Of a stretch of 64,000 nucleotides of DNA, positions 1 through 64,000 are shown one piece after another. The position numbers were made by a program, and so were the translations under genes. The notes below the pieces were generated by a model. The model did no database searches and had not been told where the DNA came from. It worked only from the letters and a program-made list of their open reading frames with translations. Origin of the DNA: an uncultured Bacteroidales bacterium (GTDB lineage: Bacteria; Bacteroidota; Bacteroidia; Bacteroidales; UBA932); NCBI GenBank assembly GCA_944326325.1, contig CALVDQ010000004.1, positions 62,001 through 126,000 of the forward strand, written 5' to 3'. The first letter of the stretch is position 1; each line of letters begins with the position of its first letter.

Positions 1-1
1 T

Positions 2-802
2 GTCGGGGTGGAGACAATCCTGAACCAGTGGGAGCAGGTGGATTCCACGAATGTCAAGATGCTGACAGCAAAGTTCAATTACTACTTCACTAAGGCACAG
101 TCGAATTCCGTTGTCGTAAAACCGCAGAAAAAATACCTCGGGGCGGATCCTGTGCTTACACTGAAGGATTCTACCGGAACGGATGTCCATTATTTCCAGG
201 AGGTCATCTACGATGACGCCCTGTTTTCGGAAGCGATGCGCTATCTTGACAAGGCCATAGCCGAGGTGCCGCTCAGGATAGACCTGAGGTTCACGAAGGT
301 CACCGCCCTGATGTCCTACGAAAAGGACAGTCCGGACATGGCCCTGTCCTATCTGCTCGGCCTTGCAGACAAGGAGGCCGCCGAACACTGCAAGTGGGAA
401 TATCCCGGATACGAACTCGGGGAGGACTTTTTCAGGCAGTCCATGCAGGAGTATTGCGCCGCTTTCTATACGCTTGGCACTCCGTCATCCTATGAGGCTT
501 TCAGAACCCTGTCCGAGCGCATGCTGATAATTTATCCCAAGGACCCGGCTTTCATCACGAACATGGGGACATACGAGTTCATAGTCGCAAAAGACTATGC
601 AAAGGCCTTGAAATATTACAGGAAAGCCTTGAAAATCGCTCCGGATGACTACTCTGCTTTGAAAAACTGTGTGCTTCTGGCCCGTCAGCAGAAAAACGGG
701 AAGCTCGAGAGAAAGTACCTGGAACAGTTCGTGAAGGTTGCCCCGGAGAATGAAAGGCAGGCTGCCGAGGCGCGTCTCAAATTCCTTTGCGGAGAGAATT
801 AG
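2..802 (+). CDS. TPR-repeat protein, 5' end cut by window edge
   Basis: The reading frame is open from base 2, and the first possible start is a GTG at 8, so the true N-terminus very probably lies outside the window. About 264 residues are visible. The C-terminal third has tetratricopeptide-like helices, with a run around residues 175-215 that alternates short helical blocks ending in PKDPAF and KIAPDDYSAL, the usual TPR turn. The first part is less clear but also helical. No enzyme motif is seen; a protein-protein interaction scaffold is the likely role. The 3' end overlaps the convergent transporter gene by 26 bp (777-802). The function is not recognised beyond the TPR fold. Confidence 0.7.
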   Translation, partial: VGVETILNQWEQVDSTNVKMLTAKFNYYFTKAQSNSVVVKPQKKYLGADPVLTLKDSTGTDVHYFQEVIYDDALFSEAMRYLDKAIAEVPLRIDLRFTKVTALMSYEKDSPDMALSYLLGLADKEAAEHCKWEYPGYELGEDFFRQSMQEYCAAFYTLGTPSSYEAFRTLSERMLIIYPKDPAFITNMGTYEFIVAKDYAKALKYYRKALKIAPDDYSALKNCVLLARQQKNGKLERKYLEQFVKVAPENERQAAEARLKFLCGEN

Positions 803-1760
803 CCGACGGACGGGAGCCTTCTTCCCTGATCCTGGCCCGGTACAGCTGCCAGGAATTGAACAGATTGTGCCAGATACAGTAGAAGCCGCCGGCGACCGAA
901 GTGACCGGTGTAAGGAAAGTGTATCCCATCCATATCGCGAATACGGTGTTCTTCTGTCCCAGGGCCTGGCCGGCCGTGATGGAGGCGCCGTACCTTTTCC
1001 CTATTTTCTTTCCTGCCCAGAACTGCAGGGCGCAGCACAGAAGAGACACTGCGGCAAGACCTGCCTGGTAGACGGCAGGGGTGGTGCTGTGCACTATGGA
1101 CCTTGTTGTCATGGCTATCGCAAGCATCAGCGACACTCCCCACAGATAGAAGGCGAGATCCTTGAACTTCAGCAGCCACGAGTGGAACCCGGGCATGAGA
1201 TACCGTACGATAAAGGCCAGAAGACATGGTGCGATCAGCAGCGGAAAGACCTTTGCCAGAATAAGTCCGGAAGCAGTGAAGAAGGAAATCCCTTCGGCAG
1301 GATGTACGAACGGGATGAAGACAGGTACGAGGACAGCAGTCGCCATATTTATGATAATCGTATAGGCTGTCAGGCCGGGCATGTCCCCTCCGAGTTTGCC
1401 GGTGACAACGGCAGCTGCCGTGGCGGTCGGGCAAATCAGGCACAGCATGGCTCCTTCTATCAGGATTTTGCCGTGGAAATCGGGAAGCGCCATCATCAGG
1501 AAGGCCAGAAGGATGAAGCCCAGAGACTGGAACAACAGCAGCCATACGTGCCATTTTCTGGGCCTGAGATCCCTGGGCTCGATATGACAGAAGGACAGGA
1601 AAAGCATCAGGAACAACAGCAGCGGCTGGATCACTCCGATGATTTTTTCAAGGAATGGGCCGGCCGGGGCCAGTGCCGGAATGTTGTCATATATCGCATA
1701 GGAGACAATGCCTGCGGCGATAGCCAGCGGCAATGTCCAGTTTTTCAGGAATTTCAACAT
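777..1760 (-). CDS. SBF-family (bile acid:Na+ symporter-like) transporter
   Basis: The protein has 327 residues and is almost wholly hydrophobic, with about nine to ten membrane spans, as expected for the SBF/BASS superfamily. Recognisable parts are the N-terminal span pair, a loop with the run LICPTATAAAVVTGKLGG near residues 110-130 (equivalent to the conserved crossover region of this fold), and the late segment GQALGQKNTVFAIWMG. The family moves organic anions or small metabolites with sodium; the substrate cannot be told from sequence. The gene stands alone on this strand with its own promoter at 1783-1812. The C-terminal tail is polar, and its coding end overlaps the TPR gene. Confidence 0.75.
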   Translation of the reverse strand: MLKFLKNWTLPLAIAAGIVSYAIYDNIPALAPAGPFLEKIIGVIQPLLLFLMLFLSFCHIEPRDLRPRKWHVWLLLFQSLGFILLAFLMMALPDFHGKILIEGAMLCLICPTATAAAVVTGKLGGDMPGLTAYTIIINMATAVLVPVFIPFVHPAEGISFFTASGLILAKVFPLLIAPCLLAFIVRYLMPGFHSWLLKFKDLAFYLWGVSLMLAIAMTTRSIVHSTTPAVYQAGLAAVSLLCCALQFWAGKKIGKRYGASITAGQALGQKNTVFAIWMGYTFLTPVTSVAGGFYCIWHNLFNSWQLYRARIREEGSRPSANSLRKGI

Positions 1761-1782
1761 GATATCGTCATTTTCCGGGGTG

Positions 1783-1812
1783 CAAATTTAGAATCTGTTT
1801 TGAAATTTTCAA
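1783..1812 (-). promoter_or_regulatory. Bacteroidetes-type promoter for SBF transporter
   Basis: On the minus strand a perfect -7 box TAAATTTG (1790-1783) follows a partial -33 box GTTG (TTG at 1812-1810) after 19 bp. It sits 22 bp upstream of the start codon at 1760, a normal leader length for this phylum. Confidence 0.6.
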
Positions 1813-1844
1813 CATAGATTCTTAAACAGTTTCTAAAATATGCG

Positions 1845-1852
1845 TATCTTTG
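1845..1852 (+). promoter_or_regulatory. -7 promoter element for M13 peptidase
   Basis: TATCTTTG matches the TAnnTTTG consensus and lies 23 bp before the start codon at 1876. No convincing TTTG -33 box is seen at the usual 19-21 bp distance, so only the -7 element is claimed. Confidence 0.5.
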
Positions 1853-1875
1853 TATAATTTAACAAATTTTGGATT

Positions 1876-3888
1876 ATGAACAGAGTTTTATGCCTTATGC
1901 TGGCGCTGGCTGCTGCCGTCTCATGCAGACAGCCTGAAGATACGGAGCATGCACTTGACCTTTCAAATCTTGACCCTACGGTGTCGCCGGGTGAGGATTT
2001 CTACAGATATGCTACAGGAGGCTGGATGGCTTCGCATCCGCTCAAACCGGAATATGCCCGTTTCGGGACTTTCAATGAGCTGATGGAGAACAATGAGAAC
2101 CGCCTGAAGACACTCTTCGAGAACCTGGGCAAGAGCAGTCCTGTTCCGGGAAGCGAGGCACAGAAGATAGACGATCTCTACAAGATGGGCCTTGATTCGG
2201 CAAGACTCGCTTCGGAAGGCGCCGCTCCTCTGGAGAAGGTCCTCGGGGAAATCGCTGCAATAAGCGACAGCAGGACGTTTGCCGAGACTGTGGCGAGGAT
2301 GCACGCTTCCGCGGAATTCCCGTTCTTTGCCGCATACGTGGGTGCCGACATGACAGACAGCGACGTGAATGTCCTTTATATTTCCCAGTCCGGACTCGGA
2401 ATGGGGGACAGGGACTATTATATTGAGGAATCCAATGCCGCCCTCAAGGAAGGGTACAGGCAGTATCTGGCGAAAATACTTGCTCTTGCCGGGATGGAGG
2501 ATCCGGACACTTCGGCTACGGAGGTGCTGGCGTTGGAAGATGCCATGGCACGGATTTCCTGGTCGAGCGTGGAGAAAAGGGATGTACTCAAGGCTTACAA
2601 TCCAGTATCCGCAAAGGATCTTAAGAGTTCCTGCAAGAACTTTGACTTCGGGGCATGGTTCAGGGAGATAGGCATACAGGAACCGGACAAGATTATCGTG
2701 GAGCAGCCTTCCTACATCGCTTCTCTTGATTCGCTTTTCGGAAGCACCGATCTCTCTGTCCTTAAGAAATATCTTTCGGCACGTTTCATCTCGGAGTATT
2801 GCACTCTCCTGGGTGAAGATTTCTATGATGCGGATTTTGAATTCTTCAAGAAACAGATGGCCGGCGTGAAGGAAAAGCAGCCGAGATGGAAGCGCTCCCT
2901 CGATGTTGCGAGCAATATGCTTCCGGAGGCTGTGGGCAAACTCTATGTCGAGTCTTATTTCCCTCAGGAGTCAAAGGATGCGATGCTGAAGATGATCGCT
3001 GACATCAGGACGGCACTCGGAGAGCATATCGATTCCCTGACGTGGATGTCCGATTCCACGAAGATGGTAGCCAAGGAAAAACTGGAAGCGATAGTGGTGA
3101 AGGTGGGATATCCTGACAAATGGAAGGATTACTCCTCTCTCATTGTCAACCCTACCCTGAGCTATATGGAAAACGTCCGCAATATAAACAGATGGGAAAT
3201 GGCGGATAATTTCTCGAGACTCGACAGGCCGGTGGACAAGACGGAATGGCTCATGAGTCCGCAGACCGTGAACGCCTACTACAATCCTACCACCAACGAG
3301 ATCTGCTTCCCTGCAGCAATACTCCAGCCGCCTTTCTTCAATCCGGAAGCTGACGATGCCGTGAACTACGGTGCCATAGGCGTCGTGATAAGCCATGAGA
3401 TGACCCACGGGTTCGATGATCAGGGCCGTCATTTCGACAAGGACGGCAATATGACGGACTGGTGGAAGCCTGAGGATGAGGAGACTTTCAGGAAGATGAC
3501 GGATATACTTGTCGCACAGTTCGATTCCGTATATGTCCTTCCTGGTCTCAGGGCGAACGGAGCGTTGTGTCTTGGCGAGAACATCGCGGACCAGGGCGGA
3601 CTCCGTGTGGCATACACGGCTCTTCAGAATTCGTTTGCCGGCAACCATCCGGCCGACATAGACGGATTTACTGCAGAACAGCGTTTCTATCTCTCCTATG
3701 CTACGGTATGGGCCATGAATATCAGGGATGAGGAAAAGGCAAGACTGACCAGACTCGATGTCCATTCTCTCGGGGAGAACAGGGTGAACGTGACATTGAG
3801 GAATCTCCAGTCTTTCTTTGATGCGTTCGGCATCAAGGAAGGTGACAAGATGTACCGCCCCGAAGAAGAGAGAGTCGTAATCTGGTAG
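1876..3888 (+). CDS. pepO: M13 family zinc endopeptidase, lipoprotein (PepO-like)
   Basis: The 670-residue protein starts with a lipoprotein signal ending in AAAVSC (Cys17), so it is probably anchored in an envelope membrane. The M13 (neprilysin/PepO) layout is complete. The N-terminal domain begins with the typical DLDPTVSPGEDFYRYATGGW block. The zinc site HEMTH is at residues 507-511, and the third ligand lies in ENIAD (568-572), followed by QGGLR. A conserved late stretch near VHSLGENRVNVTLRN and the C-terminal tryptophan ending VVIW also fit the family. It should cleave oligopeptides in the envelope. The start is supported by the -7 box just upstream. The permease gene follows after 11 bp and may be cotranscribed. 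Confidence 0.92.
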   Translation: MNRVLCLMLALAAAVSCRQPEDTEHALDLSNLDPTVSPGEDFYRYATGGWMASHPLKPEYARFGTFNELMENNENRLKTLFENLGKSSPVPGSEAQKIDDLYKMGLDSARLASEGAAPLEKVLGEIAAISDSRTFAETVARMHASAEFPFFAAYVGADMTDSDVNVLYISQSGLGMGDRDYYIEESNAALKEGYRQYLAKILALAGMEDPDTSATEVLALEDAMARISWSSVEKRDVLKAYNPVSAKDLKSSCKNFDFGAWFREIGIQEPDKIIVEQPSYIASLDSLFGSTDLSVLKKYLSARFISEYCTLLGEDFYDADFEFFKKQMAGVKEKQPRWKRSLDVASNMLPEAVGKLYVESYFPQESKDAMLKMIADIRTALGEHIDSLTWMSDSTKMVAKEKLEAIVVKVGYPDKWKDYSSLIVNPTLSYMENVRNINRWEMADNFSRLDRPVDKTEWLMSPQTVNAYYNPTTNEICFPAAILQPPFFNPEADDAVNYGAIGVVISHEMTHGFDDQGRHFDKDGNMTDWWKPEDEETFRKMTDILVAQFDSVYVLPGLRANGALCLGENIADQGGLRVAYTALQNSFAGNHPADIDGFTAEQRFYLSYATVWAMNIRDEEKARLTRLDVHSLGENRVNVTLRNLQSFFDAFGIKEGDKMYRPEEERVVIW

Positions 3889-3899
3889 TACAGGTACGG

Positions 3900-5072
3900 A
3901 TGGGGGTCACGGGATTCATTTCGGGAAAGCTGCGCTTCCGTGGAAAGATAGTCATCATTTCCATCGCGCTCAGCTTTCTTGTCATGATAGTCTCAGTCTC
4001 AGTCTCTTCAGGATTCAGGAAGGAAATCAGGGATGCCCTGTCTTCTGCCACAGGTGACATCCGTCTTGTGCCTTCAGACCTTGACTGGCTGTCGGGATCA
4101 TCCCCGATAGGGGCCGGACCTGCATATCTGCCATACATTGATTCGATAGCCGGTGTCAGGGAGGTCTCTCCTGTAGTATACCGGGCAGGGATCGTCAGGA
4201 ACGGGGATGTGGTCCATGGAGTCCTGTTCAAGGGAACCGAACATTTCCAGGCGCCGGATTCCGTCTCCCTTGCGGTCAGCATACCTTCCCGTCTGGCTGC
4301 CATATTGTCAGTGGGACCGGGCGACTGGCTGCAGACCTATTTCGTAGGGGAGAGGGTACGGGTCAGGAAATTCAGGATTGTTTCGCTGTATGATGACATT
4401 GCAGAGGCTGATGACCGTCTTGTGGTCTACGGCCGTCTCGGCGACATCCAGAGGGTGAACGGATGGGACAGTACGAAAGTCTCCGCCTTTGAGATACTTC
4501 TCGACAGGGAGTTCCGGTCCGAATCCGCAATGAAAATGATTTCCCGGGAGGCAGGGGCTGCGGCCCTCCTGTATGCTTCGGAAGATGACGAGTCAGTCGT
4601 AAGCGTCTCCTCCGAGGATGAGAATCCCCAGCTTTTCGACTGGCTGTCCCTTATCGACTTCAATGTGTTTTTCATACTCGGCCTTATGACAGTCGTGGCA
4701 GGATTCAATATGATTTCCGGCCTGCTGATTCTTCTGTTCGAGAATATTTCAACCATAGGTATCCTTAAGACCCTCGGCATGACTGACAGGGCGATAGCCA
4801 GGGTTTTCCTCAGGTCTTCTTCTTCACTGGTGCTGAAAGGGATGCTTGCCGGCAACATTCTGGCTTTCCTGTTCTGTGCAGTCCAGTCTTCCACACATTT
4901 CATAACTCTCGACCCTGCAAATTATTTCATATCCTATGTCCCTGTACATCTTGAGATAATGAAAATACTGGCAGCAGACGCCGCCGCATATCTTCTGATA
5001 ATGCTGCTGCTTCTGCTGCCTTCGATGTTCATTTCCAGGGTTGACCCTGCCCGTACCGTCCGGATGGGCTGA
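3900..5072 (+). CDS. LolC/E-like ABC transporter permease
   Basis: The 390-residue protein has the LolC/E plan. One N-terminal span (about 17-38) is followed by a large extracytoplasmic domain (about 40-245) and three C-terminal spans in an FtsX-type domain (about 255-380) with the coupling segment NISTIGILKTLGMTDRAI. It ends in a short DPARTVRMG tail, as LolE proteins do. The family works with a LolD-type ATPase to release lipoproteins from the inner membrane or to act as a mechanotransmitter; no ATPase gene is adjacent. It follows the M13 gene by 11 bp. A second permease of the same class is at 26922-28142, so the genome has at least two. Confidence 0.8.
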   Translation: MGVTGFISGKLRFRGKIVIISIALSFLVMIVSVSVSSGFRKEIRDALSSATGDIRLVPSDLDWLSGSSPIGAGPAYLPYIDSIAGVREVSPVVYRAGIVRNGDVVHGVLFKGTEHFQAPDSVSLAVSIPSRLAAILSVGPGDWLQTYFVGERVRVRKFRIVSLYDDIAEADDRLVVYGRLGDIQRVNGWDSTKVSAFEILLDREFRSESAMKMISREAGAAALLYASEDDESVVSVSSEDENPQLFDWLSLIDFNVFFILGLMTVVAGFNMISGLLILLFENISTIGILKTLGMTDRAIARVFLRSSSSLVLKGMLAGNILAFLFCAVQSSTHFITLDPANYFISYVPVHLEIMKILAADAAAYLLIMLLLLLPSMFISRVDPARTVRMG

Positions 5073-5092
5073 TGCCTTCCGTCGCGGTGGCT

Positions 5093-6163
5093 TTATGCCG
5101 GGCAGATCTCGCAGAATGCCGAATAGATATTCAGGATATTCTCGACATAGTTCATGGTCTCTGTCCCGTTGAATTTCCCGAATTTCAGATAAGTCTCCTG
5201 CAGGGTGGCTTCTTCCCTCATTGAAGGGATTACCTTCAGCACCTCATCCCACCTTGTATTGTCAAGGTTCCTTGCCGCGGCAAGGTTGCGGCAGTCGGCT
5301 ATCCTTCCTTCTCCTGCATTGTAGGAAGCCAGGACGAACTTGAATTTTTCCATATCCGTCATACCGTCTTCGCTGTAGAGTTTCTGCAGCCGTGCGAGAT
5401 GCATTGTCCCTGCCTTGATGTTCTCCTCGGGATCCAGCAGGTCGGATATCCCGTAATATTCAGCCGTAGAAGGCATCACCTGCATCAGGCCCGTGGCCCC
5501 TCTGTGCGAGACCGTATTTATCGAGAATTTCGATTCCTGGTAGATGACCGCCGCGAGCATCCTCCAGTCCCAGCCCAGTTTTCCGGCATACGTCTTTATA
5601 AGCTGGTCATAAGGGCTGATTTTGGATGAGATCATGTTTCTGTCGAATCTGGAGAGCGGGTTGATGGACCGGTGGTATTTCATCCACATCTCCTTGTATC
5701 TGTCGGACTCTGAGAATGTGGCTATCCACGTATTGACTTCCTTTATCTTCGAGATATCCTCGCTGTTCACTGCCCATACGGCGCGGTCGATCTTCCTCGA
5801 CAGGATGAGTTCCGGACCGCAGTGTCCGCAGGTATCCGGCAGTACCATAATGTCTATCACTCCTGACTGCAGGGAATCGACATAGTCGCAATGGCTGTCG
5901 GCCAGCTTGATTTCGACCGTCGCTCCGACATGGCCTGCAAATGCCTGCAGCAGTTCGTAGCTGAAGCCTGTCCTGAACCCGTTTCTTCCATAGTTTTCGT
6001 CACCGGTGTTGATGACACACTTCAAGGTATCACCTCCGAATGTCTCATACGGACTGATACCGTCTACCGCATTCGACCGTTCTCCTATCGTGACTGACCC
6101 GAAAATCAGTGCGAAAGCGGCACAATACCTCATAACAGAGCGCATTTTTTCCGTAAATTTCAT
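5093..6163 (-). CDS. MltF-like lytic transglycosylase with solute-binding domain
   Basis: The 356-residue protein has a weak N-terminal signal or anchor (about 10-27), then a shortened periplasmic solute-binding-like domain (about 45-165) and a C-terminal SLT goosefoot domain (about 183-345). The catalytic Glu is in IYQESKF (Glu210), followed by GATGLMQVMPSTA and the late YNAGEGR motif, all diagnostic for family 1 lytic transglycosylases. It should cleave peptidoglycan glycan strands and release anhydro-muropeptides. The solute-binding part is shorter than in E. coli MltF and has cysteines (CGHCG). It lies 10 bp downstream of the porin-like gene and is probably cotranscribed with it. Confidence 0.85.
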   Translation of the reverse strand: MKFTEKMRSVMRYCAAFALIFGSVTIGERSNAVDGISPYETFGGDTLKCVINTGDENYGRNGFRTGFSYELLQAFAGHVGATVEIKLADSHCDYVDSLQSGVIDIMVLPDTCGHCGPELILSRKIDRAVWAVNSEDISKIKEVNTWIATFSESDRYKEMWMKYHRSINPLSRFDRNMISSKISPYDQLIKTYAGKLGWDWRMLAAVIYQESKFSINTVSHRGATGLMQVMPSTAEYYGISDLLDPEENIKAGTMHLARLQKLYSEDGMTDMEKFKFVLASYNAGEGRIADCRNLAAARNLDNTRWDEVLKVIPSMREEATLQETYLKFGKFNGTETMNYVENILNIYSAFCEICPA

Positions 6164-6173
6164 AATTTACCTC

Positions 6174-8900
6174 CTATTCTTGCGAGCTTCTCAGCTCATT
6201 CGAGTCTCCTGTGGCGGAGGCTCTCTTAGGTTGTACATAAAACGGCCAGAAAATTCCCACTTTGAAAGCCTGCTGAGGCCTGATGTAATGGTGTGCACTG
6301 AAATAGTCGGCGGATTTGTTCGGCCAACCCATCCCGAGGTTCACAGCCTTTACGAAAATGCAGGCCCTTTTCCACTGGATGTTCAGGAAGACATCGATGT
6401 ACGGACAGTTGCCGTACAGTTCGTCGTCCTGCCTGTAGAACACTCCCAGTACAGGATTGTAGGCCGGTGCATACCACCGTGTGTTGTAGGTGGCGTTGGC
6501 CCCGATCTGCATCTGCATCACGTTCCTGACCACGTTGAACTGGAAATAATACCTGAGATTCAGTGCAAGCATGGGCAGACGCAATACATCCTCGTTGGAG
6601 GAAAGCTGGAAAAGTGCCTGATGGTCAAAATGGAAATTCCAAAGCCTGAAGTTTTTCATGACAGATGCTGTCATGACGCTCATCGGTACTTCGTTTTGCT
6701 GTATTGATCCGTGGTTGTCGTAATATATGTTGTTGCTGAGCAACGCATACCCGAAGAAGGCCCTCAAATTCCATACCGGAATATTCAGGGACGCTTCGGC
6801 CCTGGTAGTGGAGATCTTTCCGAAGCTGTTGTCCCACCAGTAATGGTTGGTATGCAGATGCTGCTGATAATAGTCAGGTTCCCTGAGACTGGTCTCGAAA
6901 TGGAAATTCAGGTTCAGCGGACTGTTCCTGGCCCGCCTGAACGGGTAGAAATTCAGCGACAGGTTGGCCTTTATGGAAAAGTCGTTCAGCTCGCTCCCGA
7001 GGAAGGTATATCTTCCGGTTGCATCCCAGTGAATGTATTTTTTCAGCTGTCCCTGGGCCCCGGCATAGAGATACATGGAGTTCCTGACGACGGGTCTGGC
7101 TTCCTGGAGGTAGCTCGTCCGGTTGAAGTCATAGTAGTTCAGGAGCTTGTCACCTATACCTACATCGAGTTTCGAGACTATTCCCTCGCTCGACCATGGC
7201 TGCAGCCTGAGAAAGATCCTGTTGTCGAACTTCATCACGCGCATGGAGTCGCTGCTGGTCGTCGGGTTGAGGTAGAAATTGTTGTTATAGAAATTCCTGG
7301 CCTCGGTATCGTCGGCGGAGATGTTGTCTTCGTACACTTTCGAGAATACGGTGTACTCGGAAGTGTGGCCGATAAATGCTGTCGTGATGTTGTTGTCTAT
7401 GCTGTCAGCGCTGACTTCCTTGCCGGCCGCTTCCTTTTCAGCTTCCTCCAGGAGATACTTCTGGATGGCGGCGCTGTCTCCGCTGGCCATGAGACTGTCC
7501 CTGTATGCCTTTTCTGCTTTCCTTGCCTTCTTTTCCTCCCTTGCGTCTTTGGAAAGGAAGGTGAACGGTATCCTGTAGGACTGGTCAAGGAATATGGTGT
7601 TCTTCTTTATCCTGTTGCTGGCATCGGAAAGCCTGACGGAGATCTCCCTCGAATCCACGGTGGTGTCGCGAATCCAGAAATTGTCGACGACACCTCCGTT
7701 CTCGCTTTTCCGGATACGGTTGTATATGTACCCGGCGTTCATGAAGTATCTTTTGCCGAGGTAGTTGGCCGCGGCTACGAATGTCCTGTTGTCCGTGTCC
7801 TCGTTCTGCAGGAGGCCGTTGCCGCCGAACCTGTCGTATTCGAGGGTGATGTTCAGCTCCGGCAGGATATTCTGGGTGGTCATCACCCTGACATTGCTCT
7901 CCTCCTTTTCTGAATTGGCGAACAGTGTGCCCCAGTATGCCAGCTCGGTGTACGGTGTCTTGGTGTTGTACATCGGCAGAGTTTCCGGAGTGTAGTTGTA
8001 TACCATGTAAGGGGTGTAGAAAATGGCGTTTTCCGCCTCTTCCCTCTTGAAGAAGTTGTAGGTCTCGGTAGGGGAGCCTATAACTCCGAGGTATGTGGCG
8101 TTCACGTCGTCCCTCAGGAACGGGTATTCCGTAAACCAGTGATTGTAGGTCGTGTCTATTTCCTTGAGTTCGATATTGTTGAAATACCGGTCATGGTTCC
8201 ACATCACCATTCTCTTGTACTGCATGGAATCAGGCAGCACATATGTGCTGAGAATACGGGGCGTGTTCTCGATAATGCTGTCCTTGATAGCCCTTATGCT
8301 GTCTTTCCTGTGCATAATGCTGTCCAGCTCGACAAGTTTCCTTGCGGTCTCGAGTTCGGCGAGGTACTTTTTCTTTTCCCGTTTCGAAAGGGCGTTGAAC
8401 CGGGCTATGGAGTCTCGTGCCACCGTCTCCGTAGAGTCCTTGTAGACAAGGGAATCAAGCCTGTGCAGTTCAAGCGTGTCTCCGGCAGTCCTCAGGGAGT
8501 CTCTGACCTGGGCCCTCGTGAGGCTGTCCTTCAGCGCGATATAGTATTTGAACTTCAGGGTGTCGGTGTATCTCAGGGAATCAGGGACGGATATGGTGTC
8601 ACGGGGCTGTATGGCTGCTGCAGGGACGCTGTCTGCCGCCGGTATGCTATCCTGCGAAGAAAGCGAATCTGCTGTCCGGAGCGTGTCCGGCATCTGCAGC
8701 GTATCAGACAACTGCAGTGAATCCAGTGTATCTGAAACTGAATCCATCGCATGGACGCTGTCTGCCTGATCCGGAAGTGCCGCATTGTCCTGCCGGTGCA
8801 TCATGCTTCCGTACCGTCCTGCATCAATGCCGAAAGACTGTACGGCCGCCAGGCCTGTGAGCAGTATCGGGAACCATATTTTTGACACCAGGTTCTTCAT
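6174..8900 (-). CDS. Large outer-membrane 'putative porin' (Porin_10-like)
   Basis: The protein has 908 residues with an N-terminal signal sequence (about 1-24). Residues about 45-215 are a low-complexity region built from short units of the type xDSL/xDTL, followed by a charged Lys/Glu helix. From about residue 220 the sequence alternates aromatic and polar residues as in beta-barrels, with many YDRFGGNG, NLSLNFYPF and FNVVRNVM-like strands. This matches the Bacteroidetes putative porin family. No plug domain or TonB box is seen, so it is not a SusC-type receptor. It has its own promoter and precedes the MltF-like gene by 10 bp, suggesting joint expression. The substrate is unknown. Confidence 0.75.
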   Translation of the reverse strand: MKNLVSKIWFPILLTGLAAVQSFGIDAGRYGSMMHRQDNAALPDQADSVHAMDSVSDTLDSLQLSDTLQMPDTLRTADSLSSQDSIPAADSVPAAAIQPRDTISVPDSLRYTDTLKFKYYIALKDSLTRAQVRDSLRTAGDTLELHRLDSLVYKDSTETVARDSIARFNALSKREKKKYLAELETARKLVELDSIMHRKDSIRAIKDSIIENTPRILSTYVLPDSMQYKRMVMWNHDRYFNNIELKEIDTTYNHWFTEYPFLRDDVNATYLGVIGSPTETYNFFKREEAENAIFYTPYMVYNYTPETLPMYNTKTPYTELAYWGTLFANSEKEESNVRVMTTQNILPELNITLEYDRFGGNGLLQNEDTDNRTFVAAANYLGKRYFMNAGYIYNRIRKSENGGVVDNFWIRDTTVDSREISVRLSDASNRIKKNTIFLDQSYRIPFTFLSKDAREEKKARKAEKAYRDSLMASGDSAAIQKYLLEEAEKEAAGKEVSADSIDNNITTAFIGHTSEYTVFSKVYEDNISADDTEARNFYNNNFYLNPTTSSDSMRVMKFDNRIFLRLQPWSSEGIVSKLDVGIGDKLLNYYDFNRTSYLQEARPVVRNSMYLYAGAQGQLKKYIHWDATGRYTFLGSELNDFSIKANLSLNFYPFRRARNSPLNLNFHFETSLREPDYYQQHLHTNHYWWDNSFGKISTTRAEASLNIPVWNLRAFFGYALLSNNIYYDNHGSIQQNEVPMSVMTASVMKNFRLWNFHFDHQALFQLSSNEDVLRLPMLALNLRYYFQFNVVRNVMQMQIGANATYNTRWYAPAYNPVLGVFYRQDDELYGNCPYIDVFLNIQWKRACIFVKAVNLGMGWPNKSADYFSAHHYIRPQQAFKVGIFWPFYVQPKRASATGDSNELRSSQE

Positions 8901-8910
8901 ATCGAGCCGG

Positions 8911-8941
8911 CAAAGGTACGGATAATTTTTAAAACATCAAA
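8911..8941 (-). promoter_or_regulatory. Near-perfect promoter for the porin-like gene
   Basis: On the minus strand TTTG (8941-8938), a 19 bp spacer and TACCTTTG (8918-8911) match the Bacteroidetes consensus at both boxes. It overlaps the last codons of pncA, which shows the porin gene can be transcribed independently of pncB-pncA. Confidence 0.75.
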
Positions 8942-9549
8942 ATCCCGCTCTTTTTCATTTCCGTAAGGGCCTTTCCGTGACCTTCTTCGCTGACGTATGC
9001 GAGGGCGTCCTTAAGGAGGATGACTTCCTTCCCTGCAGACTTGAGGTCCATGGCCGTGGCCTTGACACAGAATTCCGTGGCGATCCCGCACAGGTATACC
9101 GTATCTATGTCCAGGATGTCAAGTATCTCTCCGACACTCTGCCCGGCCTTGTTCAGTCCTTCGTATCCTGAGTATTGCTCCTTGTCCTTGTCGCAGCCCT
9201 TGTAGAATACGAATTCCTCGGACATATATGGCGCAAGCATTTCATGGACGGCACTGCCTCTGGTTCCTTCCACGCAGTGATCCGGCCATTGGCCGCCGCT
9301 GCCCTGGAACGAGCAATGTCCGGCAGGGTGGCGGTCACATACGAATAGTATCGGATACTGTCCGTATATGTCGTTTTCCCCTGCGGTCTCCGCGGATACC
9401 GTCACCTTGTCTATGAAGGACGCTGCCTGCCTGACCGCCTCTTTTGCTCCGAGATAGGCCATGGACCCGTCAATGAAGTCGTACAGCATATCCACGACCA
9501 CGAGGGCCGAATTCTCTCTTATTTCGGGGGTTTCAGAAACGGAACTCAT
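8929..9549 (-). CDS. pncA: Nicotinamidase
   Basis: The 206-residue isochorismatase-fold protein carries the nicotinamidase triad. Asp20 is in VVVDMLYDF, Lys117 in FVFYKG and Cys161 in GIATEFCVKAT. The metal-site residues Asp72 and His74 are in CDRHPAGH and His91 is in WPDHC. It hydrolyses nicotinamide to nicotinate and ammonia. Its first codons overlap the end of pncB by 17 bp, so the two are translated from one message and give the nicotinamide-to-NaMN branch of NAD salvage. It lies in the cytoplasm. Confidence 0.93.
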   Translation of the reverse strand: MSSVSETPEIRENSALVVVDMLYDFIDGSMAYLGAKEAVRQAASFIDKVTVSAETAGENDIYGQYPILFVCDRHPAGHCSFQGSGGQWPDHCVEGTRGSAVHEMLAPYMSEEFVFYKGCDKDKEQYSGYEGLNKAGQSVGEILDILDIDTVYLCGIATEFCVKATAMDLKSAGKEVILLKDALAYVSEEGHGKALTEMKKSGILMF

Positions 9550-11017
9550 TTATTTCTTTTGATAATTTGTTTATAATGCTCATTTTCAGGTCATACAGGG
9601 AATCGGATATGTCGACCTTGTAGTAATGCGGGTTTATCAGCCTTCTTTCGCTCGGGCTGAAATGGGACAGGGTCTTTTTGTAATAGGCCTTCTTCTCGTC
9701 GAGCGTATGGTTCTCCCAGCACATCCTTCCGTTTTCTATCACCTTGTGCTGCAGCGGTGAAGCTGTATAAGTCCCGCTTTCGAAAGTTTTGGACTTGTAC
9801 CTGTCGTATTCATCGTAGATCGTGAAGGTCTCCCCTGAAGTGATTTTCTTCGAAAGCGCGTCCCCTCTCAGGCAGGTAACATCGGCTTTGAAGATTTCCC
9901 CGGCCTCTTCGTCCGTCTTCATTATCCTGTATGTGATCTGGAAACCGGGATTTATCAGTTTCGCCTTGTCTTCCGACCTTTTAAGCACGGCCTCCCCGTC
10001 CACCTGTACCAGTTTGTATACGTTCCCGAAACACGGGTTTGCCTTGCTCGTGGCTATGGCATCTCCCACACCGTAGGAATCGATGCAGGCCCCCTGCCTC
10101 TCGAGGTCGGATATGATGTATTCGTCAAGAGAGTTGGTGGCGAATATCCTGCAGTCCTTCAGCCCGTGCTCGTCCAGGATACGGCGGCATTCCGTGGACA
10201 GGTAGGCAAGGTCCCCGCTGTCCAGTCTTATCCCGTACATCTGGGGATAGCTGTCATCTATGCCGTTGTCCCTATAGGCTCTTATGGCGTTCAGAACCCC
10301 GCACCTGAGGGTGTCGTAGGTGTCAACGAGGAGTATCAGGGGTTCGCCCCGGTGGCTTTTTATGTAGCTGTCGAAAGCCTTGTACTCTCCTGTGACCGAG
10401 CATCCGAACGAGGTCACGTAACTGTGGGCCATGGTCCCTGTTGACCCGCATCCGAACATTGCCCCGGTCAGGATGTTGGAAGTGTTAGCGCATCCCGCGA
10501 TTATGGCGGCCTTGGCTCCGTAGACTGCAGCCCACGGCCCGTGCGCCCGTCTCGACCCGAATTCGCTCACCGGCTTGTTCGTTGCCCTGCAGACTCTCGA
10601 GGCCTTGGTCGCTACGGCCATCTGGTGGTTCATTATGCAGAGCATCGGGGTTTCCAGGACCTGAGCCTCGATCATCGGTCCTTCCACTATTATTACCGGC
10701 TGGTTCGGGAAGGCAATCTCGCCTTCGCGCATCGCGTATATGTTTCCGGTGAATTTCATACCGGCGAGATATTTCCTGAATCCGGCATATTCCTCTCCCG
10801 GAAGGAACCTGGCGAAGAAATCTTCCGGCATCTTCCCGAGGCCTTCCACCATATCGAGGACTTCCCCGACCCCGCTCACCACAGCCCAGTTGTTGTTTTC
10901 CGGGGCTTTGCGGTAGAACAGGTTGAAAATAGCCGTCTTGTCCGCAAAACCGTTGTCGTAGAAAGACTTTCCCATCGTGTACTGGTACTTGTCGGAGCAA
11001 TATGCGTTGTTGATCAT
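9533..11017 (-). CDS. pncB: Nicotinate phosphoribosyltransferase
   Basis: The 494-residue protein has the long-form NAPRTase layout. The N-terminus is YCSDKYQYTMG. A central FGSRRAHGP segment contains the His that is phosphorylated in the family. LVDTYDTLRCG and IRLDSGDLAYLS are also present, as is FATNSLDEY before the C-terminal domain. It makes nicotinate mononucleotide from nicotinate and PRPP with ATP. It is first in the pncB-pncA operon, with a TACATTTG -7 box upstream at 11042-11035. Confidence 0.93.
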   Translation of the reverse strand: MINNAYCSDKYQYTMGKSFYDNGFADKTAIFNLFYRKAPENNNWAVVSGVGEVLDMVEGLGKMPEDFFARFLPGEEYAGFRKYLAGMKFTGNIYAMREGEIAFPNQPVIIVEGPMIEAQVLETPMLCIMNHQMAVATKASRVCRATNKPVSEFGSRRAHGPWAAVYGAKAAIIAGCANTSNILTGAMFGCGSTGTMAHSYVTSFGCSVTGEYKAFDSYIKSHRGEPLILLVDTYDTLRCGVLNAIRAYRDNGIDDSYPQMYGIRLDSGDLAYLSTECRRILDEHGLKDCRIFATNSLDEYIISDLERQGACIDSYGVGDAIATSKANPCFGNVYKLVQVDGEAVLKRSEDKAKLINPGFQITYRIMKTDEEAGEIFKADVTCLRGDALSKKITSGETFTIYDEYDRYKSKTFESGTYTASPLQHKVIENGRMCWENHTLDEKKAYYKKTLSHFSPSERRLINPHYYKVDISDSLYDLKMSIINKLSKEINEFRF

Positions 11018-11034
11018 AATCAGGATATTTGATA

Positions 11035-11042
11035 CAAATGTA
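11035..11042 (-). promoter_or_regulatory. -7 promoter element for pncB-pncA
   Basis: TACATTTG on the minus strand fits TAnnTTTG and lies 17 bp before the pncB start. The matching -33 box is not clear. The divergent kinase promoter lies immediately to the right. Confidence 0.45.
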
Positions 11043-11052
11043 GTCTTTCTTT

Positions 11053-11084
11053 TTTGTGATTGTTGATTTTATCGACTATTTTTG
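11053..11084 (+). promoter_or_regulatory. Consensus promoter for AmgK-RapZ/MurU operon
   Basis: TTTG (11053-11056), a 20 bp spacer and TATTTTTG (11077-11084) match the Bacteroidetes promoter. The -7 box overlaps a TTG that could be read as an upstream start, so the first real codon is taken as the ATG at 11106. Confidence 0.7.
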
Positions 11085-11105
11085 AAAAATATCACGCAAT
11101 ATACA

Positions 11106-12560
11106 ATGGAAAAAGAGCTTGAAACCCTTTTCAGAGACTATACCGGAAAACTTCCGGAAAAGGTCGGACAGCTTACCTCGTCCGGAAGCAACCGCACATA
11201 TTTCCGCCTTTCTTCCGGGGGATTTTCCTGCGTGGGAGTGGCCGGAACCGTGGCTGAAGAGAACAGGGCATTCTGCGACCTTGCATCGCATTTCGCCTCC
11301 AAGGGGATAAATGTTCCCGAAGTATATACCGTGAGCCCCGACGGGATGTTCTACCTCCAGGAGGACCTGGGGAACGAGACCCTGTTCGACAGGATTTCCG
11401 CCGGAAGGCATGCAGGCACGTATTCCGAAGAGGAGACTGCCCTTCTGAAAAAGACTATCTCCAGGCTTCCCGAGATACAGGTGAAAGGTGCGGAAGGCTG
11501 GGACTTTTCGAGATGTTTCCACAGTACCTCCTTCAACCGGCGTTCGGTAATGTTTGATCTGAACTATTTCAAATATTGCTTTTTGAAGACTTCCGGTCTG
11601 GAGTTCAATGAGGAGAGGCTGGAAGATGACTTTGACAGACTGGCGGGCCTTCTTCTGGAATATGATGACAACGCGTTCATGTACAGGGATTTCCAGTCGA
11701 GGAATGTCATGATCATGGACGGAGAACCGTATTTTATTGATTTCCAGGGAGGCCGCAGGGGGCCGGTCTATTATGATGTCGCATCTTTCGTATGGCAGGC
11801 CAGGTCCGCTTTTCCTCCGCAACTGAAGGAGGAACTTGTCTCGGAATATGTCTCGGCCTTGAGAAAATACCGGGATACCGATATGGAGGAGTTCCTGAAG
11901 CGATTGCATATATTCGTCTTTTTCAGGACATTGCAGGTGCTCGGTGCATACGGGTTCAGGGGATGTTTCGAGAAGAAACGGCATTTTCTGGAAAGCATAC
12001 CTTATGCTGTCGCGAATCTTGGAGAGGCGGCCGCTGCGGTACAAAGTCACTGTCCTTATCTTGCGGAGCTTTCCCTGAAACTGTCGGGCCTTCCTGGATT
12101 CCGCGGAAGCAGCATGGACACGGAAGGACCACGGCATTCCGGACTCAGGGTCCGGATCTTCAGTTTCTCCTACAGGAAAGGGATTCCGGAAGATACTGCA
12201 GGTAATGGAGGAGGCTATGTATTTGACTGCAGGGCCATGCATAATCCCGGAAAATACGAGCAGTACCGGAATCTGACCGGGATGGACAAGCCCGTGAAGG
12301 ATTTTCTGGAAAGCAGGGGAGAGGTGGTGCCGTTCCTGGAGAATGTGTATGCCCTGGCCGATGCCCATGTGGAAAAATACATGGAAAGGGGGTTCACCGA
12401 CCTGATGTTTTCATTCGGGTGTACCGGAGGACAGCACAGGTCCGTATATTGTGCCGGGGCGCTTGCCGCGCATCTGCATTCGAAATACAGTATTGAAATC
12501 ACCCTTGTCCACAGGGAACAGGGTGTGGAGAAGATATACCGATGCCAGGAAAAGCAATGA
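11106..12560 (+). CDS. AmgK-like amino-sugar kinase fused to RapZ C-terminal domain
   Basis: The protein has 484 residues from the ATG at 11106; an in-frame TTG at 11082 lies in the promoter and is rejected. Residues about 1-310 form an APH-type kinase. The catalytic loop is MYRDFQSRN (Asp195), with Tyr in place of the usual His. The metal-binding FIDFQGGRRGP (Asp212) resembles AmgK, which phosphorylates MurNAc or GlcNAc at the anomeric position. From residue about 347 a second domain matches the C-terminal half of RapZ, with VFDCRAMHNPG and FGCTGGQHRSV (Cys439). In enterobacteria that domain binds glucosamine-6-phosphate. The 3' end overlaps the nucleotidyltransferase start by 19 bp. Kinase specificity and the sensor role are inferences. 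Confidence 0.82.
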   Translation: MEKELETLFRDYTGKLPEKVGQLTSSGSNRTYFRLSSGGFSCVGVAGTVAEENRAFCDLASHFASKGINVPEVYTVSPDGMFYLQEDLGNETLFDRISAGRHAGTYSEEETALLKKTISRLPEIQVKGAEGWDFSRCFHSTSFNRRSVMFDLNYFKYCFLKTSGLEFNEERLEDDFDRLAGLLLEYDDNAFMYRDFQSRNVMIMDGEPYFIDFQGGRRGPVYYDVASFVWQARSAFPPQLKEELVSEYVSALRKYRDTDMEEFLKRLHIFVFFRTLQVLGAYGFRGCFEKKRHFLESIPYAVANLGEAAAAVQSHCPYLAELSLKLSGLPGFRGSSMDTEGPRHSGLRVRIFSFSYRKGIPEDTAGNGGGYVFDCRAMHNPGKYEQYRNLTGMDKPVKDFLESRGEVVPFLENVYALADAHVEKYMERGFTDLMFSFGCTGGQHRSVYCAGALAAHLHSKYSIEITLVHREQGVEKIYRCQEKQ

Positions 12561-13297
12561 TTTTCGCTGCGGGACTCGGCACGAGGCTGAGACCGCTTAC
12601 AGACAGTATGCCCAAGGCTCTTGTGCCGGTTTGCGGGAAACCCCTGCTTCAGATAACGCTCGAGAAGCTCATTTCGGGAGGATATGACGACATTGTGGTC
12701 AATGTCCATCATTTTGCCGGGCAGATAAAGGAATTTCTGTCCATGATGGAATGGCCGGGAGTGCGGATAAGCATTTCCGATGAGTCCGACCTGCTCCGGG
12801 ATACGGGGGGCGGGATAAGATATGCCGCCCCTCTGCTCGGAGAGGGCAGTTTCCTGGTCCATAATGTGGACATTATCTCGAATCTTGACCTGGGGGAATT
12901 CCGTTCCTGTGTCAGGGAGGATGCCGTCGCCACTCTCGCGGTCAGCGGAAGGAAGTCTTCCCGATATCTCCTGTTCGGAGATGACATGAGACTTGCCGGA
13001 TGGATGAATACCCTTACCGGAGAGGTGCGCAGCCCTTACCGAGGACTGGATCCGGACAAATGCAGGAAATACGCCTTCTCCGGTATCCATATACTGTCAC
13101 ACAAGGTGTTCGGGCTTTTCGGGAAAAGGGGGTTCGGGGAGAAATTCCCGATAATGGATTTCTATCTGGACATTGCCGCCGAGTATCCTGTCTACGGTAT
13201 CTCGCCGGAGGGACTGGAACTGATCGATGTGGGCAAGCCGGAGTCCCTGTCACTCGCCGGTGATTTCCTCAGACGCAGCGGGCACGTTCCTCTTTAG
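12542..13297 (+). CDS. murU: MurU-like sugar-1-phosphate nucleotidyltransferase
   Basis: The 251-residue protein is a single nucleotidyltransferase domain that begins with the signature MIFAAGLGTRLRPLTD and contains KPLLQITLEKL and FLVHNVDII, where the Asp would bind metal. Its length and lack of a C-terminal beta-helix fit MurU, which makes UDP-MurNAc from MurNAc-1-phosphate in the peptidoglycan recycling shortcut. The directly preceding, overlapping AmgK-like kinase supports this assignment over a mannose- or glucose-1-phosphate enzyme. The last 48 bp overlap the convergent CPBP protease gene. Confidence 0.78.
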   Translation: MPGKAMIFAAGLGTRLRPLTDSMPKALVPVCGKPLLQITLEKLISGGYDDIVVNVHHFAGQIKEFLSMMEWPGVRISISDESDLLRDTGGGIRYAAPLLGEGSFLVHNVDIISNLDLGEFRSCVREDAVATLAVSGRKSSRYLLFGDDMRLAGWMNTLTGEVRSPYRGLDPDKCRKYAFSGIHILSHKVFGLFGKRGFGEKFPIMDFYLDIAAEYPVYGISPEGLELIDVGKPESLSLAGDFLRRSGHVPL

Positions 13298-14143
13298 GAT
13301 AAGAATGAACACGACCAGGATGAAGAGACTTGCGGCCAGCAAGGTTGCATACTGCCATCCGGCGAGGATTTCCGTATAGGAGTCCATCTCGCGGAAAGTT
13401 TCGTTCTGGCCGACCAGGGCTGCAAACGTGTTGTTGGTGCAGTGCATCAGCATGGTCAGCTTCAGGGACCCGGTCTTGTAGTATACGTAAGCGAACAACA
13501 TTCCCAGGATAAAGGCAGGAAGTGCCTGCCACGGGTTGAGATGGATAATGGCGAAGAACAGCGATGATATCACCATTGCCCATACCGGCCTGATATGGGC
13601 AAGGAGACCTCGCAGAACCAGTCCCCTGCACAGCCATTCCTCGAATATCGGTGCGAATACCGAAACGGACAGGAGGGTTGCCCACAGCGGTGTGCCAACG
13701 AGCATCTGCTCCGTAAGGTTGTCGAACCATTCCGGAGTCGGAGGAAGGATCTTGAGAAGCGGGTCGGTAAGGAAACTGGCGGACAGGGTCACGATGATTG
13801 CCATGATGGCCAGTACCCAGAATCCGAGTCTGCCGAAATCCGACCTGTCTACAGGTATCCCTTCTCCGGCTTCGAATGCTTCGTTGAATCTGCTCCGGCT
13901 CGATGCATAGATCATGGCCGGAATGAACATTATGGGGTATGATATGAGCATGGAGTACGCCCCGAGTCCTTCAGCGCCGGGAATCATCATGAACAGTGCC
14001 GTGACGGCATTGCCCAGAAGGGCGCCTGCGAACAGGAACACGAGGAGTATGAACACTCCTTTTATGTCCGGAAGGTAGTATGTGTAGTTTGACAGCAGGT
14101 CAAAAGACCTCCTGGTGCTTCTCCGGGGCGACATCATGCTCAT
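13250..14143 (-). CDS. CPBP-family intramembrane metalloprotease
   Basis: The 297-residue membrane protein has about seven spans. It has the three CPBP/Abi motifs: EEWLCR (EExxxR), FFAIIHLNP (FxxxH) and MHCTNN (HxxxN). These residues form the presumed metal site of a glutamate-type intramembrane protease related to Rce1. Bacterial members are implicated in processing of peptides or in regulation, but the substrate here is unknown. It follows the nucleotidyltransferase gene on the minus strand by 5 bp, so the two probably share a message. Its 3' end overlaps the murU-like gene by 48 bp. Confidence 0.85.
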   Translation of the reverse strand: MSMMSPRRSTRRSFDLLSNYTYYLPDIKGVFILLVFLFAGALLGNAVTALFMMIPGAEGLGAYSMLISYPIMFIPAMIYASSRSRFNEAFEAGEGIPVDRSDFGRLGFWVLAIMAIIVTLSASFLTDPLLKILPPTPEWFDNLTEQMLVGTPLWATLLSVSVFAPIFEEWLCRGLVLRGLLAHIRPVWAMVISSLFFAIIHLNPWQALPAFILGMLFAYVYYKTGSLKLTMLMHCTNNTFAALVGQNETFREMDSYTEILAGWQYATLLAASLFILVVFILILKRNVPAASEEITGE

Positions 14144-14148
14144 GGCCG

Positions 14149-15084
14149 TCAGTCTTTATTATACAGCGGGGAAGGGTACACTCCCTTGTCCGCAAATTCC
14201 TGGAACTTTGCCACTACACCTGGCCTGTCCTGCTTGAAAGTGACTCCGAACCAGCGTGACGGGGTTGACAGGAGTTCTACCTTGGCCGTATCTTCCTTGA
14301 TCATGCAGTCGATGGCGTAAGGTATATAGAACTCTTTCTTCAGTTCGTTGATGTTTTCCTTCAGGAACTGGCTGAAGATTACGCTGCTCTTCTCGAAATA
14401 GTCAGGAGTGAAGCCCCACATGTTCATCGAGCAGAGGGCTTCTCCGTCCACTTCGACCCTTTCACCCTTGCTGTTGTCGGCGTATACCTTGCCGTCGCCG
14501 GCCTTTTCGACGTTGTGATGTTCCTCTACATGGGTAAGATAGCTTGCTGCATCAGCGGTGCATATCCCGCGGGATACTCCGCCGGATTCGGAAAGGGTGT
14601 TCTCAAGCTTGAATCCGACGAGACAGTATTCCCCTTCGGTCTCGCTGTGTGCCGTAAGCCAGTCAGCCAATATCCTGAAAGAATCCCTTCCGTAGTAATC
14701 ATCTCCGTTTATGACGGCGAACGGCTCCTTTATCACATCTTTCGCCATAAGTACCGCGTGGGCCGTACCCCAAGGCTTTTCCCTTTCAGGATTAAGGGTG
14801 AAACCGGCCGGAATCTTGTTCAGTTCCTGAATCACGAAATCGAACTCTATTGGCTGGCCGTCGGGACAGGTGACGTTCCTGTATCTTTCCGCTACCATTT
14901 TCCTGAAATCCTCGAGAAAGTATTCCCGTACTATGTATACGACCTTGCCGAACCCGGCATTCACTGCATCGTAGATTGAATAGTCGATGATGGTTTCCCC
15001 GTTAGGGCCGAGGCCGTCCATCTGTTTGAGACCTCCGTAACGGCTGCCCATTCCGGCAGCGAGAACTAATAGTGTTGGTTTCAT
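14149..15084 (-). CDS. NTP_transferase-type sugar nucleotidyltransferase
   Basis: The 311-residue protein starts with LVLAAGMGSRYGGLKQ, a nucleotidyltransferase P-loop-like signature, then has GETIIDYSIYDAV and the metal-binding AVINGDDYYG. It lacks a left-handed beta-helix domain. Family members transfer a nucleotide to a sugar phosphate; the sugar is not evident. It is transcribed with the CPBP protease gene. Its promoter probably uses the left half of the palindrome at 15141-15158. It differs from the MurU-like protein in length and core motifs, so it is unlikely to be redundant with it. Confidence 0.75.
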   Translation of the reverse strand: MKPTLLVLAAGMGSRYGGLKQMDGLGPNGETIIDYSIYDAVNAGFGKVVYIVREYFLEDFRKMVAERYRNVTCPDGQPIEFDFVIQELNKIPAGFTLNPEREKPWGTAHAVLMAKDVIKEPFAVINGDDYYGRDSFRILADWLTAHSETEGEYCLVGFKLENTLSESGGVSRGICTADAASYLTHVEEHHNVEKAGDGKVYADNSKGERVEVDGEALCSMNMWGFTPDYFEKSSVIFSQFLKENINELKKEFYIPYAIDCMIKEDTAKVELLSTPSRWFGVTFKQDRPGVVAKFQEFADKGVYPSPLYNKD

Positions 15085-15140
15085 ATCCCTGTTTTATGTT
15101 TTAAGACGTTTTTATCCAGACTCATTGTGACAATATTTTT

Positions 15141-15158
15141 CAAATTTAGCTAAATTTG
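15141..15158. promoter_or_regulatory. 18-bp palindrome carrying two divergent -7 boxes
   Basis: CAAATTTAGCTAAATTTG is a perfect palindrome. Each half reads TAAATTTG on its own strand: plus at 15151-15158 toward the FtsB-like gene, and minus at 15148-15141 toward the nucleotidyltransferase gene. Both fit the TAnnTTTG -7 consensus. No clear -33 boxes lie at the standard spacing. Confidence 0.55.
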
Positions 15159-15208
15159 CCGAACATTATTGCCAAAAAGAGAAAAACTTTCCCGTAAAAC
15201 TCAGGATC

Positions 15209-15514
15209 ATGAAGAATATCAAGGAAATACTGAAAGGAGAGCACAGAAGTTTCATGCGTTATGCGCTGGTAGTCACTTTCCTTTTCCTGCTCTTCGTGCT
15301 TTTCAAGCCTGGAAGCAACATATTCAACTGGCTGGACGCCCGACGGGAGATTTCACGCCAGGAAAAGCAGATTTCCGAGTACGGCAAAGAACTGGAAGAA
15401 CTCGACAAGAGAATTAATCTGCTGACTTCCGACAGGGATACACTTGAAAAATTCGCCCGGGAGAAGTTTCATCTTGCTGCCCCGGGCGAGGATGTATTCA
15501 TACTTGAGGAATAA
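15209..15514 (+). CDS. FtsB/DivIC-like septum formation initiator
   Basis: This 101-residue bitopic protein has a short cytoplasmic N-terminus, one membrane span (about 19-35) and then a coiled coil (about 45-75) rich in Glu, Lys and Leu. It ends with the FtsB/DivIC signature LEKFAREKFHLAAPGEDVF. Such proteins join FtsL and FtsQ in the divisome. The size and order of parts match the family exactly. The stop codon abuts the stop of convergent purB (15514/15515). Confidence 0.88.
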   Translation: MKNIKEILKGEHRSFMRYALVVTFLFLLFVLFKPGSNIFNWLDARREISRQEKQISEYGKELEELDKRINLLTSDRDTLEKFAREKFHLAAPGEDVFILEE

Positions 15515-16855
15515 TCAGAATCCGGTGTATGTCATAGGTGTGATGGCTCTCAGTTCCTCCTTGACCGTTTCACTGACATCGAGTTTCTCGATGAATTCCG
15601 CTATTGTCTCATGGTTGATGACCGAGCCTGTACGGGTGAGGGCTTTCAGCGTTTCGTAAGGGTTCGGGTAGTTTTCCCTTCTCAGGATTGTCTGGATGGC
15701 TTCAGCCACGACAGCCCAGTTCCTTTCGAGGTCGGCCTCTATGGCGGCTTCGTTGAGGATAAGTTTTCCGAGGCCTTTTTTCAGCGAGTTCAGGGCTATG
15801 ACCTGATGGGCTACCGGCACTCCTACGTTCCTCAGGACGGTGGAATCCGTAAGGTCCCTCTGCAGCCTTGATATCGGGAGCTTCATCGAGAGGAAGGTCA
15901 GCACAGCATCCGCCATACCGAGATTGCCCTCTGCGTTCTCGAAGTCTATAGGGTTGACCTTGTGCGGCATGGCCGAGGAGCCGACCTCGTTCCTGTTCAC
16001 TTTCTGCTTGAAGTATTCCATCGAGATATAGGTCCAGATATCGCGGCAAAGGTCTATCAGGATAGTGTTTATCCTCCTCATATTGTCGAATATCGCCGCA
16101 AGGTTGTCGTAATGCTCTATCTGGGTTGTCGGGAAGGACCTTTTCAGTCCCAGCGAGCTTACGAAGGAGTCCCCGAAGCTGATCCAGTCGATGCCTGGGT
16201 ATGCCACCTTGTGTGCGTTCATGTTTCCTGTGGCTCCTCCGAATTTTGCCGGGTATGTCAGCAGGGAGAACTGTCTCAGCTGTTCCTCGATACGCACCTG
16301 GAAGACCTTGAATTCTTTCCCGACCTTGGTAGGGGAGGCCGGCTGGCCGTGGGTCTTGGCGAGCATGGGAATGTCTTTCCATTCTTCCGCCATACCGCGG
16401 ATTATCTCCAGCATTTCGTTCATAAGGGGAAGCCAGCATCCTTCCACCGCCTCCTTGAGCGAGAGGGGCACGGAGGTGTTGTTTATATCCTGGGATGTAA
16501 GCCCGAAGTGTACGAACTCCCCCCATTTCAAGATGTCCATCTCCCTGAATTTCTCCTTTATGAAATATTCCACAGCCTTGACGTCGTGGTTGGTGGTCTT
16601 CTCGATCTCCTTGACCCTTTCCGCTTCTTCCGGAGTGAAGTTCCGGTAGATGTCCCTGAGGTTTTCGTACCTGCCTTTGTCAAAGTCTGCAAGCTGGGGC
16701 AGCGGTATCTCACACAGCGCGATGAAATATTCGATTTCCACCCTTATGCGGTAGCGAATCAGGGCAAATTCGCTGAAATACTCCCTCAGTGGCTCTGTCT
16801 GGCGGGAATACCTTCCGTCGACAGGGGAGACAGCCAAAAGTGAACTTTTGCTCAT
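15515..16855 (-). CDS. purB: Adenylosuccinate lyase
   Basis: The 446-residue protein is a fumarase/aspartase-superfamily enzyme. It begins with LLAVSPVDGRYSRQTEPL, contains HFGLTSQDINNT and TKVGKEF, and has the signature loop SSAMPHKVNPIDFENAEGN with the catalytic Ser. It performs two steps of purine synthesis, cleaving SAICAR and adenylosuccinate with release of fumarate. Length and motifs match the E. coli-type PurB. It is 11 bp downstream of folP and probably cotranscribed with it. Confidence 0.95.
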   Translation of the reverse strand: MSKSSLLAVSPVDGRYSRQTEPLREYFSEFALIRYRIRVEIEYFIALCEIPLPQLADFDKGRYENLRDIYRNFTPEEAERVKEIEKTTNHDVKAVEYFIKEKFREMDILKWGEFVHFGLTSQDINNTSVPLSLKEAVEGCWLPLMNEMLEIIRGMAEEWKDIPMLAKTHGQPASPTKVGKEFKVFQVRIEEQLRQFSLLTYPAKFGGATGNMNAHKVAYPGIDWISFGDSFVSSLGLKRSFPTTQIEHYDNLAAIFDNMRRINTILIDLCRDIWTYISMEYFKQKVNRNEVGSSAMPHKVNPIDFENAEGNLGMADAVLTFLSMKLPISRLQRDLTDSTVLRNVGVPVAHQVIALNSLKKGLGKLILNEAAIEADLERNWAVVAEAIQTILRRENYPNPYETLKALTRTGSVINHETIAEFIEKLDVSETVKEELRAITPMTYTGF

Positions 16856-16866
16856 TATCTGTAATA

Positions 16867-17796
16867 TTAAAGATGTGTCACCGGAACCGCAAAGATAGGA
16901 ACACTTTCGGTAAAATTCAACACGGATCCTGCGGCGGTGCTTCCGGAAGAACCGGATGTGAGGGCTTCGAAAACGGCAACGGTGCGGGCCGCTTCAGCGA
17001 CATCGTGGACGCGGAGAATGTCCGCTCCTTTCTGCAGGGCTGCGAAGTGCAGTACCTGTGTCTGCGGCAACGCTTCTTCCGGAGTGATGCCGAACTTGCG
17101 GTATATCATGCTTTTGCGGGAGACTCCTACCAGAATCCTGTGCCCGAGTGCTGTAAAATTTTCCAGATTTGCCATGAGTTCGTAGTTCTGTTCCACGGTC
17201 TTGGCAAAACCGAAACCAGGGTCGAGGATCCAGTCCCTTATGCCGGCCTGTTCCGCTTTCCTGCCGAAGTCCCGGAAATACTCCAGAACTTCTGACGAGA
17301 CATCCCTGTAGTCGCAGAGGTCCTGCATGGTTGCCGGAGTCCCTCGTTTGTGCATGGCGATGTACGTCAGTCCGAGGCTTCCGGCTGTGGAGAGCATCTG
17401 CGGGTCGTCCTCTCCGGCGGAAATATCGTTGACGATGAAATTCCCGATGAGATCGAATGCCTTGCGAACCACAGAACTCCAGTAGGTGTCGATGGAAACG
17501 GTTACATCAGGGAATGCCTTCCTTATGTGCGGCAGGACCGCTGAAATCCGCCTCCACTCCTCGGCTTCCCCGACAGGTTCGGATCCCGGGCGGGTGGAAC
17601 AGGCTCCTATGTCGATTATCGTGGCCCCCTCGGCTATCATCCTGCCGATACGCTCCGTTATCTTGTCAATGTCAGGGTTGCCGTCCGTTCCGAGACACCT
17701 GCTTTCAGCGAAATATGAGTTGTCGGTGAGGTTGACTATCCCCATTATGTCGGTTTTTCTTTTTTCTGCAGAAGTTTTTCTTTTTCCGATTTCCAT
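16867..17796 (-). CDS. folP: Dihydropteroate synthase
   Basis: The 309-residue protein is a TIM-barrel pterin-binding enzyme. The two family signatures are present: MGIVNLTDNSYFAES near residue 18 and IIDIGACSTRPGSEPV near residue 59. Later conserved parts are VSIDTYWSSVVRKA, FIVNDISAG, LDPGFGFAKT and VGVSRKSMI. It joins p-aminobenzoate to dihydropterin pyrophosphate in folate synthesis and is the sulfonamide target. The N-terminus is Lys-rich for about 15 residues; an internal Met at residue 18 could also be the start. It heads a two-gene run with purB. Confidence 0.93.
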   Translation of the reverse strand: MEIGKRKTSAEKRKTDIMGIVNLTDNSYFAESRCLGTDGNPDIDKITERIGRMIAEGATIIDIGACSTRPGSEPVGEAEEWRRISAVLPHIRKAFPDVTVSIDTYWSSVVRKAFDLIGNFIVNDISAGEDDPQMLSTAGSLGLTYIAMHKRGTPATMQDLCDYRDVSSEVLEYFRDFGRKAEQAGIRDWILDPGFGFAKTVEQNYELMANLENFTALGHRILVGVSRKSMIYRKFGITPEEALPQTQVLHFAALQKGADILRVHDVAEAARTVAVFEALTSGSSGSTAAGSVLNFTESVPIFAVPVTHL

Positions 17797-17930
17797 TTCC
17801 TGAAATTTTAATTACCGATACAAATTTTTCCATTTTTTATGTCATCAGCAAAAATTTCCGCCATCGGCAAAAATATTTTCGCTGAAGTCGGGATTAAGCC
17901 CTATCTTTACACGATATTAAATGACAATCT

Positions 17931-18620
17931 ATGCTTGTAGTACTGGAAGGTCTCGACGGGGCGGGGAAGTCCACCCAGGTCAGGAGACTTAAAGAATATC
18001 TCACTTCATGTTGCGGACAGGTCGACTACATACATTTCCCGAGATATGACGCACCTGTCTACGGTGAGCTGATAAGCCGTTTTCTCAGAGGGGATTTCGG
18101 CGGCAATGACGCTGTACATCCCCAGCTGGTTGCCCTGCTTTTCGCAGAGGACCGACATCAGGCGGCCCCTTATATGAAAAGCCGTATCGAGGCAGGCGGC
18201 ACCGTACTTCTGGACAGGTATGTGTATTCGAATATCGCATATCAGTGCGCAAAACTCCGGGATGAGGAGGAACGCCGGAGGCTGAGAAAATGGATTCTCG
18301 ACACTGAATACGGCGATTTCGCTCTCCCTGAGCCTGACCTGAACATTTTCCTGGATGTGCCGATAGGCTTTGTCGAGAAGAAACTCTCCGCAGACAGGCA
18401 GGGAAGCGACCGGGTCTACCTCGGAGGGAACAGGGACATACATGAGGCTGACATTTTGTTCCAGCAGAAGGTCAGGGAGATGTATCTGGAGCAATGTACC
18501 GGCGACAGCCGTTTCGTTAGGGTGGACTGCGCTTCGGAAGACGGAAGCATGCTGCCTCCGGAGGATATCTTCACAAGGATAAGGGCTGTCGCCGATACTG
18601 TGATCGGGAAACTGAGCTGA
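17931..18620 (+). CDS. tmk: Thymidylate kinase
   Basis: The 229-residue P-loop kinase begins MLVVLEGLDGAGKSTQ, with the Walker A motif at about residues 8-15. The DR motif is in LLDRYVYSNIAYQ, and a LID-type region follows near residues 150-165. It phosphorylates dTMP to dTDP. It is slightly longer than E. coli Tmk (213). The upstream region has a TATCTTTA element at 17902-17909, one base off the -7 consensus. The DoxX-like gene follows after 50 bp. Confidence 0.93.
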   Translation: MLVVLEGLDGAGKSTQVRRLKEYLTSCCGQVDYIHFPRYDAPVYGELISRFLRGDFGGNDAVHPQLVALLFAEDRHQAAPYMKSRIEAGGTVLLDRYVYSNIAYQCAKLRDEEERRRLRKWILDTEYGDFALPEPDLNIFLDVPIGFVEKKLSADRQGSDRVYLGGNRDIHEADILFQQKVREMYLEQCTGDSRFVRVDCASEDGSMLPPEDIFTRIRAVADTVIGKLS

Positions 18621-18670
18621 TACGCGTATACCTGCGGAATGACGGAAATGACAATGAAATAAACAAAGGC

Positions 18671-19912
18671 ATGAACATAGTTCTTGAACGTACGAAAAGG
18701 TTTTGCGGCTATATAGTCGGAATAGTTTTCTTTATCTCCGGAGTCCTGAAACTCATGGATCCGGTCGGGACAGGGCTGATCGTGGAGGAGTACTACAAGT
18801 TCCTGCACATGGGTTTCCTGGCCTTTTCGGCAAAGCCGGCCGGCGTCGTGCTTGCCATGACAGAGTCCGTCCTGGGCGCTGCCCTCATTACGGGGCTCTG
18901 GCGGAAGATTACAGCCGTGGCGACGCTGGTGTTCATGGGTTTCTTCACTCTTGTCTCGGTCGCCCTGCTGATTTTCAATCCGGTGATGGATTGCGGCTGC
19001 TTCGGTGAGGCCATACATTTGACACATACCCAGACATTTGTCAAGAATCTCGTCCTGGATGCCCTGTGCTGCGCTTCGTTTTTCCCGTTTTCCGCACTCG
19101 GCAAGCCCAAGAAACGCAAATATGTGGCCTTTTCAATGGTGACGGCCGCTCTTGTGGTGTTCGCGGTGTATTCCCTGGCGTACATTCCTCTTCTGAATTT
19201 TACGGACTATGCGGTATCTGCGAGACTCGAAGCGTCCGAACGCCATATGGGCAAGGCCATGGACGCCGAGGATGAATATGAAGCGGTCTTCATATATGAA
19301 AAGGACGGCAGGGTGGAGGAGTTCAGCCTCGAGAATCTGCCGGACTCGACCTGGAACTTCGTGTCTGCCGAAACTGTGAAGAAAGAGCGCCGCGGTATGG
19401 ATGAAGCGAGCATCTCCCTCCCGGTGATCGACGGTTCAGGTGAATATCATGATGAGCTTGCGGCAGGGGAAAAGGTCATGGTGGTAAGCATCTATGCGCC
19501 GGAGTCCCTTCCTTTGAGAAAATGGGAGGCGGTAGCGGGATATCTGACTGATGCTTTCGCCAACGGTTTCCGGCCTCTCCTGCTGGTAGCAGCCTCTCCG
19601 GAGAGCGGTGACAGGATTCTTTCCCGTCTGGAAAATGAAGGCAAGGCAGATATGGATTTTCTGCGTTCGGTGTTTTACTATTCTGACTACAAGGCACTTA
19701 TCTCGTTGAACAGATCGAATGGGGGCGCCACTTATTTTTCTGAAGGTTTCCTTGTGAGGAAATGGGCGTTCAAGGCATTGCCGAACAGTGCAAGACTGAA
19801 GGAACTGGGTACAGAAGATCCGACTGAACCGCTTTTATCCTACGGAACAGTCGGAAATCTTTCTTTCCAGGCTTTTCTCCTCTACTCTTTCGCTGTCATG
19901 CTGCTGCTCTGA
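18671..19912 (+). CDS. DoxX-like membrane protein with extra C-terminal domain
   Basis: The 413-residue protein has four N-terminal spans of DoxX/MauE type (about 14-34, 53-75, 78-100, 120-140), with the conserved SGVLKLMDP start and a cysteine pair in the DCGCFGEA loop. Another span (about 156-176) leads to an extracytoplasmic region (about 180-390) of thioredoxin-like length, though no CxxC motif is seen there. A last span ends the protein (about 395-413). The CGC motif suggests a redox or membrane-electron role, as in MauE-type proteins. The protein resembles a Bacteroidetes DoxX family that I know only as uncharacterised. Confidence 0.6.
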   Translation: MNIVLERTKRFCGYIVGIVFFISGVLKLMDPVGTGLIVEEYYKFLHMGFLAFSAKPAGVVLAMTESVLGAALITGLWRKITAVATLVFMGFFTLVSVALLIFNPVMDCGCFGEAIHLTHTQTFVKNLVLDALCCASFFPFSALGKPKKRKYVAFSMVTAALVVFAVYSLAYIPLLNFTDYAVSARLEASERHMGKAMDAEDEYEAVFIYEKDGRVEEFSLENLPDSTWNFVSAETVKKERRGMDEASISLPVIDGSGEYHDELAAGEKVMVVSIYAPESLPLRKWEAVAGYLTDAFANGFRPLLLVAASPESGDRILSRLENEGKADMDFLRSVFYYSDYKALISLNRSNGGATYFSEGFLVRKWAFKALPNSARLKELGTEDPTEPLLSYGTVGNLSFQAFLLYSFAVMLLL

Positions 19913-19956
19913 CAATTGTTGCAGCACGTCGGCGGAAAGCGCTTTGAAGAGTCTCT

Positions 19957-20109
19957 TTAGAACCTGTCTTCTGAAGAAACAGTCAGTTTCTTGCGTCCAT
20001 GACGGCGACGTGAAGCAAGAACACGGCGGCCGTTCGGGCTAGACATACGCTCACGGAATCCGTGTTTGTTGCGACGTTTACGATTGGATGGTTGAAATGT
20101 CCTTTTCAT
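19957..20109 (-). CDS. rpmH: 50S ribosomal protein L34
   Basis: The reverse strand encodes 50 residues starting [18 protein letters not shown] and ending [17 protein letters not shown], a textbook L34. The motif [10 protein letters not shown] and the C-terminal Arg/Lys run bind 23S rRNA. It is only 51 codons with the stop and is easily missed. It has its own consensus promoter (20150-20180). The usual rpmH neighbours dnaA and rnpA are not adjacent. Confidence 0.97.
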
Positions 20110-20149
20110 TATCTTGTGTTTTTATTTTCCGGAATTGTTAAAGGGAGTG

Positions 20150-20180
20150 CAAAGGTAGTATTTTTCAGTTTAAATACAAA
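20150..20180 (-). promoter_or_regulatory. Perfect-consensus promoter for rpmH
   Basis: On the minus strand TTTG (20180-20177), exactly 19 bp, then TACCTTTG (20157-20150). Both boxes and the spacing match the Bacteroidetes primary promoter, as expected for a highly expressed ribosomal protein gene. The leader to the start codon is about 33 nt. Confidence 0.8.
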
Positions 20181-20219
20181 TAAATTTTGCATAAACTTTC
20201 TGTGTGCCGGCATCTGACT

Positions 20220-20909
20220 TTAAAGGATGGCCTTGTCCCGGATTTCGAAGAATACCACTAATTTCCCCTCGAAATATTCATCCTCAAGCCATGAGTCAAC
20301 CTTCCATGTACGTACGCTGCCTGACCTTATCCGGTATTTCTGCATTGTAATCCCGAGTTCCTCAGCTACATCCCCGCCTTTCAGGCAGAATATCCCCCTG
20401 GATACCTTTCCTTTTGTCCAGGGTATGAACTTGTCCATGGAGGTTACCGCACGGGACACGATGTAGTCGTATTTCCCGGGCAGGTCTTCAGCCCTGGCAT
20501 TGACTGTGGCTACGTTGGCGAGACCTGCCGCCTCCGCTACGGCTGATGCGACCTTTATCTTCTTTCCCACGGAATCACAGAGCGTGAAACGGCCTCCGGG
20601 AAAAAGTATCGCCAGCGGAATCCCCGGAAAACCCCCTCCCGTGCCGATGTCAAGTATGCTGACCTCGCCGGAAGGGTCCCTGAGTATCCTGTAGAGGTCC
20701 GGCATGCTGATCCTGATGTATTCGGCTATTGCCAGCGAGTGGAGCACATGATGGCTGTAAAGCTGGTCTATGTCTTTCCTTGATATCACGTTTATTTTCG
20801 AGTTCCAGTCGCTGTATAGCTCCCCGAGCTGCCTGTAGCGGCTTTCCTGGACATCGGACAAAGGACCGAAGGCGGTCCTGGCTTTCTGTATGAATCCTTC
20901 GAAGGTCAT
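20220..20909 (-). CDS. rsmG: 16S rRNA (guanine-527-N7)-methyltransferase
   Basis: The 229-residue Rossmann methyltransferase has the RsmG N-terminal helix pair, the NVISRKDIDQLYSHHVLHS stretch and the SAM-binding motif DIGTGGGFPGIPLAILFP near residue 77. VSRAVTSM and FCLKGG follow. It methylates G527 of 16S rRNA. It lies 31 bp downstream of the sigma factor gene in the same direction as polA, so all three may be on one transcript. Confidence 0.93.
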   Translation of the reverse strand: MTFEGFIQKARTAFGPLSDVQESRYRQLGELYSDWNSKINVISRKDIDQLYSHHVLHSLAIAEYIRISMPDLYRILRDPSGEVSILDIGTGGGFPGIPLAILFPGGRFTLCDSVGKKIKVASAVAEAAGLANVATVNARAEDLPGKYDYIVSRAVTSMDKFIPWTKGKVSRGIFCLKGGDVAEELGITMQKYRIRSGSVRTWKVDSWLEDEYFEGKLVVFFEIRDKAIL

Positions 20910-20940
20910 TGTAGACAGGTTTATCTTGTTATCGCACGGG

Positions 20941-21540
20941 TCACTGGAGTTCGTCGGAGACGTTCATCATCTTCAGAAGCTGTTCCTTGGCCCTGCGTAT
21001 CTTGGTCTTGACGGTATTTATGGGGATATCGAGCGTCTCCGCGATTTCCTTGTATCCGAAATTGTCGATGAGGTTCATCCTCGCGACCGTCCTGTAGTCA
21101 TCCTTGAGCTTGTCGATGTTGGCTATCCATTTGTCATATTCCTGCTGCTTGATGATATCCTCCTCGGGATTGTGTACGGGGGCCGGAATTTCGGTGATTT
21201 CCGAGAGCTGTTCGCTGATGGAGGTGGTGGGCATATTGTTCTTCTCCCTGTCCTTGCGCCCGATATGGTCGAGGGCAGTGTTCCTGGCTATCCTGAAGAG
21301 CCATGTGGAGAACCTGTATTCCGGATTGTACAGGGAGATCTGGCTGAAGGCTTTCTGGAAACTTTCGAGCATGATGTCCTCTATGTCCTCGTTTTGGGAG
21401 ACATATTTCGCAATATGGTTGCGTACGCCGATGTTGTATCTCGTATACAGCACGATATAGGCCGCCTGGTTCTGTTCCATAGCCAGGCGTATCAGTTCCA
21501 TATCCGGAAGGTCAGTGAGCTTCGAGCCAGTTTTTCCCAT
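20941..21540 (-). CDS. ECF-type RNA polymerase sigma factor
   Basis: The 199-residue protein has sigma region 2 (about 25-95, with the DIMLESFQKAFSQISLY and FSTWLFRIARNTALDHIGR blocks) and region 4 (about 140-190, with the helix-turn-helix FGYKEIAETLDIPINTVKTKIRRAK). There is no region 1 or 3, so it is of the extracytoplasmic-function type. Its start overlaps the end of polA by 29 bp. No anti-sigma gene is next to it, so its signal is unknown. An internal Met at residue 14 is an alternative start. Confidence 0.9.
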   Translation of the reverse strand: MGKTGSKLTDLPDMELIRLAMEQNQAAYIVLYTRYNIGVRNHIAKYVSQNEDIEDIMLESFQKAFSQISLYNPEYRFSTWLFRIARNTALDHIGRKDREKNNMPTTSISEQLSEITEIPAPVHNPEEDIIKQQEYDKWIANIDKLKDDYRTVARMNLIDNFGYKEIAETLDIPINTVKTKIRRAKEQLLKMMNVSDELQ

Positions 21541-24154
21541 AATTGCATTCGACGGTCAAAGGTACGGACAATTCTATGACATTCTGCATTTTTTCCACGA
21601 CAATTTCCTCCAGCGTGCCTGTTTCTTCCGGGACGGCGTCGAAGACAAGCTCGTCATGTACCTGCAGCACCATGCTGCTTTTCAGCCCGCGGGCCTGCAT
21701 TTCGGCGTCTACGCGTATCATGGCTATCTTGATAATGTCTGCGGAAGTCCCCTGTATGGGCGCATTGACGGCATTGCGCTCCGCAAGGGAACGTACCGTC
21801 GCGTTTCTGGAACTTATGTCCGGGAGATACCTTCTTCTGCCGAAAAGGGTCTCTACATATCCGTGCTCCCTGGCGTATGCCGTCGTATTGTCTATAAAGG
21901 CCGATATCGCAGGGAAGTTCAGGAAATAGTCATCGATGATTTTCTTAGCTGCTGCGCGCGGGATTTTCAGCCTCTGTGCAAGACCGAAGGCTGAGATTCC
22001 GTACATGATGCCGAAATTGGCCGTCTTGGCTATCCTCCTCTGGTCGGCGGTGACTTCTTCAGGGGATATCCCGAATATCTTGGCCGCCGTTATGGCATGA
22101 ACGTCGAGGCCGTGTCTGAACGCATCTATAAGGTGGGCGTCCTGGCTGAGATGGGCCATGATCCGGAGCTCGATCTGCGAGTAGTCGGCCGACAGGATCA
22201 ATCCCTCCGGTGTCGATGGTATGAACGCCTTGCGGATTTCCCGTCCGCGCTCGGTCCTGACCGGGATGTTCTGCAGGTTTGGCTTGGACGAACTCAGCCG
22301 GCCGGTAGCCGTGAGGGCCTGGTTGAAGGTAGTGTGGACTTTCCCGGATACGGGGTTTATGAATCCGGGAAACGGCTCTATGTATGCCGAAAGAAGTTTC
22401 TTGACGGCACGGAATTCAAGTATTTCATTGACTATCGGGTGTCTGTCCTGGAGAGCCGCGAGAGTCTCCTCGTCAGTGGAATAATATTGTTTGTGCCCTG
22501 TCTTCTTGGCCTTGGGGTCAAGGGCAAGCTTCTCGAACAGTACGATACCTACCTGCCGTGGGGAGGATATGTTCAGGTCCGGCTCCCCGGCCATCTCCCT
22601 TATCCGTTCCTGCCGTTCCCGGAGTTCTTCCCTCAGCGAGGATGCGTAGTCGCGCAGCTGTGACAGGTCTACCCTGACCCCGGTTCTTTCCATGCGGGCC
22701 AGCACCCTGACCAGCGGCTCTTCCATCTTGCGGTACAGCTTGTCGGCACCTGTCTTCGAGAGTTCCTCCATGATTTTCTGCGACAGGAGCACATCGACTA
22801 TGGCCTCGGTGTCCCTTGAGTCTGCGGGAACTTCGTTTCCGGCCTCGAAAAGTGATTTCTGCACGGGGCCGTCAGGACTTTCATCCAGGCTTATCCCGAG
22901 GTAGCTCATGGCCAGGATTCCGACCTTGTGGCTTTTTTCCGGATTTATCAGATAGTGCATCAGTTCGATATCCAGCAGCCTTCCGTTTATCATTATGCCG
23001 CTTTTCCCGAGGGCATTGATCTGTGCCTTGAAGTCATAGCCGCATTTCTGCAGGTTCCCGTCTTCAATGATACTCCTGAATTCGTCGCAGGTTCCTGAAG
23101 AGCAGTAGTTGGTCTCTCCGATGACTGTCCCGACCGTCAATACAGGTCCGGCCGGAAATACCCCGCCGCCTCCCTGGGCCGGAACCATACTGAAAATGCC
23201 GGCTTCGGCAGCTTTTACGCAGAATTCTGCCGGAGGAAGCTTCTCTATCTCAGGTTTTTTCTTCTTTCCTGTCCCAGAAGGCACGACGTGACTGATGTAT
23301 TTTATCAGGGAACTGAACTCGTAACCGGTGAAAAGGTCTGCGGCTTCAGGTGCATAGTCGTACCTGACGGCAGCCTCTTCGGGGTCAAGGTCTATTCTGA
23401 TGTCGGTCCTGATGGTCACGAGCGTATGGCTCATCCCGATATGGCTTTCCGCTTCAATGAAGGCATCCCTCTGTCTTGGAGTCAGTTCCTCAAGATGGGA
23501 ATAGATATTCCCGACCGATCCGTATTTTGCAATGAGCTTTCCCGCGCCGACCTCACCGACACCGCGTACCCCAGGGACGTTGTCGGAAGTGTCCCCGCAG
23601 ATAGTGAGCATATCGATGACCTGCTCCGGCCTCTGTATGCCGTATTTCTCGCAAATGGCTTTCCTGTCGATGAGTTCGCGCTCTCCTCCTGCCTTCCCTG
23701 GCTTGTATTGTATGATATGTTCGGAAATCAGCTGCCCGTAGTCCTTGTCCGGGGTAACCATATAGACAGTGAACCCTTCTTTTTCACATTTCTTGGCCAT
23801 GGAGCCTATGACATCGTCGGCCTCGTATCCGGGAATCATGAGCACGGGGATCTTCAGGGCCCTGCATATTTCGGAAAGCGGTTCGAGCGAGTCGATAACG
23901 AGCTGCGGCGTCTCGTCCCTGGTGGCCTTGTATTCCGGATATATCTCATTCCTGAATGTGCCTCCAGGCGGGTCGAATGCCACGGCGAGATGAGTCGGCT
24001 TTTCCCGCTCTATCATTTCCAGGATATACTTGGTAAAACCGAACAGAATCGATGTGTCAACCCCTTTGGAGTTTATCATCGGACGCCTGAGAAAGGCGTA
24101 GTACATCTTGAAGATGAGCGCGTGACCGTCTATCAGGTATATGTCTTTTCCCAT
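21512..24154 (-). CDS. polA: DNA polymerase I
   Basis: The start is taken at 24154 (MGKDIYLIDGHALIF); an upstream in-frame Met at 24202 would add 16 residues with no family match. This gives 880 residues. The 5' nuclease domain (about 1-290) has YLIDGHA, VMVAFDPP-like and the GDTSDNVPGVRGVGE helix-hairpin-helix. The polymerase domain has TATGRLSSSKPNLQNIP, motif A ADYSQIELRIMAHLS, the O-helix region RRIAKTANFGIMYG and motif C QVHDELVFDA. In the central 3'-5' exonuclease domain the first Asp-x-Glu motif is not visible, while an Asp in KCGYDFKAQI remains. Proofreading is therefore probably lost. It is first in the polA-sigma-rsmG run. Confidence 0.93.
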   Translation of the reverse strand: MGKDIYLIDGHALIFKMYYAFLRRPMINSKGVDTSILFGFTKYILEMIEREKPTHLAVAFDPPGGTFRNEIYPEYKATRDETPQLVIDSLEPLSEICRALKIPVLMIPGYEADDVIGSMAKKCEKEGFTVYMVTPDKDYGQLISEHIIQYKPGKAGGERELIDRKAICEKYGIQRPEQVIDMLTICGDTSDNVPGVRGVGEVGAGKLIAKYGSVGNIYSHLEELTPRQRDAFIEAESHIGMSHTLVTIRTDIRIDLDPEEAAVRYDYAPEAADLFTGYEFSSLIKYISHVVPSGTGKKKKPEIEKLPPAEFCVKAAEAGIFSMVPAQGGGGVFPAGPVLTVGTVIGETNYCSSGTCDEFRSIIEDGNLQKCGYDFKAQINALGKSGIMINGRLLDIELMHYLINPEKSHKVGILAMSYLGISLDESPDGPVQKSLFEAGNEVPADSRDTEAIVDVLLSQKIMEELSKTGADKLYRKMEEPLVRVLARMERTGVRVDLSQLRDYASSLREELRERQERIREMAGEPDLNISSPRQVGIVLFEKLALDPKAKKTGHKQYYSTDEETLAALQDRHPIVNEILEFRAVKKLLSAYIEPFPGFINPVSGKVHTTFNQALTATGRLSSSKPNLQNIPVRTERGREIRKAFIPSTPEGLILSADYSQIELRIMAHLSQDAHLIDAFRHGLDVHAITAAKIFGISPEEVTADQRRIAKTANFGIMYGISAFGLAQRLKIPRAAAKKIIDDYFLNFPAISAFIDNTTAYAREHGYVETLFGRRRYLPDISSRNATVRSLAERNAVNAPIQGTSADIIKIAMIRVDAEMQARGLKSSMVLQVHDELVFDAVPEETGTLEEIVVEKMQNVIELSVPLTVECNYGKNWLEAH

Positions 24155-24199
24155 TGTTCTTATCTGTTGTCCCGGCTGATCCGGATACCGGCAATTTTT

Positions 24200-24207
24200 C
24201 AAAGATA
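24200..24207 (-). promoter_or_regulatory. -7 promoter element for polA
   Basis: TATCTTTG on the minus strand fits TAnnTTTG and lies about 45 bp before the chosen polA start. It also lies close to the internal end of the 16-residue N-terminal extension, which would begin at 24202 inside this box. That argues for the ATG at 24154. Confidence 0.55.
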
Positions 24208-24273
24208 GTGACTTTATTTTTAATCCGATAAATTAATTGCTACCTTTAGCAAACTTTTTCTGTTTTTCAAATC

Positions 24274-24951
24274 ATGAAACTCCTGATAATAGAAGATGAC
24301 CCTTCTCTGATGGAAGTCATGGTCTCCGCCCTGAAGAAAGAGGGCCATACAGTGGAATGCGCCTCGGACTATGATTCCGCGGCAGAGAAGACCGGGGTCT
24401 ATACGTACGACTGCATATTGCTAGATATCATGCTTCCGGGCGGCAGCGGCCTCGACCTGCTTTCGAGGCTCAAGAAATTCGGCAACAAGGCCAATGTCAT
24501 CATTATTTCAGCCAAGGATTCCCTGGATGACAAGGTGGCCGGACTCGAGCTCGGGGCCGATGACTATCTGGCAAAGCCGTTCCATATAGCGGAACTGTCG
24601 GCCAGGATACGCAGCGTGGCACGCAGGAGCCGGAGGGACGGAGATTTTTCCCTGAAGTTTGGCAATGTCACCCTGGAACCTGAAAGCGGAAGGGTGTTTG
24701 TCGCAGGAAAGGAGATGGAACTTCTGAAAAAGGAGTTTTCCATATTGTCATATTTCATGCACCGTCCGGAACATCTTGTAGACAAGACAGTGCTGGCCGA
24801 GGCCATATGGGGTGACCATATCGACCAGACTGACGATTTCCAGTTTCTCTATGCCCAGATGAAGAACCTCCGCCGCAAGCTTCAGGAGGCCGGCGCCGAT
24901 CTGGAAATCAAGGCCATATACGGGTTCGGATACAAACTTGCCGGAAAATGA
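24274..24951 (+). CDS. OmpR/PhoB-family response regulator
   Basis: The 225-residue protein has an N-terminal receiver domain (1-115) with the acidic pair IIEDDP, the phospho-acceptor Asp51 in LLDIMLPGG, the conserved Lys in IIISAKD and ADDYLAKPF. The C-terminal winged helix (about 130-225) has RRKLQEAGADLEIKAIYGFGYKL. Its stop overlaps the kinase start by 4 bp (ATGA), so the two are translationally coupled. A TACCTTTA element at 24241-24248 is one base off the -7 consensus. Confidence 0.93.
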   Translation: MKLLIIEDDPSLMEVMVSALKKEGHTVECASDYDSAAEKTGVYTYDCILLDIMLPGGSGLDLLSRLKKFGNKANVIIISAKDSLDDKVAGLELGADDYLAKPFHIAELSARIRSVARRSRRDGDFSLKFGNVTLEPESGRVFVAGKEMELLKKEFSILSYFMHRPEHLVDKTVLAEAIWGDHIDQTDDFQFLYAQMKNLRRKLQEAGADLEIKAIYGFGYKLAGK

Positions 24952-26231
24952 AACTGCTCCTCAAGATAACGGCCTGGCTTGCCGTCGCCCTTACTGTGCT
25001 GCTTGCCATCTGGGCGGTATGCTTCTATTTCGCCACGATCGACGAGATAAACGACGAGACCGACGATTCTCTCATCGACTATTCCGACGGTCTGATTATC
25101 CGCAAGCTGGCCGGAGTGGAGCTGCCTTCGGACGACAACGGTACCAACAATACCTATTATATAAAGGAAGTCCCTGAAGAATACGCCCTTTCCAGGGAAT
25201 GGATAAGTTTCGAGTACCAGGAGGTATTCATATCTTCCAAGGCGGAATTCGAGTCCGCCAGGGTGCTTACCCGTCTTTTCCGGGACAGCGAGGACCGGTA
25301 TTTCGAGCTTACGGTGGCGGTTCCGACTATCGAAAAAGACGATATCGAAAGATCCATCCTCTGGTGGATTATCGCCCTCTATGTGCTGATGCTGATTTCC
25401 GTGCTGTTCATTTCGGTGTGGGTCGTAAGCTACAACATGCGTCCCCTGAAGGCCATGCTCCGCTGGCTGGATGAATACAATCCCGGCAAGGCCATGCCTC
25501 CGGTGCCGTCCGATACCAATGTCACGGAATTCCGCCATCTTGCCGACACGATAAGGAACGCTGCGGAACGTTTCGATGTGCAGTATCTTGAACAGAAACG
25601 TTTTATCGGTAACGCTTCCCATGAACTGCAGACTCCTCTGGCTGCCTGCAGCAACAGGATCGAAATGCTTCTGGATTCTCCTGACCTGACGGAAAAGCAG
25701 GCCGGCGAGCTTGTAAAGGTCCACGGCAGTCTGCAGGACCTGATACGGCTGAACAGGACGCTGCTCCTGCTTACCAAGATAGAAAACGGTCAGTTCCCGA
25801 ATACATCTGAAATCAATTTCAGAGACCTTGTCACAGGTTCGGTGGAAATGTTCCAGGAAATATATCCGGGGAGAAACATCACCGTTACCACAGATATCGC
25901 TTCACCGTTTGTCGTGGAGATGAATGACCAGCTTGCTCTGATCCTGGTGCGTAACCTTGTAAAGAATGCATTCATCCACAGCAGACCGGGATCCGTAGTG
26001 TCCGTGTGCATGGACTCTTCCGGTTTTTCCGTGTCGAATCCCGGAACATCCGCCCTTGACGGGACCGGGATTTTCTCCAGGTTCTACCATGGACAGTCTT
26101 CCGAAGAAGGTTCCACAGGCCTGGGGCTGGCCATCGTGCATTCAATATGTAAAAGCTATGGCATGTCCGTATCATACGTTTTCCGGGAAGAAAGTCATGT
26201 TTTTACGGTAAAAAGGAACGGGAGACCTTGA
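24948..26231 (+). CDS. Sensor histidine kinase
   Basis: The 427-residue protein has two spans (about 8-28 and 130-152) around a short extracytoplasmic sensor loop of about 100 residues rich in acidic residues. A HAMP-like linker, a dimerisation domain with SHELQTP (His225), the N box LVKNAFIHS and the G2-type box STGLGLAIV follow. The first glycine box is the variant SVSNPG, common in Bacteroidetes kinases. The partner is the overlapping response regulator. Loop acidity and the PepSY-like gene downstream suggest an envelope or cation signal, which is an inference. Confidence 0.9.
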   Translation: MKLLLKITAWLAVALTVLLAIWAVCFYFATIDEINDETDDSLIDYSDGLIIRKLAGVELPSDDNGTNNTYYIKEVPEEYALSREWISFEYQEVFISSKAEFESARVLTRLFRDSEDRYFELTVAVPTIEKDDIERSILWWIIALYVLMLISVLFISVWVVSYNMRPLKAMLRWLDEYNPGKAMPPVPSDTNVTEFRHLADTIRNAAERFDVQYLEQKRFIGNASHELQTPLAACSNRIEMLLDSPDLTEKQAGELVKVHGSLQDLIRLNRTLLLLTKIENGQFPNTSEINFRDLVTGSVEMFQEIYPGRNITVTTDIASPFVVEMNDQLALILVRNLVKNAFIHSRPGSVVSVCMDSSGFSVSNPGTSALDGTGIFSRFYHGQSSEEGSTGLGLAIVHSICKSYGMSVSYVFREESHVFTVKRNGRP

Positions 26232-26258
26232 TTTCATTTTCATTTCAGAATTGCACTC

Positions 26259-26266
26259 TACCTTTG
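26259..26266 (+). promoter_or_regulatory. -7 promoter element for PepSY-like gene
   Basis: TACCTTTG fits TAnnTTTG and lies 36 bp before the start at 26303. It shows that the small exported protein can be expressed apart from the kinase. No standard -33 box is visible, which would fit an activator-dependent promoter. Confidence 0.5.
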
Positions 26267-26302
26267 CATCAGAAAATTATAAACCATAAAAATTATTCTG
26301 AT

Positions 26303-26740
26303 ATGAAAAAGATTTTATTTGCCCTGGTTTCCATGTTCATGTTTGCAGGAATAGCAAGTGCCGACAACGACAGGATCGTTCCTTTTGACCAGCTCCCTGC
26401 CAAGGCCCAGAAGTTCGTGAAGAAATATTTCCCTTCCGATAAGGTGTCATACGTGAAGGAAGAAGCGGACTTCATGGAGGTTTCCTACGAAGTGGTCTTC
26501 ACCAAGGGTACAAAGGTCGAGTTTACCGGACAAGGAGAATGGAAGGAGGTCGACTGCCGCTACTCCACATTGAATGACGAACTTGTTCCGGTCCAGATCC
26601 GCGATTACGTAAAGACTAATTTTCCGGATGCCCAGTTCGTAAAGATCGAAAAAGGGTTCAGGGATATTGAGGTGAAGCTGACCAACAGGCTGGAACTGAC
26701 TTTTGACAGCAATTATAATCTTGTCGATATCGACGACTGA
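26303..26740 (+). CDS. PepSY-like periplasmic protein
   Basis: The start is set at 26303, where a clear signal peptide begins (MKKILFALVSMFMFAGIASA); an ATG 75 bp upstream lies before the promoter element. The mature protein is about 125 residues and contains two copies of a small alpha/beta unit, each with the pattern Y/F-F-P-x-x-x-x-V-x-x-V/I-E-K/E (near residues 40-75 and 105-140). This is the PepSY-like (formerly BLIP-like) fold common in Bacteroidetes exported proteins. It follows the two-component genes directly and is a likely target or accessory of that system. Its molecular role is unknown. Confidence 0.7.
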   Translation: MKKILFALVSMFMFAGIASADNDRIVPFDQLPAKAQKFVKKYFPSDKVSYVKEEADFMEVSYEVVFTKGTKVEFTGQGEWKEVDCRYSTLNDELVPVQIRDYVKTNFPDAQFVKIEKGFRDIEVKLTNRLELTFDSNYNLVDIDD

Positions 26741-26921
26741 CGGTCCGGTCCGCCGGAACGGATGATCTGCGGTGTTGAGCAAGGCACGGAAATCCTCTCA
26801 TACTCATGTATGCTGCGGTTCCCGTGCCTTGCGTTCCTTGCATTCCGGCTCTTCCGGCATACTCCGGGGCCATATCCGGCTCTGCAGCAGGACAGCGGGC
26901 TGGAAAAGACGCCGGACGGAT
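26741..26921. repeat. Intergenic region with perfect 11-bp inverted repeat
   Basis: No gene is seen in this 181-bp gap between convergent genes. It holds GCAAGGCACGG (26779-26789) and its exact reverse complement CCGTGCCTTGC (26822-26832). Inside is a smaller hairpin, CATAC-TCAT-GTATG (26799-26812). There is no T-run after either arm, so it is not a typical terminator. The sequence after the right arm repeats TTCCTTGC-like words. It may be a copy of a dispersed palindromic repeat. Confidence 0.55.
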
Positions 26922-28142
26922 TTACCTGCGCGGGGCCTTGTAGTGGGACAAGACGGGAAGGATGGCTATCAGGAGGCCGACGGCGGAGACACTCAGGGCT
27001 GTTATGACCACGTCTCTGGCGGACAGTATCACCGGGTAGGCTTCCACGATGAAATTGCCCGGCATCCTTATGAAACCGAATCTCTGCTGGAGGAGTGAGA
27101 AGACAATGCCGATGACAAGACCCGCAGCCAGCCCCAGCAGAGATATCATCCAGCCTTCGAGGACAAATATCTTCTTTATCAGGGAATCATCCGCCCCCAT
27201 GCTTTTCAGGGTCATGATGTCTCCCTTTTTCTCTATGATAAGCATTGTAAGCGACCCGAAAATGTTGAATGCTATGATGATGACAATGAAGATCAGTATG
27301 GCGAATATCGAGAGTTTCTCGTATTCCATCATCTTGTAAAGGGCCTTGTTCTGCTCGAACCTGCCGCTGACCTTGAAGTCTTTCCCAAGCCTTTGCGAGA
27401 TCCCCTCCATAAGCGCCGATACATCTTTTCCGCTGCACCCTTCTTTCAGGCGGATTTCCACTCCGGATACCTCGTCTCCGTATTCCAGGAGCTCCTTCAT
27501 GATGTCTATCGGGACAATCATGTATCGGTCATCAATGTCGCTGTTGATTGCGAAGATTCCGGATGGCCATACGTTCACGGATTCGATGGAGGCCATAGGG
27601 TTAGAGACGGAGAAATCCCTTGTCCTTGACGGGAAATAAAGTTCGACAGGCGAGAGAAAGCGGGGGTTGATCCCGAGTCTGTATGCCAGACCGCTGCCTA
27701 CCACCGCCAGCGGGACATCTCCACGGTGCAGGGAAAATTCCCCGCTGCGGATATGGTTCCTCACGGGGGATTCTTCTTCATATACCCAGTCCACTCCCTT
27801 GGCTGTCACCATGCTCTGTTTGCCGTCATAACTGACGAAGATGTTTTCCGTCAGCACGCAGCACATGTTCTCGACGGTCTCCTGGGAGTACAGCCAGTCA
27901 TAGACTTCGCCTTCCGGGACGAATACCTTGCCTTCCGCCGGGGTAATGAGGATGTCGGGGTCGAAATCCCCGAGCATATCCTTTACCAGGGAGTCAAAGC
28001 CGTTGTATACCGAAAGTATGATGATGAGGGCCGCTGTCCCTATCGCCATACCGGCAGCGCTGATTGCAGAGATGATGTTTATCACATTGTGTGACTTCTT
28101 TGCAAACAGGTATCTTCCGGCGAAAAACAGCGGCAGGTTCAT
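26922..28142 (-). CDS. LolC/E-like ABC transporter permease
   Basis: The 406-residue protein has an N-terminal cytoplasmic start (LPLFFAGRYLFAKKSHNVINIIS) that is diagnostic of LolC/LolE permeases. One span (about 27-48) is followed by a large periplasmic domain (about 50-265) and three C-terminal spans (about 270-400). The coupling-helix segment is KKGDIMTLKSMGADDSLIKKIF. It probably helps release lipoproteins toward the outer membrane with a separate LolD ATPase, which is not in the window. It is 4 bp downstream of rbfA and is the third gene of the tyrS-rbfA run. It is closer to canonical LolC/E than the protein at 3900-5072. Confidence 0.87.
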   Translation of the reverse strand: MNLPLFFAGRYLFAKKSHNVINIISAISAAGMAIGTAALIIILSVYNGFDSLVKDMLGDFDPDILITPAEGKVFVPEGEVYDWLYSQETVENMCCVLTENIFVSYDGKQSMVTAKGVDWVYEEESPVRNHIRSGEFSLHRGDVPLAVVGSGLAYRLGINPRFLSPVELYFPSRTRDFSVSNPMASIESVNVWPSGIFAINSDIDDRYMIVPIDIMKELLEYGDEVSGVEIRLKEGCSGKDVSALMEGISQRLGKDFKVSGRFEQNKALYKMMEYEKLSIFAILIFIVIIIAFNIFGSLTMLIIEKKGDIMTLKSMGADDSLIKKIFVLEGWMISLLGLAAGLVIGIVFSLLQQRFGFIRMPGNFIVEAYPVILSARDVVITALSVSAVGLLIAILPVLSHYKAPRR

Positions 28143-28146
28143 CGTG

Positions 28147-28485
28147 TCACTTTTTCAGAAGTTCTTCGATATGCTCCACATAGTCGAGGGAACTGTCGAG
28201 GAAAAAGGATATTTCCGGGATGATTCTCAGCTGCTTGCCTATCCTGTTCCCGAGTTCTCCCCTGAGAGCCCTTGTGTTCTCTTTCAGGATCTCCATTACC
28301 TTTCCTGCCTTTTCTGACGGAAAGATACTGACGTAAATGTAAGCAACCGAAAGGTCAGGGCTTACGCGTGCACCGCTGACGGTCACAAGAGCGCCGTCGA
28401 AGGCCGACATCCCCTTTCCCTGTATCATTTCGGCGAAATTGCGCTGTATTTCCTTCGCTACTTTCTGTTGTCTTGTCCCTTCCAT
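28147..28485 (-). CDS. rbfA: Ribosome-binding factor A
   Basis: This 112-residue KH-type protein begins with RQQKVAKEIQRNFAEMIQ, then has ALVTVSGARVSPDLSVAYIYVS and the late RIIPEISFFLDSSLDYVEHIE, all typical of RbfA. It aids 30S subunit maturation and cold adaptation. It is the middle gene between tyrS (43-bp gap) and the LolC/E-like permease (4-bp gap). Confidence 0.93.
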   Translation of the reverse strand: MEGTRQQKVAKEIQRNFAEMIQGKGMSAFDGALVTVSGARVSPDLSVAYIYVSIFPSEKAGKVMEILKENTRALRGELGNRIGKQLRIIPEISFFLDSSLDYVEHIEELLKK

Positions 28486-28528
28486 AACACGTTCCTTTAA
28501 ATGATGGCTTCCTGACTGGCACGACCGG

Positions 28529-29821
28529 TCATTTCCCGATCTTTATGATGTAATAGTTCTTCTTGCCGCGCTGGGCGAGTATGTATTTGCCGCTTATGGC
28601 CTGGTCCAGACTTATCTCTGCGGCTATGTCGGCCACCTTGTCCTTGTTGATGCTGACTCCGCCGGCCTGGATCATCTTCCTGCACTCTCCTTTTGACGGG
28701 AACACCTGTGTCTCTACGGCCAGCAGGTCAATCACGTTCAACGGGAACCTGTCAGCAGGAACCTCGAAAGTCGCCACCCCTTCAAATACCTGGAGGAATG
28801 TCTTTTCGTCCAGGCTTTTCAAGGCTTCGGACGTCGCGTTCCCGAACAGCATTCCTGATGCCGATACAGCCTTTTCATATTCCTCCTGGCCGTGCACCAT
28901 CACCGTGATTTCCTTTGCGAGCAGTTTCTGGAGCGATCTCAGGTGTGGTGCCTGGGCATGCTCTGCCACAGCTGCATCTATCTCTTCCTTGGAAAGCATC
29001 GTGAATATCTTTATGTATTTTGCAGCATCCTCGTCTGATACGTTCAGCCAGAACTGGTAGAACTGGTATGGTGAGGTTCTCTCGGGATCAAGCCAGATAT
29101 TCCCTTTTTCGGTCTTTCCGAACTTCCCTCCGTCGGCTTTCTTGATGAGCGGGCAGGTGAGGGCGTAAGCCTCTTTCCCGAGTTTGCGGCGGATTAGCTC
29201 CGTACCCGTAGTGATGTTACCCCACTGGTCGCTTCCTCCCATCTGTAGGGAACATCCCTTATGCTCGTAGAGATAGAGGAAGTCGTATCCCTGGAGCAGC
29301 TGGTAGGTGAATTCGGTGAACGACATCCCTTCGCGTGATTCCGAGGACAGCCGTTTCTTTACGGAGTCCTTGGCCATCATGTAGTTGACTGTGATGTGCT
29401 TGCCGATATCCCTCGAAAAGTCGAGGAAAGAGTAGTTTTTCATCCAGTCGTAGTTGTTCACGAGTTCGGCCCTGTTCGGGGCATCTGAATCGAAATCCAG
29501 GAACCGTGACAGCTGTGCCTTGATGCAGGCGACATTGTGGGCGAGGGTCTCCTCATCGAGAAGGTTCCTTTCCTGGGACTTCATCGACGGATCTCCGATC
29601 ATGCCGGTAGCTCCTCCCACGAGTGCGAAAGGCTTGTGTCCGCAATTCTGGAAATGTTTGAGTATCATGACACTTACGAGATGACCTATGTGCAGCGAAT
29701 CTGCCGTAGGGTCAATCCCGACATAAGCTGCCGTAGGTCCTTCCATCAGTTTCTCTTCAGTCCCGGGCATGATATCCTGTATCATCCCTCTCCATCTGAG
29801 TTCCTCTACAAAATTCTTCAT
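28529..29821 (-). CDS. tyrS: Tyrosyl-tRNA synthetase
   Basis: The start is taken at 29821 ([12 protein letters not shown]), giving 430 residues; a longer frame from 29866 would cross the promoter. The class I motifs are [16 protein letters not shown] (HIGH) and KFGKTEKGN (KMSKS equivalent). [25 protein letters not shown] binds tyrosine and tRNA. A C-terminal S4 RNA-binding domain (about 360-430) has [21 protein letters not shown]. It charges tRNA-Tyr in the cytoplasm and is first in the tyrS-rbfA-permease run. Confidence 0.95.
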
Positions 29822-29870
29822 CGTCTTGTTTCTTTGTCTTTGTTTACAATGTGTTTCTGACCACAATCTG

Positions 29871-29878
29871 CAAAGATA
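29871..29878 (-). promoter_or_regulatory. -7 promoter element for tyrS operon
   Basis: TATCTTTG on the minus strand, 49 bp before the tyrS start, matches TAnnTTTG. The -33 region lacks a clear TTTG. The element overlaps the upstream in-frame ATG region, which supports the shorter tyrS start. Confidence 0.5.
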
Positions 29879-29953
29879 CTAAAAAAACGACAGTTCGACG
29901 AATTATTATACCCGGCACCTGGGCAATGAAAAAAGCAATGAAAAAAGGCAATG

Positions 29954-29999
29954 AAAAAAGAGGATGGCCTCCATGCCTTCCGGCATTTTGGCCATCCTC
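29954..29999 (-). terminator. Rho-independent terminator of the leftward GAG operon
   Basis: A perfect 10-bp stem pairs GAGGATGGCC (29960-29969) with GGCCATCCTC (29990-29999). On the minus strand it is followed by six T residues (complement of 29954-29959). It ends transcripts of the five-gene operon coming from the right. Just beyond lie three copies of GCAATGAAAAAA (29923-29934, 29935-29946, 29948-29959). Confidence 0.85.
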
Positions 30000-30030
30000 C
30001 ATGGATTATAGCAATGTTTTAAAGGCCGGG

Positions 30031-32367
30031 TCAGCGCTGGGCTCCGTAGCTGCTGTATGTGCTGTTCGGGATGAATGTCCCGCTTTCCGGATCGTATGTG
30101 CCTCCCGTAAACGGATCGTCTGATATTATATCGACAGGGTTTACTCCGGCCATTGTCCTGTCGCCGTATATTGCCCTCCAAATGTATGTGTTGGATCCGG
30201 TATATGCCACGTTGTTCTGGATGGATGCCGTTGTCGGAGGTGTGTCGGCAAAACTATCTATCCTGGCCAGGGATGAGTTGTTCGGCATTTCCTGGTCATT
30301 ATAGATCAGGTTCCAGGTCATTTCAATATCGGTGACTGTATTGGCATACACTATGCCATTCTGGTTTCCGGTATTGCAGGTGTTCAAGTTTATTATCGTA
30401 TTGTTGTTGAACCTGAAGCTTTCGACACTGTTTTTCGTGCCTCTAAACACTAAGAAGAGCGCATGGGAGTTCCCGGATTCCGCATAGAAAATATTGTTCT
30501 CGAAAGTAAGGTTTCCATATCCCCAGCCGTTAGCTTTAGAACCTGCATTTATTATATAGTTCTGTGTCTCCGAGACTGATACGTATGTACAGCCGATCAT
30601 GTTGAAATCTGCAAAACCTCTCTGGGCGTCGATGTATGACAATGGCCGGTTGTTGTTAACGTTGCACTCGATGCGGCAGTCATCGAACATTACGTACTCG
30701 AAGTTTCCTGCCCAGTTCTGTACGAGTGGATAGTTTGCAAGTGAGGAAGCGTCGAAATCTATGTTATGGACAACGAACTGCCCGGAATAGGTGTTGTTAC
30801 CTCCTTTGTTCAGCTTTATCTGCTGATTGATTGTCAATTTGCTCCTTGTCCCTGATTCGGCTCCGATTATTACCATGTCGTATACATTGCCTGTATAATC
30901 ATACGTGGCATTTGCGTCCGGGTCAACAAAATATATGCGGGCATCCCCCTCGGCGGCGTAAGATCCGCTGATACTAGGGTTATCGGCAGTAATATGTACA
31001 GCTTCTCCGTATTCGGCCTTGTTGTAGACTCTGTCGCCAATACGTATGTCTGCATTGTTCTCGTATGCCGTATACAGGTTGTCATACATCGGAGTAGCAC
31101 TGGCTGAAGATATCGCCGAGACTTCACCTGCTTCGCTGCTGTTGATTGCGAGTACATAGAGGACATACTCTGTGCCGGCGGCAAGTGCCTCGCCGGTGGC
31201 ATCCTCGGAGAGGGTCAGGGTCTGCACGTCATTGTCTTCGACAGTTGTCGCCCTGTCATCAAAGTCTGCGGCTTCGGCAGGCGCGTCTGAGGAAGCAGGA
31301 AGAAGCATGTATTTCCATGATGTGACATCGGCATTAGGCGTTACGGTGAACGATACGCTGTTCTCGGTATAGTCACCGGCGGTGATCTCCGCTTCAGGAA
31401 TGGCGACGGTGGACACGGCCACGGTCATCTTGGCGAAGATGGCACGGTCGCTTGCGGCTGCCGTGGCGTGGAGTACAAGGTCAGAGTCAGAGTCGGCGCT
31501 TACCTTTGTGGAAAGACTGCCCGCAGCGGCATCTGGTGGAGTGACGGTGAGTGTCACCATGACTTCTTCGGAGCCGGAAGCATCGGTATCTTCGAGCGTT
31601 GCGCTCCACCCGTCCGGTTTCTGTATGTAGACATCGGCCACCCCTCTCATCCTTACATCGAATTCCTGTGATATTCCCGCTATGAATGCCACTGTTCCGC
31701 TCAGCGGATTGCCTTCCCTGTCAAGGATCTGGCAAACGAAGTCCGAAGATACCGTAAATGTGTATGTCTGTCCGTCGGAAAGTGTGATGCTGAGTTCGCC
31801 TGTCTCTTCATCGTACGATATTCCCTGGAAAAAGTCCGATCCTTCCGAAAGGGCATAGACCCTATCTCCATTGGAGTCAAGAACATCCTCGAATGTCTCC
31901 CCGTCAATGCTGATCTGCCAGTATCCGTCTTCGCTTACGCTGAATTCCGGTGCCGCCGACACGTCGAGCCCGTCTTCGTTCCCTCCGAATTTGATCCTTT
32001 CGTATGTCCCGTCACCTTCGTAATCCACGACCCAGTATCCTTCCTCATCTACTGCAATCAGGGGAGTGTTTCCTATCTGACCCTGGACAATGGTATAGGA
32101 CTCGCCGTCGGACATGGTTATTATGTATTCATTCTCGGAGCCTTCAACGGCTGTGACGCTTGTGATGAATTTTGCCCCGTCCATCAATTGTGAGATAGCC
32201 TCCAGGTTCTCATTCAATGCAGGAACCTGCGTTTCAAGGGCAGTCACCCTGCTTTCAAGGCTGTCCACCCTGTCCTCAAGCTCCTTCAGGTCCGTACAGG
32301 CAAGTATCCCGGCCGTGCAGGCAAAGGCAGCTGCATATCTTGTCAGATTGTTGAAATTCAGTTTCAT
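30031..32367 (-). CDS. DUF4988-type coiled-coil lipoprotein with beta-helix C-terminus
   Basis: The start is set at 32367, where the lipoprotein signal MKLNFNN...GILAC begins (Cys24), giving 778 residues. A coiled coil (about 28-65, heptads such as LEDRVDSLESRVTALE) leads into small DUF4988-like beta repeats with ISIDGETFEDV and VDEEGYWVVD phrases. FN3-like domains (about 310-470) follow. The C-terminal third (about 480-770) has many short Asn-rich beta strands (FRFNNNTIINL, FENNIFY) and looks like a right-handed beta-helix similar to DUF4957/DUF5123 regions. It is last in the leftward GAG operon. It may be a surface glycan-binding protein or an unrecognised lyase; no catalytic residues can be assigned. 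Confidence 0.65.
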   Translation of the reverse strand: MKLNFNNLTRYAAAFACTAGILACTDLKELEDRVDSLESRVTALETQVPALNENLEAISQLMDGAKFITSVTAVEGSENEYIITMSDGESYTIVQGQIGNTPLIAVDEEGYWVVDYEGDGTYERIKFGGNEDGLDVSAAPEFSVSEDGYWQISIDGETFEDVLDSNGDRVYALSEGSDFFQGISYDEETGELSITLSDGQTYTFTVSSDFVCQILDREGNPLSGTVAFIAGISQEFDVRMRGVADVYIQKPDGWSATLEDTDASGSEEVMVTLTVTPPDAAAGSLSTKVSADSDSDLVLHATAAASDRAIFAKMTVAVSTVAIPEAEITAGDYTENSVSFTVTPNADVTSWKYMLLPASSDAPAEAADFDDRATTVEDNDVQTLTLSEDATGEALAAGTEYVLYVLAINSSEAGEVSAISSASATPMYDNLYTAYENNADIRIGDRVYNKAEYGEAVHITADNPSISGSYAAEGDARIYFVDPDANATYDYTGNVYDMVIIGAESGTRSKLTINQQIKLNKGGNNTYSGQFVVHNIDFDASSLANYPLVQNWAGNFEYVMFDDCRIECNVNNNRPLSYIDAQRGFADFNMIGCTYVSVSETQNYIINAGSKANGWGYGNLTFENNIFYAESGNSHALFLVFRGTKNSVESFRFNNNTIINLNTCNTGNQNGIVYANTVTDIEMTWNLIYNDQEMPNNSSLARIDSFADTPPTTASIQNNVAYTGSNTYIWRAIYGDRTMAGVNPVDIISDDPFTGGTYDPESGTFIPNSTYSSYGAQR

Positions 32368-32400
32368 AATGGTTGTATTTTTAATTTTGACATTCATATA

Positions 32401-34953
32401 CTAGTTGGATGCAGAGGCCGTTTTCAATGCTGTAAGCCATGACGGGACATATCCCAGGCGGTTCTCAAGTTGGGCCTCATACAGTGATTCCGGAGTTACC
32501 GGTGTGCCGTTGCTTTCTATCCTTTTGGTCTGTGTTTCATCGAAGGTAACGGCTCCTCCATGGAAGCCTACTATGACAGGAGGCATGAATTTCCACCATT
32601 CGCTGTCCAGATCCCACCATTCGAAAGTCCCAGCCCAGTCGTTTGTGGAATTGAAGTTCCAGACGGTGAGATCCGCAAGATGATTCGGCATCTGGATGGC
32701 GTCTCCTCCCTGACGCAGCTGCATCCAGCCTCCTGTACAGCAGTCTATCAGTGTTGCCCTCGGCTGTGTGGCGTGGGATTCAAAGCAGGCGTCCTTGCCC
32801 CACTGGTTTCTCCACAGGACTGTGCCGATACTCGGCTTCGAAACTCCGACGGCATGATACTGTCCTGCCCCTTCAAGGTATTCTCCTTCAGTTCCGACAG
32901 CGCTGTTTCTGTTGATAGGTCCGCTGCTGACATCGCTCGTTGCCCCGATGAACACCCTTGAAGAACGCTCGGCCCTGATGGATGAATGTCCGCGGTTACC
33001 GGAGATGGTGATGTCGTATGCCGATACATTGGCACTGCTCGTTATGCTCAACGCCTCGCTTACACTTTCAAATCCGACCCTGCGTATCCATGAGTTTGTC
33101 AGCCTGACAAAATACAGCGGTTTGAAGGCGCCGTCATCTTCCCAGGTGCCATGGTGTACAAAATCCTCTTTGGCATTTCCGACAAAAGTGAGGTCTTCGA
33201 CCCCGACATTGGAATAATTGGGATAACTGTCTATGCGCCAGCCCCATGATGCGTCAACATCGTGCATGAGCGGTTCCCTGAATGTCACCGTGTTCCCGGA
33301 GACGTCAGCGACCTGGTGGTAGTCTTCCACTTCTACGCCGCCCGTTGATATCGCCCAGTTCGGAACACGGCGGTCAAGCGTATAGTAGTCACCGAGCTCA
33401 TACTGTAAGGCTTCATCGGAATCTTCAAGGACATACAGGCATACCCAGTCGCCTTCGCTGATCCCGTATGTCGAAGACACTTCTACGGAAAAACTTCCTT
33501 TGGCTGCATCTCCCGTTACGTTTGTCTGGCTGCTGTGTGATGTATTGTGCCTGAATGCTATCATTGCCGGGGAACTGTACATCGCGTCACTCGCCGGCAT
33601 TGCCGGATCCTGCATCACAAGCTTCGTCTTGCCGCGTCCCGCTCCCTTGAGCACGAAATTCCCCGCCCGGATGTTTATGGGTCGGGTGTAGTACCCTTCA
33701 GGGTAGGAACTGTCTTCGATGTTGTCTTCGGATGTATGGAGGATGAATTCCCCTTCAGGAAAATATACGATTGCCCTTGCATTGTCGTTGCCGGTGAAGG
33801 TGATTCCGTTTTCATTTTCTGCACTGATCGGGCCTACGGCAGCTGTCAGAGCGGCGATGAATGCATCCCTGTCGGAGATGCCGTCATCCGGAACGGCTCC
33901 GTAATCTGTCACATCATACGTTGTGTAGCCAAGTCCGGATACTTCCGGCGGAGCGGTCTCTCCGTGGTTGTATCCGGCATAGGAAAAATCCAGCAGTACA
34001 TTGTCTTCATCTTCAAGGAGGAATTCATGCCATGCCCGGGTATCGGACGGATTGTAGTCTGTCAAAGGAATGAAATTGAATGTGAATCTGTATTTCCTGA
34101 TGTACTGTTCGGGTTCAGCCGACTGAAGCCAGATTTCTACGGTGTATTCACCTTCTCCCGTTTTTGATGACGGTCCAGTAACGATGAACTGGCCTTCTTC
34201 AGTAATCTGTACCCTCCATCCGTCCGGACAGGTCTTGACGATGGCGTCAGCAACGTCATCGGAGAATGTCACGTCGAATGTCAGTTCCTGGCCGAGAAGT
34301 ATGGACATACCTTCTTCATAGTCTGAAACTTCCATGGTAAGGGACTGGTATACGGGTATCGAGATGCTTTCACCCGTGGCCAGCACGATATCAAGCGTCC
34401 CGTCCTCCTGGCTGTATTCCACGGATGTGAAGAACGAGTCGCTGAATGTCCCGCTGTTAGCCATCATCTTGTTACCGTTTTCGTCGGTGACTTCGGTCCA
34501 TACGGTGCCTCCATCAGTGCTTATTTCCCATGCACCGTCCGTATTTACCCTGAACTGAGGTGTAGCGGATGCTGTCCCGTCGACTGTAGTCCATTCCGTC
34601 CCTCCGTCGATGGAATATATCCAGTTCCCGTTTTCGTCAACGCCGATTACAGGGGTGATACCCCCGCCGTCCTCGGCTACATAGATGTCGATCGAACTGC
34701 CGTCGCTCATGTCTATCCTGTACAGGGTCCCGTCATCGTAGGCATGTACATCCATTACGATCTGTCCTTCCGTAATCAGCGTATATGCGGCGATTGCATT
34801 GTCATTGATCTGCCGGACGACCTCCTCAAGCGCTTCTACCTTGTCTTCGATCCCGTCCAGCCGTGATTCGAGGTCATCGGTGTTCACGCAAGACACGGCT
34901 CCGGCGGCCAAGACCGCAAGGCAGGCTGTGGCCAGATAAAATTTGTTAAACAT
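32401..34953 (-). CDS. DUF4988-type lipoprotein with pectate-lyase-like beta-helix
   Basis: The 850-residue lipoprotein (signal ends GAVSC, Cys22) has a coiled coil (about 25-52, LESRLDGIEDKVEALEEVV) and DUF4988-like repeats (VDENGNWIYSIDGG, NTDGAWEISTDGG). From about residue 345 comes a long body starting with the Pectate_lyase_3 hallmark YDVTDYGAVPDDGISDRDAF. Conserved-looking blocks include FVLKGAGRGKT, MLVGNAK-like strands and HATQPRATLIDCCTGG. The layout recalls the PL29 chondroitin/GAG lyase type and DUF4955 proteins, but I cannot confirm a family without a search. It sits between the sulfatase and the second DUF4988 protein in the GAG operon, so activity on GAG chains is the best guess. 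Confidence 0.65.
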   Translation of the reverse strand: MFNKFYLATACLAVLAAGAVSCVNTDDLESRLDGIEDKVEALEEVVRQINDNAIAAYTLITEGQIVMDVHAYDDGTLYRIDMSDGSSIDIYVAEDGGGITPVIGVDENGNWIYSIDGGTEWTTVDGTASATPQFRVNTDGAWEISTDGGTVWTEVTDENGNKMMANSGTFSDSFFTSVEYSQEDGTLDIVLATGESISIPVYQSLTMEVSDYEEGMSILLGQELTFDVTFSDDVADAIVKTCPDGWRVQITEEGQFIVTGPSSKTGEGEYTVEIWLQSAEPEQYIRKYRFTFNFIPLTDYNPSDTRAWHEFLLEDEDNVLLDFSYAGYNHGETAPPEVSGLGYTTYDVTDYGAVPDDGISDRDAFIAALTAAVGPISAENENGITFTGNDNARAIVYFPEGEFILHTSEDNIEDSSYPEGYYTRPINIRAGNFVLKGAGRGKTKLVMQDPAMPASDAMYSSPAMIAFRHNTSHSSQTNVTGDAAKGSFSVEVSSTYGISEGDWVCLYVLEDSDEALQYELGDYYTLDRRVPNWAISTGGVEVEDYHQVADVSGNTVTFREPLMHDVDASWGWRIDSYPNYSNVGVEDLTFVGNAKEDFVHHGTWEDDGAFKPLYFVRLTNSWIRRVGFESVSEALSITSSANVSAYDITISGNRGHSSIRAERSSRVFIGATSDVSSGPINRNSAVGTEGEYLEGAGQYHAVGVSKPSIGTVLWRNQWGKDACFESHATQPRATLIDCCTGGWMQLRQGGDAIQMPNHLADLTVWNFNSTNDWAGTFEWWDLDSEWWKFMPPVIVGFHGGAVTFDETQTKRIESNGTPVTPESLYEAQLENRLGYVPSWLTALKTASASN

Positions 34954-35001
34954 AGTTCTTGTTATTATAGTTGTCTTTATTAATAATTTACGGGCATTTT
35001 C

Positions 35002-36531
35002 TCATTCCAGGCCTATCCTCTCCATGATATTGTCCCGGTACCAGATGTCATCCGCTTCCTGCAGCTTTCTGCCGAGCACATCGCACAGGTCTGCGAAAAG
35101 CTCCGGATTCTCCCGGTACGGGATGCATGACATCTGGTAAGGATCGTTCCAGTCGTCGAAGATGAGCACCCTCTTGATTTTCCAGTCTCTCGTGACGGCT
35201 ATCTCCATCGTGTACCTGTCTGTCCTGATCCCTCGGGCCTCCGGGAATATGCCGTGCACAATGCCGTTTCCGTCCTTTTCTCCGTCAATGTTCCTGATGT
35301 ACAGGGCTGCATCCGGTATCTCGCATTCCTGCCCGTTTTCGAGGAACAGCGGAGCGAGATTCCTGCCTTCCGCCGTCTCCGGTATCTTGTCGCCGAGTCC
35401 GGCAAGAGCGAGCATGGTCGGCATGATATCGGTGGTGCCGAGCATAGTGGAGTCGACGCGGTGCCTGATCCTGTCCGGATACCTTATCAGGAAAGGTACA
35501 TTGAAGGACTCTGTATATATGGAGTTCTTCGGGTCAAGGGTTCCCTGGCTGCACATTGTCTCACCGTGGTCGGACGTGAACACTACTATGGTGTTCCTGT
35601 CCAGTCCCAGTCTTTCAAGCTCGGCAAGAAGCCTTCCGAATTCCCTGTCCACTCCGGTCACATTGGCGAAATAGTATCTTGCTGCCGGGGCTTTGGACAG
35701 TGTCGTGTCGGCATTGGGCCGGACATAGAGTTCTTCGTAGCACATGTCCTTGTACAGGTCATAGTCTTCTTCCATACAGTCATCGAGACTTTCGTAAGGG
35801 CTGTGCGGCGGATTGTAGGCCACAGCAAGGAAGAACGGAGCCCCGGCTTTACGCTCGCCGTGTTCGTTGCGGAGGAATTCTATGGCCTTGTCGGTCTCGT
35901 GCTTTACGGAATACTCCCCGGGATCATGCCTGACACCTTCCGTATCCCAGTAGTGCGGGTCCTTGTGTACGTCGAACGTGCCGTAGGAGTACCAGTATGA
36001 AAAGCCGTGCCGTCTCTCCGGCGGAGTATAGGCATCCCACTCCGGGTCCCTGTCGCTTACATAGTGTCCCGGATTGGCCGGGTCGTTCTTCATCGGGGTT
36101 TCGGCGTGCAGCTTGCCTATATAGCCGCAGCTGTAGCCGTTGGCGGCGAAGACATCCGATATGCAGACAGCCTTCGGGTCAAGCGTGCTTTCCGGCCGCA
36201 GCGCCATGCAGTTCAAGGTGACTCCGTTCCTTTCCGGATACATCCCGCTGAGGAACATTCCCCTGTACGGGCTGCTGAGGGGGCATGTGCTTGTCGCCCT
36301 GGAAAGTACCAGGGCTTCATCGGCGAACCTGTCGAGGTTCGGCGTGTGTGTCGGGTCCGCTTTCCACCGGACATATCCTGAATAGGCCTCACTGTTCCAG
36401 AATGCGAGGGACTGATTGCGGAACTGGTCCGGGAAGACGTAGATGACATTCGGTCTTTCCTGTACATTGTTTCCGCACGCCGCAAGGGTCAGCCCGGACA
36501 GCGGCACAAGATATTTCCAAATCTCTGTCAT
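35002..36531 (-). CDS. S1-family sulfatase, Ser-type active site, lipoprotein
   Basis: The 509-residue protein has a short lipobox signal (LTLAAC, Cys19) and an alkaline-phosphatase-superfamily fold. VIYVFPDQFRNQSL is the first metal site. The formylglycine motif reads S-S-P-Y-R at residues 86-90, followed by GMFLSGMYPERNG. It therefore uses Ser and not Cys, and needs an anaerobic radical SAM sulfatase-maturating enzyme, which is not in the window. VFTSDHGETM is the later metal site. It should desulfate GAG chains or oligosaccharides; the position of sulfate removed is unknown. Its start overlaps the PL8 stop by 4 bp (ATGA), so the two are coupled. Confidence 0.88.
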   Translation of the reverse strand: MTEIWKYLVPLSGLTLAACGNNVQERPNVIYVFPDQFRNQSLAFWNSEAYSGYVRWKADPTHTPNLDRFADEALVLSRATSTCPLSSPYRGMFLSGMYPERNGVTLNCMALRPESTLDPKAVCISDVFAANGYSCGYIGKLHAETPMKNDPANPGHYVSDRDPEWDAYTPPERRHGFSYWYSYGTFDVHKDPHYWDTEGVRHDPGEYSVKHETDKAIEFLRNEHGERKAGAPFFLAVAYNPPHSPYESLDDCMEEDYDLYKDMCYEELYVRPNADTTLSKAPAARYYFANVTGVDREFGRLLAELERLGLDRNTIVVFTSDHGETMCSQGTLDPKNSIYTESFNVPFLIRYPDRIRHRVDSTMLGTTDIMPTMLALAGLGDKIPETAEGRNLAPLFLENGQECEIPDAALYIRNIDGEKDGNGIVHGIFPEARGIRTDRYTMEIAVTRDWKIKRVLIFDDWNDPYQMSCIPYRENPELFADLCDVLGRKLQEADDIWYRDNIMERIGLE

Positions 36532-39500
36532 AGCTTTTCCTGTTTCAATGATATTTCTTCAGTCCTCGCTTCGCGTGTGGAAAAGGCGAGGACGGTATTC
36601 TCTCCTTCATAGCGGACAGTGACTTCGGTGTCTCCGCTGCAAGATATGCTCCAGCGTCCTTTCAGCGTGACTCCGACCTCTGTAGGTCCGCAAGGGGAAT
36701 CGATCCAGCTGCGTCCGTAGACACTGCGTTCTATCCTTTTCCCGTTCCCGTCGAAAACCTCGTCGCTCGGACCGCTGTACAGGGCAAGGTCCGGATTGCT
36801 GACACTCAGGGTCATCAGTCCGTCTTCGATGCTGTACATTATGATGGACGGCGTGGCCGCCACCAGGTACTCGTCATCACCTTGCTGCAGCTGTCCGAAT
36901 ACGACGAACGCCTTTTCCCCGGATTCGTTGTCCTTGACGATATGCGCCGTACTGTCGCATCTTACCACCGTGTAAGGCAGTGCCCTTGAATATTCTTCAC
37001 ATTGTCCGGGATCAGCATGGACTACGGCCATATACTCGTATCTCCCGTCTTTCACGATGCCTCCGTGGTCGATGTATGCTTTCTCGAATCTTCCTGTGGT
37101 AGGCTCCATCGTCTCTTCATGGAAGGAATCCTGCAGGCCTGATGTGTACACTACTTTAGAATCCTTTACAAAGAATGTGTTCCCGAACCTGTCGGAGACT
37201 ACGGTGAGGCTGTCACCGCACGGATAGTACGGAGAATCTGCAGTGCTGTCCGGCATTGCATTCTGGAACAGTGTCGTATGCAGCCTGGAACCTTCGAGAC
37301 CGTTTTCCAGCCCGGAACCGAGAGCTATTATCCTGTTCCCGAACGCAAAGTAGGATTTCAGTCCCCGCAGCGTACCGTTGTACTTGTCATGTTCGTGGAG
37401 CTTCATCGCGAAAACCCCGTCCATTCCTTTGTGGCTGACCCCTCCGGCGAACCATTCGTCAGACAGGAGCATTTCTTCGTACCCCGAGAACTCATCCACG
37501 TTCAGGACATTCGCAAGCATTTCTTCCATAGGGATTTCCGCCGCGGTAGTACCCGGTATGTGGCACCAGTCCCAGCCGTCTGTCCGGAATCCGGAGCCGG
37601 TGGCTGAAACATGTTCCGGAGGGTCGGCCATTATCTGCATGCTGCCATGGGTAAGGTATCTGCCGTAGAGGTTGGCTCCATTGTAGATTTCCGCAGCCCA
37701 CAGATATCTGCTGTGTCCGGCGAATGTCACGAGCCATTCTCCCCGCCTATGGGACATGGAGCAGTTGTATCCGTACACATGACAGCCTTCAGGCGCAGGT
37801 TCTGCCGTAATTCCGGCGGCAGTGAACATCTTGCCGTACTGTCCGCTCCCGTCGAGTCTCATGTAGGCTGCAGCAAGTTCCCTGTCAATCTTCTCGCTCC
37901 CGTCCGGAGAACCGGCATCGGCCAGGAGCGCGTACTGCCGGGGTACCAACGCTCCCTTTCCGTCAGGGTGGCGTCCGGACATTGCGAGAGGGAAGGACTC
38001 GCGGTTGCAGTAGAACCTCATCTCGAGCAGGGCCTTTTTCAGGATGCCGTGGCTTTTCTCCGATATGGCGAACCCGGTGCCTCCGAGCATCCAGACTGCG
38101 TTCACGGCCCCGTCGAAGCCTCCTGTGGCGTATGCAGGGTACGCTTTCCGGTGGTGCACCACTGTTCCGTCCGTCTTGAAGCACGGCATTGTCCCGTCTG
38201 CATACATGAATCCGTTGTCTATCCACCTTGACAGAGCTTTCATATAGGCTACCTTGTAAGGAGTGTCATCCAGCATGAGCAGGGAAGCCACCCGGCCCAT
38301 GAGAGAGGTGTTGAATGCATCTATGTCCATCCCTGGTCCTTGGGGAGCAGTCTTCACTTCACCGACCCCGGAGAACCATTCCATTGCTGCCTGTACCTTG
38401 CCCCGGAGTCCGGCAGCCTCGAGGACGTCTTTCATGATTACGGGCGCGGTATAGAAGTTCCTCATGCTGTAGCCGAGGTGATGCACTGTCCCGAGTCCGC
38501 TGCCTGCGGCGAAACCCTGGTCGAGAAGGTGTCTCGTAAGATTGACGTACATGCTTTCTATCTCCGATCTTGTCCCGCTGTCAGTTTCCGCTTTCCAGGC
38601 GGCAGCCAGCTGCAGGAGATTGTCATTGGCCTGGCGCAGGAGCTGGCCGTTCCGGCCGAACTGTGCCGATGCGTCCTTTATCCCGAGGTTGATGTATGTC
38701 TCGCCGTATCTTGTGAAGAATACCGGTTTCCCTTTGATGGTTCCGTCGGCGTTTTCCGAAATCCCGTAGCTGTTGTACATCTCCCTGAGCTTTCCGATGC
38801 TCCACGGTTCCTTTTTCGGGGTCACAAGTTCGACGAACCGGCTGTTTATCAGTTCAAGATCGGCGATTTCGTCTTCGCTTGCCGTCTCCGCAGGGGGGAT
38901 GTCAAGACTTGCGTTCCAGCTGTTGTTCAGTATCAGCCAGTGTGACTGTGTGTCCTTGTTTATGAAAGGTGCCTGCCAGTCAGGTGTATGGTGCCGGATG
39001 TCTTCGAATGCCGAGGTGATGATCCCGTCGAAAAACAGGACGCCCTTGCGGCATTCTTCGGGTGCCATGACCGTTACCCTGTCCATCCCGGTCTCCGGAG
39101 TCCCTTCCATATCTCTGTCAAATGCCACCCAGGAGCCTCTCCACCCTGTGAAGCCGAGCCGGTAGCTGAAACTGCAGCATTCTTTCTCTCCCTTATAGAA
39201 TGTGAACTTCAGCTCGCCTGGCAGTTTTTCCGTGGAATATACCCAGAAAATGAAGGAGGATACGGAGGTCTCTGCCGGATTAGGGTTTTCCGGCAGATAG
39301 GGGATAGTACCGGAAAACGACAGTTCCGCCCCGCGCCTTTTCCATTCCCATCTGAGGGCTTTCTCCCCGAGCTTGCTGTGCTCGCCCGAGACCGATATTG
39401 AGGATGCCTTGCCTGCAACGGCCGGCCCGGTACCGTCTTCAAAGGACATTATCCTGTGGTCTGGGGTCTGGAAATCGACAATTTTGGCACTTGCCGTCAG

Positions 39501-39545
39501 GGTAAGTGCCAAAATTGCAAATAATATGGAAATGGTTTTAATCAT
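36528..39545 (-). CDS. PL8 polysaccharide lyase (chondroitinase type), leftward copy
   Basis: The 1005-residue protein has a cleavable signal peptide ending in TASA. A beta-sandwich lyase N-terminal domain (about 25-190) leads to the alpha/alpha toroid catalytic domain (about 200-560) and beta-sandwich domains to the end. The order matches chondroitin sulfate ABC lyases. Catalytic residues by spacing are His465 and Tyr472 in HHRKAYPAYATGG, and Arg525 in SGRHPDGKG; the 7- and 60-residue gaps fit the Proteus enzyme His501/Tyr508/Arg560. It should cleave chondroitin, dermatan sulfate or hyaluronan by beta-elimination in the periplasm. It lies 1 bp after the GH88 stop and overlaps the sulfatase start. 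Confidence 0.9.
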   Translation of the reverse strand: MIKTISILFAILALTLTASAKIVDFQTPDHRIMSFEDGTGPAVAGKASSISVSGEHSKLGEKALRWEWKRRGAELSFSGTIPYLPENPNPAETSVSSFIFWVYSTEKLPGELKFTFYKGEKECCSFSYRLGFTGWRGSWVAFDRDMEGTPETGMDRVTVMAPEECRKGVLFFDGIITSAFEDIRHHTPDWQAPFINKDTQSHWLILNNSWNASLDIPPAETASEDEIADLELINSRFVELVTPKKEPWSIGKLREMYNSYGISENADGTIKGKPVFFTRYGETYINLGIKDASAQFGRNGQLLRQANDNLLQLAAAWKAETDSGTRSEIESMYVNLTRHLLDQGFAAGSGLGTVHHLGYSMRNFYTAPVIMKDVLEAAGLRGKVQAAMEWFSGVGEVKTAPQGPGMDIDAFNTSLMGRVASLLMLDDTPYKVAYMKALSRWIDNGFMYADGTMPCFKTDGTVVHHRKAYPAYATGGFDGAVNAVWMLGGTGFAISEKSHGILKKALLEMRFYCNRESFPLAMSGRHPDGKGALVPRQYALLADAGSPDGSEKIDRELAAAYMRLDGSGQYGKMFTAAGITAEPAPEGCHVYGYNCSMSHRRGEWLVTFAGHSRYLWAAEIYNGANLYGRYLTHGSMQIMADPPEHVSATGSGFRTDGWDWCHIPGTTAAEIPMEEMLANVLNVDEFSGYEEMLLSDEWFAGGVSHKGMDGVFAMKLHEHDKYNGTLRGLKSYFAFGNRIIALGSGLENGLEGSRLHTTLFQNAMPDSTADSPYYPCGDSLTVVSDRFGNTFFVKDSKVVYTSGLQDSFHEETMEPTTGRFEKAYIDHGGIVKDGRYEYMAVVHADPGQCEEYSRALPYTVVRCDSTAHIVKDNESGEKAFVVFGQLQQGDDEYLVAATPSIIMYSIEDGLMTLSVSNPDLALYSGPSDEVFDGNGKRIERSVYGRSWIDSPCGPTEVGVTLKGRWSISCSGDTEVTVRYEGENTVLAFSTREARTEEISLKQEKL

Positions 39546-39546
39546 G

Positions 39547-40752
39547 TTATTTTGTTACAGGGGCCATGCCTTTTTCAATATTGCCTTTACGTATCAGGGC
39601 TTCGAGGAAATAGTAGTCAGCATAATTCAGAGGAACGTCTATGCTGCTTCCATGAGGTATGCTGCCGACAGAGTGCATGAGGATGAACCCTCCGTTGGTC
39701 CCTTGTGCAGCCCTGTATGCCGGAGAGGAGAGGGACTCTATGATCTTGTCGGCCTTTTCCTTGTAAAGGGCGTTGCCTGTGTGGTAGCTGAGCTCGTAGA
39801 GAGCCGAGGCTATGATGGCCGCGGAAGATGCGTCCCTGTAGGTGTCAGGGATGTCAGGGCAGTCGAAATCCCAGTAAGGGACAAGGTCCTCAGGCATATT
39901 CGGGTTGTTGAACAGGAATCCTGCAACTTTTTCAGCCTGGTCGAGATATTTCTTGTCGGAGGTGAACCTGTAGACCATCGTGTAGCCGTAGAGCGACCAT
40001 GCCTGGCCTCTTGCCCAGGCCGAGTCGTCAGAGTAGCCCTGGGCGGTATATCTTCCCCTGACCTCACCGGTCTCCGGATCGTAATCTACAACATGATATG
40101 TGCTGTAGTCCGGGCGATAGTGGTTCTGCATGGTCTTGTCAGCGTGGCTTACCGCAATCTTCGCGAAAGTGGAGTCTCCGGAGAATTCAGTCGCCTTGAA
40201 GAGAAGCTCGAGGTTCATCATGTTGTCGATGATGACAGGGCATTTCCATCCCCTTTCCCCCTGCCATCCCTTGTCGGCATCCCATGACTGGATGACGCCT
40301 GCTGCCGGACGGAATCTTGTCGAAAGGGATCTGGCGGCGTTTACGATGACATCCTTGTATCCGTCGATGCCTTTGAGCCTCAGTCCGTTCCCATAGCTGT
40401 CGTATACCATGAACCCTATGTCATGATGCCATGTCAGGTATTGGATCGAATCGAGGATTTCCGTATGTTTCCTGGCGTGCCCGGCCCAGTATTCGTCACC
40501 GGTCAGTTCATACATATACCACAGGCTGCCTGCGAAGAAGCCGCTTACCCAGTCGTCCGTCGGCACGTATACTATCTCCCCATCCTTGAAAGTGGAAGGT
40601 ATCTTCACTGTATCTCCTGCTTCGGAGGCATCCACGAGGGACTTGAGTTGGATCTTCGCGTTTTCCACATTGTCATTGATGAGGTCGGTTTTCGGTGCGC
40701 ACTGGACGGCTGTCACGGCCAGTGCGAGCATGGGAAGGAATTTCAATTTCAT
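39547..40752 (-). CDS. GH88 unsaturated glucuronyl hydrolase, lipoprotein
   Basis: The 401-residue protein has a lipoprotein signal ending VTAVQC (Cys18) and the alpha6/alpha6 barrel of GH88. Family blocks are DDWVSGFFAGSLW, WHHDIGFMVYDSYGNG with Asp111 (equivalent to Asp88 of Bacillus UGL), VIIDNMMNLELL with Asp176 (equivalent to Asp149, the general acid/base), and SAWARGQAWSLYGY. It hydrates and opens the 4,5-unsaturated uronic acid at the end of disaccharides made by the PL8 lyases. It is the first gene of the leftward operon and has its own promoter. Confidence 0.93.
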   Translation of the reverse strand: MKLKFLPMLALAVTAVQCAPKTDLINDNVENAKIQLKSLVDASEAGDTVKIPSTFKDGEIVYVPTDDWVSGFFAGSLWYMYELTGDEYWAGHARKHTEILDSIQYLTWHHDIGFMVYDSYGNGLRLKGIDGYKDVIVNAARSLSTRFRPAAGVIQSWDADKGWQGERGWKCPVIIDNMMNLELLFKATEFSGDSTFAKIAVSHADKTMQNHYRPDYSTYHVVDYDPETGEVRGRYTAQGYSDDSAWARGQAWSLYGYTMVYRFTSDKKYLDQAEKVAGFLFNNPNMPEDLVPYWDFDCPDIPDTYRDASSAAIIASALYELSYHTGNALYKEKADKIIESLSSPAYRAAQGTNGGFILMHSVGSIPHGSSIDVPLNYADYYFLEALIRKGNIEKGMAPVTK

Positions 40753-40801
40753 CTTTTTTATAATATTATTAGTTAAAGGCGTCGTTATGCGATGATTGTT
40801 G

Positions 40802-40833
40802 CGAAATTAGTCAAAAACTTCCTTTTTGTCAAA
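40802..40833 (-). promoter_or_regulatory. Promoter of leftward GAG operon (GH88 first)
   Basis: On the minus strand TTTG (40833-40830), 20 bp, then TAATTTCG (40809-40802), one base off the TAnnTTTG consensus. The leader to the GH88 start at 40752 is about 45 nt. The imperfect -7 box fits a regulated promoter. Confidence 0.55.
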
Positions 40834-40891
40834 CAAAATCTACAAATTTTGAATTTTTCTAAAAAAGTCTCCAATTTGCACGATTTTCATG

Positions 40892-40921
40892 TTGACGTTA
40901 AGAAATTATTGCGTATTTTTG
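40892..40921 (+). promoter_or_regulatory. Promoter of rightward GAG operon (PL8-SusCD)
   Basis: TTG (40892-40894, within GTTG), exactly 19 bp, then TATTTTTG (40914-40921), a full match to the -7 consensus. The start codon of the second PL8 gene is 27 bp downstream. Confidence 0.6.
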
Positions 40922-40948
40922 TAGGACATACATAATATTGGTAACCGC

Positions 40949-43900
40949 ATGAAATGTATTTTTTTATCTTCGATTATCATCATTCTTGCCTTGCTGGATG
41001 CCAGTGCTGCGATAAATTCACAATACGATTTCGAATCGGGAGTCCCGGGATTTGTCCGGGTGGCCGGAAACGGTGAGGTCCTTTCTTCTACGGACAAGTT
41101 CAAGGACGGAAACTCTTCGGTCAGATTCTCTTGGAAAGGCCAGGCTGCGCTTGTGTTTACGAACTGTACGGACATCGAGGCGTCCATGAAAGTGAACGGG
41201 GCCGGACTGATGGTCTGGATATACAACACTTCTCCGATGGACGAGCCTCTCCGCTTTACATTCTGGAACTGGAGCGACGAGGAAATATGCCATTTTGATT
41301 TCAGCATGGATTTCAAGGGCTGGAGGACGGCTTGGATAAAATATATCGACATGCCTTGTCCTTACGGCCATTACGGGGACAGGAAGCCTGCCGAAAGACC
41401 CGTGAACGTCGCCCGTATGACGGTCTCCCCTCCTGCTTCGGTCCCGGAGGGCACCATCTATATTGACAGGGTGACATTCTCAACGAAAAAGCTGCATGAC
41501 CAGATTACTCCTGACAAGCAGATACCCGAGAACAACTATAACCTTACCAGGAATCTCTGGCATTGGTGCCGTCTTTGGGAATGGGAGCAGTACCCTCCTC
41601 TGGCTGTATCGCAGATCACTCCGGATCAGGAAAAGATGCTTGAGACTGTCGAGGAAAGGATGGACAAGGAGATAAGGGCAGGGAATTCCAGCGCCAACTA
41701 CGTCAAGAATACACTGCTCGGCAGGGCGGACGACATGTATGTCAAATATCGCCTCCAGCGGCTGCCCGACGGTTCCGTCACGGGGGCGCCTTTGCTGAGC
41801 GATGACGAATTCAACAATTCAAAGGGTGAGATGCGTATCCGATTCATCGGGCAGATGATAAACTACTACGCCCAGGATTATGTCTACACAGGCAACAGGT
41901 CCAACCTTGAAAAGGTGTTCGTCATCATGGACCATGCCATAGACCAGGGTTTCGCCTATGGCAGCGGACAGGGGACGAACCATCATTACGGATATCAGGT
42001 AAGGGAGCTTTACCGTGGAATGTGGATGCTGCGTGACGAGATAGCCGCCGCAGGGAAGACGGACGAATACCTCAAGGTTCTGGAGTACTGGAGCGCATTG
42101 CAGGAGTCCCGTCTGCCGTTCGTCTATGGACGTGATGAGATTCTCGACAGCTGGCATACACTGCTTGAGACGCAGGTGATATCGGCGATGATGAATCCTG
42201 ACCCTGCCACCAGATATGCCAAGATGGCGGCACTTTCCAGATGGCTTTCAGGTTCCCTCGCATATTCTCCGGGAACGCTCGGCGGCCTGAAGGTTGACGG
42301 TACGTCCTTCCATCATGGAGGTCATTATCCTGCATATTCGGTCGGGGCCTTTGCGGCGGTAGGGGAATTCTGCCGGTATGCGGCCGGTACCGATTTCGTC
42401 ATAACGGAGGATGCGAGACGTACGTTCAAGCATGTCCTGCTTACCATGAGGGACTACTGCAACCTTACGGACTGGGGTGTAGGCATCTGCGGACGTCATC
42501 CGTTCAACGGATCCATACCGAAGGCTGACATAGAGGCTTTTGCATCCCTTGCCCTGCTCGGCGACCTGACAGGTTCAGGACTCCAGGCCGATCCGGAACT
42601 CGGCGGAGCGTATCTTTACCTCGGGGGAAATGAGCCGGAGTCGGTGGCTGCCCTAAGAAAAGCCGGGATTTCAGCATCTTCTGCTCCGGAAGGCTTTTTC
42701 GTGCTGAACTACGCAGCCCTCGGGATCCATCGCAGAGGAAACTGGATGCTGTCGCTGAAAGCCTACAATTCGGATGTTTGGGGTTCGGAGATCTATACCG
42801 CAGACAACCGTTTCGGCCGGTATCAGAGCTACGGGACAGCCCAGCTTATCGGATCGGGAAATCCTGTCTCTGCCGAGGCAAGCGGATTCTCCCAGGACGG
42901 ATGGGACTGGAACAGGGTGCCGGGAGCCACCGCAGTCCACCTGCCGTTCGAGATGCTTGACAGCCCTCTGCCGGGGACGCTTATGGAGCGGAACGATTCC
43001 AGGTTCCCGGGCGTGTCTTCCCTGGAAGGCAGAAACGGAGTGCTCGCTTTCGAGTACGTAGAGAAGGACCGGAAGAATTTCTGTGCAGGCGCTACAGCGA
43101 CCAAGAGTGTCTTCTGCTTCGACAACAGGATAGTCTATATTGGCAGCGGGATTTCCAACACGAACAACTACGGCTATCCGACCGAAACCACCCTGTACCA
43201 GCAGAGGATCGATGAGAAAGAGGGGATGATAGTGGATATAAACGATGATTATTTCGGAGATTTCCCGTTCCCGTCCACCTACCGGTTCGCCGGTGACGGC
43301 CAGGCTGTGCTCAATGATCTGTACGGCAATTTCTTCATCATCCCTGAAGCTGCAGGCCTTACCGTTGTCAAGCAGAACCAGACCTCGCCTTCCGATACAA
43401 GGAAGAAAACCGGTACCGGCGATTTCCTGACAGCCTATATCGACCACGGTGTATCTCCGGACAATGCCTCCTATGAATATATGATGCTTATACAGCCTTC
43501 GAACAAGGAGGTGAAGACTTTCTCCAAGTCTCTCCCGTATACAGTCATCCGCAGGGACAATGGCGCCCACGTCGTCAATGACCATATTACAGGTATCACC
43601 GCCTATATCTGCTATGAGGCGTACGACGGGGCTTCTTCGGCGGAGGCTTTCGCTACCCTGCCGAAAGGGAAGGCGGCCCGGCCATGTCTCCCTGTATCCG
43701 CCATCGATGCCGAGACCATCGTGATGGAAAGGTCTCTGGAGGACGGTACCGTAGTGATGAGTATCTGCACTCCGGATCTCGGCATCACCCAGAAGGGATA
43801 CACGACTCCTCAGCCGAGCCAGCCTCTCCTGAAGAATGTCGTAATCGACGGGGCATGGGAACTTGCATCCCCGTCCGAGAACGTCAGCCTTACGTCTGCA

Positions 43901-43972
43901 GGCGGCAAGACATCCGTTACCGCCACCTGCAAAGACGGACAGCCGGTGGAGTTCAGGTTGAAGCGGATCTGA
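40949..43972 (+). CDS. PL8 polysaccharide lyase (chondroitinase type), rightward copy
   Basis: The 1007-residue protein has a signal peptide (about 1-21, ending DASAA), a lyase N-terminal beta-sandwich (about 25-185), an alpha/alpha toroid (about 190-550) and C-terminal beta domains. Catalytic residues by spacing are His456 and Tyr463 in HHGGHYPAYSVG, and Arg516 in CGRHPFNGS, again with 7- and 60-residue gaps. It differs strongly from the leftward PL8 in most positions, though both share the same plan, so the two probably differ in substrate sulfation or in endo/exo mode. It is first in an operon with SusC (56-bp gap). It acts in the periplasm or at the surface. Confidence 0.9.
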   Translation: MKCIFLSSIIIILALLDASAAINSQYDFESGVPGFVRVAGNGEVLSSTDKFKDGNSSVRFSWKGQAALVFTNCTDIEASMKVNGAGLMVWIYNTSPMDEPLRFTFWNWSDEEICHFDFSMDFKGWRTAWIKYIDMPCPYGHYGDRKPAERPVNVARMTVSPPASVPEGTIYIDRVTFSTKKLHDQITPDKQIPENNYNLTRNLWHWCRLWEWEQYPPLAVSQITPDQEKMLETVEERMDKEIRAGNSSANYVKNTLLGRADDMYVKYRLQRLPDGSVTGAPLLSDDEFNNSKGEMRIRFIGQMINYYAQDYVYTGNRSNLEKVFVIMDHAIDQGFAYGSGQGTNHHYGYQVRELYRGMWMLRDEIAAAGKTDEYLKVLEYWSALQESRLPFVYGRDEILDSWHTLLETQVISAMMNPDPATRYAKMAALSRWLSGSLAYSPGTLGGLKVDGTSFHHGGHYPAYSVGAFAAVGEFCRYAAGTDFVITEDARRTFKHVLLTMRDYCNLTDWGVGICGRHPFNGSIPKADIEAFASLALLGDLTGSGLQADPELGGAYLYLGGNEPESVAALRKAGISASSAPEGFFVLNYAALGIHRRGNWMLSLKAYNSDVWGSEIYTADNRFGRYQSYGTAQLIGSGNPVSAEASGFSQDGWDWNRVPGATAVHLPFEMLDSPLPGTLMERNDSRFPGVSSLEGRNGVLAFEYVEKDRKNFCAGATATKSVFCFDNRIVYIGSGISNTNNYGYPTETTLYQQRIDEKEGMIVDINDDYFGDFPFPSTYRFAGDGQAVLNDLYGNFFIIPEAAGLTVVKQNQTSPSDTRKKTGTGDFLTAYIDHGVSPDNASYEYMMLIQPSNKEVKTFSKSLPYTVIRRDNGAHVVNDHITGITAYICYEAYDGASSAEAFATLPKGKAARPCLPVSAIDAETIVMERSLEDGTVVMSICTPDLGITQKGYTTPQPSQPLLKNVVIDGAWELASPSENVSLTSAGGKTSVTATCKDGQPVEFRLKRI

Positions 43973-44028
43973 ATGCCCGTGAAAGAATATAACCAGACAA
44001 ACAATGGAAAATCAACACTCTTGAACTA

Positions 44029-47000
44029 ATGTATAGACTAACTGTATTATTGACATCGCTGGCTTTCCTCATCGCATCAGCGTGGGAAATGTCGGCCCAA
44101 AACACTGAGATCAAAGGTCGTGTTACGGATACGTCCGGAGAGCCGCTCGTTGCAGTAACTGTCTACGAGTCCGGAAACACATCCAATGGAACAGTTACCG
44201 ATATGGATGGAAACTACTCTATAACGGTAGCGCCGACTGCTACTCTTGTGTTCTCATGCCTCGGGTTCGAGGAGATTCAGGAACCTGTTTCAAAGAGGAA
44301 CACTATCAATGTCACCATGTCTGAAGAACAGCTTTCTCTCGATGCTGCAGAAGTGGTGAGTGTGGGATATGGATCTGTGGCAAGACGAGATCTGACCGGT
44401 TCTGTGAGCAAGGTGGATATGGGTGAGATCATGAAGGCGCCCGTAACAACGTTTGACCAGGCCCTTACCGGCCGTGTCGCCGGTGTGGTAGTAACGACAT
44501 CCGACGGTTCTCTCGGCTCGGAAGCCAATATCGTGATCAGGGGAAACAACTCTCTGACACAGAGCAGTGCCCCTCTTTATGTCATTGACGGCTTCCCGTC
44601 CGAAAGTTCCCTGGCATTGTCGTTGAACTCGGCGGATATCGAGAGCATAGATATTCTGAAGGATGCCTCGGCAACGGCCATATACGGTGCCCGAGGAGCT
44701 AATGGTGTCATTGTCATAACCACCAAGCAGGGTGTGGAAGGCAAACCGAAGGTATCATTCAGTGCATCCTGGACAGGTAACAAGCTCTACAACAAGATTG
44801 ACCTGATGGATGCGTACGAGTTCGTAGACTTCCAGACCGACATCTTCAGTCAGTCCGGAGGTTCGAACATTTACCTGACACATGACGGCGAGACGTATGA
44901 CATTGAGGAATATCGGAATGTCTCGTCATACGACTGGCAGGACATGATATACCGGCCGGCCCTTGTCCAGAACTACAATATTTCGCTTTCCGGAGGAAGC
45001 AAGGAAACGGGGACGAGGTATGCTGCAAACTTCTCTGTCCTCGATCAGGACGGTATCATCGTAAACTCCAACTTCCAAAGGTATCAGGGCAAGATAAACC
45101 TTTCCCAGAATATCGGAAAGAAGATAAAGGCCGATCTGAATGTGAATTATTCCAGGGCTGTAACCAGCGGAACCAACCCTACTACAGCGCAGCAGGGTTC
45201 ATCCGCTTCAGGCTGGCTCATTTATTCCGTATGGGGCTACCGTCCGGTGAAGCCTATATGGGATACGTCGTCTGATGACGAGTTTCTGATGTCTCCGATA
45301 GACGAGGAGATAGCGGACTCCAACGACTACCGTTTCAATCCTGCCCTGTCTGTCCGCAACGAGTACAGGAAGACAATCCAGGATTACATGAACGCGCAAC
45401 TGGGACTCACATACACTATCATCCCGGATCTTGTGCTGAAAGTGACAGGTACATACACATACCAGAACAGACGTCGTGAAGAGTTCAACGGTACGCAGAC
45501 CTATACCGGTTATGAAGGGTCTCCTTCAGGAAACGGTATAAACGGAGCGATCTACATCACGAACTGGGTGACCTGGCTTAATGAAAACACCCTGACATGG
45601 ACCAAGCATATCCGCAGGGCTCATCATCTTACTCTTCTAGGTGGTGTGACATTCCAGGGGCAGACCAGCGATTATAAGGGTTCGAGAGCAACCCAGATGA
45701 CTACTGAAGCCCTTGGCCTCAACGGCATGAATACCGGAAAGTATCAGACGGTCACTCCGTGGGAGTATAACTGGAGAATGATGTCCGGTCTTTTCAGGCT
45801 GCAGTATAACTACCGTTACAAATATTACCTTACCGCTTCTTTCCGTGCGGACGGTTCGTCCAAGTTCCCTAAAGACAACCAGTGGGGCTATTTCCCGTCC
45901 ATGGGTCTTTCCTGGAACTTCAACAGGGAGGAACTTCTGAAGAACAGCAGTTGGCTGAAGAACGGTAAACTCCGTCTTTCATGGGGACTTACAGGTAACA
46001 ACAGGACAACGACACCGTATGACTTCTATTCGCAGATAATGACTTCTCCGGGAAGTTCGGATTCAATGGACTATGTATTCAACGGGGAGATAGTGTCCGG
46101 CTATTATCCGGCAAATCTCGGAAACTCGAATCTGAAGTGGGAGACCACGGAGCAGTGGAATGTCGGTGTCGACCTGAGCTTCTTCGAGGGGGACAGGATA
46201 AAGCTGACGGCAGACTGGTACATGAAGAACACGTATGACCTTTTGCTTCAGGCAACCATGCCTTCATCTTCCGGCCATACTTCAGCTATGATGAACATAG
46301 GGTCAATGCGTAATTCAGGATGGGAGTTCTCGTTGGAGACGCTGAATATCAACAAGAAGAATTTCCAGTGGACGACTTCGTTCAATATTGCGTTCAACAG
46401 GAACAAGGTCACTGCCCTGACAAATAACCAGTACTCCCTGCTTACATCTGTCCAGTGGGAGAACAAGTTTAACAGCCAGTATCCTTATATAACCCAGGTA
46501 GGAAAACCTTCCGGAATGATGTACGGGTATATATACGAGGGTACTTACAAGGCGGACGATTTCATCGGGAACTCGCTCAAGGACGGGGTTGCCTCGCTTT
46601 CCAGCGTTGCAAGGTCCGAAATACAGCCGGGTGATCCAAAATACAGGGATATTAACCATGACGGTGTTGTGGATGACAATGACCGTACAATCATAGGATG
46701 CGGACAGCCTCTTCATACCGGAGGTTTCGGCAACTCATTCTATTTTTACGGTTTCGATGTGAACGTATTTTTCTCGTGGAGCTACGGTAATGATATCCTG
46801 AATGCCAACAGACTCATTTTCGAGAACGGTTCCCTGTCAAACCTCAACCAGCTTGCAACGTATGTCGACAGGTTCGATCCTGTAGACAATCCTACAAGTG
46901 ACATCCCGAGGGTCCGGGCCGAGGGTATGTTCGTATATTCATCGAGAGTTATCGAAGATGGCTCTTTCCTGAAGTTGAGGAACGTGTCGATCGGTTATAC

Positions 47001-47202
47001 CTTGCCAAGAAGGGTGCTGAGAAAGATGCATTTCGACACGATGAGGGTATATGTTTCGGCGGATAACATCTGGACATGGACCAACTATTCCGGTCCGGAT
47101 CCCGAAGTATCCACAAGGAACTCTGTCCTTACTCCAGGATTTGACTGGTCGGCATACCCGAGGGCATTCGGGCTGACTGCAGGTCTATCATTCACATTCT
47201 GA
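44029..47202 (+). CDS. SusC-like TonB-dependent outer-membrane receptor
   Basis: The 1057-residue protein has a signal peptide (about 1-23), then a carboxypeptidase-regulatory-like domain (about 27-100, IKGRVTDTSGEPLVAVTV). The TonB-box-like AAEVVSVGYG (near 105-115) and a plug domain (about 120-230, with GNNSLTQSSAPLYVIDG and YGARGANGVIVITTK) follow. A 22-strand barrel ends in GLTAGLSFTF. There is no STN domain, so it is not an anti-sigma-linked receptor. It imports GAG oligosaccharides with energy from TonB, together with the SusD lipoprotein encoded 14 bp downstream. Confidence 0.95.
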   Translation: MYRLTVLLTSLAFLIASAWEMSAQNTEIKGRVTDTSGEPLVAVTVYESGNTSNGTVTDMDGNYSITVAPTATLVFSCLGFEEIQEPVSKRNTINVTMSEEQLSLDAAEVVSVGYGSVARRDLTGSVSKVDMGEIMKAPVTTFDQALTGRVAGVVVTTSDGSLGSEANIVIRGNNSLTQSSAPLYVIDGFPSESSLALSLNSADIESIDILKDASATAIYGARGANGVIVITTKQGVEGKPKVSFSASWTGNKLYNKIDLMDAYEFVDFQTDIFSQSGGSNIYLTHDGETYDIEEYRNVSSYDWQDMIYRPALVQNYNISLSGGSKETGTRYAANFSVLDQDGIIVNSNFQRYQGKINLSQNIGKKIKADLNVNYSRAVTSGTNPTTAQQGSSASGWLIYSVWGYRPVKPIWDTSSDDEFLMSPIDEEIADSNDYRFNPALSVRNEYRKTIQDYMNAQLGLTYTIIPDLVLKVTGTYTYQNRRREEFNGTQTYTGYEGSPSGNGINGAIYITNWVTWLNENTLTWTKHIRRAHHLTLLGGVTFQGQTSDYKGSRATQMTTEALGLNGMNTGKYQTVTPWEYNWRMMSGLFRLQYNYRYKYYLTASFRADGSSKFPKDNQWGYFPSMGLSWNFNREELLKNSSWLKNGKLRLSWGLTGNNRTTTPYDFYSQIMTSPGSSDSMDYVFNGEIVSGYYPANLGNSNLKWETTEQWNVGVDLSFFEGDRIKLTADWYMKNTYDLLLQATMPSSSGHTSAMMNIGSMRNSGWEFSLETLNINKKNFQWTTSFNIAFNRNKVTALTNNQYSLLTSVQWENKFNSQYPYITQVGKPSGMMYGYIYEGTYKADDFIGNSLKDGVASLSSVARSEIQPGDPKYRDINHDGVVDDNDRTIIGCGQPLHTGGFGNSFYFYGFDVNVFFSWSYGNDILNANRLIFENGSLSNLNQLATYVDRFDPVDNPTSDIPRVRAEGMFVYSSRVIEDGSFLKLRNVSIGYTLPRRVLRKMHFDTMRVYVSADNIWTWTNYSGPDPEVSTRNSVLTPGFDWSAYPRAFGLTAGLSFTF

Positions 47203-47216
47203 CATTTGGAGGTATT

Positions 47217-48950
47217 ATGAAGAAAAAGATATATAGTATATTTGCGGCTGTCCCGATGGCTCTTGCCGTAGTATCCTGCAATTTCCTTGATGTCGACCCT
47301 GAGGTGATAACAGACGGGAACTTTTATAATTCCGAGCAGGAAGTCATCTATGGGCTGGCAGGTGTCTACGGGGTTATAAACAGCGAGGAGTTCTACGGGA
47401 ACAATTATTCACTTATGTTGTCCAACACCGATGATCTCTGCTATTATAACAGGACTACGGCGAACAACTACTCAGTATGGTACAGGCACGATGCCAGTTC
47501 CCCTGAAATCTATTCGGCATGGACGATGATCTACAGAGGCGTAAACAATGCCAATGCATTCATGGAAGCCGTGCAGAATTCCGAATTTGACCAGGATCAC
47601 AAGTATTATAACGAGGCCCGCTTCCTGAGGGCGTACTATCATTTCATACTTGCCCAGGCATGGGGGGATATCCCGGTCAGGAAGACAGCCGTAACGGAGC
47701 TCGGCACGGATGAAACGAATTGTCCTGCAACTCCGCAGCTTCAGGCGCTCCAGTGGGTCGCTTCTGAAATGGAAGCCTGCCTTGACCTCGCGGATACCGA
47801 GCTTACTAATGCTCCGTCAAGGATAACCAGATATACCATTCTCGGAATCCTCTCGAGAGTCTATCTGTTCATGGCTGGAGAGACGGTTTCCGGGAACGAC
47901 TCATATAAACATGAATATTTCGGCAAGGCAAGGGATTATGCCGACATGGTGATTACTGAAGCAGGCGAGGAAGGTTCAAATATCCTGTATCTCAACCCAA
48001 GCTATTCCCAGTTCTTCATCAACATGATTGAGGATGTCTATGATCCTCATGAGTCCTTGTGGGAGGCCGATTTCATGGGTAACAGGTCCAGTTCGGACAA
48101 CTGGAGCAATGGCCGTATAGGCGATCTCATTGGTCTTCAGAGTACGGCTGATGTCGGAACATACGGTGAGGTGAACTGCAACTACGCATACGGGCAGTAT
48201 AACGGTTCGATGAAGCTGTGGAACCTTTACTGGACTGAGGACAGAACCGATGATGAAGACGAACTTCAGGATGACGAGGCGGCAGGATGGGATGCCCGGC
48301 AGGCTTGGAATATGCCTCCGTACAATTATGCCGGCGGTTCTTTCACGGCTGGCGGTGTGACGACTACCTGGAGGGGCGGTATTGACAAGACTCCGTACAG
48401 GGTATCCCCTAATACGACTTTTGATGTACCTACCATAGCAAGAGGCGTCCGGAATTGCGGAAAATATCGTCGCGAGACTATATACGAAGGCGTCAAGGGG
48501 GACAGGGGAACATTTACTCCTATAAATTATCCGATTCTCCGCTACTCCGATGTCCTTCTGATGTATGCCGAGGCTTCCAACGAGTATGAGGGTCCTACCC
48601 AGAGGGCTTATGATATGGTGAAGAAGGTCAGGGACAGGGCCGGTATCAAGACCCGTGACTATTCCGAATATTCATCCCAGGAGGCATTCCGTCAGTTCGT
48701 CCGCAATGAGAGAGGTCGGGAACTGTGCTTCGAATCCCTGAGAAAGTATGACCTGATCAGGTGGGGTATTTTCGTGGATGCCATGAAAGGATATATCCCG
48801 GATACACAGGATACGGACTGGGGAACAGGCAATACTGCCGGTGTGGCATCCAGCACGGCTTCTGCCGTACAGGCAAGGCATATTGTCCTGCCTATACCTT
48901 CCATCGAGCTCGGTGTGAATGCTGATTTAGTACAGAATCCTCTCTGGTAG
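47217..48950 (+). CDS. SusD/RagB-like surface glycan-binding lipoprotein
   Basis: The 577-residue lipoprotein (signal ends VVSC, Cys21) has the SusD start FLDVDPEVITDGNFYNSEQEV and the TPR-like helical core with ARFLRAYYHFILAQAWGDIPV near residue 137. The conserved C-terminal part includes PILRYSDVLLMYAEA and ERGRELCFESLRKYDLIRWG. It forms the lid on the SusC channel and binds the glycan. It is the standard partner of the SusC gene just upstream. Confidence 0.95.
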   Translation: MKKKIYSIFAAVPMALAVVSCNFLDVDPEVITDGNFYNSEQEVIYGLAGVYGVINSEEFYGNNYSLMLSNTDDLCYYNRTTANNYSVWYRHDASSPEIYSAWTMIYRGVNNANAFMEAVQNSEFDQDHKYYNEARFLRAYYHFILAQAWGDIPVRKTAVTELGTDETNCPATPQLQALQWVASEMEACLDLADTELTNAPSRITRYTILGILSRVYLFMAGETVSGNDSYKHEYFGKARDYADMVITEAGEEGSNILYLNPSYSQFFINMIEDVYDPHESLWEADFMGNRSSSDNWSNGRIGDLIGLQSTADVGTYGEVNCNYAYGQYNGSMKLWNLYWTEDRTDDEDELQDDEAAGWDARQAWNMPPYNYAGGSFTAGGVTTTWRGGIDKTPYRVSPNTTFDVPTIARGVRNCGKYRRETIYEGVKGDRGTFTPINYPILRYSDVLLMYAEASNEYEGPTQRAYDMVKKVRDRAGIKTRDYSEYSSQEAFRQFVRNERGRELCFESLRKYDLIRWGIFVDAMKGYIPDTQDTDWGTGNTAGVASSTASAVQARHIVLPIPSIELGVNADLVQNPLW

Positions 48951-48982
48951 GAAACCAGATTTTGCAGCAGATTTTATCTAAA

Positions 48983-50071
48983 ATGAGAATAGTTATGATT
49001 GACAGAATATCGACATATATCGGCGGCATATTAAGCGTCCTGCTTCTTTCGGCGGGATGTGAGCAGGCGAATATATATTCGGAGGTGGACTTTAATGTCA
49101 CTCTGGATCCGTCCAACACCTACTACGCCGGAGAACCTGTGCTTTTCAACATAAGCGGCAATCCTGACAACCTCCTTTTCTACAGTGGGGAGCAGGGACA
49201 TCAGTATGAGTTCAGGAACAGGTACGAGGCAAGTCAGGAAGACGTGAATTCCATGGTACTTGACCTTTCAATCCAGCACAGACAGACTTCTGCAAGGGTG
49301 AATGCCCTTGAAATATATTACACGAATCAGTTTGACGGGCTGTTGGGTAATGACGGTCCTACGGATATTGCAAGCGTGCAGGCGATGTATGAAGCCGGTA
49401 TGGAGGGTTGGGTGCGCATACCATACGATAAGCCGACAGCTGACAACAGCAGTTACGACCAGATCAGAACCGATGGTCTCGAGGCTTATGCTGACAATTT
49501 CTGTCTTGCTTTTTTCTGGTGTCCTCCGGAGCCTGAGGAGACGGAAGACGAGACTACGGGAGAAATAACGTATCCGCATACGTTCCTGGATACATATTGG
49601 GTCAATGGAGATATTACGGTCGACATTGAGGGTACGGATGAAATGACATATACCCTTAATTCCATAATGGGCCAGACGCTTATGTATGACAGCAGGGTGG
49701 ATCCGTATATGGTGAACAAGAACCCTAATCTCAGCAACAACAACGGCTGTATCAGATTCAATACGAACAACGATATCGCCTTTGTGGGGGGATACTACGA
49801 TGTCCTGCAGTATTATTGTACCGGATGGGCTTTTTCTGTGCCAAGGTCATTTGCCGTAGTGAATCCGGATGAAGGTGTTGTCGTGAAGAATCTTCAGAAT
49901 TATGTCCCTTCCTATGAGTATACCTTTAGTGAACCGGGCACATATACTGTAACTTTTGTCGGTATAAATGAAAACTATATCGATGCTTCCGAACTCGTCA
50001 AGGAACTGACTGTAACCATCCTGCCTCCGAAGGTCGGCGGCGGGGCCGGTGATTCAACAGTCCAGGAATAA
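48983..50071 (+). CDS. DUF5017-like surface glycan-binding lipoprotein
   Basis: The start is set at the ATG at 48983; a TTG at 48962 and a second ATG at 48995 are alternatives. The signal peptide ends SAGC (Cys26 from 48983). After this comes a beta-rich domain with TYYAGEPVLFNISG and FYSGEQGHQYEFRNRY, a signature of DUF5017-type proteins that follow SusD genes. The mature protein has about 337 residues, rich in Tyr, Asp and Asn, as in SGBPs. It probably binds GAG chains at the cell surface as the accessory protein of this SusCD pair. It is the last gene before the terminator at 50115. Confidence 0.78.
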   Translation: MRIVMIDRISTYIGGILSVLLLSAGCEQANIYSEVDFNVTLDPSNTYYAGEPVLFNISGNPDNLLFYSGEQGHQYEFRNRYEASQEDVNSMVLDLSIQHRQTSARVNALEIYYTNQFDGLLGNDGPTDIASVQAMYEAGMEGWVRIPYDKPTADNSSYDQIRTDGLEAYADNFCLAFFWCPPEPEETEDETTGEITYPHTFLDTYWVNGDITVDIEGTDEMTYTLNSIMGQTLMYDSRVDPYMVNKNPNLSNNNGCIRFNTNNDIAFVGGYYDVLQYYCTGWAFSVPRSFAVVNPDEGVVVKNLQNYVPSYEYTFSEPGTYTVTFVGINENYIDASELVKELTVTILPPKVGGGAGDSTVQE

Positions 50072-50114
50072 CGTTGTCCGTTTTAAGGCAGGAAGACGGA
50101 TCCGTAAACAATGA

Positions 50115-50155
50115 CCCCCGAAAGTCGGACAAAAGACTTTCGGGGGTTCTTATTT
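50115..50155 (+). terminator. Strong rho-independent terminator after SusCD operon
   Basis: A perfect 12-bp stem pairs CCCCCGAAAGTC (50115-50126) with GACTTTCGGGGG (50135-50146) around an 8-nt loop, then TTCTTATTT. It closes the rightward operon (PL8, SusC, SusD, DUF5017) and separates it from the convergent M49 peptidase gene. Confidence 0.9.
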
Positions 50156-50181
50156 GCACGTTTTTTCAGCTCCTCATAGTC

Positions 50182-51783
50182 TTACCAAACGAAGTCAAAC
50201 TTTATGTCGCGCGGTATGCCGTGCGAGTTTACATTGGCGATATCGGCCTTCAGAGCCTCCGGTACCACGGCATATTTTGTGGAGAACTCTTTCGCGTATC
50301 CGGCGTCACCGGTGGCCTGTGTCCTGATGATCAGCGCCGCCCATGAATCTATTGCGGAGAGCGCCTTCCCGAAATCAATATGATATTGTCCGTCCTTGTT
50401 GCGGGAGAACGCTCCCTGTTCCTTCATATAATTGTAGCACATCATGTTGGCCTTGCCGTGTGAGGAAGCTGCACCGAAACGGACGGAACGTACCAGCCCT
50501 GCGATGAAGGTAGTGATGGCGTCTTCCTTGCTTATGAGAGGGATTTCTTCCATGTCTATAAGCTTGCATACCATGAACAGCCCGAGGATGTCGGCCTTCG
50601 CTTCCTCCCAGGTTGTCTTCTCCGCGCCCATGGCTTCGTCAACGCTGCCTTTGCCGTTTACCGTTTCCTTTACACCGAGCCCGTGCGCCACTTCATGGAA
50701 GGTCACGTTCCAGAAGAACGCTTCGGACCGCAGGTGTTTCTGCTGCTCCGGTTCAACGAGGAGACGGCCGATAGGCAGCAGTATCTTGTCGAACTTTGCG
50801 TTCATGCTGTTGTGCAGCTGGAGCCTTCTTGCTCCCTTCAGAGCCTGTACCCTGTCATCATTAGGCAGGTTTATGGCGATGGTCTTGCTGCCGCAGTTGC
50901 AGTCTCCGGCATAATAGATAGCATCATAGACGTTGAGGTCCGAAGATGTTCCCGGAACGAATGTCTTGTATTCTTCAGGGCAAGGCAGCATCTTCTGCAG
51001 TTCCGGGAGCATGGAGACATATTTTTCCAGATCCTTGCTTCTTTTTTCGTCTTTCAGGAGAATGAAGCATTCGTACGATGTCTTTAGTTCGTTCAGCTTG
51101 TCATCGTAGTTCTCGATAGGCCCTATTACAACATCTATCTTGCTGTCCTTCATGTCCATCCATGCGAGGTCGCTCTCGAAATACTCATCCGTGCGGAAGG
51201 CTTCCGCCCTTTTCGTGAGATAGTTCCTGAGTCCGTCGTTTCCCGTAATGGCAGCTGCTTCTTCAAGGTAGCTGCATACGAGTTCCAGCTCTTTCCGGTA
51301 TTCGTCCCGATACCATACGCATTTCAGGTTTCCGTCTTCGTCCCGTCTTATGACGGTGTATGGACTGGTTTTATCCGGGTCTGCGAATGCTTCCCATTCC
51401 TCTGTCGTCATGTCTGCAGGGTAATAGTTGGCTCCGAGCGGCTTTTCTCCGTATCCCGGAACGAACGGCGAGTTGTCCTCAAGTCTGTCCCAAGGTCCGT
51501 AGTTTATCATGGCGAACTCTTTCATCGCCTTGTCTCCGAGGGTATCCATGTCTTTCCTGTCTCCGAAGGTCTGTTGCCAGAAAAGGTTATCCATAATGTC
51601 TGCCGCCATCCTCAGAAGATCCAGGACCTGTCTGTCCCTGCTGTCTAGCCCTTCCATGAGAGGTGAATTCATTTCCACGACGGCATATTCATCTGCTCTT
51701 GCCTGCATGTCGCTTCCGGACTCTTGCGCACATGATGAGGCAAGCATCACGAATGCTCCGATTGCCATAAAAATGTTTTTCAT
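50182..51783 (-). CDS. M49-like (dipeptidyl peptidase III-related) zinc peptidase, lipoprotein
   Basis: The 533-residue lipoprotein (signal ends ASSC, Cys18) has a zinc site FHEVAHGLG (His363, Glu364, His367) and, 26 residues on, WEEAKADILG (Glu393/394, Asp398), the EExxAD motif of the M49 family. Classical DPP III has a hexapeptide HExxGH; here it is the five-residue HExxH. The distance between the two sites is also shorter than usual. Sequences around KTIAINLPND and SSHGKANMMCYNYM fit the M49-like relatives in Bacteroidetes. It probably trims peptides in the envelope. It stands alone between the GAG locus and tpiA. Confidence 0.82.
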   Translation of the reverse strand: MKNIFMAIGAFVMLASSCAQESGSDMQARADEYAVVEMNSPLMEGLDSRDRQVLDLLRMAADIMDNLFWQQTFGDRKDMDTLGDKAMKEFAMINYGPWDRLEDNSPFVPGYGEKPLGANYYPADMTTEEWEAFADPDKTSPYTVIRRDEDGNLKCVWYRDEYRKELELVCSYLEEAAAITGNDGLRNYLTKRAEAFRTDEYFESDLAWMDMKDSKIDVVIGPIENYDDKLNELKTSYECFILLKDEKRSKDLEKYVSMLPELQKMLPCPEEYKTFVPGTSSDLNVYDAIYYAGDCNCGSKTIAINLPNDDRVQALKGARRLQLHNSMNAKFDKILLPIGRLLVEPEQQKHLRSEAFFWNVTFHEVAHGLGVKETVNGKGSVDEAMGAEKTTWEEAKADILGLFMVCKLIDMEEIPLISKEDAITTFIAGLVRSVRFGAASSHGKANMMCYNYMKEQGAFSRNKDGQYHIDFGKALSAIDSWAALIIRTQATGDAGYAKEFSTKYAVVPEALKADIANVNSHGIPRDIKFDFVW

Positions 51784-51814
51784 ATTTTCCCAAATGTCTT
51801 TTATATGGTTTCAT

Positions 51815-51831
51815 TTTCCTGTTACAGGAAA
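51815..51831. promoter_or_regulatory. 17-bp palindrome upstream of M49-like gene
   Basis: TTTCCTGT, one T, ACAGGAAA is a perfect palindrome 32 bp before the M49 start at 51783 and next to the tpiA terminator stem. Its place and symmetry would fit a repressor or activator site for the M49 gene. It could also be a minor part of the terminator. Confidence 0.4.
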
Positions 51832-51867
51832 GGGGCTGGGCCGGAAACTGGATTCCGGCACAACCCC
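51832..51867 (-). terminator. Stem-loop downstream of tpiA, terminator-like
   Basis: On the minus strand a 15-nt arm (51867-51853) pairs with 51846-51832 with one GU pair and one mismatch around a 6-nt loop. The plus-strand reading has two mismatches, so the structure is better on the minus strand, where it follows tpiA. Only three T residues follow, so it is a weak terminator. Confidence 0.55.
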
Positions 51868-51893
51868 TCGATAAGTTATATCCTGTGTCACGG

Positions 51894-52646
51894 TCAGAAG
51901 GACAGTGCGATGGCTATGAAGTCGTCAGCCTTGAGTGCGGCGCCTCCGATGAGGCCTCCGTCGATGTCAGGGCAGGCGAACAGCTCTTTGGCATTGGATG
52001 GCTTGCAGCTTCCGCCGTAGAGGATCGTGATCTCCCCGGCAAGGTCGCCGAACTTGTCTGCTACGACCTTCCTGATGCAGGCGTGGATTTCCTGAGCCTG
52101 CTCTGCCGTGGCAGTCTTGCCTGTGCCTATTGCCCATACCGGTTCGTAGGCTATGATAACTTTCGCCATATCTTCGGCGGAAAGGGTATAAAGCACGTTC
52201 TTGACCTGCTCTGTAACCACTTCGAAATGACGTCCGGCTTCCCTTTCATCAAGGTTTTCTCCCACGCAGAAAATAGGGGAGAGACCGTGTGCAGTGGCTA
52301 TCTTCACCTTTTCAACGAGCTTGGCGTCCGTTTCGCCGTAGTACTGTCTTCTTTCGGAATGTCCGAGGATGGTGTATCCGCATCCTGCAGAAACAAGCAT
52401 GTCCGCAGCCACTTCTCCGGTGTATGCACCTTTCTCCTTGTCAGCGCAGTTCTGGGCGGACAGCCCGATACCTGTCCCTTTTATGGCTTCTCCTACCGGA
52501 ACAAGGTGGGTAAACGGAGGGGCGATGATCAGTTTGACCGAAGCCGGAACTTCGGAAGATCTGGCTGCTACTGCTTTGGCGAGTTCCACGCCTTCGGCAA
52601 CGGTTGTGTTCATTTTCCAGTTGCCGGCAACAATTTTCTTTCTCAT
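51894..52646 (-). CDS. tpiA: Triosephosphate isomerase
   Basis: The 250-residue TIM barrel begins [11 protein letters not shown] with the catalytic Lys, has the His in LGHSERRQ, the catalytic Glu in [15 protein letters not shown] and the phosphate-binding LYGGSCKP and GGLIGGAAL. It converts dihydroxyacetone phosphate and glyceraldehyde 3-phosphate in glycolysis. It has its own perfect promoter, so it is not dependent on the upstream protease genes. Confidence 0.97.
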
Positions 52647-52680
52647 GATCTGTATTCTTGTATTAATCGTTTTCCGCGCG

Positions 52681-52711
52681 CAAATTTAGAAATATTATGG
52701 TTCTTTGCAAA
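52681..52711 (-). promoter_or_regulatory. Perfect-consensus promoter for tpiA
   Basis: On the minus strand TTTG (52711-52708), 19 bp, then TAAATTTG (52688-52681). It overlaps the last codons of the small lipoprotein gene. The leader is about 30 nt. Confidence 0.75.
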
Positions 52712-53114
52712 ACTTCACCACAATGCCGATACGTCCGGACTGGTTCCAGAGCCATATCTTCCCGCTCTGTTCGTCATATTTCGTGACTTCAAGACTGATA
52801 CCTGATTTTGTCTTCGTATCGTCGGCGGTCGTGTACACGAGATTGCCGCTGACCGTGGACCCGAGGGCCGGGTAAGCGTCACATTCCAGGATGAAATAGT
52901 TGGCCATACTGTTGTCTGTGACCCAGAATGCGTTTTTTTGTTCGTTGTATCCGCTCTGGTGGACGTCCTCATCGAATCTCAGGATATCGGCCCCTTTTAT
53001 GAAAAGCCCCATATCCTTTTCCTCGTTAAGTTCCACACTTGTGAATTTTGTCCCGCATCCGCCGGCCATCAGGACCAGCGGGAGCAAATATATCAGTATT
53101 CCCGTATTTTTCAT
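52695..53114 (-). CDS. Small unrecognised lipoprotein
   Basis: The 139-residue protein has a clear lipoprotein signal (MKNTGILIYL...LMAGGC, Cys20). The mature part is beta-rich, with FILECDAYPALGSTVSGNLVY and GKIWLWNQSGRIGIVVKF stretches, and has no known motif. It lies 9 bp downstream of the M6 protease gene and is probably cotranscribed with it. I do not recognise the family; a single small beta-barrel or immunoglobulin-like domain is likely. Confidence 0.65.
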   Translation of the reverse strand: MKNTGILIYLLPLVLMAGGCGTKFTSVELNEEKDMGLFIKGADILRFDEDVHQSGYNEQKNAFWVTDNSMANYFILECDAYPALGSTVSGNLVYTTADDTKTKSGISLEVTKYDEQSGKIWLWNQSGRIGIVVKFCKEP

Positions 53115-53123
53115 GACCTGCCG

Positions 53124-55337
53124 TTATTCTATGGTAATCTTTCTGGAGACTATGGATTTCGATCCGTCCGGATAGTATATCACTGCTTTCATCTCACCTG
53201 AATTCTTGGGCGTGAAGTATCCGTCTCCGGCTACCGTGACGCTCGTCCCGTTGTAGAACCATTCAATGTGTTCCGCATCGTAGGCATTGTAGAGCCTCAA
53301 CGGAAATTTGGTGCCGGAAGGATATGTGCCGTTTCTGTTCTTCTCGACATTGTAGAGATAGATGAACGGATAGTTGTAGTCTTTCGGGGACTTGGTAGTG
53401 AAATTGGAATAGTAAACCTCACTTTTTACACCGCCTTCAAGGAAATAGATCTCCGCCTTGTACGGGGTTCTCGGGACAAGGCCTTCTATTACGGCAGCAT
53501 ATCTTCCGTCGGCATAAGGCTCGACTTCGATTGTCTGTCCTTCTTCACCGGAGGAACTGGATGTCCATTTTACATAGCCTTTCCCGTCATATTCCGCATC
53601 GGAGGCATCCCAGTTGATGATGACTGCATCCTGAAAAATGTTGTTTGTCACATTTACCGGCTCAGGGGCACTCCCTGATTCGCTTACGGTGATGACTATG
53701 TTGTCTCCGGCTTTCTCTATGCCGGTGATGGCAAGCGATGAACTCTCCCCGCTCCAGAATGTGAAGGCAGGGGTCGTGTTCGGGGTGAACGAGTCATAGC
53801 TCGCCGAGCTTGTAACGTACGGGAAGAATACCTGGGACACGCTTCCTGCGTTCGGGTATGCTTCGATCAGATCGGCGCATTGGTGGGCCGGGTTGCAGTT
53901 TATCTCATTATTGGCCCATCTTCTCTGTGCACTGATGTTGTTGCCGGAAGTCCCGGAATATCCGGCGTTGTTGTCGGACTTGTCGATATGGTATATGAGC
54001 AGTCCGCTTCCGCCGATATACCTGTCCCATCCTTCAGTCCGGCGACATTCGAAGAGAAAGTACTCATTTTCCTTGTCGGTATCCATCCTGTAGTATGTCC
54101 CGTCGACGTCTATTGGTGTCAGGGTATGTGTGCCGGCGGAAAGTATGACCGGCTCCGAGATTCCGAGGGCGTCATGGTCCACTGCGTTGAGGTTCGGAGG
54201 GGTGTTCCCGTCGTTGTTCTGGTTGCCTGAGTCCATCAGGGCCGTACTGCCCCACATGGCGTCGGACTGGCCTCCGCTCTGCTCATAGTCAGTGTCGTAG
54301 TAGTCCATCAGGCCCAGGGTATGGCTGAATTCGTGGCAGAAGGTCCCGATGCCGGCGAGGACATAGCTGTTGTAGCCGCTCCTGTGGAGTTCCGCCGTAC
54401 AGGCGTACCTGTTGATCCTCTTGCCGTCCAGTGTCAGGCTGATCCTGGCCCCGTCCCACAGATACCATGCGTGTGACCAGATCCTGTCGTCTCCGGCACC
54501 TTCGGCTTCATCCCCTCCGGCAAAGAAAACGAAGACATTGTCAACTTCCCCGTCTCCGTCATCATCGTATTTCGAAAAGTCGATCTGCGAGTCTGCAAGC
54601 CTGCAGGCGTCTTCTATCATCTTTGCGGGAGCGGAATCATCATTGTGGCTGTCATTCCCCCCGTAATACGCACAGTTGTTCGGGAGGGTCACGATCTCGC
54701 TTACATCGAATGAGAAAGTGAACTGTCCGGAGAACTGTTCGTTGAAATAGTCGATTGCAGAGCCTGTAGCCCCGTTGCGGCTATAGCCTTCCTGGGTCAG
54801 CATCCGTACAAAGGCGTCCCTCGTGTGTCCCTCCTGGAAACTCAGGTCCTGGAATTGCGCAAGAATCACTATCCCGTGCTTTTCCGTTACTGTCCCGCTG
54901 CTCCTGGTCGCGAGACCTCTCGCAGCCTTGGTCCTTGCAAGGAGGCTTTCCTTTTCCGGATCTTCCGGGGACCGCAGTGCCCTTTTTTCCGCGGCAGCTT
55001 CCGCAAGTGCCGCATACGGGATGTTCCGGCTTCTTGCCTTTATGTCCGCAGGTGCGTCCTGCCCGGCCTTGTAGCCGCTCATGGTCAGGGAACCGTCGTC
55101 TTCGTAGAAAGCATAGTAATACCATTTGTCTTCCCCTTGCTTTATGGTGTATCCGTCGGCTGTCGTGAGGATCTTCATGTATTCGTCGCCTTTCAGCATT
55201 GCTTTCACAGCCGTACCGTCGGGCTGGTACAGGAAGAACCCCGTTTTCGCCGCCGGGGCCGCATGGCTGTTTCCGGCCTGGAGCAGGGCTGCCGCAGCCA
55301 TTGTCGCAAGTATAAATTTCAACAATAGATTTCTCAT
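53124..55337 (-). CDS. M6-family secreted metalloprotease (immune inhibitor A-like)
   Basis: The start is taken at 55337 (MRNLLLKFILATMAAAALLQAG, a signal peptide); the longer frame from 55397 has no such start. This gives 737 residues. A pro-region (about 25-140) precedes the M6 catalytic domain (about 150-500). The zinc site is FCHEFSHTLGLMDYYD (His335, Glu336, His339), preceded by the Asp-rich DDDGDGEVDNVFVFFAGG calcium-like loop and a WSHAW segment. FN3-like (about 555-640) and Ig-like (about 655-735) domains follow. It is probably exported and degrades host or dietary proteins. It lies back-to-back with the PCMD gene (75-bp gap). Confidence 0.9.
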   Translation of the reverse strand: MRNLLLKFILATMAAAALLQAGNSHAAPAAKTGFFLYQPDGTAVKAMLKGDEYMKILTTADGYTIKQGEDKWYYYAFYEDDGSLTMSGYKAGQDAPADIKARSRNIPYAALAEAAAEKRALRSPEDPEKESLLARTKAARGLATRSSGTVTEKHGIVILAQFQDLSFQEGHTRDAFVRMLTQEGYSRNGATGSAIDYFNEQFSGQFTFSFDVSEIVTLPNNCAYYGGNDSHNDDSAPAKMIEDACRLADSQIDFSKYDDDGDGEVDNVFVFFAGGDEAEGAGDDRIWSHAWYLWDGARISLTLDGKRINRYACTAELHRSGYNSYVLAGIGTFCHEFSHTLGLMDYYDTDYEQSGGQSDAMWGSTALMDSGNQNNDGNTPPNLNAVDHDALGISEPVILSAGTHTLTPIDVDGTYYRMDTDKENEYFLFECRRTEGWDRYIGGSGLLIYHIDKSDNNAGYSGTSGNNISAQRRWANNEINCNPAHQCADLIEAYPNAGSVSQVFFPYVTSSASYDSFTPNTTPAFTFWSGESSSLAITGIEKAGDNIVITVSESGSAPEPVNVTNNIFQDAVIINWDASDAEYDGKGYVKWTSSSSGEEGQTIEVEPYADGRYAAVIEGLVPRTPYKAEIYFLEGGVKSEVYYSNFTTKSPKDYNYPFIYLYNVEKNRNGTYPSGTKFPLRLYNAYDAEHIEWFYNGTSVTVAGDGYFTPKNSGEMKAVIYYPDGSKSIVSRKITIE

Positions 55338-55351
55338 AATAAAAAAAGTAT

Positions 55352-55359
55352 TACCTTTG
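55352..55359 (+). promoter_or_regulatory. -7 promoter element for PCMD gene
   Basis: TACCTTTG fits TAnnTTTG and lies 53 bp before the PCMD start at 55413. It also lies just upstream of the chosen M6 start on the other strand, which supports placing that start at 55337 and not at 55397. Confidence 0.5.
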
Positions 55360-55412
55360 TCCACAGGAGACGTAGACAATAAGACAACAAACTGCATATT
55401 TAAGCATTTTTT

Positions 55413-56441
55413 ATGAGACGAGCAATAATTTTTTTCTTGACCGTCGTTTCATCTTCCGTCATTCCGTTTCTTGCCTATGCACAGGGTGAGAAGCCGTCAC
55501 AGGGCGCTGGAGAGTCCGCATTGCCGGTATCAACTTCGGAAGAAACAGCGGATGCCATCGCTTCCTACGGCACATTCGACCGGTGGTCCGTCCGGGAAAT
55601 CAAGGAATCAGGGATAATCGGCGGAAACATCAAGCATCTTTTCGAGTTCTACGGAGACCAGGAGATTACCCGCACCAAGGAACCGTTCGTCGCGCCGGAT
55701 GGCTATCTCTGGCGGACAAACAATGTGCTTGCGGTTGTAGCAGGCGTTACCAAGACCAACAATACCGTCTATCCGGAGAAACGCGGGGACGGTTTCTGTG
55801 CCAGGCTGGAAACCCATATCGAGTCCGTACGGGTTCTGGGCATGATAGACATGGACGTCACCTGTCAGGGCGCCGTATTTGTCGGCAAGATAGATGAACC
55901 TATCCGGGATACCAAGTCTCCGATGGCCAAGGTCATATACGGTGTGCCGTTCGACGGACGTCCGGAAGCCGTCATATTCGACTACAAGGCGGATGTCGGC
56001 CATGAGGTGATAAGGGGAACAGGTTTTTCTCCCATGAAAGAGATGGGCTATCCGGATTATCCTATAGTATATGTGGTGCTCCAGAAGCGCTGGGAAGACG
56101 AAGACGGCAATATACATGCCCTAAGGGTGGGGTCTGCAATCCGGCAGATAGAGGAGAATGTACCCGAGTGGGTGAACGGCTTCCGTCTCGATGTCGCCTA
56201 CGGTGATATCACGTCCGAACCGTTCTACCGCGATTATATGGGTCTGAAGAATGATCCCGCAACAGCATTCTGGTGCTATAACAGCAAAGGCAGGAAAGTC
56301 ATGGTACAAGAAGAAGGCTGGGCAGACGAGTCCGCCCAGCCTAACTATCTGGTAATAAATTTTCTTGCCAGTTCCGGCCCTGCTTTCTACGGGGGAGTGG
56401 GCAATGTCCTTTGGCTTGACAATGTCCGTCTCGAGATGTAG
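55413..56441 (+). CDS. PCMD-domain exported protein
   Basis: The 342-residue protein has a signal peptide (about 1-23, ending AYAQ), then a beta-rich body. The C-terminal two thirds contain the PCMD (putative carbohydrate metabolism domain) pattern: VPFDGRPEAVIFDYKAD, the closing NYLVINFLASSGPAFYGG and GNVLWLDNVRLEM. PCMD domains are beta-sandwiches found mainly in Bacteroidetes exported proteins near glycan-use genes; no catalytic activity is established. It stands alone on the plus strand, convergent with the xylose operon and divergent from the M6 gene. Confidence 0.75.
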   Translation: MRRAIIFFLTVVSSSVIPFLAYAQGEKPSQGAGESALPVSTSEETADAIASYGTFDRWSVREIKESGIIGGNIKHLFEFYGDQEITRTKEPFVAPDGYLWRTNNVLAVVAGVTKTNNTVYPEKRGDGFCARLETHIESVRVLGMIDMDVTCQGAVFVGKIDEPIRDTKSPMAKVIYGVPFDGRPEAVIFDYKADVGHEVIRGTGFSPMKEMGYPDYPIVYVVLQKRWEDEDGNIHALRVGSAIRQIEENVPEWVNGFRLDVAYGDITSEPFYRDYMGLKNDPATAFWCYNSKGRKVMVQEEGWADESAQPNYLVINFLASSGPAFYGGVGNVLWLDNVRLEM

Positions 56442-56457
56442 AGGATGGTCCATCCTC
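56441..56457. repeat. Palindrome between convergent PCMD and xylE ends
   Basis: GAGGATGG, one T, CCATCCTC forms an 8-bp dyad overlapping the PCMD stop codon in the 36-bp gap between convergent genes. There is no T-run on either side, so it is at most a partial transcription barrier. Confidence 0.35.
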
Positions 56458-56477
56458 GGGACCGGCTTGCCGTGGCG

Positions 56478-57890
56478 TCAGCGCCTTTTCCAGAGCGCCG
56501 ACATATCTTCGAGTGTCTTGCCTTTGGTTTCAGGTACGAACTTCCATACGAAGACAGCCGAAAGCAGCGACATGACAGCATAAATCATATAGGTGCCGCC
56601 GACGCTCCATGCGCTCAGTGTCGGGAATGTGGATGAAACCAGGAAATTCGCCACCCACTGAACCGCTACGGCTATCGCCACTGCCTGCGACCTTATCGTA
56701 TTCGGGAATATCTCGGATATGAGCACCCAGCATATCGGTCCCCAGGACATCATGAATGATGCCGTGTAGATGATGATGAATACCAGGGCCCCGATGCCGA
56801 TGAGGTTGCAGAACGAGAATACCGAGAGCGCTAGCATCCCTATCATCATGCCGGCCGAACCGATTATCAGCAGCGGCTTCCTTCCGAATTTGTCCACCGT
56901 AAAGATAGCCACGAGGGTGAATATGATGTTCACTACGCCCATCACGATTGTCTGCATCATGGAAGCGTCCCCGCTCGCACCGAGATTCTCGAATATCCTC
57001 GGTGCATAGTAGAGCACCACGTTGATGCCGATGGCCTGCTGGAAGAACGACAGGAGCGCACCGATGACGATTACTCCTGCCCCGTAGGCGAGAAGCCTTT
57101 CTTTCTTCTCTATGATGTTGTCCTTGATTTCGGCAAGAACCCTGGAACCTTCTTCGGCTCCGTTTATTCTCGAGAGTATCTTCAGGGCTTCGGTATCTTT
57201 ACCCTTCATAACCAGGTATCTCGGGGTCTCCGGTACCAGGAATACCAGCAGGAAGAACGCCCCTGCCGGGAACGCTTCGCTGAGGAACATCCTGCGCCAG
57301 CCGATCTCGACCATCGCTGCCTGTATACCTTCCTGGGTGTCTGCCAGATTGTTGCGTATCAGGTAGTTCACGAAGTAAACCACCAGCATTCCGAATATGA
57401 TGGCAAACTGGTTGCATGACACAAGTGTGCCGCGGATATTCGCCGGCGAAATCTCGGATATGTACATCGGGCAGATGGCCGAAGCGAGTCCGACACCGAT
57501 ACCTCCGATTATCCTGTAGATGTTGAATGCCACGAGAAGTTTCAGGGACGGTTCACCGTAAGGGAGCAGCCCGCTTTCCGGACACCAGGAACCTATGGCC
57601 GAGACGAAGAGCAGCACACCGGCTATCAGCAGGGATTTCTTCCTGCCGAGAGACGCGGAGAGAACGCCGGATATCGCCCCTCCTATGATACAGCCGAGCA
57701 ATGCGCTCGATGCCGTGAAGCCGTGCAGGAGTTTCGTATAGGTGAAATCCGAGGCTCCTCTGAAAAACGTATCGAGGGCCTGCTCGGCCCCGGATATGAC
57801 AGCCGTGTCATACCCGAAGAGCAGGCCTCCGATGATTGCGATGAGCACTATTGAAAACAGATAGGCTCTGTTCTGTCCGTTCCTGTCCAT
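56478..57890 (-). CDS. xylE: Sugar:H+ symporter, MFS sugar porter (XylE-like)
   Basis: The 470-residue membrane protein has 12 spans and the sugar porter marks. GRKKSLLIAGVLL is the loop 2-3 motif, PMYISEISPANIRG comes before span 5, VPETPRYLVMKGK is the PESPR-like block, GRKPLLIIGSAGM is the loop 8-9 motif, and FVPETKGKTLEDM is the end. Its position as the last gene of the xyl operon, 6 bp after xylA, points to D-xylose uptake across the inner membrane, in symport with protons. Confidence 0.92.
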   Translation of the reverse strand: MDRNGQNRAYLFSIVLIAIIGGLLFGYDTAVISGAEQALDTFFRGASDFTYTKLLHGFTASSALLGCIIGGAISGVLSASLGRKKSLLIAGVLLFVSAIGSWCPESGLLPYGEPSLKLLVAFNIYRIIGGIGVGLASAICPMYISEISPANIRGTLVSCNQFAIIFGMLVVYFVNYLIRNNLADTQEGIQAAMVEIGWRRMFLSEAFPAGAFFLLVFLVPETPRYLVMKGKDTEALKILSRINGAEEGSRVLAEIKDNIIEKKERLLAYGAGVIVIGALLSFFQQAIGINVVLYYAPRIFENLGASGDASMMQTIVMGVVNIIFTLVAIFTVDKFGRKPLLIIGSAGMMIGMLALSVFSFCNLIGIGALVFIIIYTASFMMSWGPICWVLISEIFPNTIRSQAVAIAVAVQWVANFLVSSTFPTLSAWSVGGTYMIYAVMSLLSAVFVWKFVPETKGKTLEDMSALWKRR

Positions 57891-57896
57891 GCCGGA

Positions 57897-59216
57897 TTAT
57901 CTGATGTAAAGGCTGACAATAGCTTCGTAGAGTTCCTGACGGCCGCTTATCATTTCCGGCTCTCCGTGCGTGCGTGCGAAATCCGCGGCTTCTTCAAGGG
58001 TCATCTTCCCTTCCTCGAATCTCTTGCCCTCTCCGGAGTCATAGGATGAGTACCTGTCGCTGAGCATCTTCTCATAATCGGAGTTCTCGAGGATGTCTGC
58101 AGCTATCAGCAATGCACGGGCCATGTTGTCCATACCGGAAATGTGCGCGATGAAGATGTCTTTGAGATCGGTGGAATTCCTTCTTGTCTTGGCATCGAAG
58201 TTCGTGCCTCCTCCCATAAAGCCTCCGCCGCGTACAATCACCATCATGGCCTGTACGAGTTCGTAAATGTCGACAGGGAACTGGTCTGTATCCCATCCGT
58301 TCTGGTAGTCACCCCTGTTGGCGTCTATGGATCCGAGCATCCCTGCATCAATGGCGCACTGGAGCTCGTGCTCGAATGTGTGGCCTGCGAGGGTGGCGTG
58401 GTTCACTTCGATATTGACCTTGAAATCCTTGTCCAGCCCGTTTGCGCGGAGGAATCCGATTACGGTCTCGGTGTCCACGTCATACTGGTGTTTCATCGGC
58501 TCCATAGGTTTGGGCTCAATGAGGAAGTTACCCTTGAACCCTTTTGAACGGGCATAGTCCCTGGCCATCCTGAGCATTGTGGCAAGATGTGCCTTCTCCC
58601 TTTTCATGTCGGTGTTCAACAGGGACATATAGCCTTCCCTTCCTCCCCAGAACACGTAATTTTCACCGCCGAGCTCGATGGTGGCATCGATGGAGTTCTT
58701 TATCTGGAGCATTGCCCTTGCCGCAGCAGGGAAATACGGATTGGTCGCCGCTCCGTTCATGTATCTCGCGTGGCCGAAGACGTTGGCCGTGCCCCAGAGC
58801 AGCCTGATTCCGGTCTCTGCCTGTTTCTGTTTGGCATAAGCCACGATATCCTTCAGGTTTTTCTCATATTCCGCAGGGTCATCGCTAGGGTCTATGAGGT
58901 CCACATCGTGGAAGCAGTAGTAGCCGATCCCGAGTTTCTGCATAATCTCGAAGCCTGCATCCATCTTGGCCTTGGCCCTTTCGAGGGCAGTAGCGCCTTC
59001 ATTCCACGGGAACACTTTCGTACCGCCTCCGAACTGGTCCGTACCTTCCGCGCAGAGGGTATGCCACCATGCCATGGAGAACCTGAACCAGTCTTTCATC
59101 TTCTTCCCATGTACGGTCCTTTCAGGTTCATAGTAATGGAATGCCATTGGATTCTTTGATGCAGTCCCTTCGAAAGGGATCTTGCCTATTTCCGGAAAAA
59201 ATTCTTTTGTTGCCAT
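57897..59216 (-). CDS. xylA: Xylose isomerase
   Basis: The 439-residue TIM-barrel enzyme begins [13 protein letters not shown] and has [12 protein letters not shown] (catalytic His and Asp), [16 protein letters not shown], the metal-binding [26 protein letters not shown] and [15 protein letters not shown]. Length and all motifs match class II xylose isomerases. It converts D-xylose to D-xylulose. It is 59 bp downstream of xylB in the same operon. Confidence 0.96.
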
Positions 59217-59275
59217 GATCTTTTTAATTTATGATTCATTTATGAGTTCTTGCTGAAACATATAGGGGAGGGGCG

Positions 59276-60775
59276 TCAGGCTTCTGCAGCCGCGATATCC
59301 GTCTGCCTTTCCACAGCCTTCTTCCATTTAAGATAGCTTTCTTCCAGCACCTGCCTGTCTTTTACGTCCGGTTCCACGGTCTCTGATTTCTCCAGTCCGG
59401 CGAACGTCTCTTCCCGGTTCCTGTACAGGCCGGCTCCGAGGGCTGCCCCTCGGGCCGCTCCCAGTGCGCCGTCCGTATCATAGAGCTCTATTTCCGCTCC
59501 GGTGATATCCGACAGCGTCTTCCTGAAGACAGGGGAGAGGAACATATTGGCCTTTCCAGCTCTTATCACGTTCGGTTTCAGCCCCATATCCTTCATTATG
59601 TCGATGCCGTACCGGAATGAAAAGGCGATTCCTTCCTGCGTGGCGCGGAGTACGTGTGCAAGGCTGTGCCTGTTGAGGTCGAGCCCTGATATCGAAGCTC
59701 CGGTGAAACTGTTCTCGAGCACCCTTTCGGCCCCGTTGCCGAAAGGCAGTACACAGACCCCGTCCGATCCGGCCGGAACTCCGGCGGCCATATTGTTCAT
59801 CCCGTCATAGCCGAGAGATGGTGCGAAGTTTCTTCTCACCCAGGCGTTCATTATTCCGGTGCCGTTGATGCACAACAGTATGCCGTACCGGGGAGCTTCC
59901 TTGCGGTGGCTCACGTGTACAAATGTGTTGACTCTGGACAGCCTGTCAGCTTCCGGCGTATCGGTCACTCCGTAGACCACCCCGCTCGTGCCGCCTGTGG
60001 CGGCAATTTCTCCGGCATCGAGGACATTCAGTGAAAATGCATTGTTGGGCTGGTCGCCCGCCCTGTATGAGACAGGTGTGCCGGCAGGAATCCCCAGGAG
60101 CTTTTCAGTCGCGGTATCCGTTACGGCCTGTATCCCTATGGACGGGACGGTGTCGGGGATGATCCTGTGCGGAATCCCGTAATAGTCAGCGACGAAATCC
60201 GCCCTTTTCTCTTCCTTGAAATCCCATAGAATCTGTTCGGAAAGTCCGGTCTCGGTAGTATGGATGTCTCCAGTCAGCCTGTATGCTATATAATCTCCGG
60301 GAAGGAAGGCCTTTTCCGTCCTTGCGAAATTCTCATTTTCATTCCGGATTACCCAGGCGAGCTTTGACGCGGTGAAATTGCCGGGGGAGTTTAGCAGATG
60401 CTCCAGACATTTCTCCCTGCCTATTTTCTCCATGGCTTCCCGTCCGATGCCGACGGCTCTGGAATCGCACCATATTATCGAGTCCCTTACCGGCCTCCCG
60501 TTTTCCCCGATGCAGACAAGACCGTGCATCTGGTATGTGATCCCGATGCATTTTACGTCCGACAGAGGGTGCTTTTCCCCGATTTTCCGTATACCCTCGC
60601 ACACGTATTTCCACCACATTTCAGGGTCCTGTTCCGCCCATCCGCTTTCAATCGCATTTATCGGCATTTCGTCGGACGGGTTTGTGGACGAGGCCACGCA
60701 TTTCCCGCTCTCGATGTCGAGCATCGATACCTTTACGGATGAAGACCCGATGTCTATTCCCAAACTTTTCATCAT
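59276..60775 (-). CDS. xylB: Xylulokinase
   Basis: The 499-residue FGGY kinase opens with the phosphate loop LGIDIGSSSVKVSMLD. It has the substrate segment GITYQMHGLVCI and IWCDSRA, and the C-terminal ATP region with TGGTSGVVYG. It phosphorylates D-xylulose to xylulose 5-phosphate. The start codon overlaps the stop of the NUDIX regulator gene by one base (TAATG), showing tight coupling in the operon regulator-xylB-xylA-xylE. Confidence 0.93.
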   Translation of the reverse strand: MMKSLGIDIGSSSVKVSMLDIESGKCVASSTNPSDEMPINAIESGWAEQDPEMWWKYVCEGIRKIGEKHPLSDVKCIGITYQMHGLVCIGENGRPVRDSIIWCDSRAVGIGREAMEKIGREKCLEHLLNSPGNFTASKLAWVIRNENENFARTEKAFLPGDYIAYRLTGDIHTTETGLSEQILWDFKEEKRADFVADYYGIPHRIIPDTVPSIGIQAVTDTATEKLLGIPAGTPVSYRAGDQPNNAFSLNVLDAGEIAATGGTSGVVYGVTDTPEADRLSRVNTFVHVSHRKEAPRYGILLCINGTGIMNAWVRRNFAPSLGYDGMNNMAAGVPAGSDGVCVLPFGNGAERVLENSFTGASISGLDLNRHSLAHVLRATQEGIAFSFRYGIDIMKDMGLKPNVIRAGKANMFLSPVFRKTLSDITGAEIELYDTDGALGAARGAALGAGLYRNREETFAGLEKSETVEPDVKDRQVLEESYLKWKKAVERQTDIAAAEA

Positions 60776-61521
60776 TAATACGTCCAGTTGTTTATAAAAT
60801 TCAGCCTGAATCTGTCCTTCATCGCTTTCCTGAAGACGGACTTGTTGAACAGGTAGTATTGTGCAGGCTTGTGTGAAACATTCTTCTCGAATTCCCCTGT
60901 GGGAGAGATTATGCCGGAGGAAAGTATTTTTTTCCTGAAGTTCCGGTTGTCTATGCTGATGCCCAGTACCGCCTCGAAGAGGCTCTGCAGCTGATGTATT
61001 GTGAATTTCCGCGGCAGCAGTTCGAAGGCTATCGGCGTATGGATGATTTCCTTCTGGAGGGCGGACAATGCATCGGCAAGTATCTCGAGATGGTCCATGA
61101 TAAGGCTTCTGATAGAATCCACATCAACCCAGGTGGCCCCCTTTCTCGTCGTGTAGTTCACTATGCCCTGGTTCAGTTTCACGAGGGCATAATATCCGAC
61201 GGTAACCACCCTTCTCGTACGGATCCCGTGAAATTTGCAGATCCAGTCCATTTCCTTTTCGTTTACTCTGTCGGGAGCCGAAAATATGCTCGTCTGCTTG
61301 AGATATATCTCGCTGAGTCCGGTGCTTTCCTCAAGGACACGGTTAGCCGCTTCCGGCAGCGTCTCGTTCTCGAGGATCATTGCTCCTGGAAGCTTCAGAT
61401 CCTCCGCAGAGAGGTCGTCAATCGGGTATTTCCGTTTTATAAGAAGGACTTTCAGTCTTTTTCCGTCAAATCCGAAGACTGCGCAGTCCACGGAAATAGC
61501 TGAATTGGTCTCAATTGTCAT
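60775..61521 (-). CDS. NUDIX-winged-helix regulator of xylose operon
   Basis: The 248-residue protein has an N-terminal NUDIX fold (about 1-150) and a C-terminal winged helix (about 155-245). The NUDIX box is degenerate. Aligning the family signature R-E-U-x-E-E-x-G-U gives R-V-L-E-E-S-T-G-L, with two key Glu replaced (by Val and Ser), so hydrolase activity is not expected. Proteins of this NrtR/AraR-type class control sugar genes in Bacteroides, binding the sugar or a phosphate of it as effector. It is the first gene of the xyl operon and is therefore autoregulated if it binds the promoter at 61545-61576. Xylose or xylulose 5-phosphate as effector is an inference. Confidence 0.88.
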   Translation of the reverse strand: MTIETNSAISVDCAVFGFDGKRLKVLLIKRKYPIDDLSAEDLKLPGAMILENETLPEAANRVLEESTGLSEIYLKQTSIFSAPDRVNEKEMDWICKFHGIRTRRVVTVGYYALVKLNQGIVNYTTRKGATWVDVDSIRSLIMDHLEILADALSALQKEIIHTPIAFELLPRKFTIHQLQSLFEAVLGISIDNRNFRKKILSSGIISPTGEFEKNVSHKPAQYYLFNKSVFRKAMKDRFRLNFINNWTY

Positions 61522-61544
61522 GTCATTCTTTTATGAGGTTCCTG

Positions 61545-61576
61545 CAAAATTAGGATTAATGGAGAACAACGCAAAA
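61545..61576 (-). promoter_or_regulatory. Consensus promoter of xylose operon
   Basis: On the minus strand TTTG (61575-61572, within TTTTG), 19 bp, then TAATTTTG (61552-61545). The leader to the regulator start at 61521 is about 20 nt. The adjacent dyad GTAA-AAA-TTAC (61583-61593) is a candidate operator. Confidence 0.75.
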
Positions 61577-61709
61577 GAAAGTGTAAAAATTACGTTAAGT
61601 CATGGCGCGGACAGCTGTAAACTATTATTTTACCTGCATTTGAAAACAATTTTCCCTACGATATATTCCACATCGGGTACCGTGTGGTTTCCTGGACTGC
61701 CGCCATAAG

Positions 61710-61739
61710 AAGCTGTTTTGAGAAAAATTCAAACAGCTT
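61710..61739. repeat. Inverted repeat upstream of xylose operon
   Basis: AAGCTGTTT (61710-61718) and its exact complement AAACAGCTT (61731-61739) flank a 12-nt A-rich spacer. It lies about 190 bp upstream of the regulator start. It may be an operator or the end of the tricorn-like transcript; it has only four T residues after it on the plus strand. Confidence 0.4.
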
Positions 61740-61748
61740 TTGAATGAA

Positions 61749-61780
61749 AGACGCCGACCCGTATTGCCGAGCCGACGTCT
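61749..61780 (-). terminator. 13-bp GU-containing stem-loop after tricorn-like gene
   Basis: On the minus strand the arms AGACGTCGGCTCG and CGGGTCGGCGTCT pair over 13 positions with three G-U wobbles and a 6-nt loop; on the plus strand those three become mismatches. It therefore acts in the minus transcript, 79 nt after the stop of the tricorn-like gene. Only UUU follows, so it is a weak terminator or a 3' stabiliser. Confidence 0.55.
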
Positions 61781-61858
61781 AAACGTGTACTAAAACCTAA
61801 ACCTGCAACATAGATGCAATCATGTTCCGCAATGTTGCAGGAAAAATGAAAAATTTTT

Positions 61859-64000
61859 TCAGTCCTGCTGCTGGCTGGTGCTCTGTTTTTTCCCGATCTC
61901 CTTCAGCATCTCCTCTACAGCCGCCTCGAGCTGCTTGTCCTCTCCGTTCAGGACGGAAGCCGGATCATTGTAAACGAGGATATCAGGCTCTATCTGCATG
62001 TTTTCAAGATACCTGCCTTCCTTGAGCCCGACAGCGCCGACCTGAGGAATGCCGAATACTATGGTCGGGTCGATCTGCTGTTCCCACCATACGGCGGTCA
62101 TTGTTCCAGGCACAGGTGCTCCTATCAGTTTGCCTATTCCCAGGGTCTTGTATACGTACGGGAATCCGCAGGCGTCTGAATAGTTGTTTTCTCCGATGAG
62201 CACGCAGGACGGCTTTGTCCATTTGCTGTAAGGTTCCGTTCCGATGTACTGTCCCCTCGGTTCGAACCTGATATAGGCCTTTCCTGCGAGCAAGGTGGCA
62301 AGATCGTCATGAAGCCAGCCTCCGCCGTTGTTCCTCGTGTCGACGATCACGGCTTCCGCAGTCCTGTATTTCCCGAGAAGTTTGGAATACACTTCCCTGA
62401 AACTTTCCGAGTCCATTCCCTGGACATGGACATAGCCGATCCGGCCTCCTGAAAGCTTTTCCACCGTTTCTTCCCGCTTCTGCACCCATCTCCGGTACAT
62501 CTCCTGGTAGTCTCCGTATGCCGTCTCGACATAGATGTCCTCGCTTTTGCCGCCTTTTTTCTTGACGGAGACGAGCACTTTCTTGCCGGCTTTCCTTTCC
62601 AGGAGCGGGAACCAGTCCGTCCCGGCGGTGATTTTAGTGCCGTCAATCGCTTCGATGACGTCGCCGGCCTTGATTCCGGGATCCACTATGGAGAGAGGGC
62701 CTCCCTTGAGTACTTCCGCGATTCTCAGTCCGTCTCCTTCATAGCTGTAGTCCGGGATGAAGCCAAGCTTCCCCATGCTCTTCTGGGAATATCTGAAGTA
62801 TCTTGCACCGGTATGCGAACCGTTCAGTTCTCCGAGAAGTTCCGAAAGCATTTCCTGGAAATCGAAATTGTTGTTTATATGAGGCAGGAAGCGGCTGTAA
62901 GCATCCCTGTACATTGCCCAGTCGATACCGTGGATATCCTTGTCATAGAATTTCTCGGACACCTGCTTCCATATGTGGCCGAAAATGTATTCCCTTTCCG
63001 CCTCCGGCCTGTAGTTGAACATTCCCGAGAAAGATATGCTTTCCCTTGAACCTGAAGGCAGGTCCACTTTCGTGATTCCGCTTCCTCCCAGCACATAGAA
63101 TGATTTTCCGTCCCTGGCTGGGTAGATGGAGCCGGACAGCCCGCGTACAAGTACGCTTACGCTGTTCTCCTTTATGTCCAGCACGCACAGGTCATAGCTT
63201 TTTTCCAGTCGTGTCATATAGTACAGCTTGCTGCCGTCCGGTGCCATATAATGGTCGCCCATCCTGCCGGAAAACCTTGTCAGCCTTACTATCCTGTCAT
63301 CCCTGTTCTCCAGGTCCAGCTCCAGCTTTTCCACTTTCTTGTCGACTTTTGCGGAATCCTTCTCCTCTTTCTTCTCTTCCTTGGCCGTCTCCTTCTCATC
63401 GGCGAGAAGCTTTTCCATATCGTCGCTTTCCTTGTCCCTGGTGAACTTGTAGAATTGTTTCCCGTCAAAGAACATCGCATATACGTCATACTCGGAACCC
63501 CAGCTGCCGTGACTCCGGTATCCTGCCCTGTCGGACATCCAGGTCATCGCCTTCCCGTCCAGGGCCCATCTGAAATTGCAGTCGGTATACCCGCTTTCTG
63601 TCAGGTCGGTGATTTCTCCGGTCTCGGTATCGATGAGGGCTATGTCGGAGTTGTTCCATCCGCCGTTTGCCTGCCAATCGCTCAGGATATGCCTGCTGTC
63701 CGGACCCCATTCGAAACTCAGGTCTCCGTCGGCATAAGAGTAGTTGATATTCTTGAAGAGAGATTTCTCCTTGCCGGTTTTCAGGTTCTTTATCACGAGT
63801 TCTGTCCGGTCGCGCAGGAAACCTATCCATTTCCCGTCAGGGGAAACCAGGGGCTGGAAACAGGTCTGGCCCGGATCCGTTATCATCTTTTCCTCCGTTT
63901 CCACACTGTAGGTAAAGTATTTTTCATCCTTGCCGGTGAGAGAGGTCGCATAGATGCCCCAGTGCCCGTCCCTTTCCGAAGAGTAGTACAGGGTCTTTCC
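61859..64000 (-). CDS. Tricorn-like S41 protease, N-terminus cut by window edge
   Basis: The frame is open to the right edge (the triplet at 63904 is an internal GTG and not a start), so at least 713 residues are visible and the N-terminus is missing. The visible part has WD40/PD40-type beta-propeller blades (SPDGKWIGFLRD, SFEWGPDSRHILSDW), a Lys/Glu-rich insert (encoded near 63300-63420), a second propeller part, a PDZ domain (near 62480-62780) and a C-terminal tail-specific protease core. The core has VIVDTRNNGGGW and the nucleophile Ser in GENNYSDACGF (codon 62177-62179). It degrades peptides in the periplasm, where tricorn-like proteins of Bacteroidetes are often exported. Confidence 0.9.
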   Translation of the reverse strand, partial: GKTLYYSSERDGHWGIYATSLTGKDEKYFTYSVETEEKMITDPGQTCFQPLVSPDGKWIGFLRDRTELVIKNLKTGKEKSLFKNINYSYADGDLSFEWGPDSRHILSDWQANGGWNNSDIALIDTETGEITDLTESGYTDCNFRWALDGKAMTWMSDRAGYRSHGSWGSEYDVYAMFFDGKQFYKFTRDKESDDMEKLLADEKETAKEEKKEEKDSAKVDKKVEKLELDLENRDDRIVRLTRFSGRMGDHYMAPDGSKLYYMTRLEKSYDLCVLDIKENSVSVLVRGLSGSIYPARDGKSFYVLGGSGITKVDLPSGSRESISFSGMFNYRPEAEREYIFGHIWKQVSEKFYDKDIHGIDWAMYRDAYSRFLPHINNNFDFQEMLSELLGELNGSHTGARYFRYSQKSMGKLGFIPDYSYEGDGLRIAEVLKGGPLSIVDPGIKAGDVIEAIDGTKITAGTDWFPLLERKAGKKVLVSVKKKGGKSEDIYVETAYGDYQEMYRRWVQKREETVEKLSGGRIGYVHVQGMDSESFREVYSKLLGKYRTAEAVIVDTRNNGGGWLHDDLATLLAGKAYIRFEPRGQYIGTEPYSKWTKPSCVLIGENNYSDACGFPYVYKTLGIGKLIGAPVPGTMTAVWWEQQIDPTIVFGIPQVGAVGLKEGRYLENMQIEPDILVYNDPASVLNGEDKQLEAAVEEMLKEIGKKQSTSQQQD

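Follow-up and report, generated by a model that had tools for sequence, protein, structure and literature searches.

Peptidoglycan recycling through AmgK and MurU bypasses MurA, the target of fosfomycin. To our knowledge, no phosphatase acting on MurNAc-6-phosphate (MurNAc-6P) has been assigned in the Bacteroidota, where AnmK, AmgK-like kinases and MurU are common. RapZ of E. coli, of which HpaP is a homolog, is described as a sensor and an RNA adapter; in the literature searched, no paper names RapZ and AmgK together. In the Pseudomonas route, AnmK produces MurNAc-6P, MupP removes the phosphate, AmgK forms MurNAc-1P and MurU makes UDP-MurNAc, while MurQ provides an alternative, catabolic exit from MurNAc-6P; the AnmK-AmgK-MurU route requires a MurNAc-6P phosphatase (PMC5371407, PMC13041923). 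MupP is a HAD phosphatase (PMC5371407), and a MupP homolog is listed for Caulobacter (PMC13046382). AmgK and MurU of T. forsythia process MurNAc probes in E. coli (PMC13041923), and Tannerella MurK is a MurNAc 6-kinase (PMC7670621).

The C-terminal domain of E. coli RapZ (RapZ-CTD) dimerizes and the RapZ loop holds sulfate or malonate (PMC5737377); the domain binds glucosamine-6-phosphate (GlcN6P) with a KD of about 10 nM (PMC7073468). A 2022 study suspected that the domain has a cryptic catalytic role (PMC9841335). The substitutions C247A and C247S each abolish function; the authors suggested that the thiol might take part in catalysis, and crystals of the domain with GlcN6P contained density that was "likely a chemically transformed product" (PMC9841335). 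Because both mutants also lost sRNA binding (PMC9841335), their effect is no proof of catalysis. According to the citing text in PMC6640185 and PMC10782981, ATPase and phosphatase activities have been reported for HpaP of Xanthomonas.

A kinase-RapZ fusion gene overlapping a MurU-like gene

The window, by which we mean the whole 64,000-nucleotide stretch of Bacteroidales DNA that was analyzed, contains a gene in which an AmgK-like kinase and a RapZ C-terminal domain (RapZ_C) share one frame. This gene and its partner comprise the following features:

11106..12560, + strand: fusion gene, AmgK-like sugar kinase plus RapZ C-terminal domain, 484 aa (ORF, Pfam)
11106..12056, + strand: APH-fold kinase domain, residues 1-317, AmgK-like (PF01636, 48.7 bits; NCBIfam AmgK; nearest solved fold 3csv)
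11685..11705, + strand: kinase catalytic loop R194-D195-F-Q-S-R199-N200 (R194, D195, F196, R199 and N200 invariant)
11736..11753, + strand: kinase metal-binding motif I211-D212-F-Q214-G-G216 (I211, D212, Q214 and G216 invariant)
12108..12140, + strand: disordered interdomain linker, residues 335-345 (AlphaFold2 model, pLDDT < 50)
12147..12539, + strand: RapZ C-terminal domain, residues 348-478 (PF22740, 113.9 bits; model versus 5o5s, Z 19.4)
12420..12443, + strand: loop C439-T-G-G-Q-H-R445-S446 (Cys-x5-Arg-Ser), proposed to be phosphate-binding/catalytic (conservation in 48 RapZ_C sequences)
12542..13297, + strand: MurU-like nucleotidyltransferase, 251 residues (NCBIfam MurU is the best model, 115.6 bits)

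The first-pass annotation had described a single frame joining an APH-type, AmgK-like kinase to a RapZ C-terminal domain, and this architecture was borne out: the 484 codons encode Pfam matches to APH at residues 22-255 and, well above the PF22740 cut-off of 27 bits, to RapZ_C at residues 348-471. The 19-bp overlap of this frame with the MurU-type frame, also recorded at first pass, follows from the ORF coordinates, although an alternative in-frame ATG for the MurU-like gene at 12557 would shorten it to 4 bp.

Divergent from the fusion gene lies a nicotinate phosphoribosyltransferase gene (9533-11017, - strand), overlapped by an isochorismatase-fold gene that probably encodes a nicotinamidase (8929-9549, - strand), and the order is preserved in relative L079. 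On the other side, a gene for a CAAX-type (Rce1-like) membrane protease (13250-14143, - strand) is convergent with the MurU-like gene and overlaps it by 48 bp, and a second, more distant nucleotidyltransferase with a weak PF00483 match is encoded nearby at 14149-15084 (- strand).

The kinase half resembles AmgK, the anomeric MurNAc/GlcNAc kinase of Pseudomonas, Caulobacter and Tannerella, in its APH fold, its catalytic Asp pair, its partner gene murU and its position within the recycling route; it differs in carrying the additional RapZ domain. The assignment to AmgK, made at first pass, stands as to the best NCBIfam kinase model and falls short as to score, which is 53 bits against an equivalog cut-off of 550; for the whole fusion protein, the C-terminal part of the RapZ model outscores AmgK. 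The same holds for the partner, encoded 3' of the fusion, for which MurU is the best NCBIfam model at 116 bits against an equivalog cut-off of 250. Nevertheless, the AmgK model matches all 23 kinase-domain family members scanned, and the MurU model all 20 transferase family members. When 35 homologs of the fusion (36-54% identity) were aligned to the window protein, D195 and D212, the catalytic and metal-binding aspartates to which the first reading of the sequence had drawn attention, were invariant in all 36. AlphaFold2 modeled the full-length protein with a mean pLDDT of 91.9, and the structural matches of its kinase half are APH kinases, with 3csv first.

These low scores would be compatible with a kinase/MurU pair whose substrate is not MurNAc but, say, GlcNAc or a sugar of a surface glycan, with RapZ_C handling the phosphate of that sugar, and 24 of the 159 Bacteroidales genomes carrying RapZ_C have neither AnmK nor MurQ. 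However, the two models match every member scanned, the genome profiles described below associate the domain with AnmK and MurQ, AmgK and MurU of T. forsythia process MurNAc probes (PMC13041923), and the fusion adjoins MurU in Tannerella sp. loci (L088, L099 and L114). We consider a different sugar to be quite improbable.

Peptide patterns from the fusion matched 595 contig stretches from named genomes, 591 of which encode a relative. The 80 relatives that were kept include proteins from Bacteroides, Parabacteroides, Phocaeicola, Tannerella sp., Prevotella and Candidatus Cryptobacteroides. Together with the window, 75 of the 81 fusion loci contain a MurU-like frame (same strand in 73, within 100 bp in 64, overlapping in 40), and some of the loci with no such frame nearby are broken by contig ends. 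Since 591 of the 595 stretches encode a relative and 73 of the 81 loci have the MurU-like frame on the same strand, the fusion is neither a chance event nor an assembly artifact; its recurrence beside MurU across relatives therefore indicates that the architecture is a conserved, selected linkage.

Distribution was examined in a phylum sample of 395 genomes taken evenly over the Bacteroidota and in an order sample of 199 Bacteroidales. PF22740 was found in 49 of the former and 159 of the latter, mostly as the fusion, in a frame some 470-525 residues long. The fusion is carried by many Bacteroidales of the gut and by some other members of the phylum. In one distant family (L043-L049) and in L068, the kinase, RapZ_C and MurU are encoded separately by three neighboring genes, and in some Bacteroidales MurU is located elsewhere in the genome. 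One family of the phylum sample (f19; e.g. G010, locus L177, and G117, locus L195) has throughout a diverged AmgK-like kinase, with neither RapZ_C nor AnmK, and the gene for this kinase adjoins a MurU-like gene where looked at.

The RapZ C-terminal domain and its Cys-x5-Arg loop

The isolated RapZ_C domain was modeled with a pLDDT of 91.9 and superimposes on E. coli RapZ-CTD (5o5s) with a Z score of 19.4 and 1.6 Å over 123 residues, at 35% sequence identity, whereas the next, unrelated structural matches (Pnkp1 and phosphofructokinase) have Z scores of 7 or less. The C-terminal domain of the RapZ/YvcJ/HpaP group is among the nearest known systems. Only the C-terminal part of RapZ is represented: the fusion aligns to positions 157-277 of the 278 in the NCBIfam RapZ model, and the Pfam search returned only APH and PF22740, with no N-terminal Walker A/B P-loop domain, as had been noted at first pass. 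The basic, RNA-binding C-terminal tail of RapZ is absent as well, the mean net charge of the tails being -0.4. With both the P-loop half and the basic tail missing, an RNA-adapter role for the fusion was rejected, in agreement with the earlier suggestion that this role has been lost.

The phosphate pocket differs from that of E. coli at one position. Residues T248, G249, H252 and R253 of the RapZ pocket and the nearby C247 are retained as T440, G441, H444, R445 and C439, but pocket His190 is replaced by Gly382 in the fusion and by Gly in 48 of 48 Bacteroidota RapZ_C sequences. These sequences also contain a conserved NGGG stretch that is absent from the E. coli domain (12204-12215, residues 367-370 in the window). 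The NGGG stretch and the His190-to-Gly change (12249-12251, residue 382) could make room in the pocket for a larger sugar.

The retained residues include the C-T-G-G-Q-H-R-S loop, every position of which is invariant in the 48 RapZ_C sequences except Q443 (47/48); its Cys, Arg and Ser are each present in 48/48. A Cys-x5-Arg loop of the form C-x-x-G-x-x-R-S is a signature of tyrosine-phosphatase-type (PTP-type) enzymes. The stretch G-C-T-G-G-Q-H-R-S fits this pattern (C-x5-R-[ST] between strand and helix), and in the model a strand ends at C439 and a helix begins at R445. Nonetheless, RapZ_C gave no match above background to a PTP or LMW-PTP fold in the structure search, in which DUSP26 and an MPXV phosphatase appeared in Foldseek at E > 2 and 4yr8_D at Z 4.9, and no significant match in the profile search of the PDB; moreover, Gly rather than His precedes the Cys. 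Because the overall fold is not demonstrably that of PTP, the likeness is one of a common loop and not demonstrated homology.

The first-pass annotation had proposed that the fusion could gate recycling by sensing an amino-sugar phosphate such as GlcN6P. On this view, RapZ_C would be a non-catalytic sensor of an amino-sugar 6-phosphate (GlcN6P or MurNAc-6P) that gates the AmgK-like kinase and so tunes recycling to de novo precursor supply. Kinases are commonly put under allosteric control by being fused to another domain, and most of the pocket residues (T440, G441, H444 and R445) are retained. The tight binding of GlcN6P by E. coli RapZ-CTD (PMC7073468) also favors a sensor. On the other hand, the pocket histidine is Gly in every sequence compared, and the Cys never varies, whereas a loop that only binds anions could do without it. 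As stated, gating by GlcN6P was not supported, because the invariant Cys-x5-Arg loop, together with the co-occurrence of the domain with AnmK where MurQ is frequently absent, fits a phosphatase better; a sensor of either ligand is a plausible but less likely reading.

Co-occurrence with AnmK, MurQ and the kinase

We compared the presence of AnmK, MurQ, the AmgK-like kinase and RapZ_C across genomes; these tests were corrected only roughly for relatedness, and many of the genomes are draft assemblies. Among the 199 Bacteroidales, RapZ_C was found in 107 of the 111 genomes with AnmK and no MurQ (four were without it). It was present in 17 and absent from 5 with both AnmK and MurQ, and present in 11 and absent from 16 with MurQ alone; 24 genomes had RapZ_C with neither gene, and 15 had none of the three (Fisher p=1e-10 for AnmK and RapZ_C). 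Restricted to kinase holders, RapZ_C occurred in 124 of 125 genomes with AnmK versus 35 of 44 without (p=2e-5 by genome, 0.006 by family), counts that assume that RapZ_C genomes have the kinase, as the length of the fusion supports. Conversely, AnmK was missing from nine of the ten Bacteroidales with an AmgK-like kinase and no RapZ_C, and, outside this order, from all 42 genomes found with the kinase and without RapZ_C, 41 of which belong to one family. In other orders, MurQ was present in all 21 AnmK-positive, RapZ_C-negative genomes that were tested for it.

RapZ_C is thus almost always present where MurNAc-6P has to be passed on to the kinase and MurU, and kinase holders without it are almost confined to genomes that lack AnmK, a pattern expected of a MurNAc-6P phosphatase. 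The association holds within the Bacteroidales and is one-way: AnmK plus kinase implies RapZ_C. A phylum-wide rule by which RapZ_C needs AnmK was not supported (AnmK in 31 of 49 RapZ_C genomes, p=0.41), and this speaks against a phosphatase, as do the carriers without AnmK, which number 35 of 159 Bacteroidales (22%) and 18 of 49 phylum-sample genomes. In the window genome itself and its two closest sampled relatives, the fusion is present and AnmK and MurQ were not found. Of the four genomes with AnmK and neither MurQ nor RapZ_C, one (G529) has the kinase and is a true exception, two (G478 and G522) are fragmented assemblies in which MurU is present and the kinase was not found, and the fourth is G557, described below. 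AnmK-less carriers may obtain MurNAc-6P by other means, for instance through a MurK-like 6-kinase, or RapZ_C may have a different role in them.

Two further patterns were seen. Bacteroidales genome G557 has AnmK, but MurQ, RapZ_C, AmgK-like kinase and MurU were all unmatched, leaving it without a known outlet for MurNAc-6P. Two families in the phylum sample, f2 and f18 (G230/G238; G019, G051 and others), depart from most Bacteroidales in that AnmK and RapZ_C look mutually exclusive within them.

The profiles also bear on the alternatives. A sensor of MurNAc-6P would account for part of the association with AnmK; however, a MurNAc-6P phosphatase would still be required in genomes with AnmK and no MurQ, and there is no reason why it should be chiefly the genomes without AnmK that can do without a GlcN6P sensor. 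Bacteria commonly have HAD phosphatases. A MupP-like member of this family encoded elsewhere could perform the MurNAc-6P step, given that MupP itself is one (PMC5371407) and has a listed Caulobacter homolog (PMC13046382); RapZ_C would then serve otherwise, for example in oligomerization, as dimerization of the E. coli domain might suggest, or in tethering kinase to MurU. Such an arrangement leaves unexplained both the invariant Cys-x5-Arg loop and the near-obligatory presence of RapZ_C where AnmK and kinase coexist, and we regard it as improbable.

A candidate MurNAc-6-phosphate phosphatase/kinase

On the strength of the genome comparisons and the conserved loop, we tentatively favor, with somewhat less than even confidence, a bifunctional MurNAc-6P phosphatase/MurNAc 1-kinase that feeds MurU in peptidoglycan recycling in the Bacteroidota, over the GlcN6P sensor proposed at first pass. 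MurNAc-6P made by AnmK or by a MurNAc 6-kinase would be stripped of its 6-phosphate by RapZ_C through its phosphate-binding Cys-x5-Arg loop; the fused AmgK-like domain would phosphorylate the free MurNAc at C1, and the product of the overlapping MurU-like gene would make UDP-MurNAc. RapZ_C would thereby do the work of MupP in Pseudomonas, sharing its proposed reaction and pathway position while being unrelated to that HAD enzyme.

Several observations are consistent with such a phosphatase/kinase. Kinase, RapZ_C and MurU are linked, whether as the fusion with MurU or as three adjacent genes; the loop fits the phosphatase pattern, with the modeled Cys at the strand end and the Arg at the helix start; and the AnmK/MurQ/kinase/RapZ_C profiles point to the step for which the AnmK-AmgK-MurU route needs an enzyme (PMC5371407, PMC13041923). 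In RapZ and its homologs, the loss of function in C247A and C247S, the transformed-product density (PMC9841335) and the phosphatase activity that PMC6640185 cites for HpaP point the same way. The background-level PTP-fold matches and the description of E. coli RapZ as sensor and RNA adapter count against it. Pseudomonads need MupP; if they have RapZ as well, full-length RapZ does not supply the MurNAc-6P phosphatase there.

It is also conceivable, though on balance doubtful, that RapZ C-terminal domains are at root Cys-x5-Arg amino-sugar-6-phosphate phosphatases, of which the Bacteroidota branch would be the MurNAc-6P phosphatase of peptidoglycan recycling, joined to the enzyme for the following step, and the sRNA adapter of enterobacteria a derived, repurposed form. 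The locus represents a variation on the established AmgK/MurU route in which the RapZ C-terminal domain potentially plays a new part. If the phosphatase/kinase assignment is true, RapZ_C would fill the missing MurNAc-6P phosphatase step in the Bacteroidota and would give RapZ an enzymatic origin.
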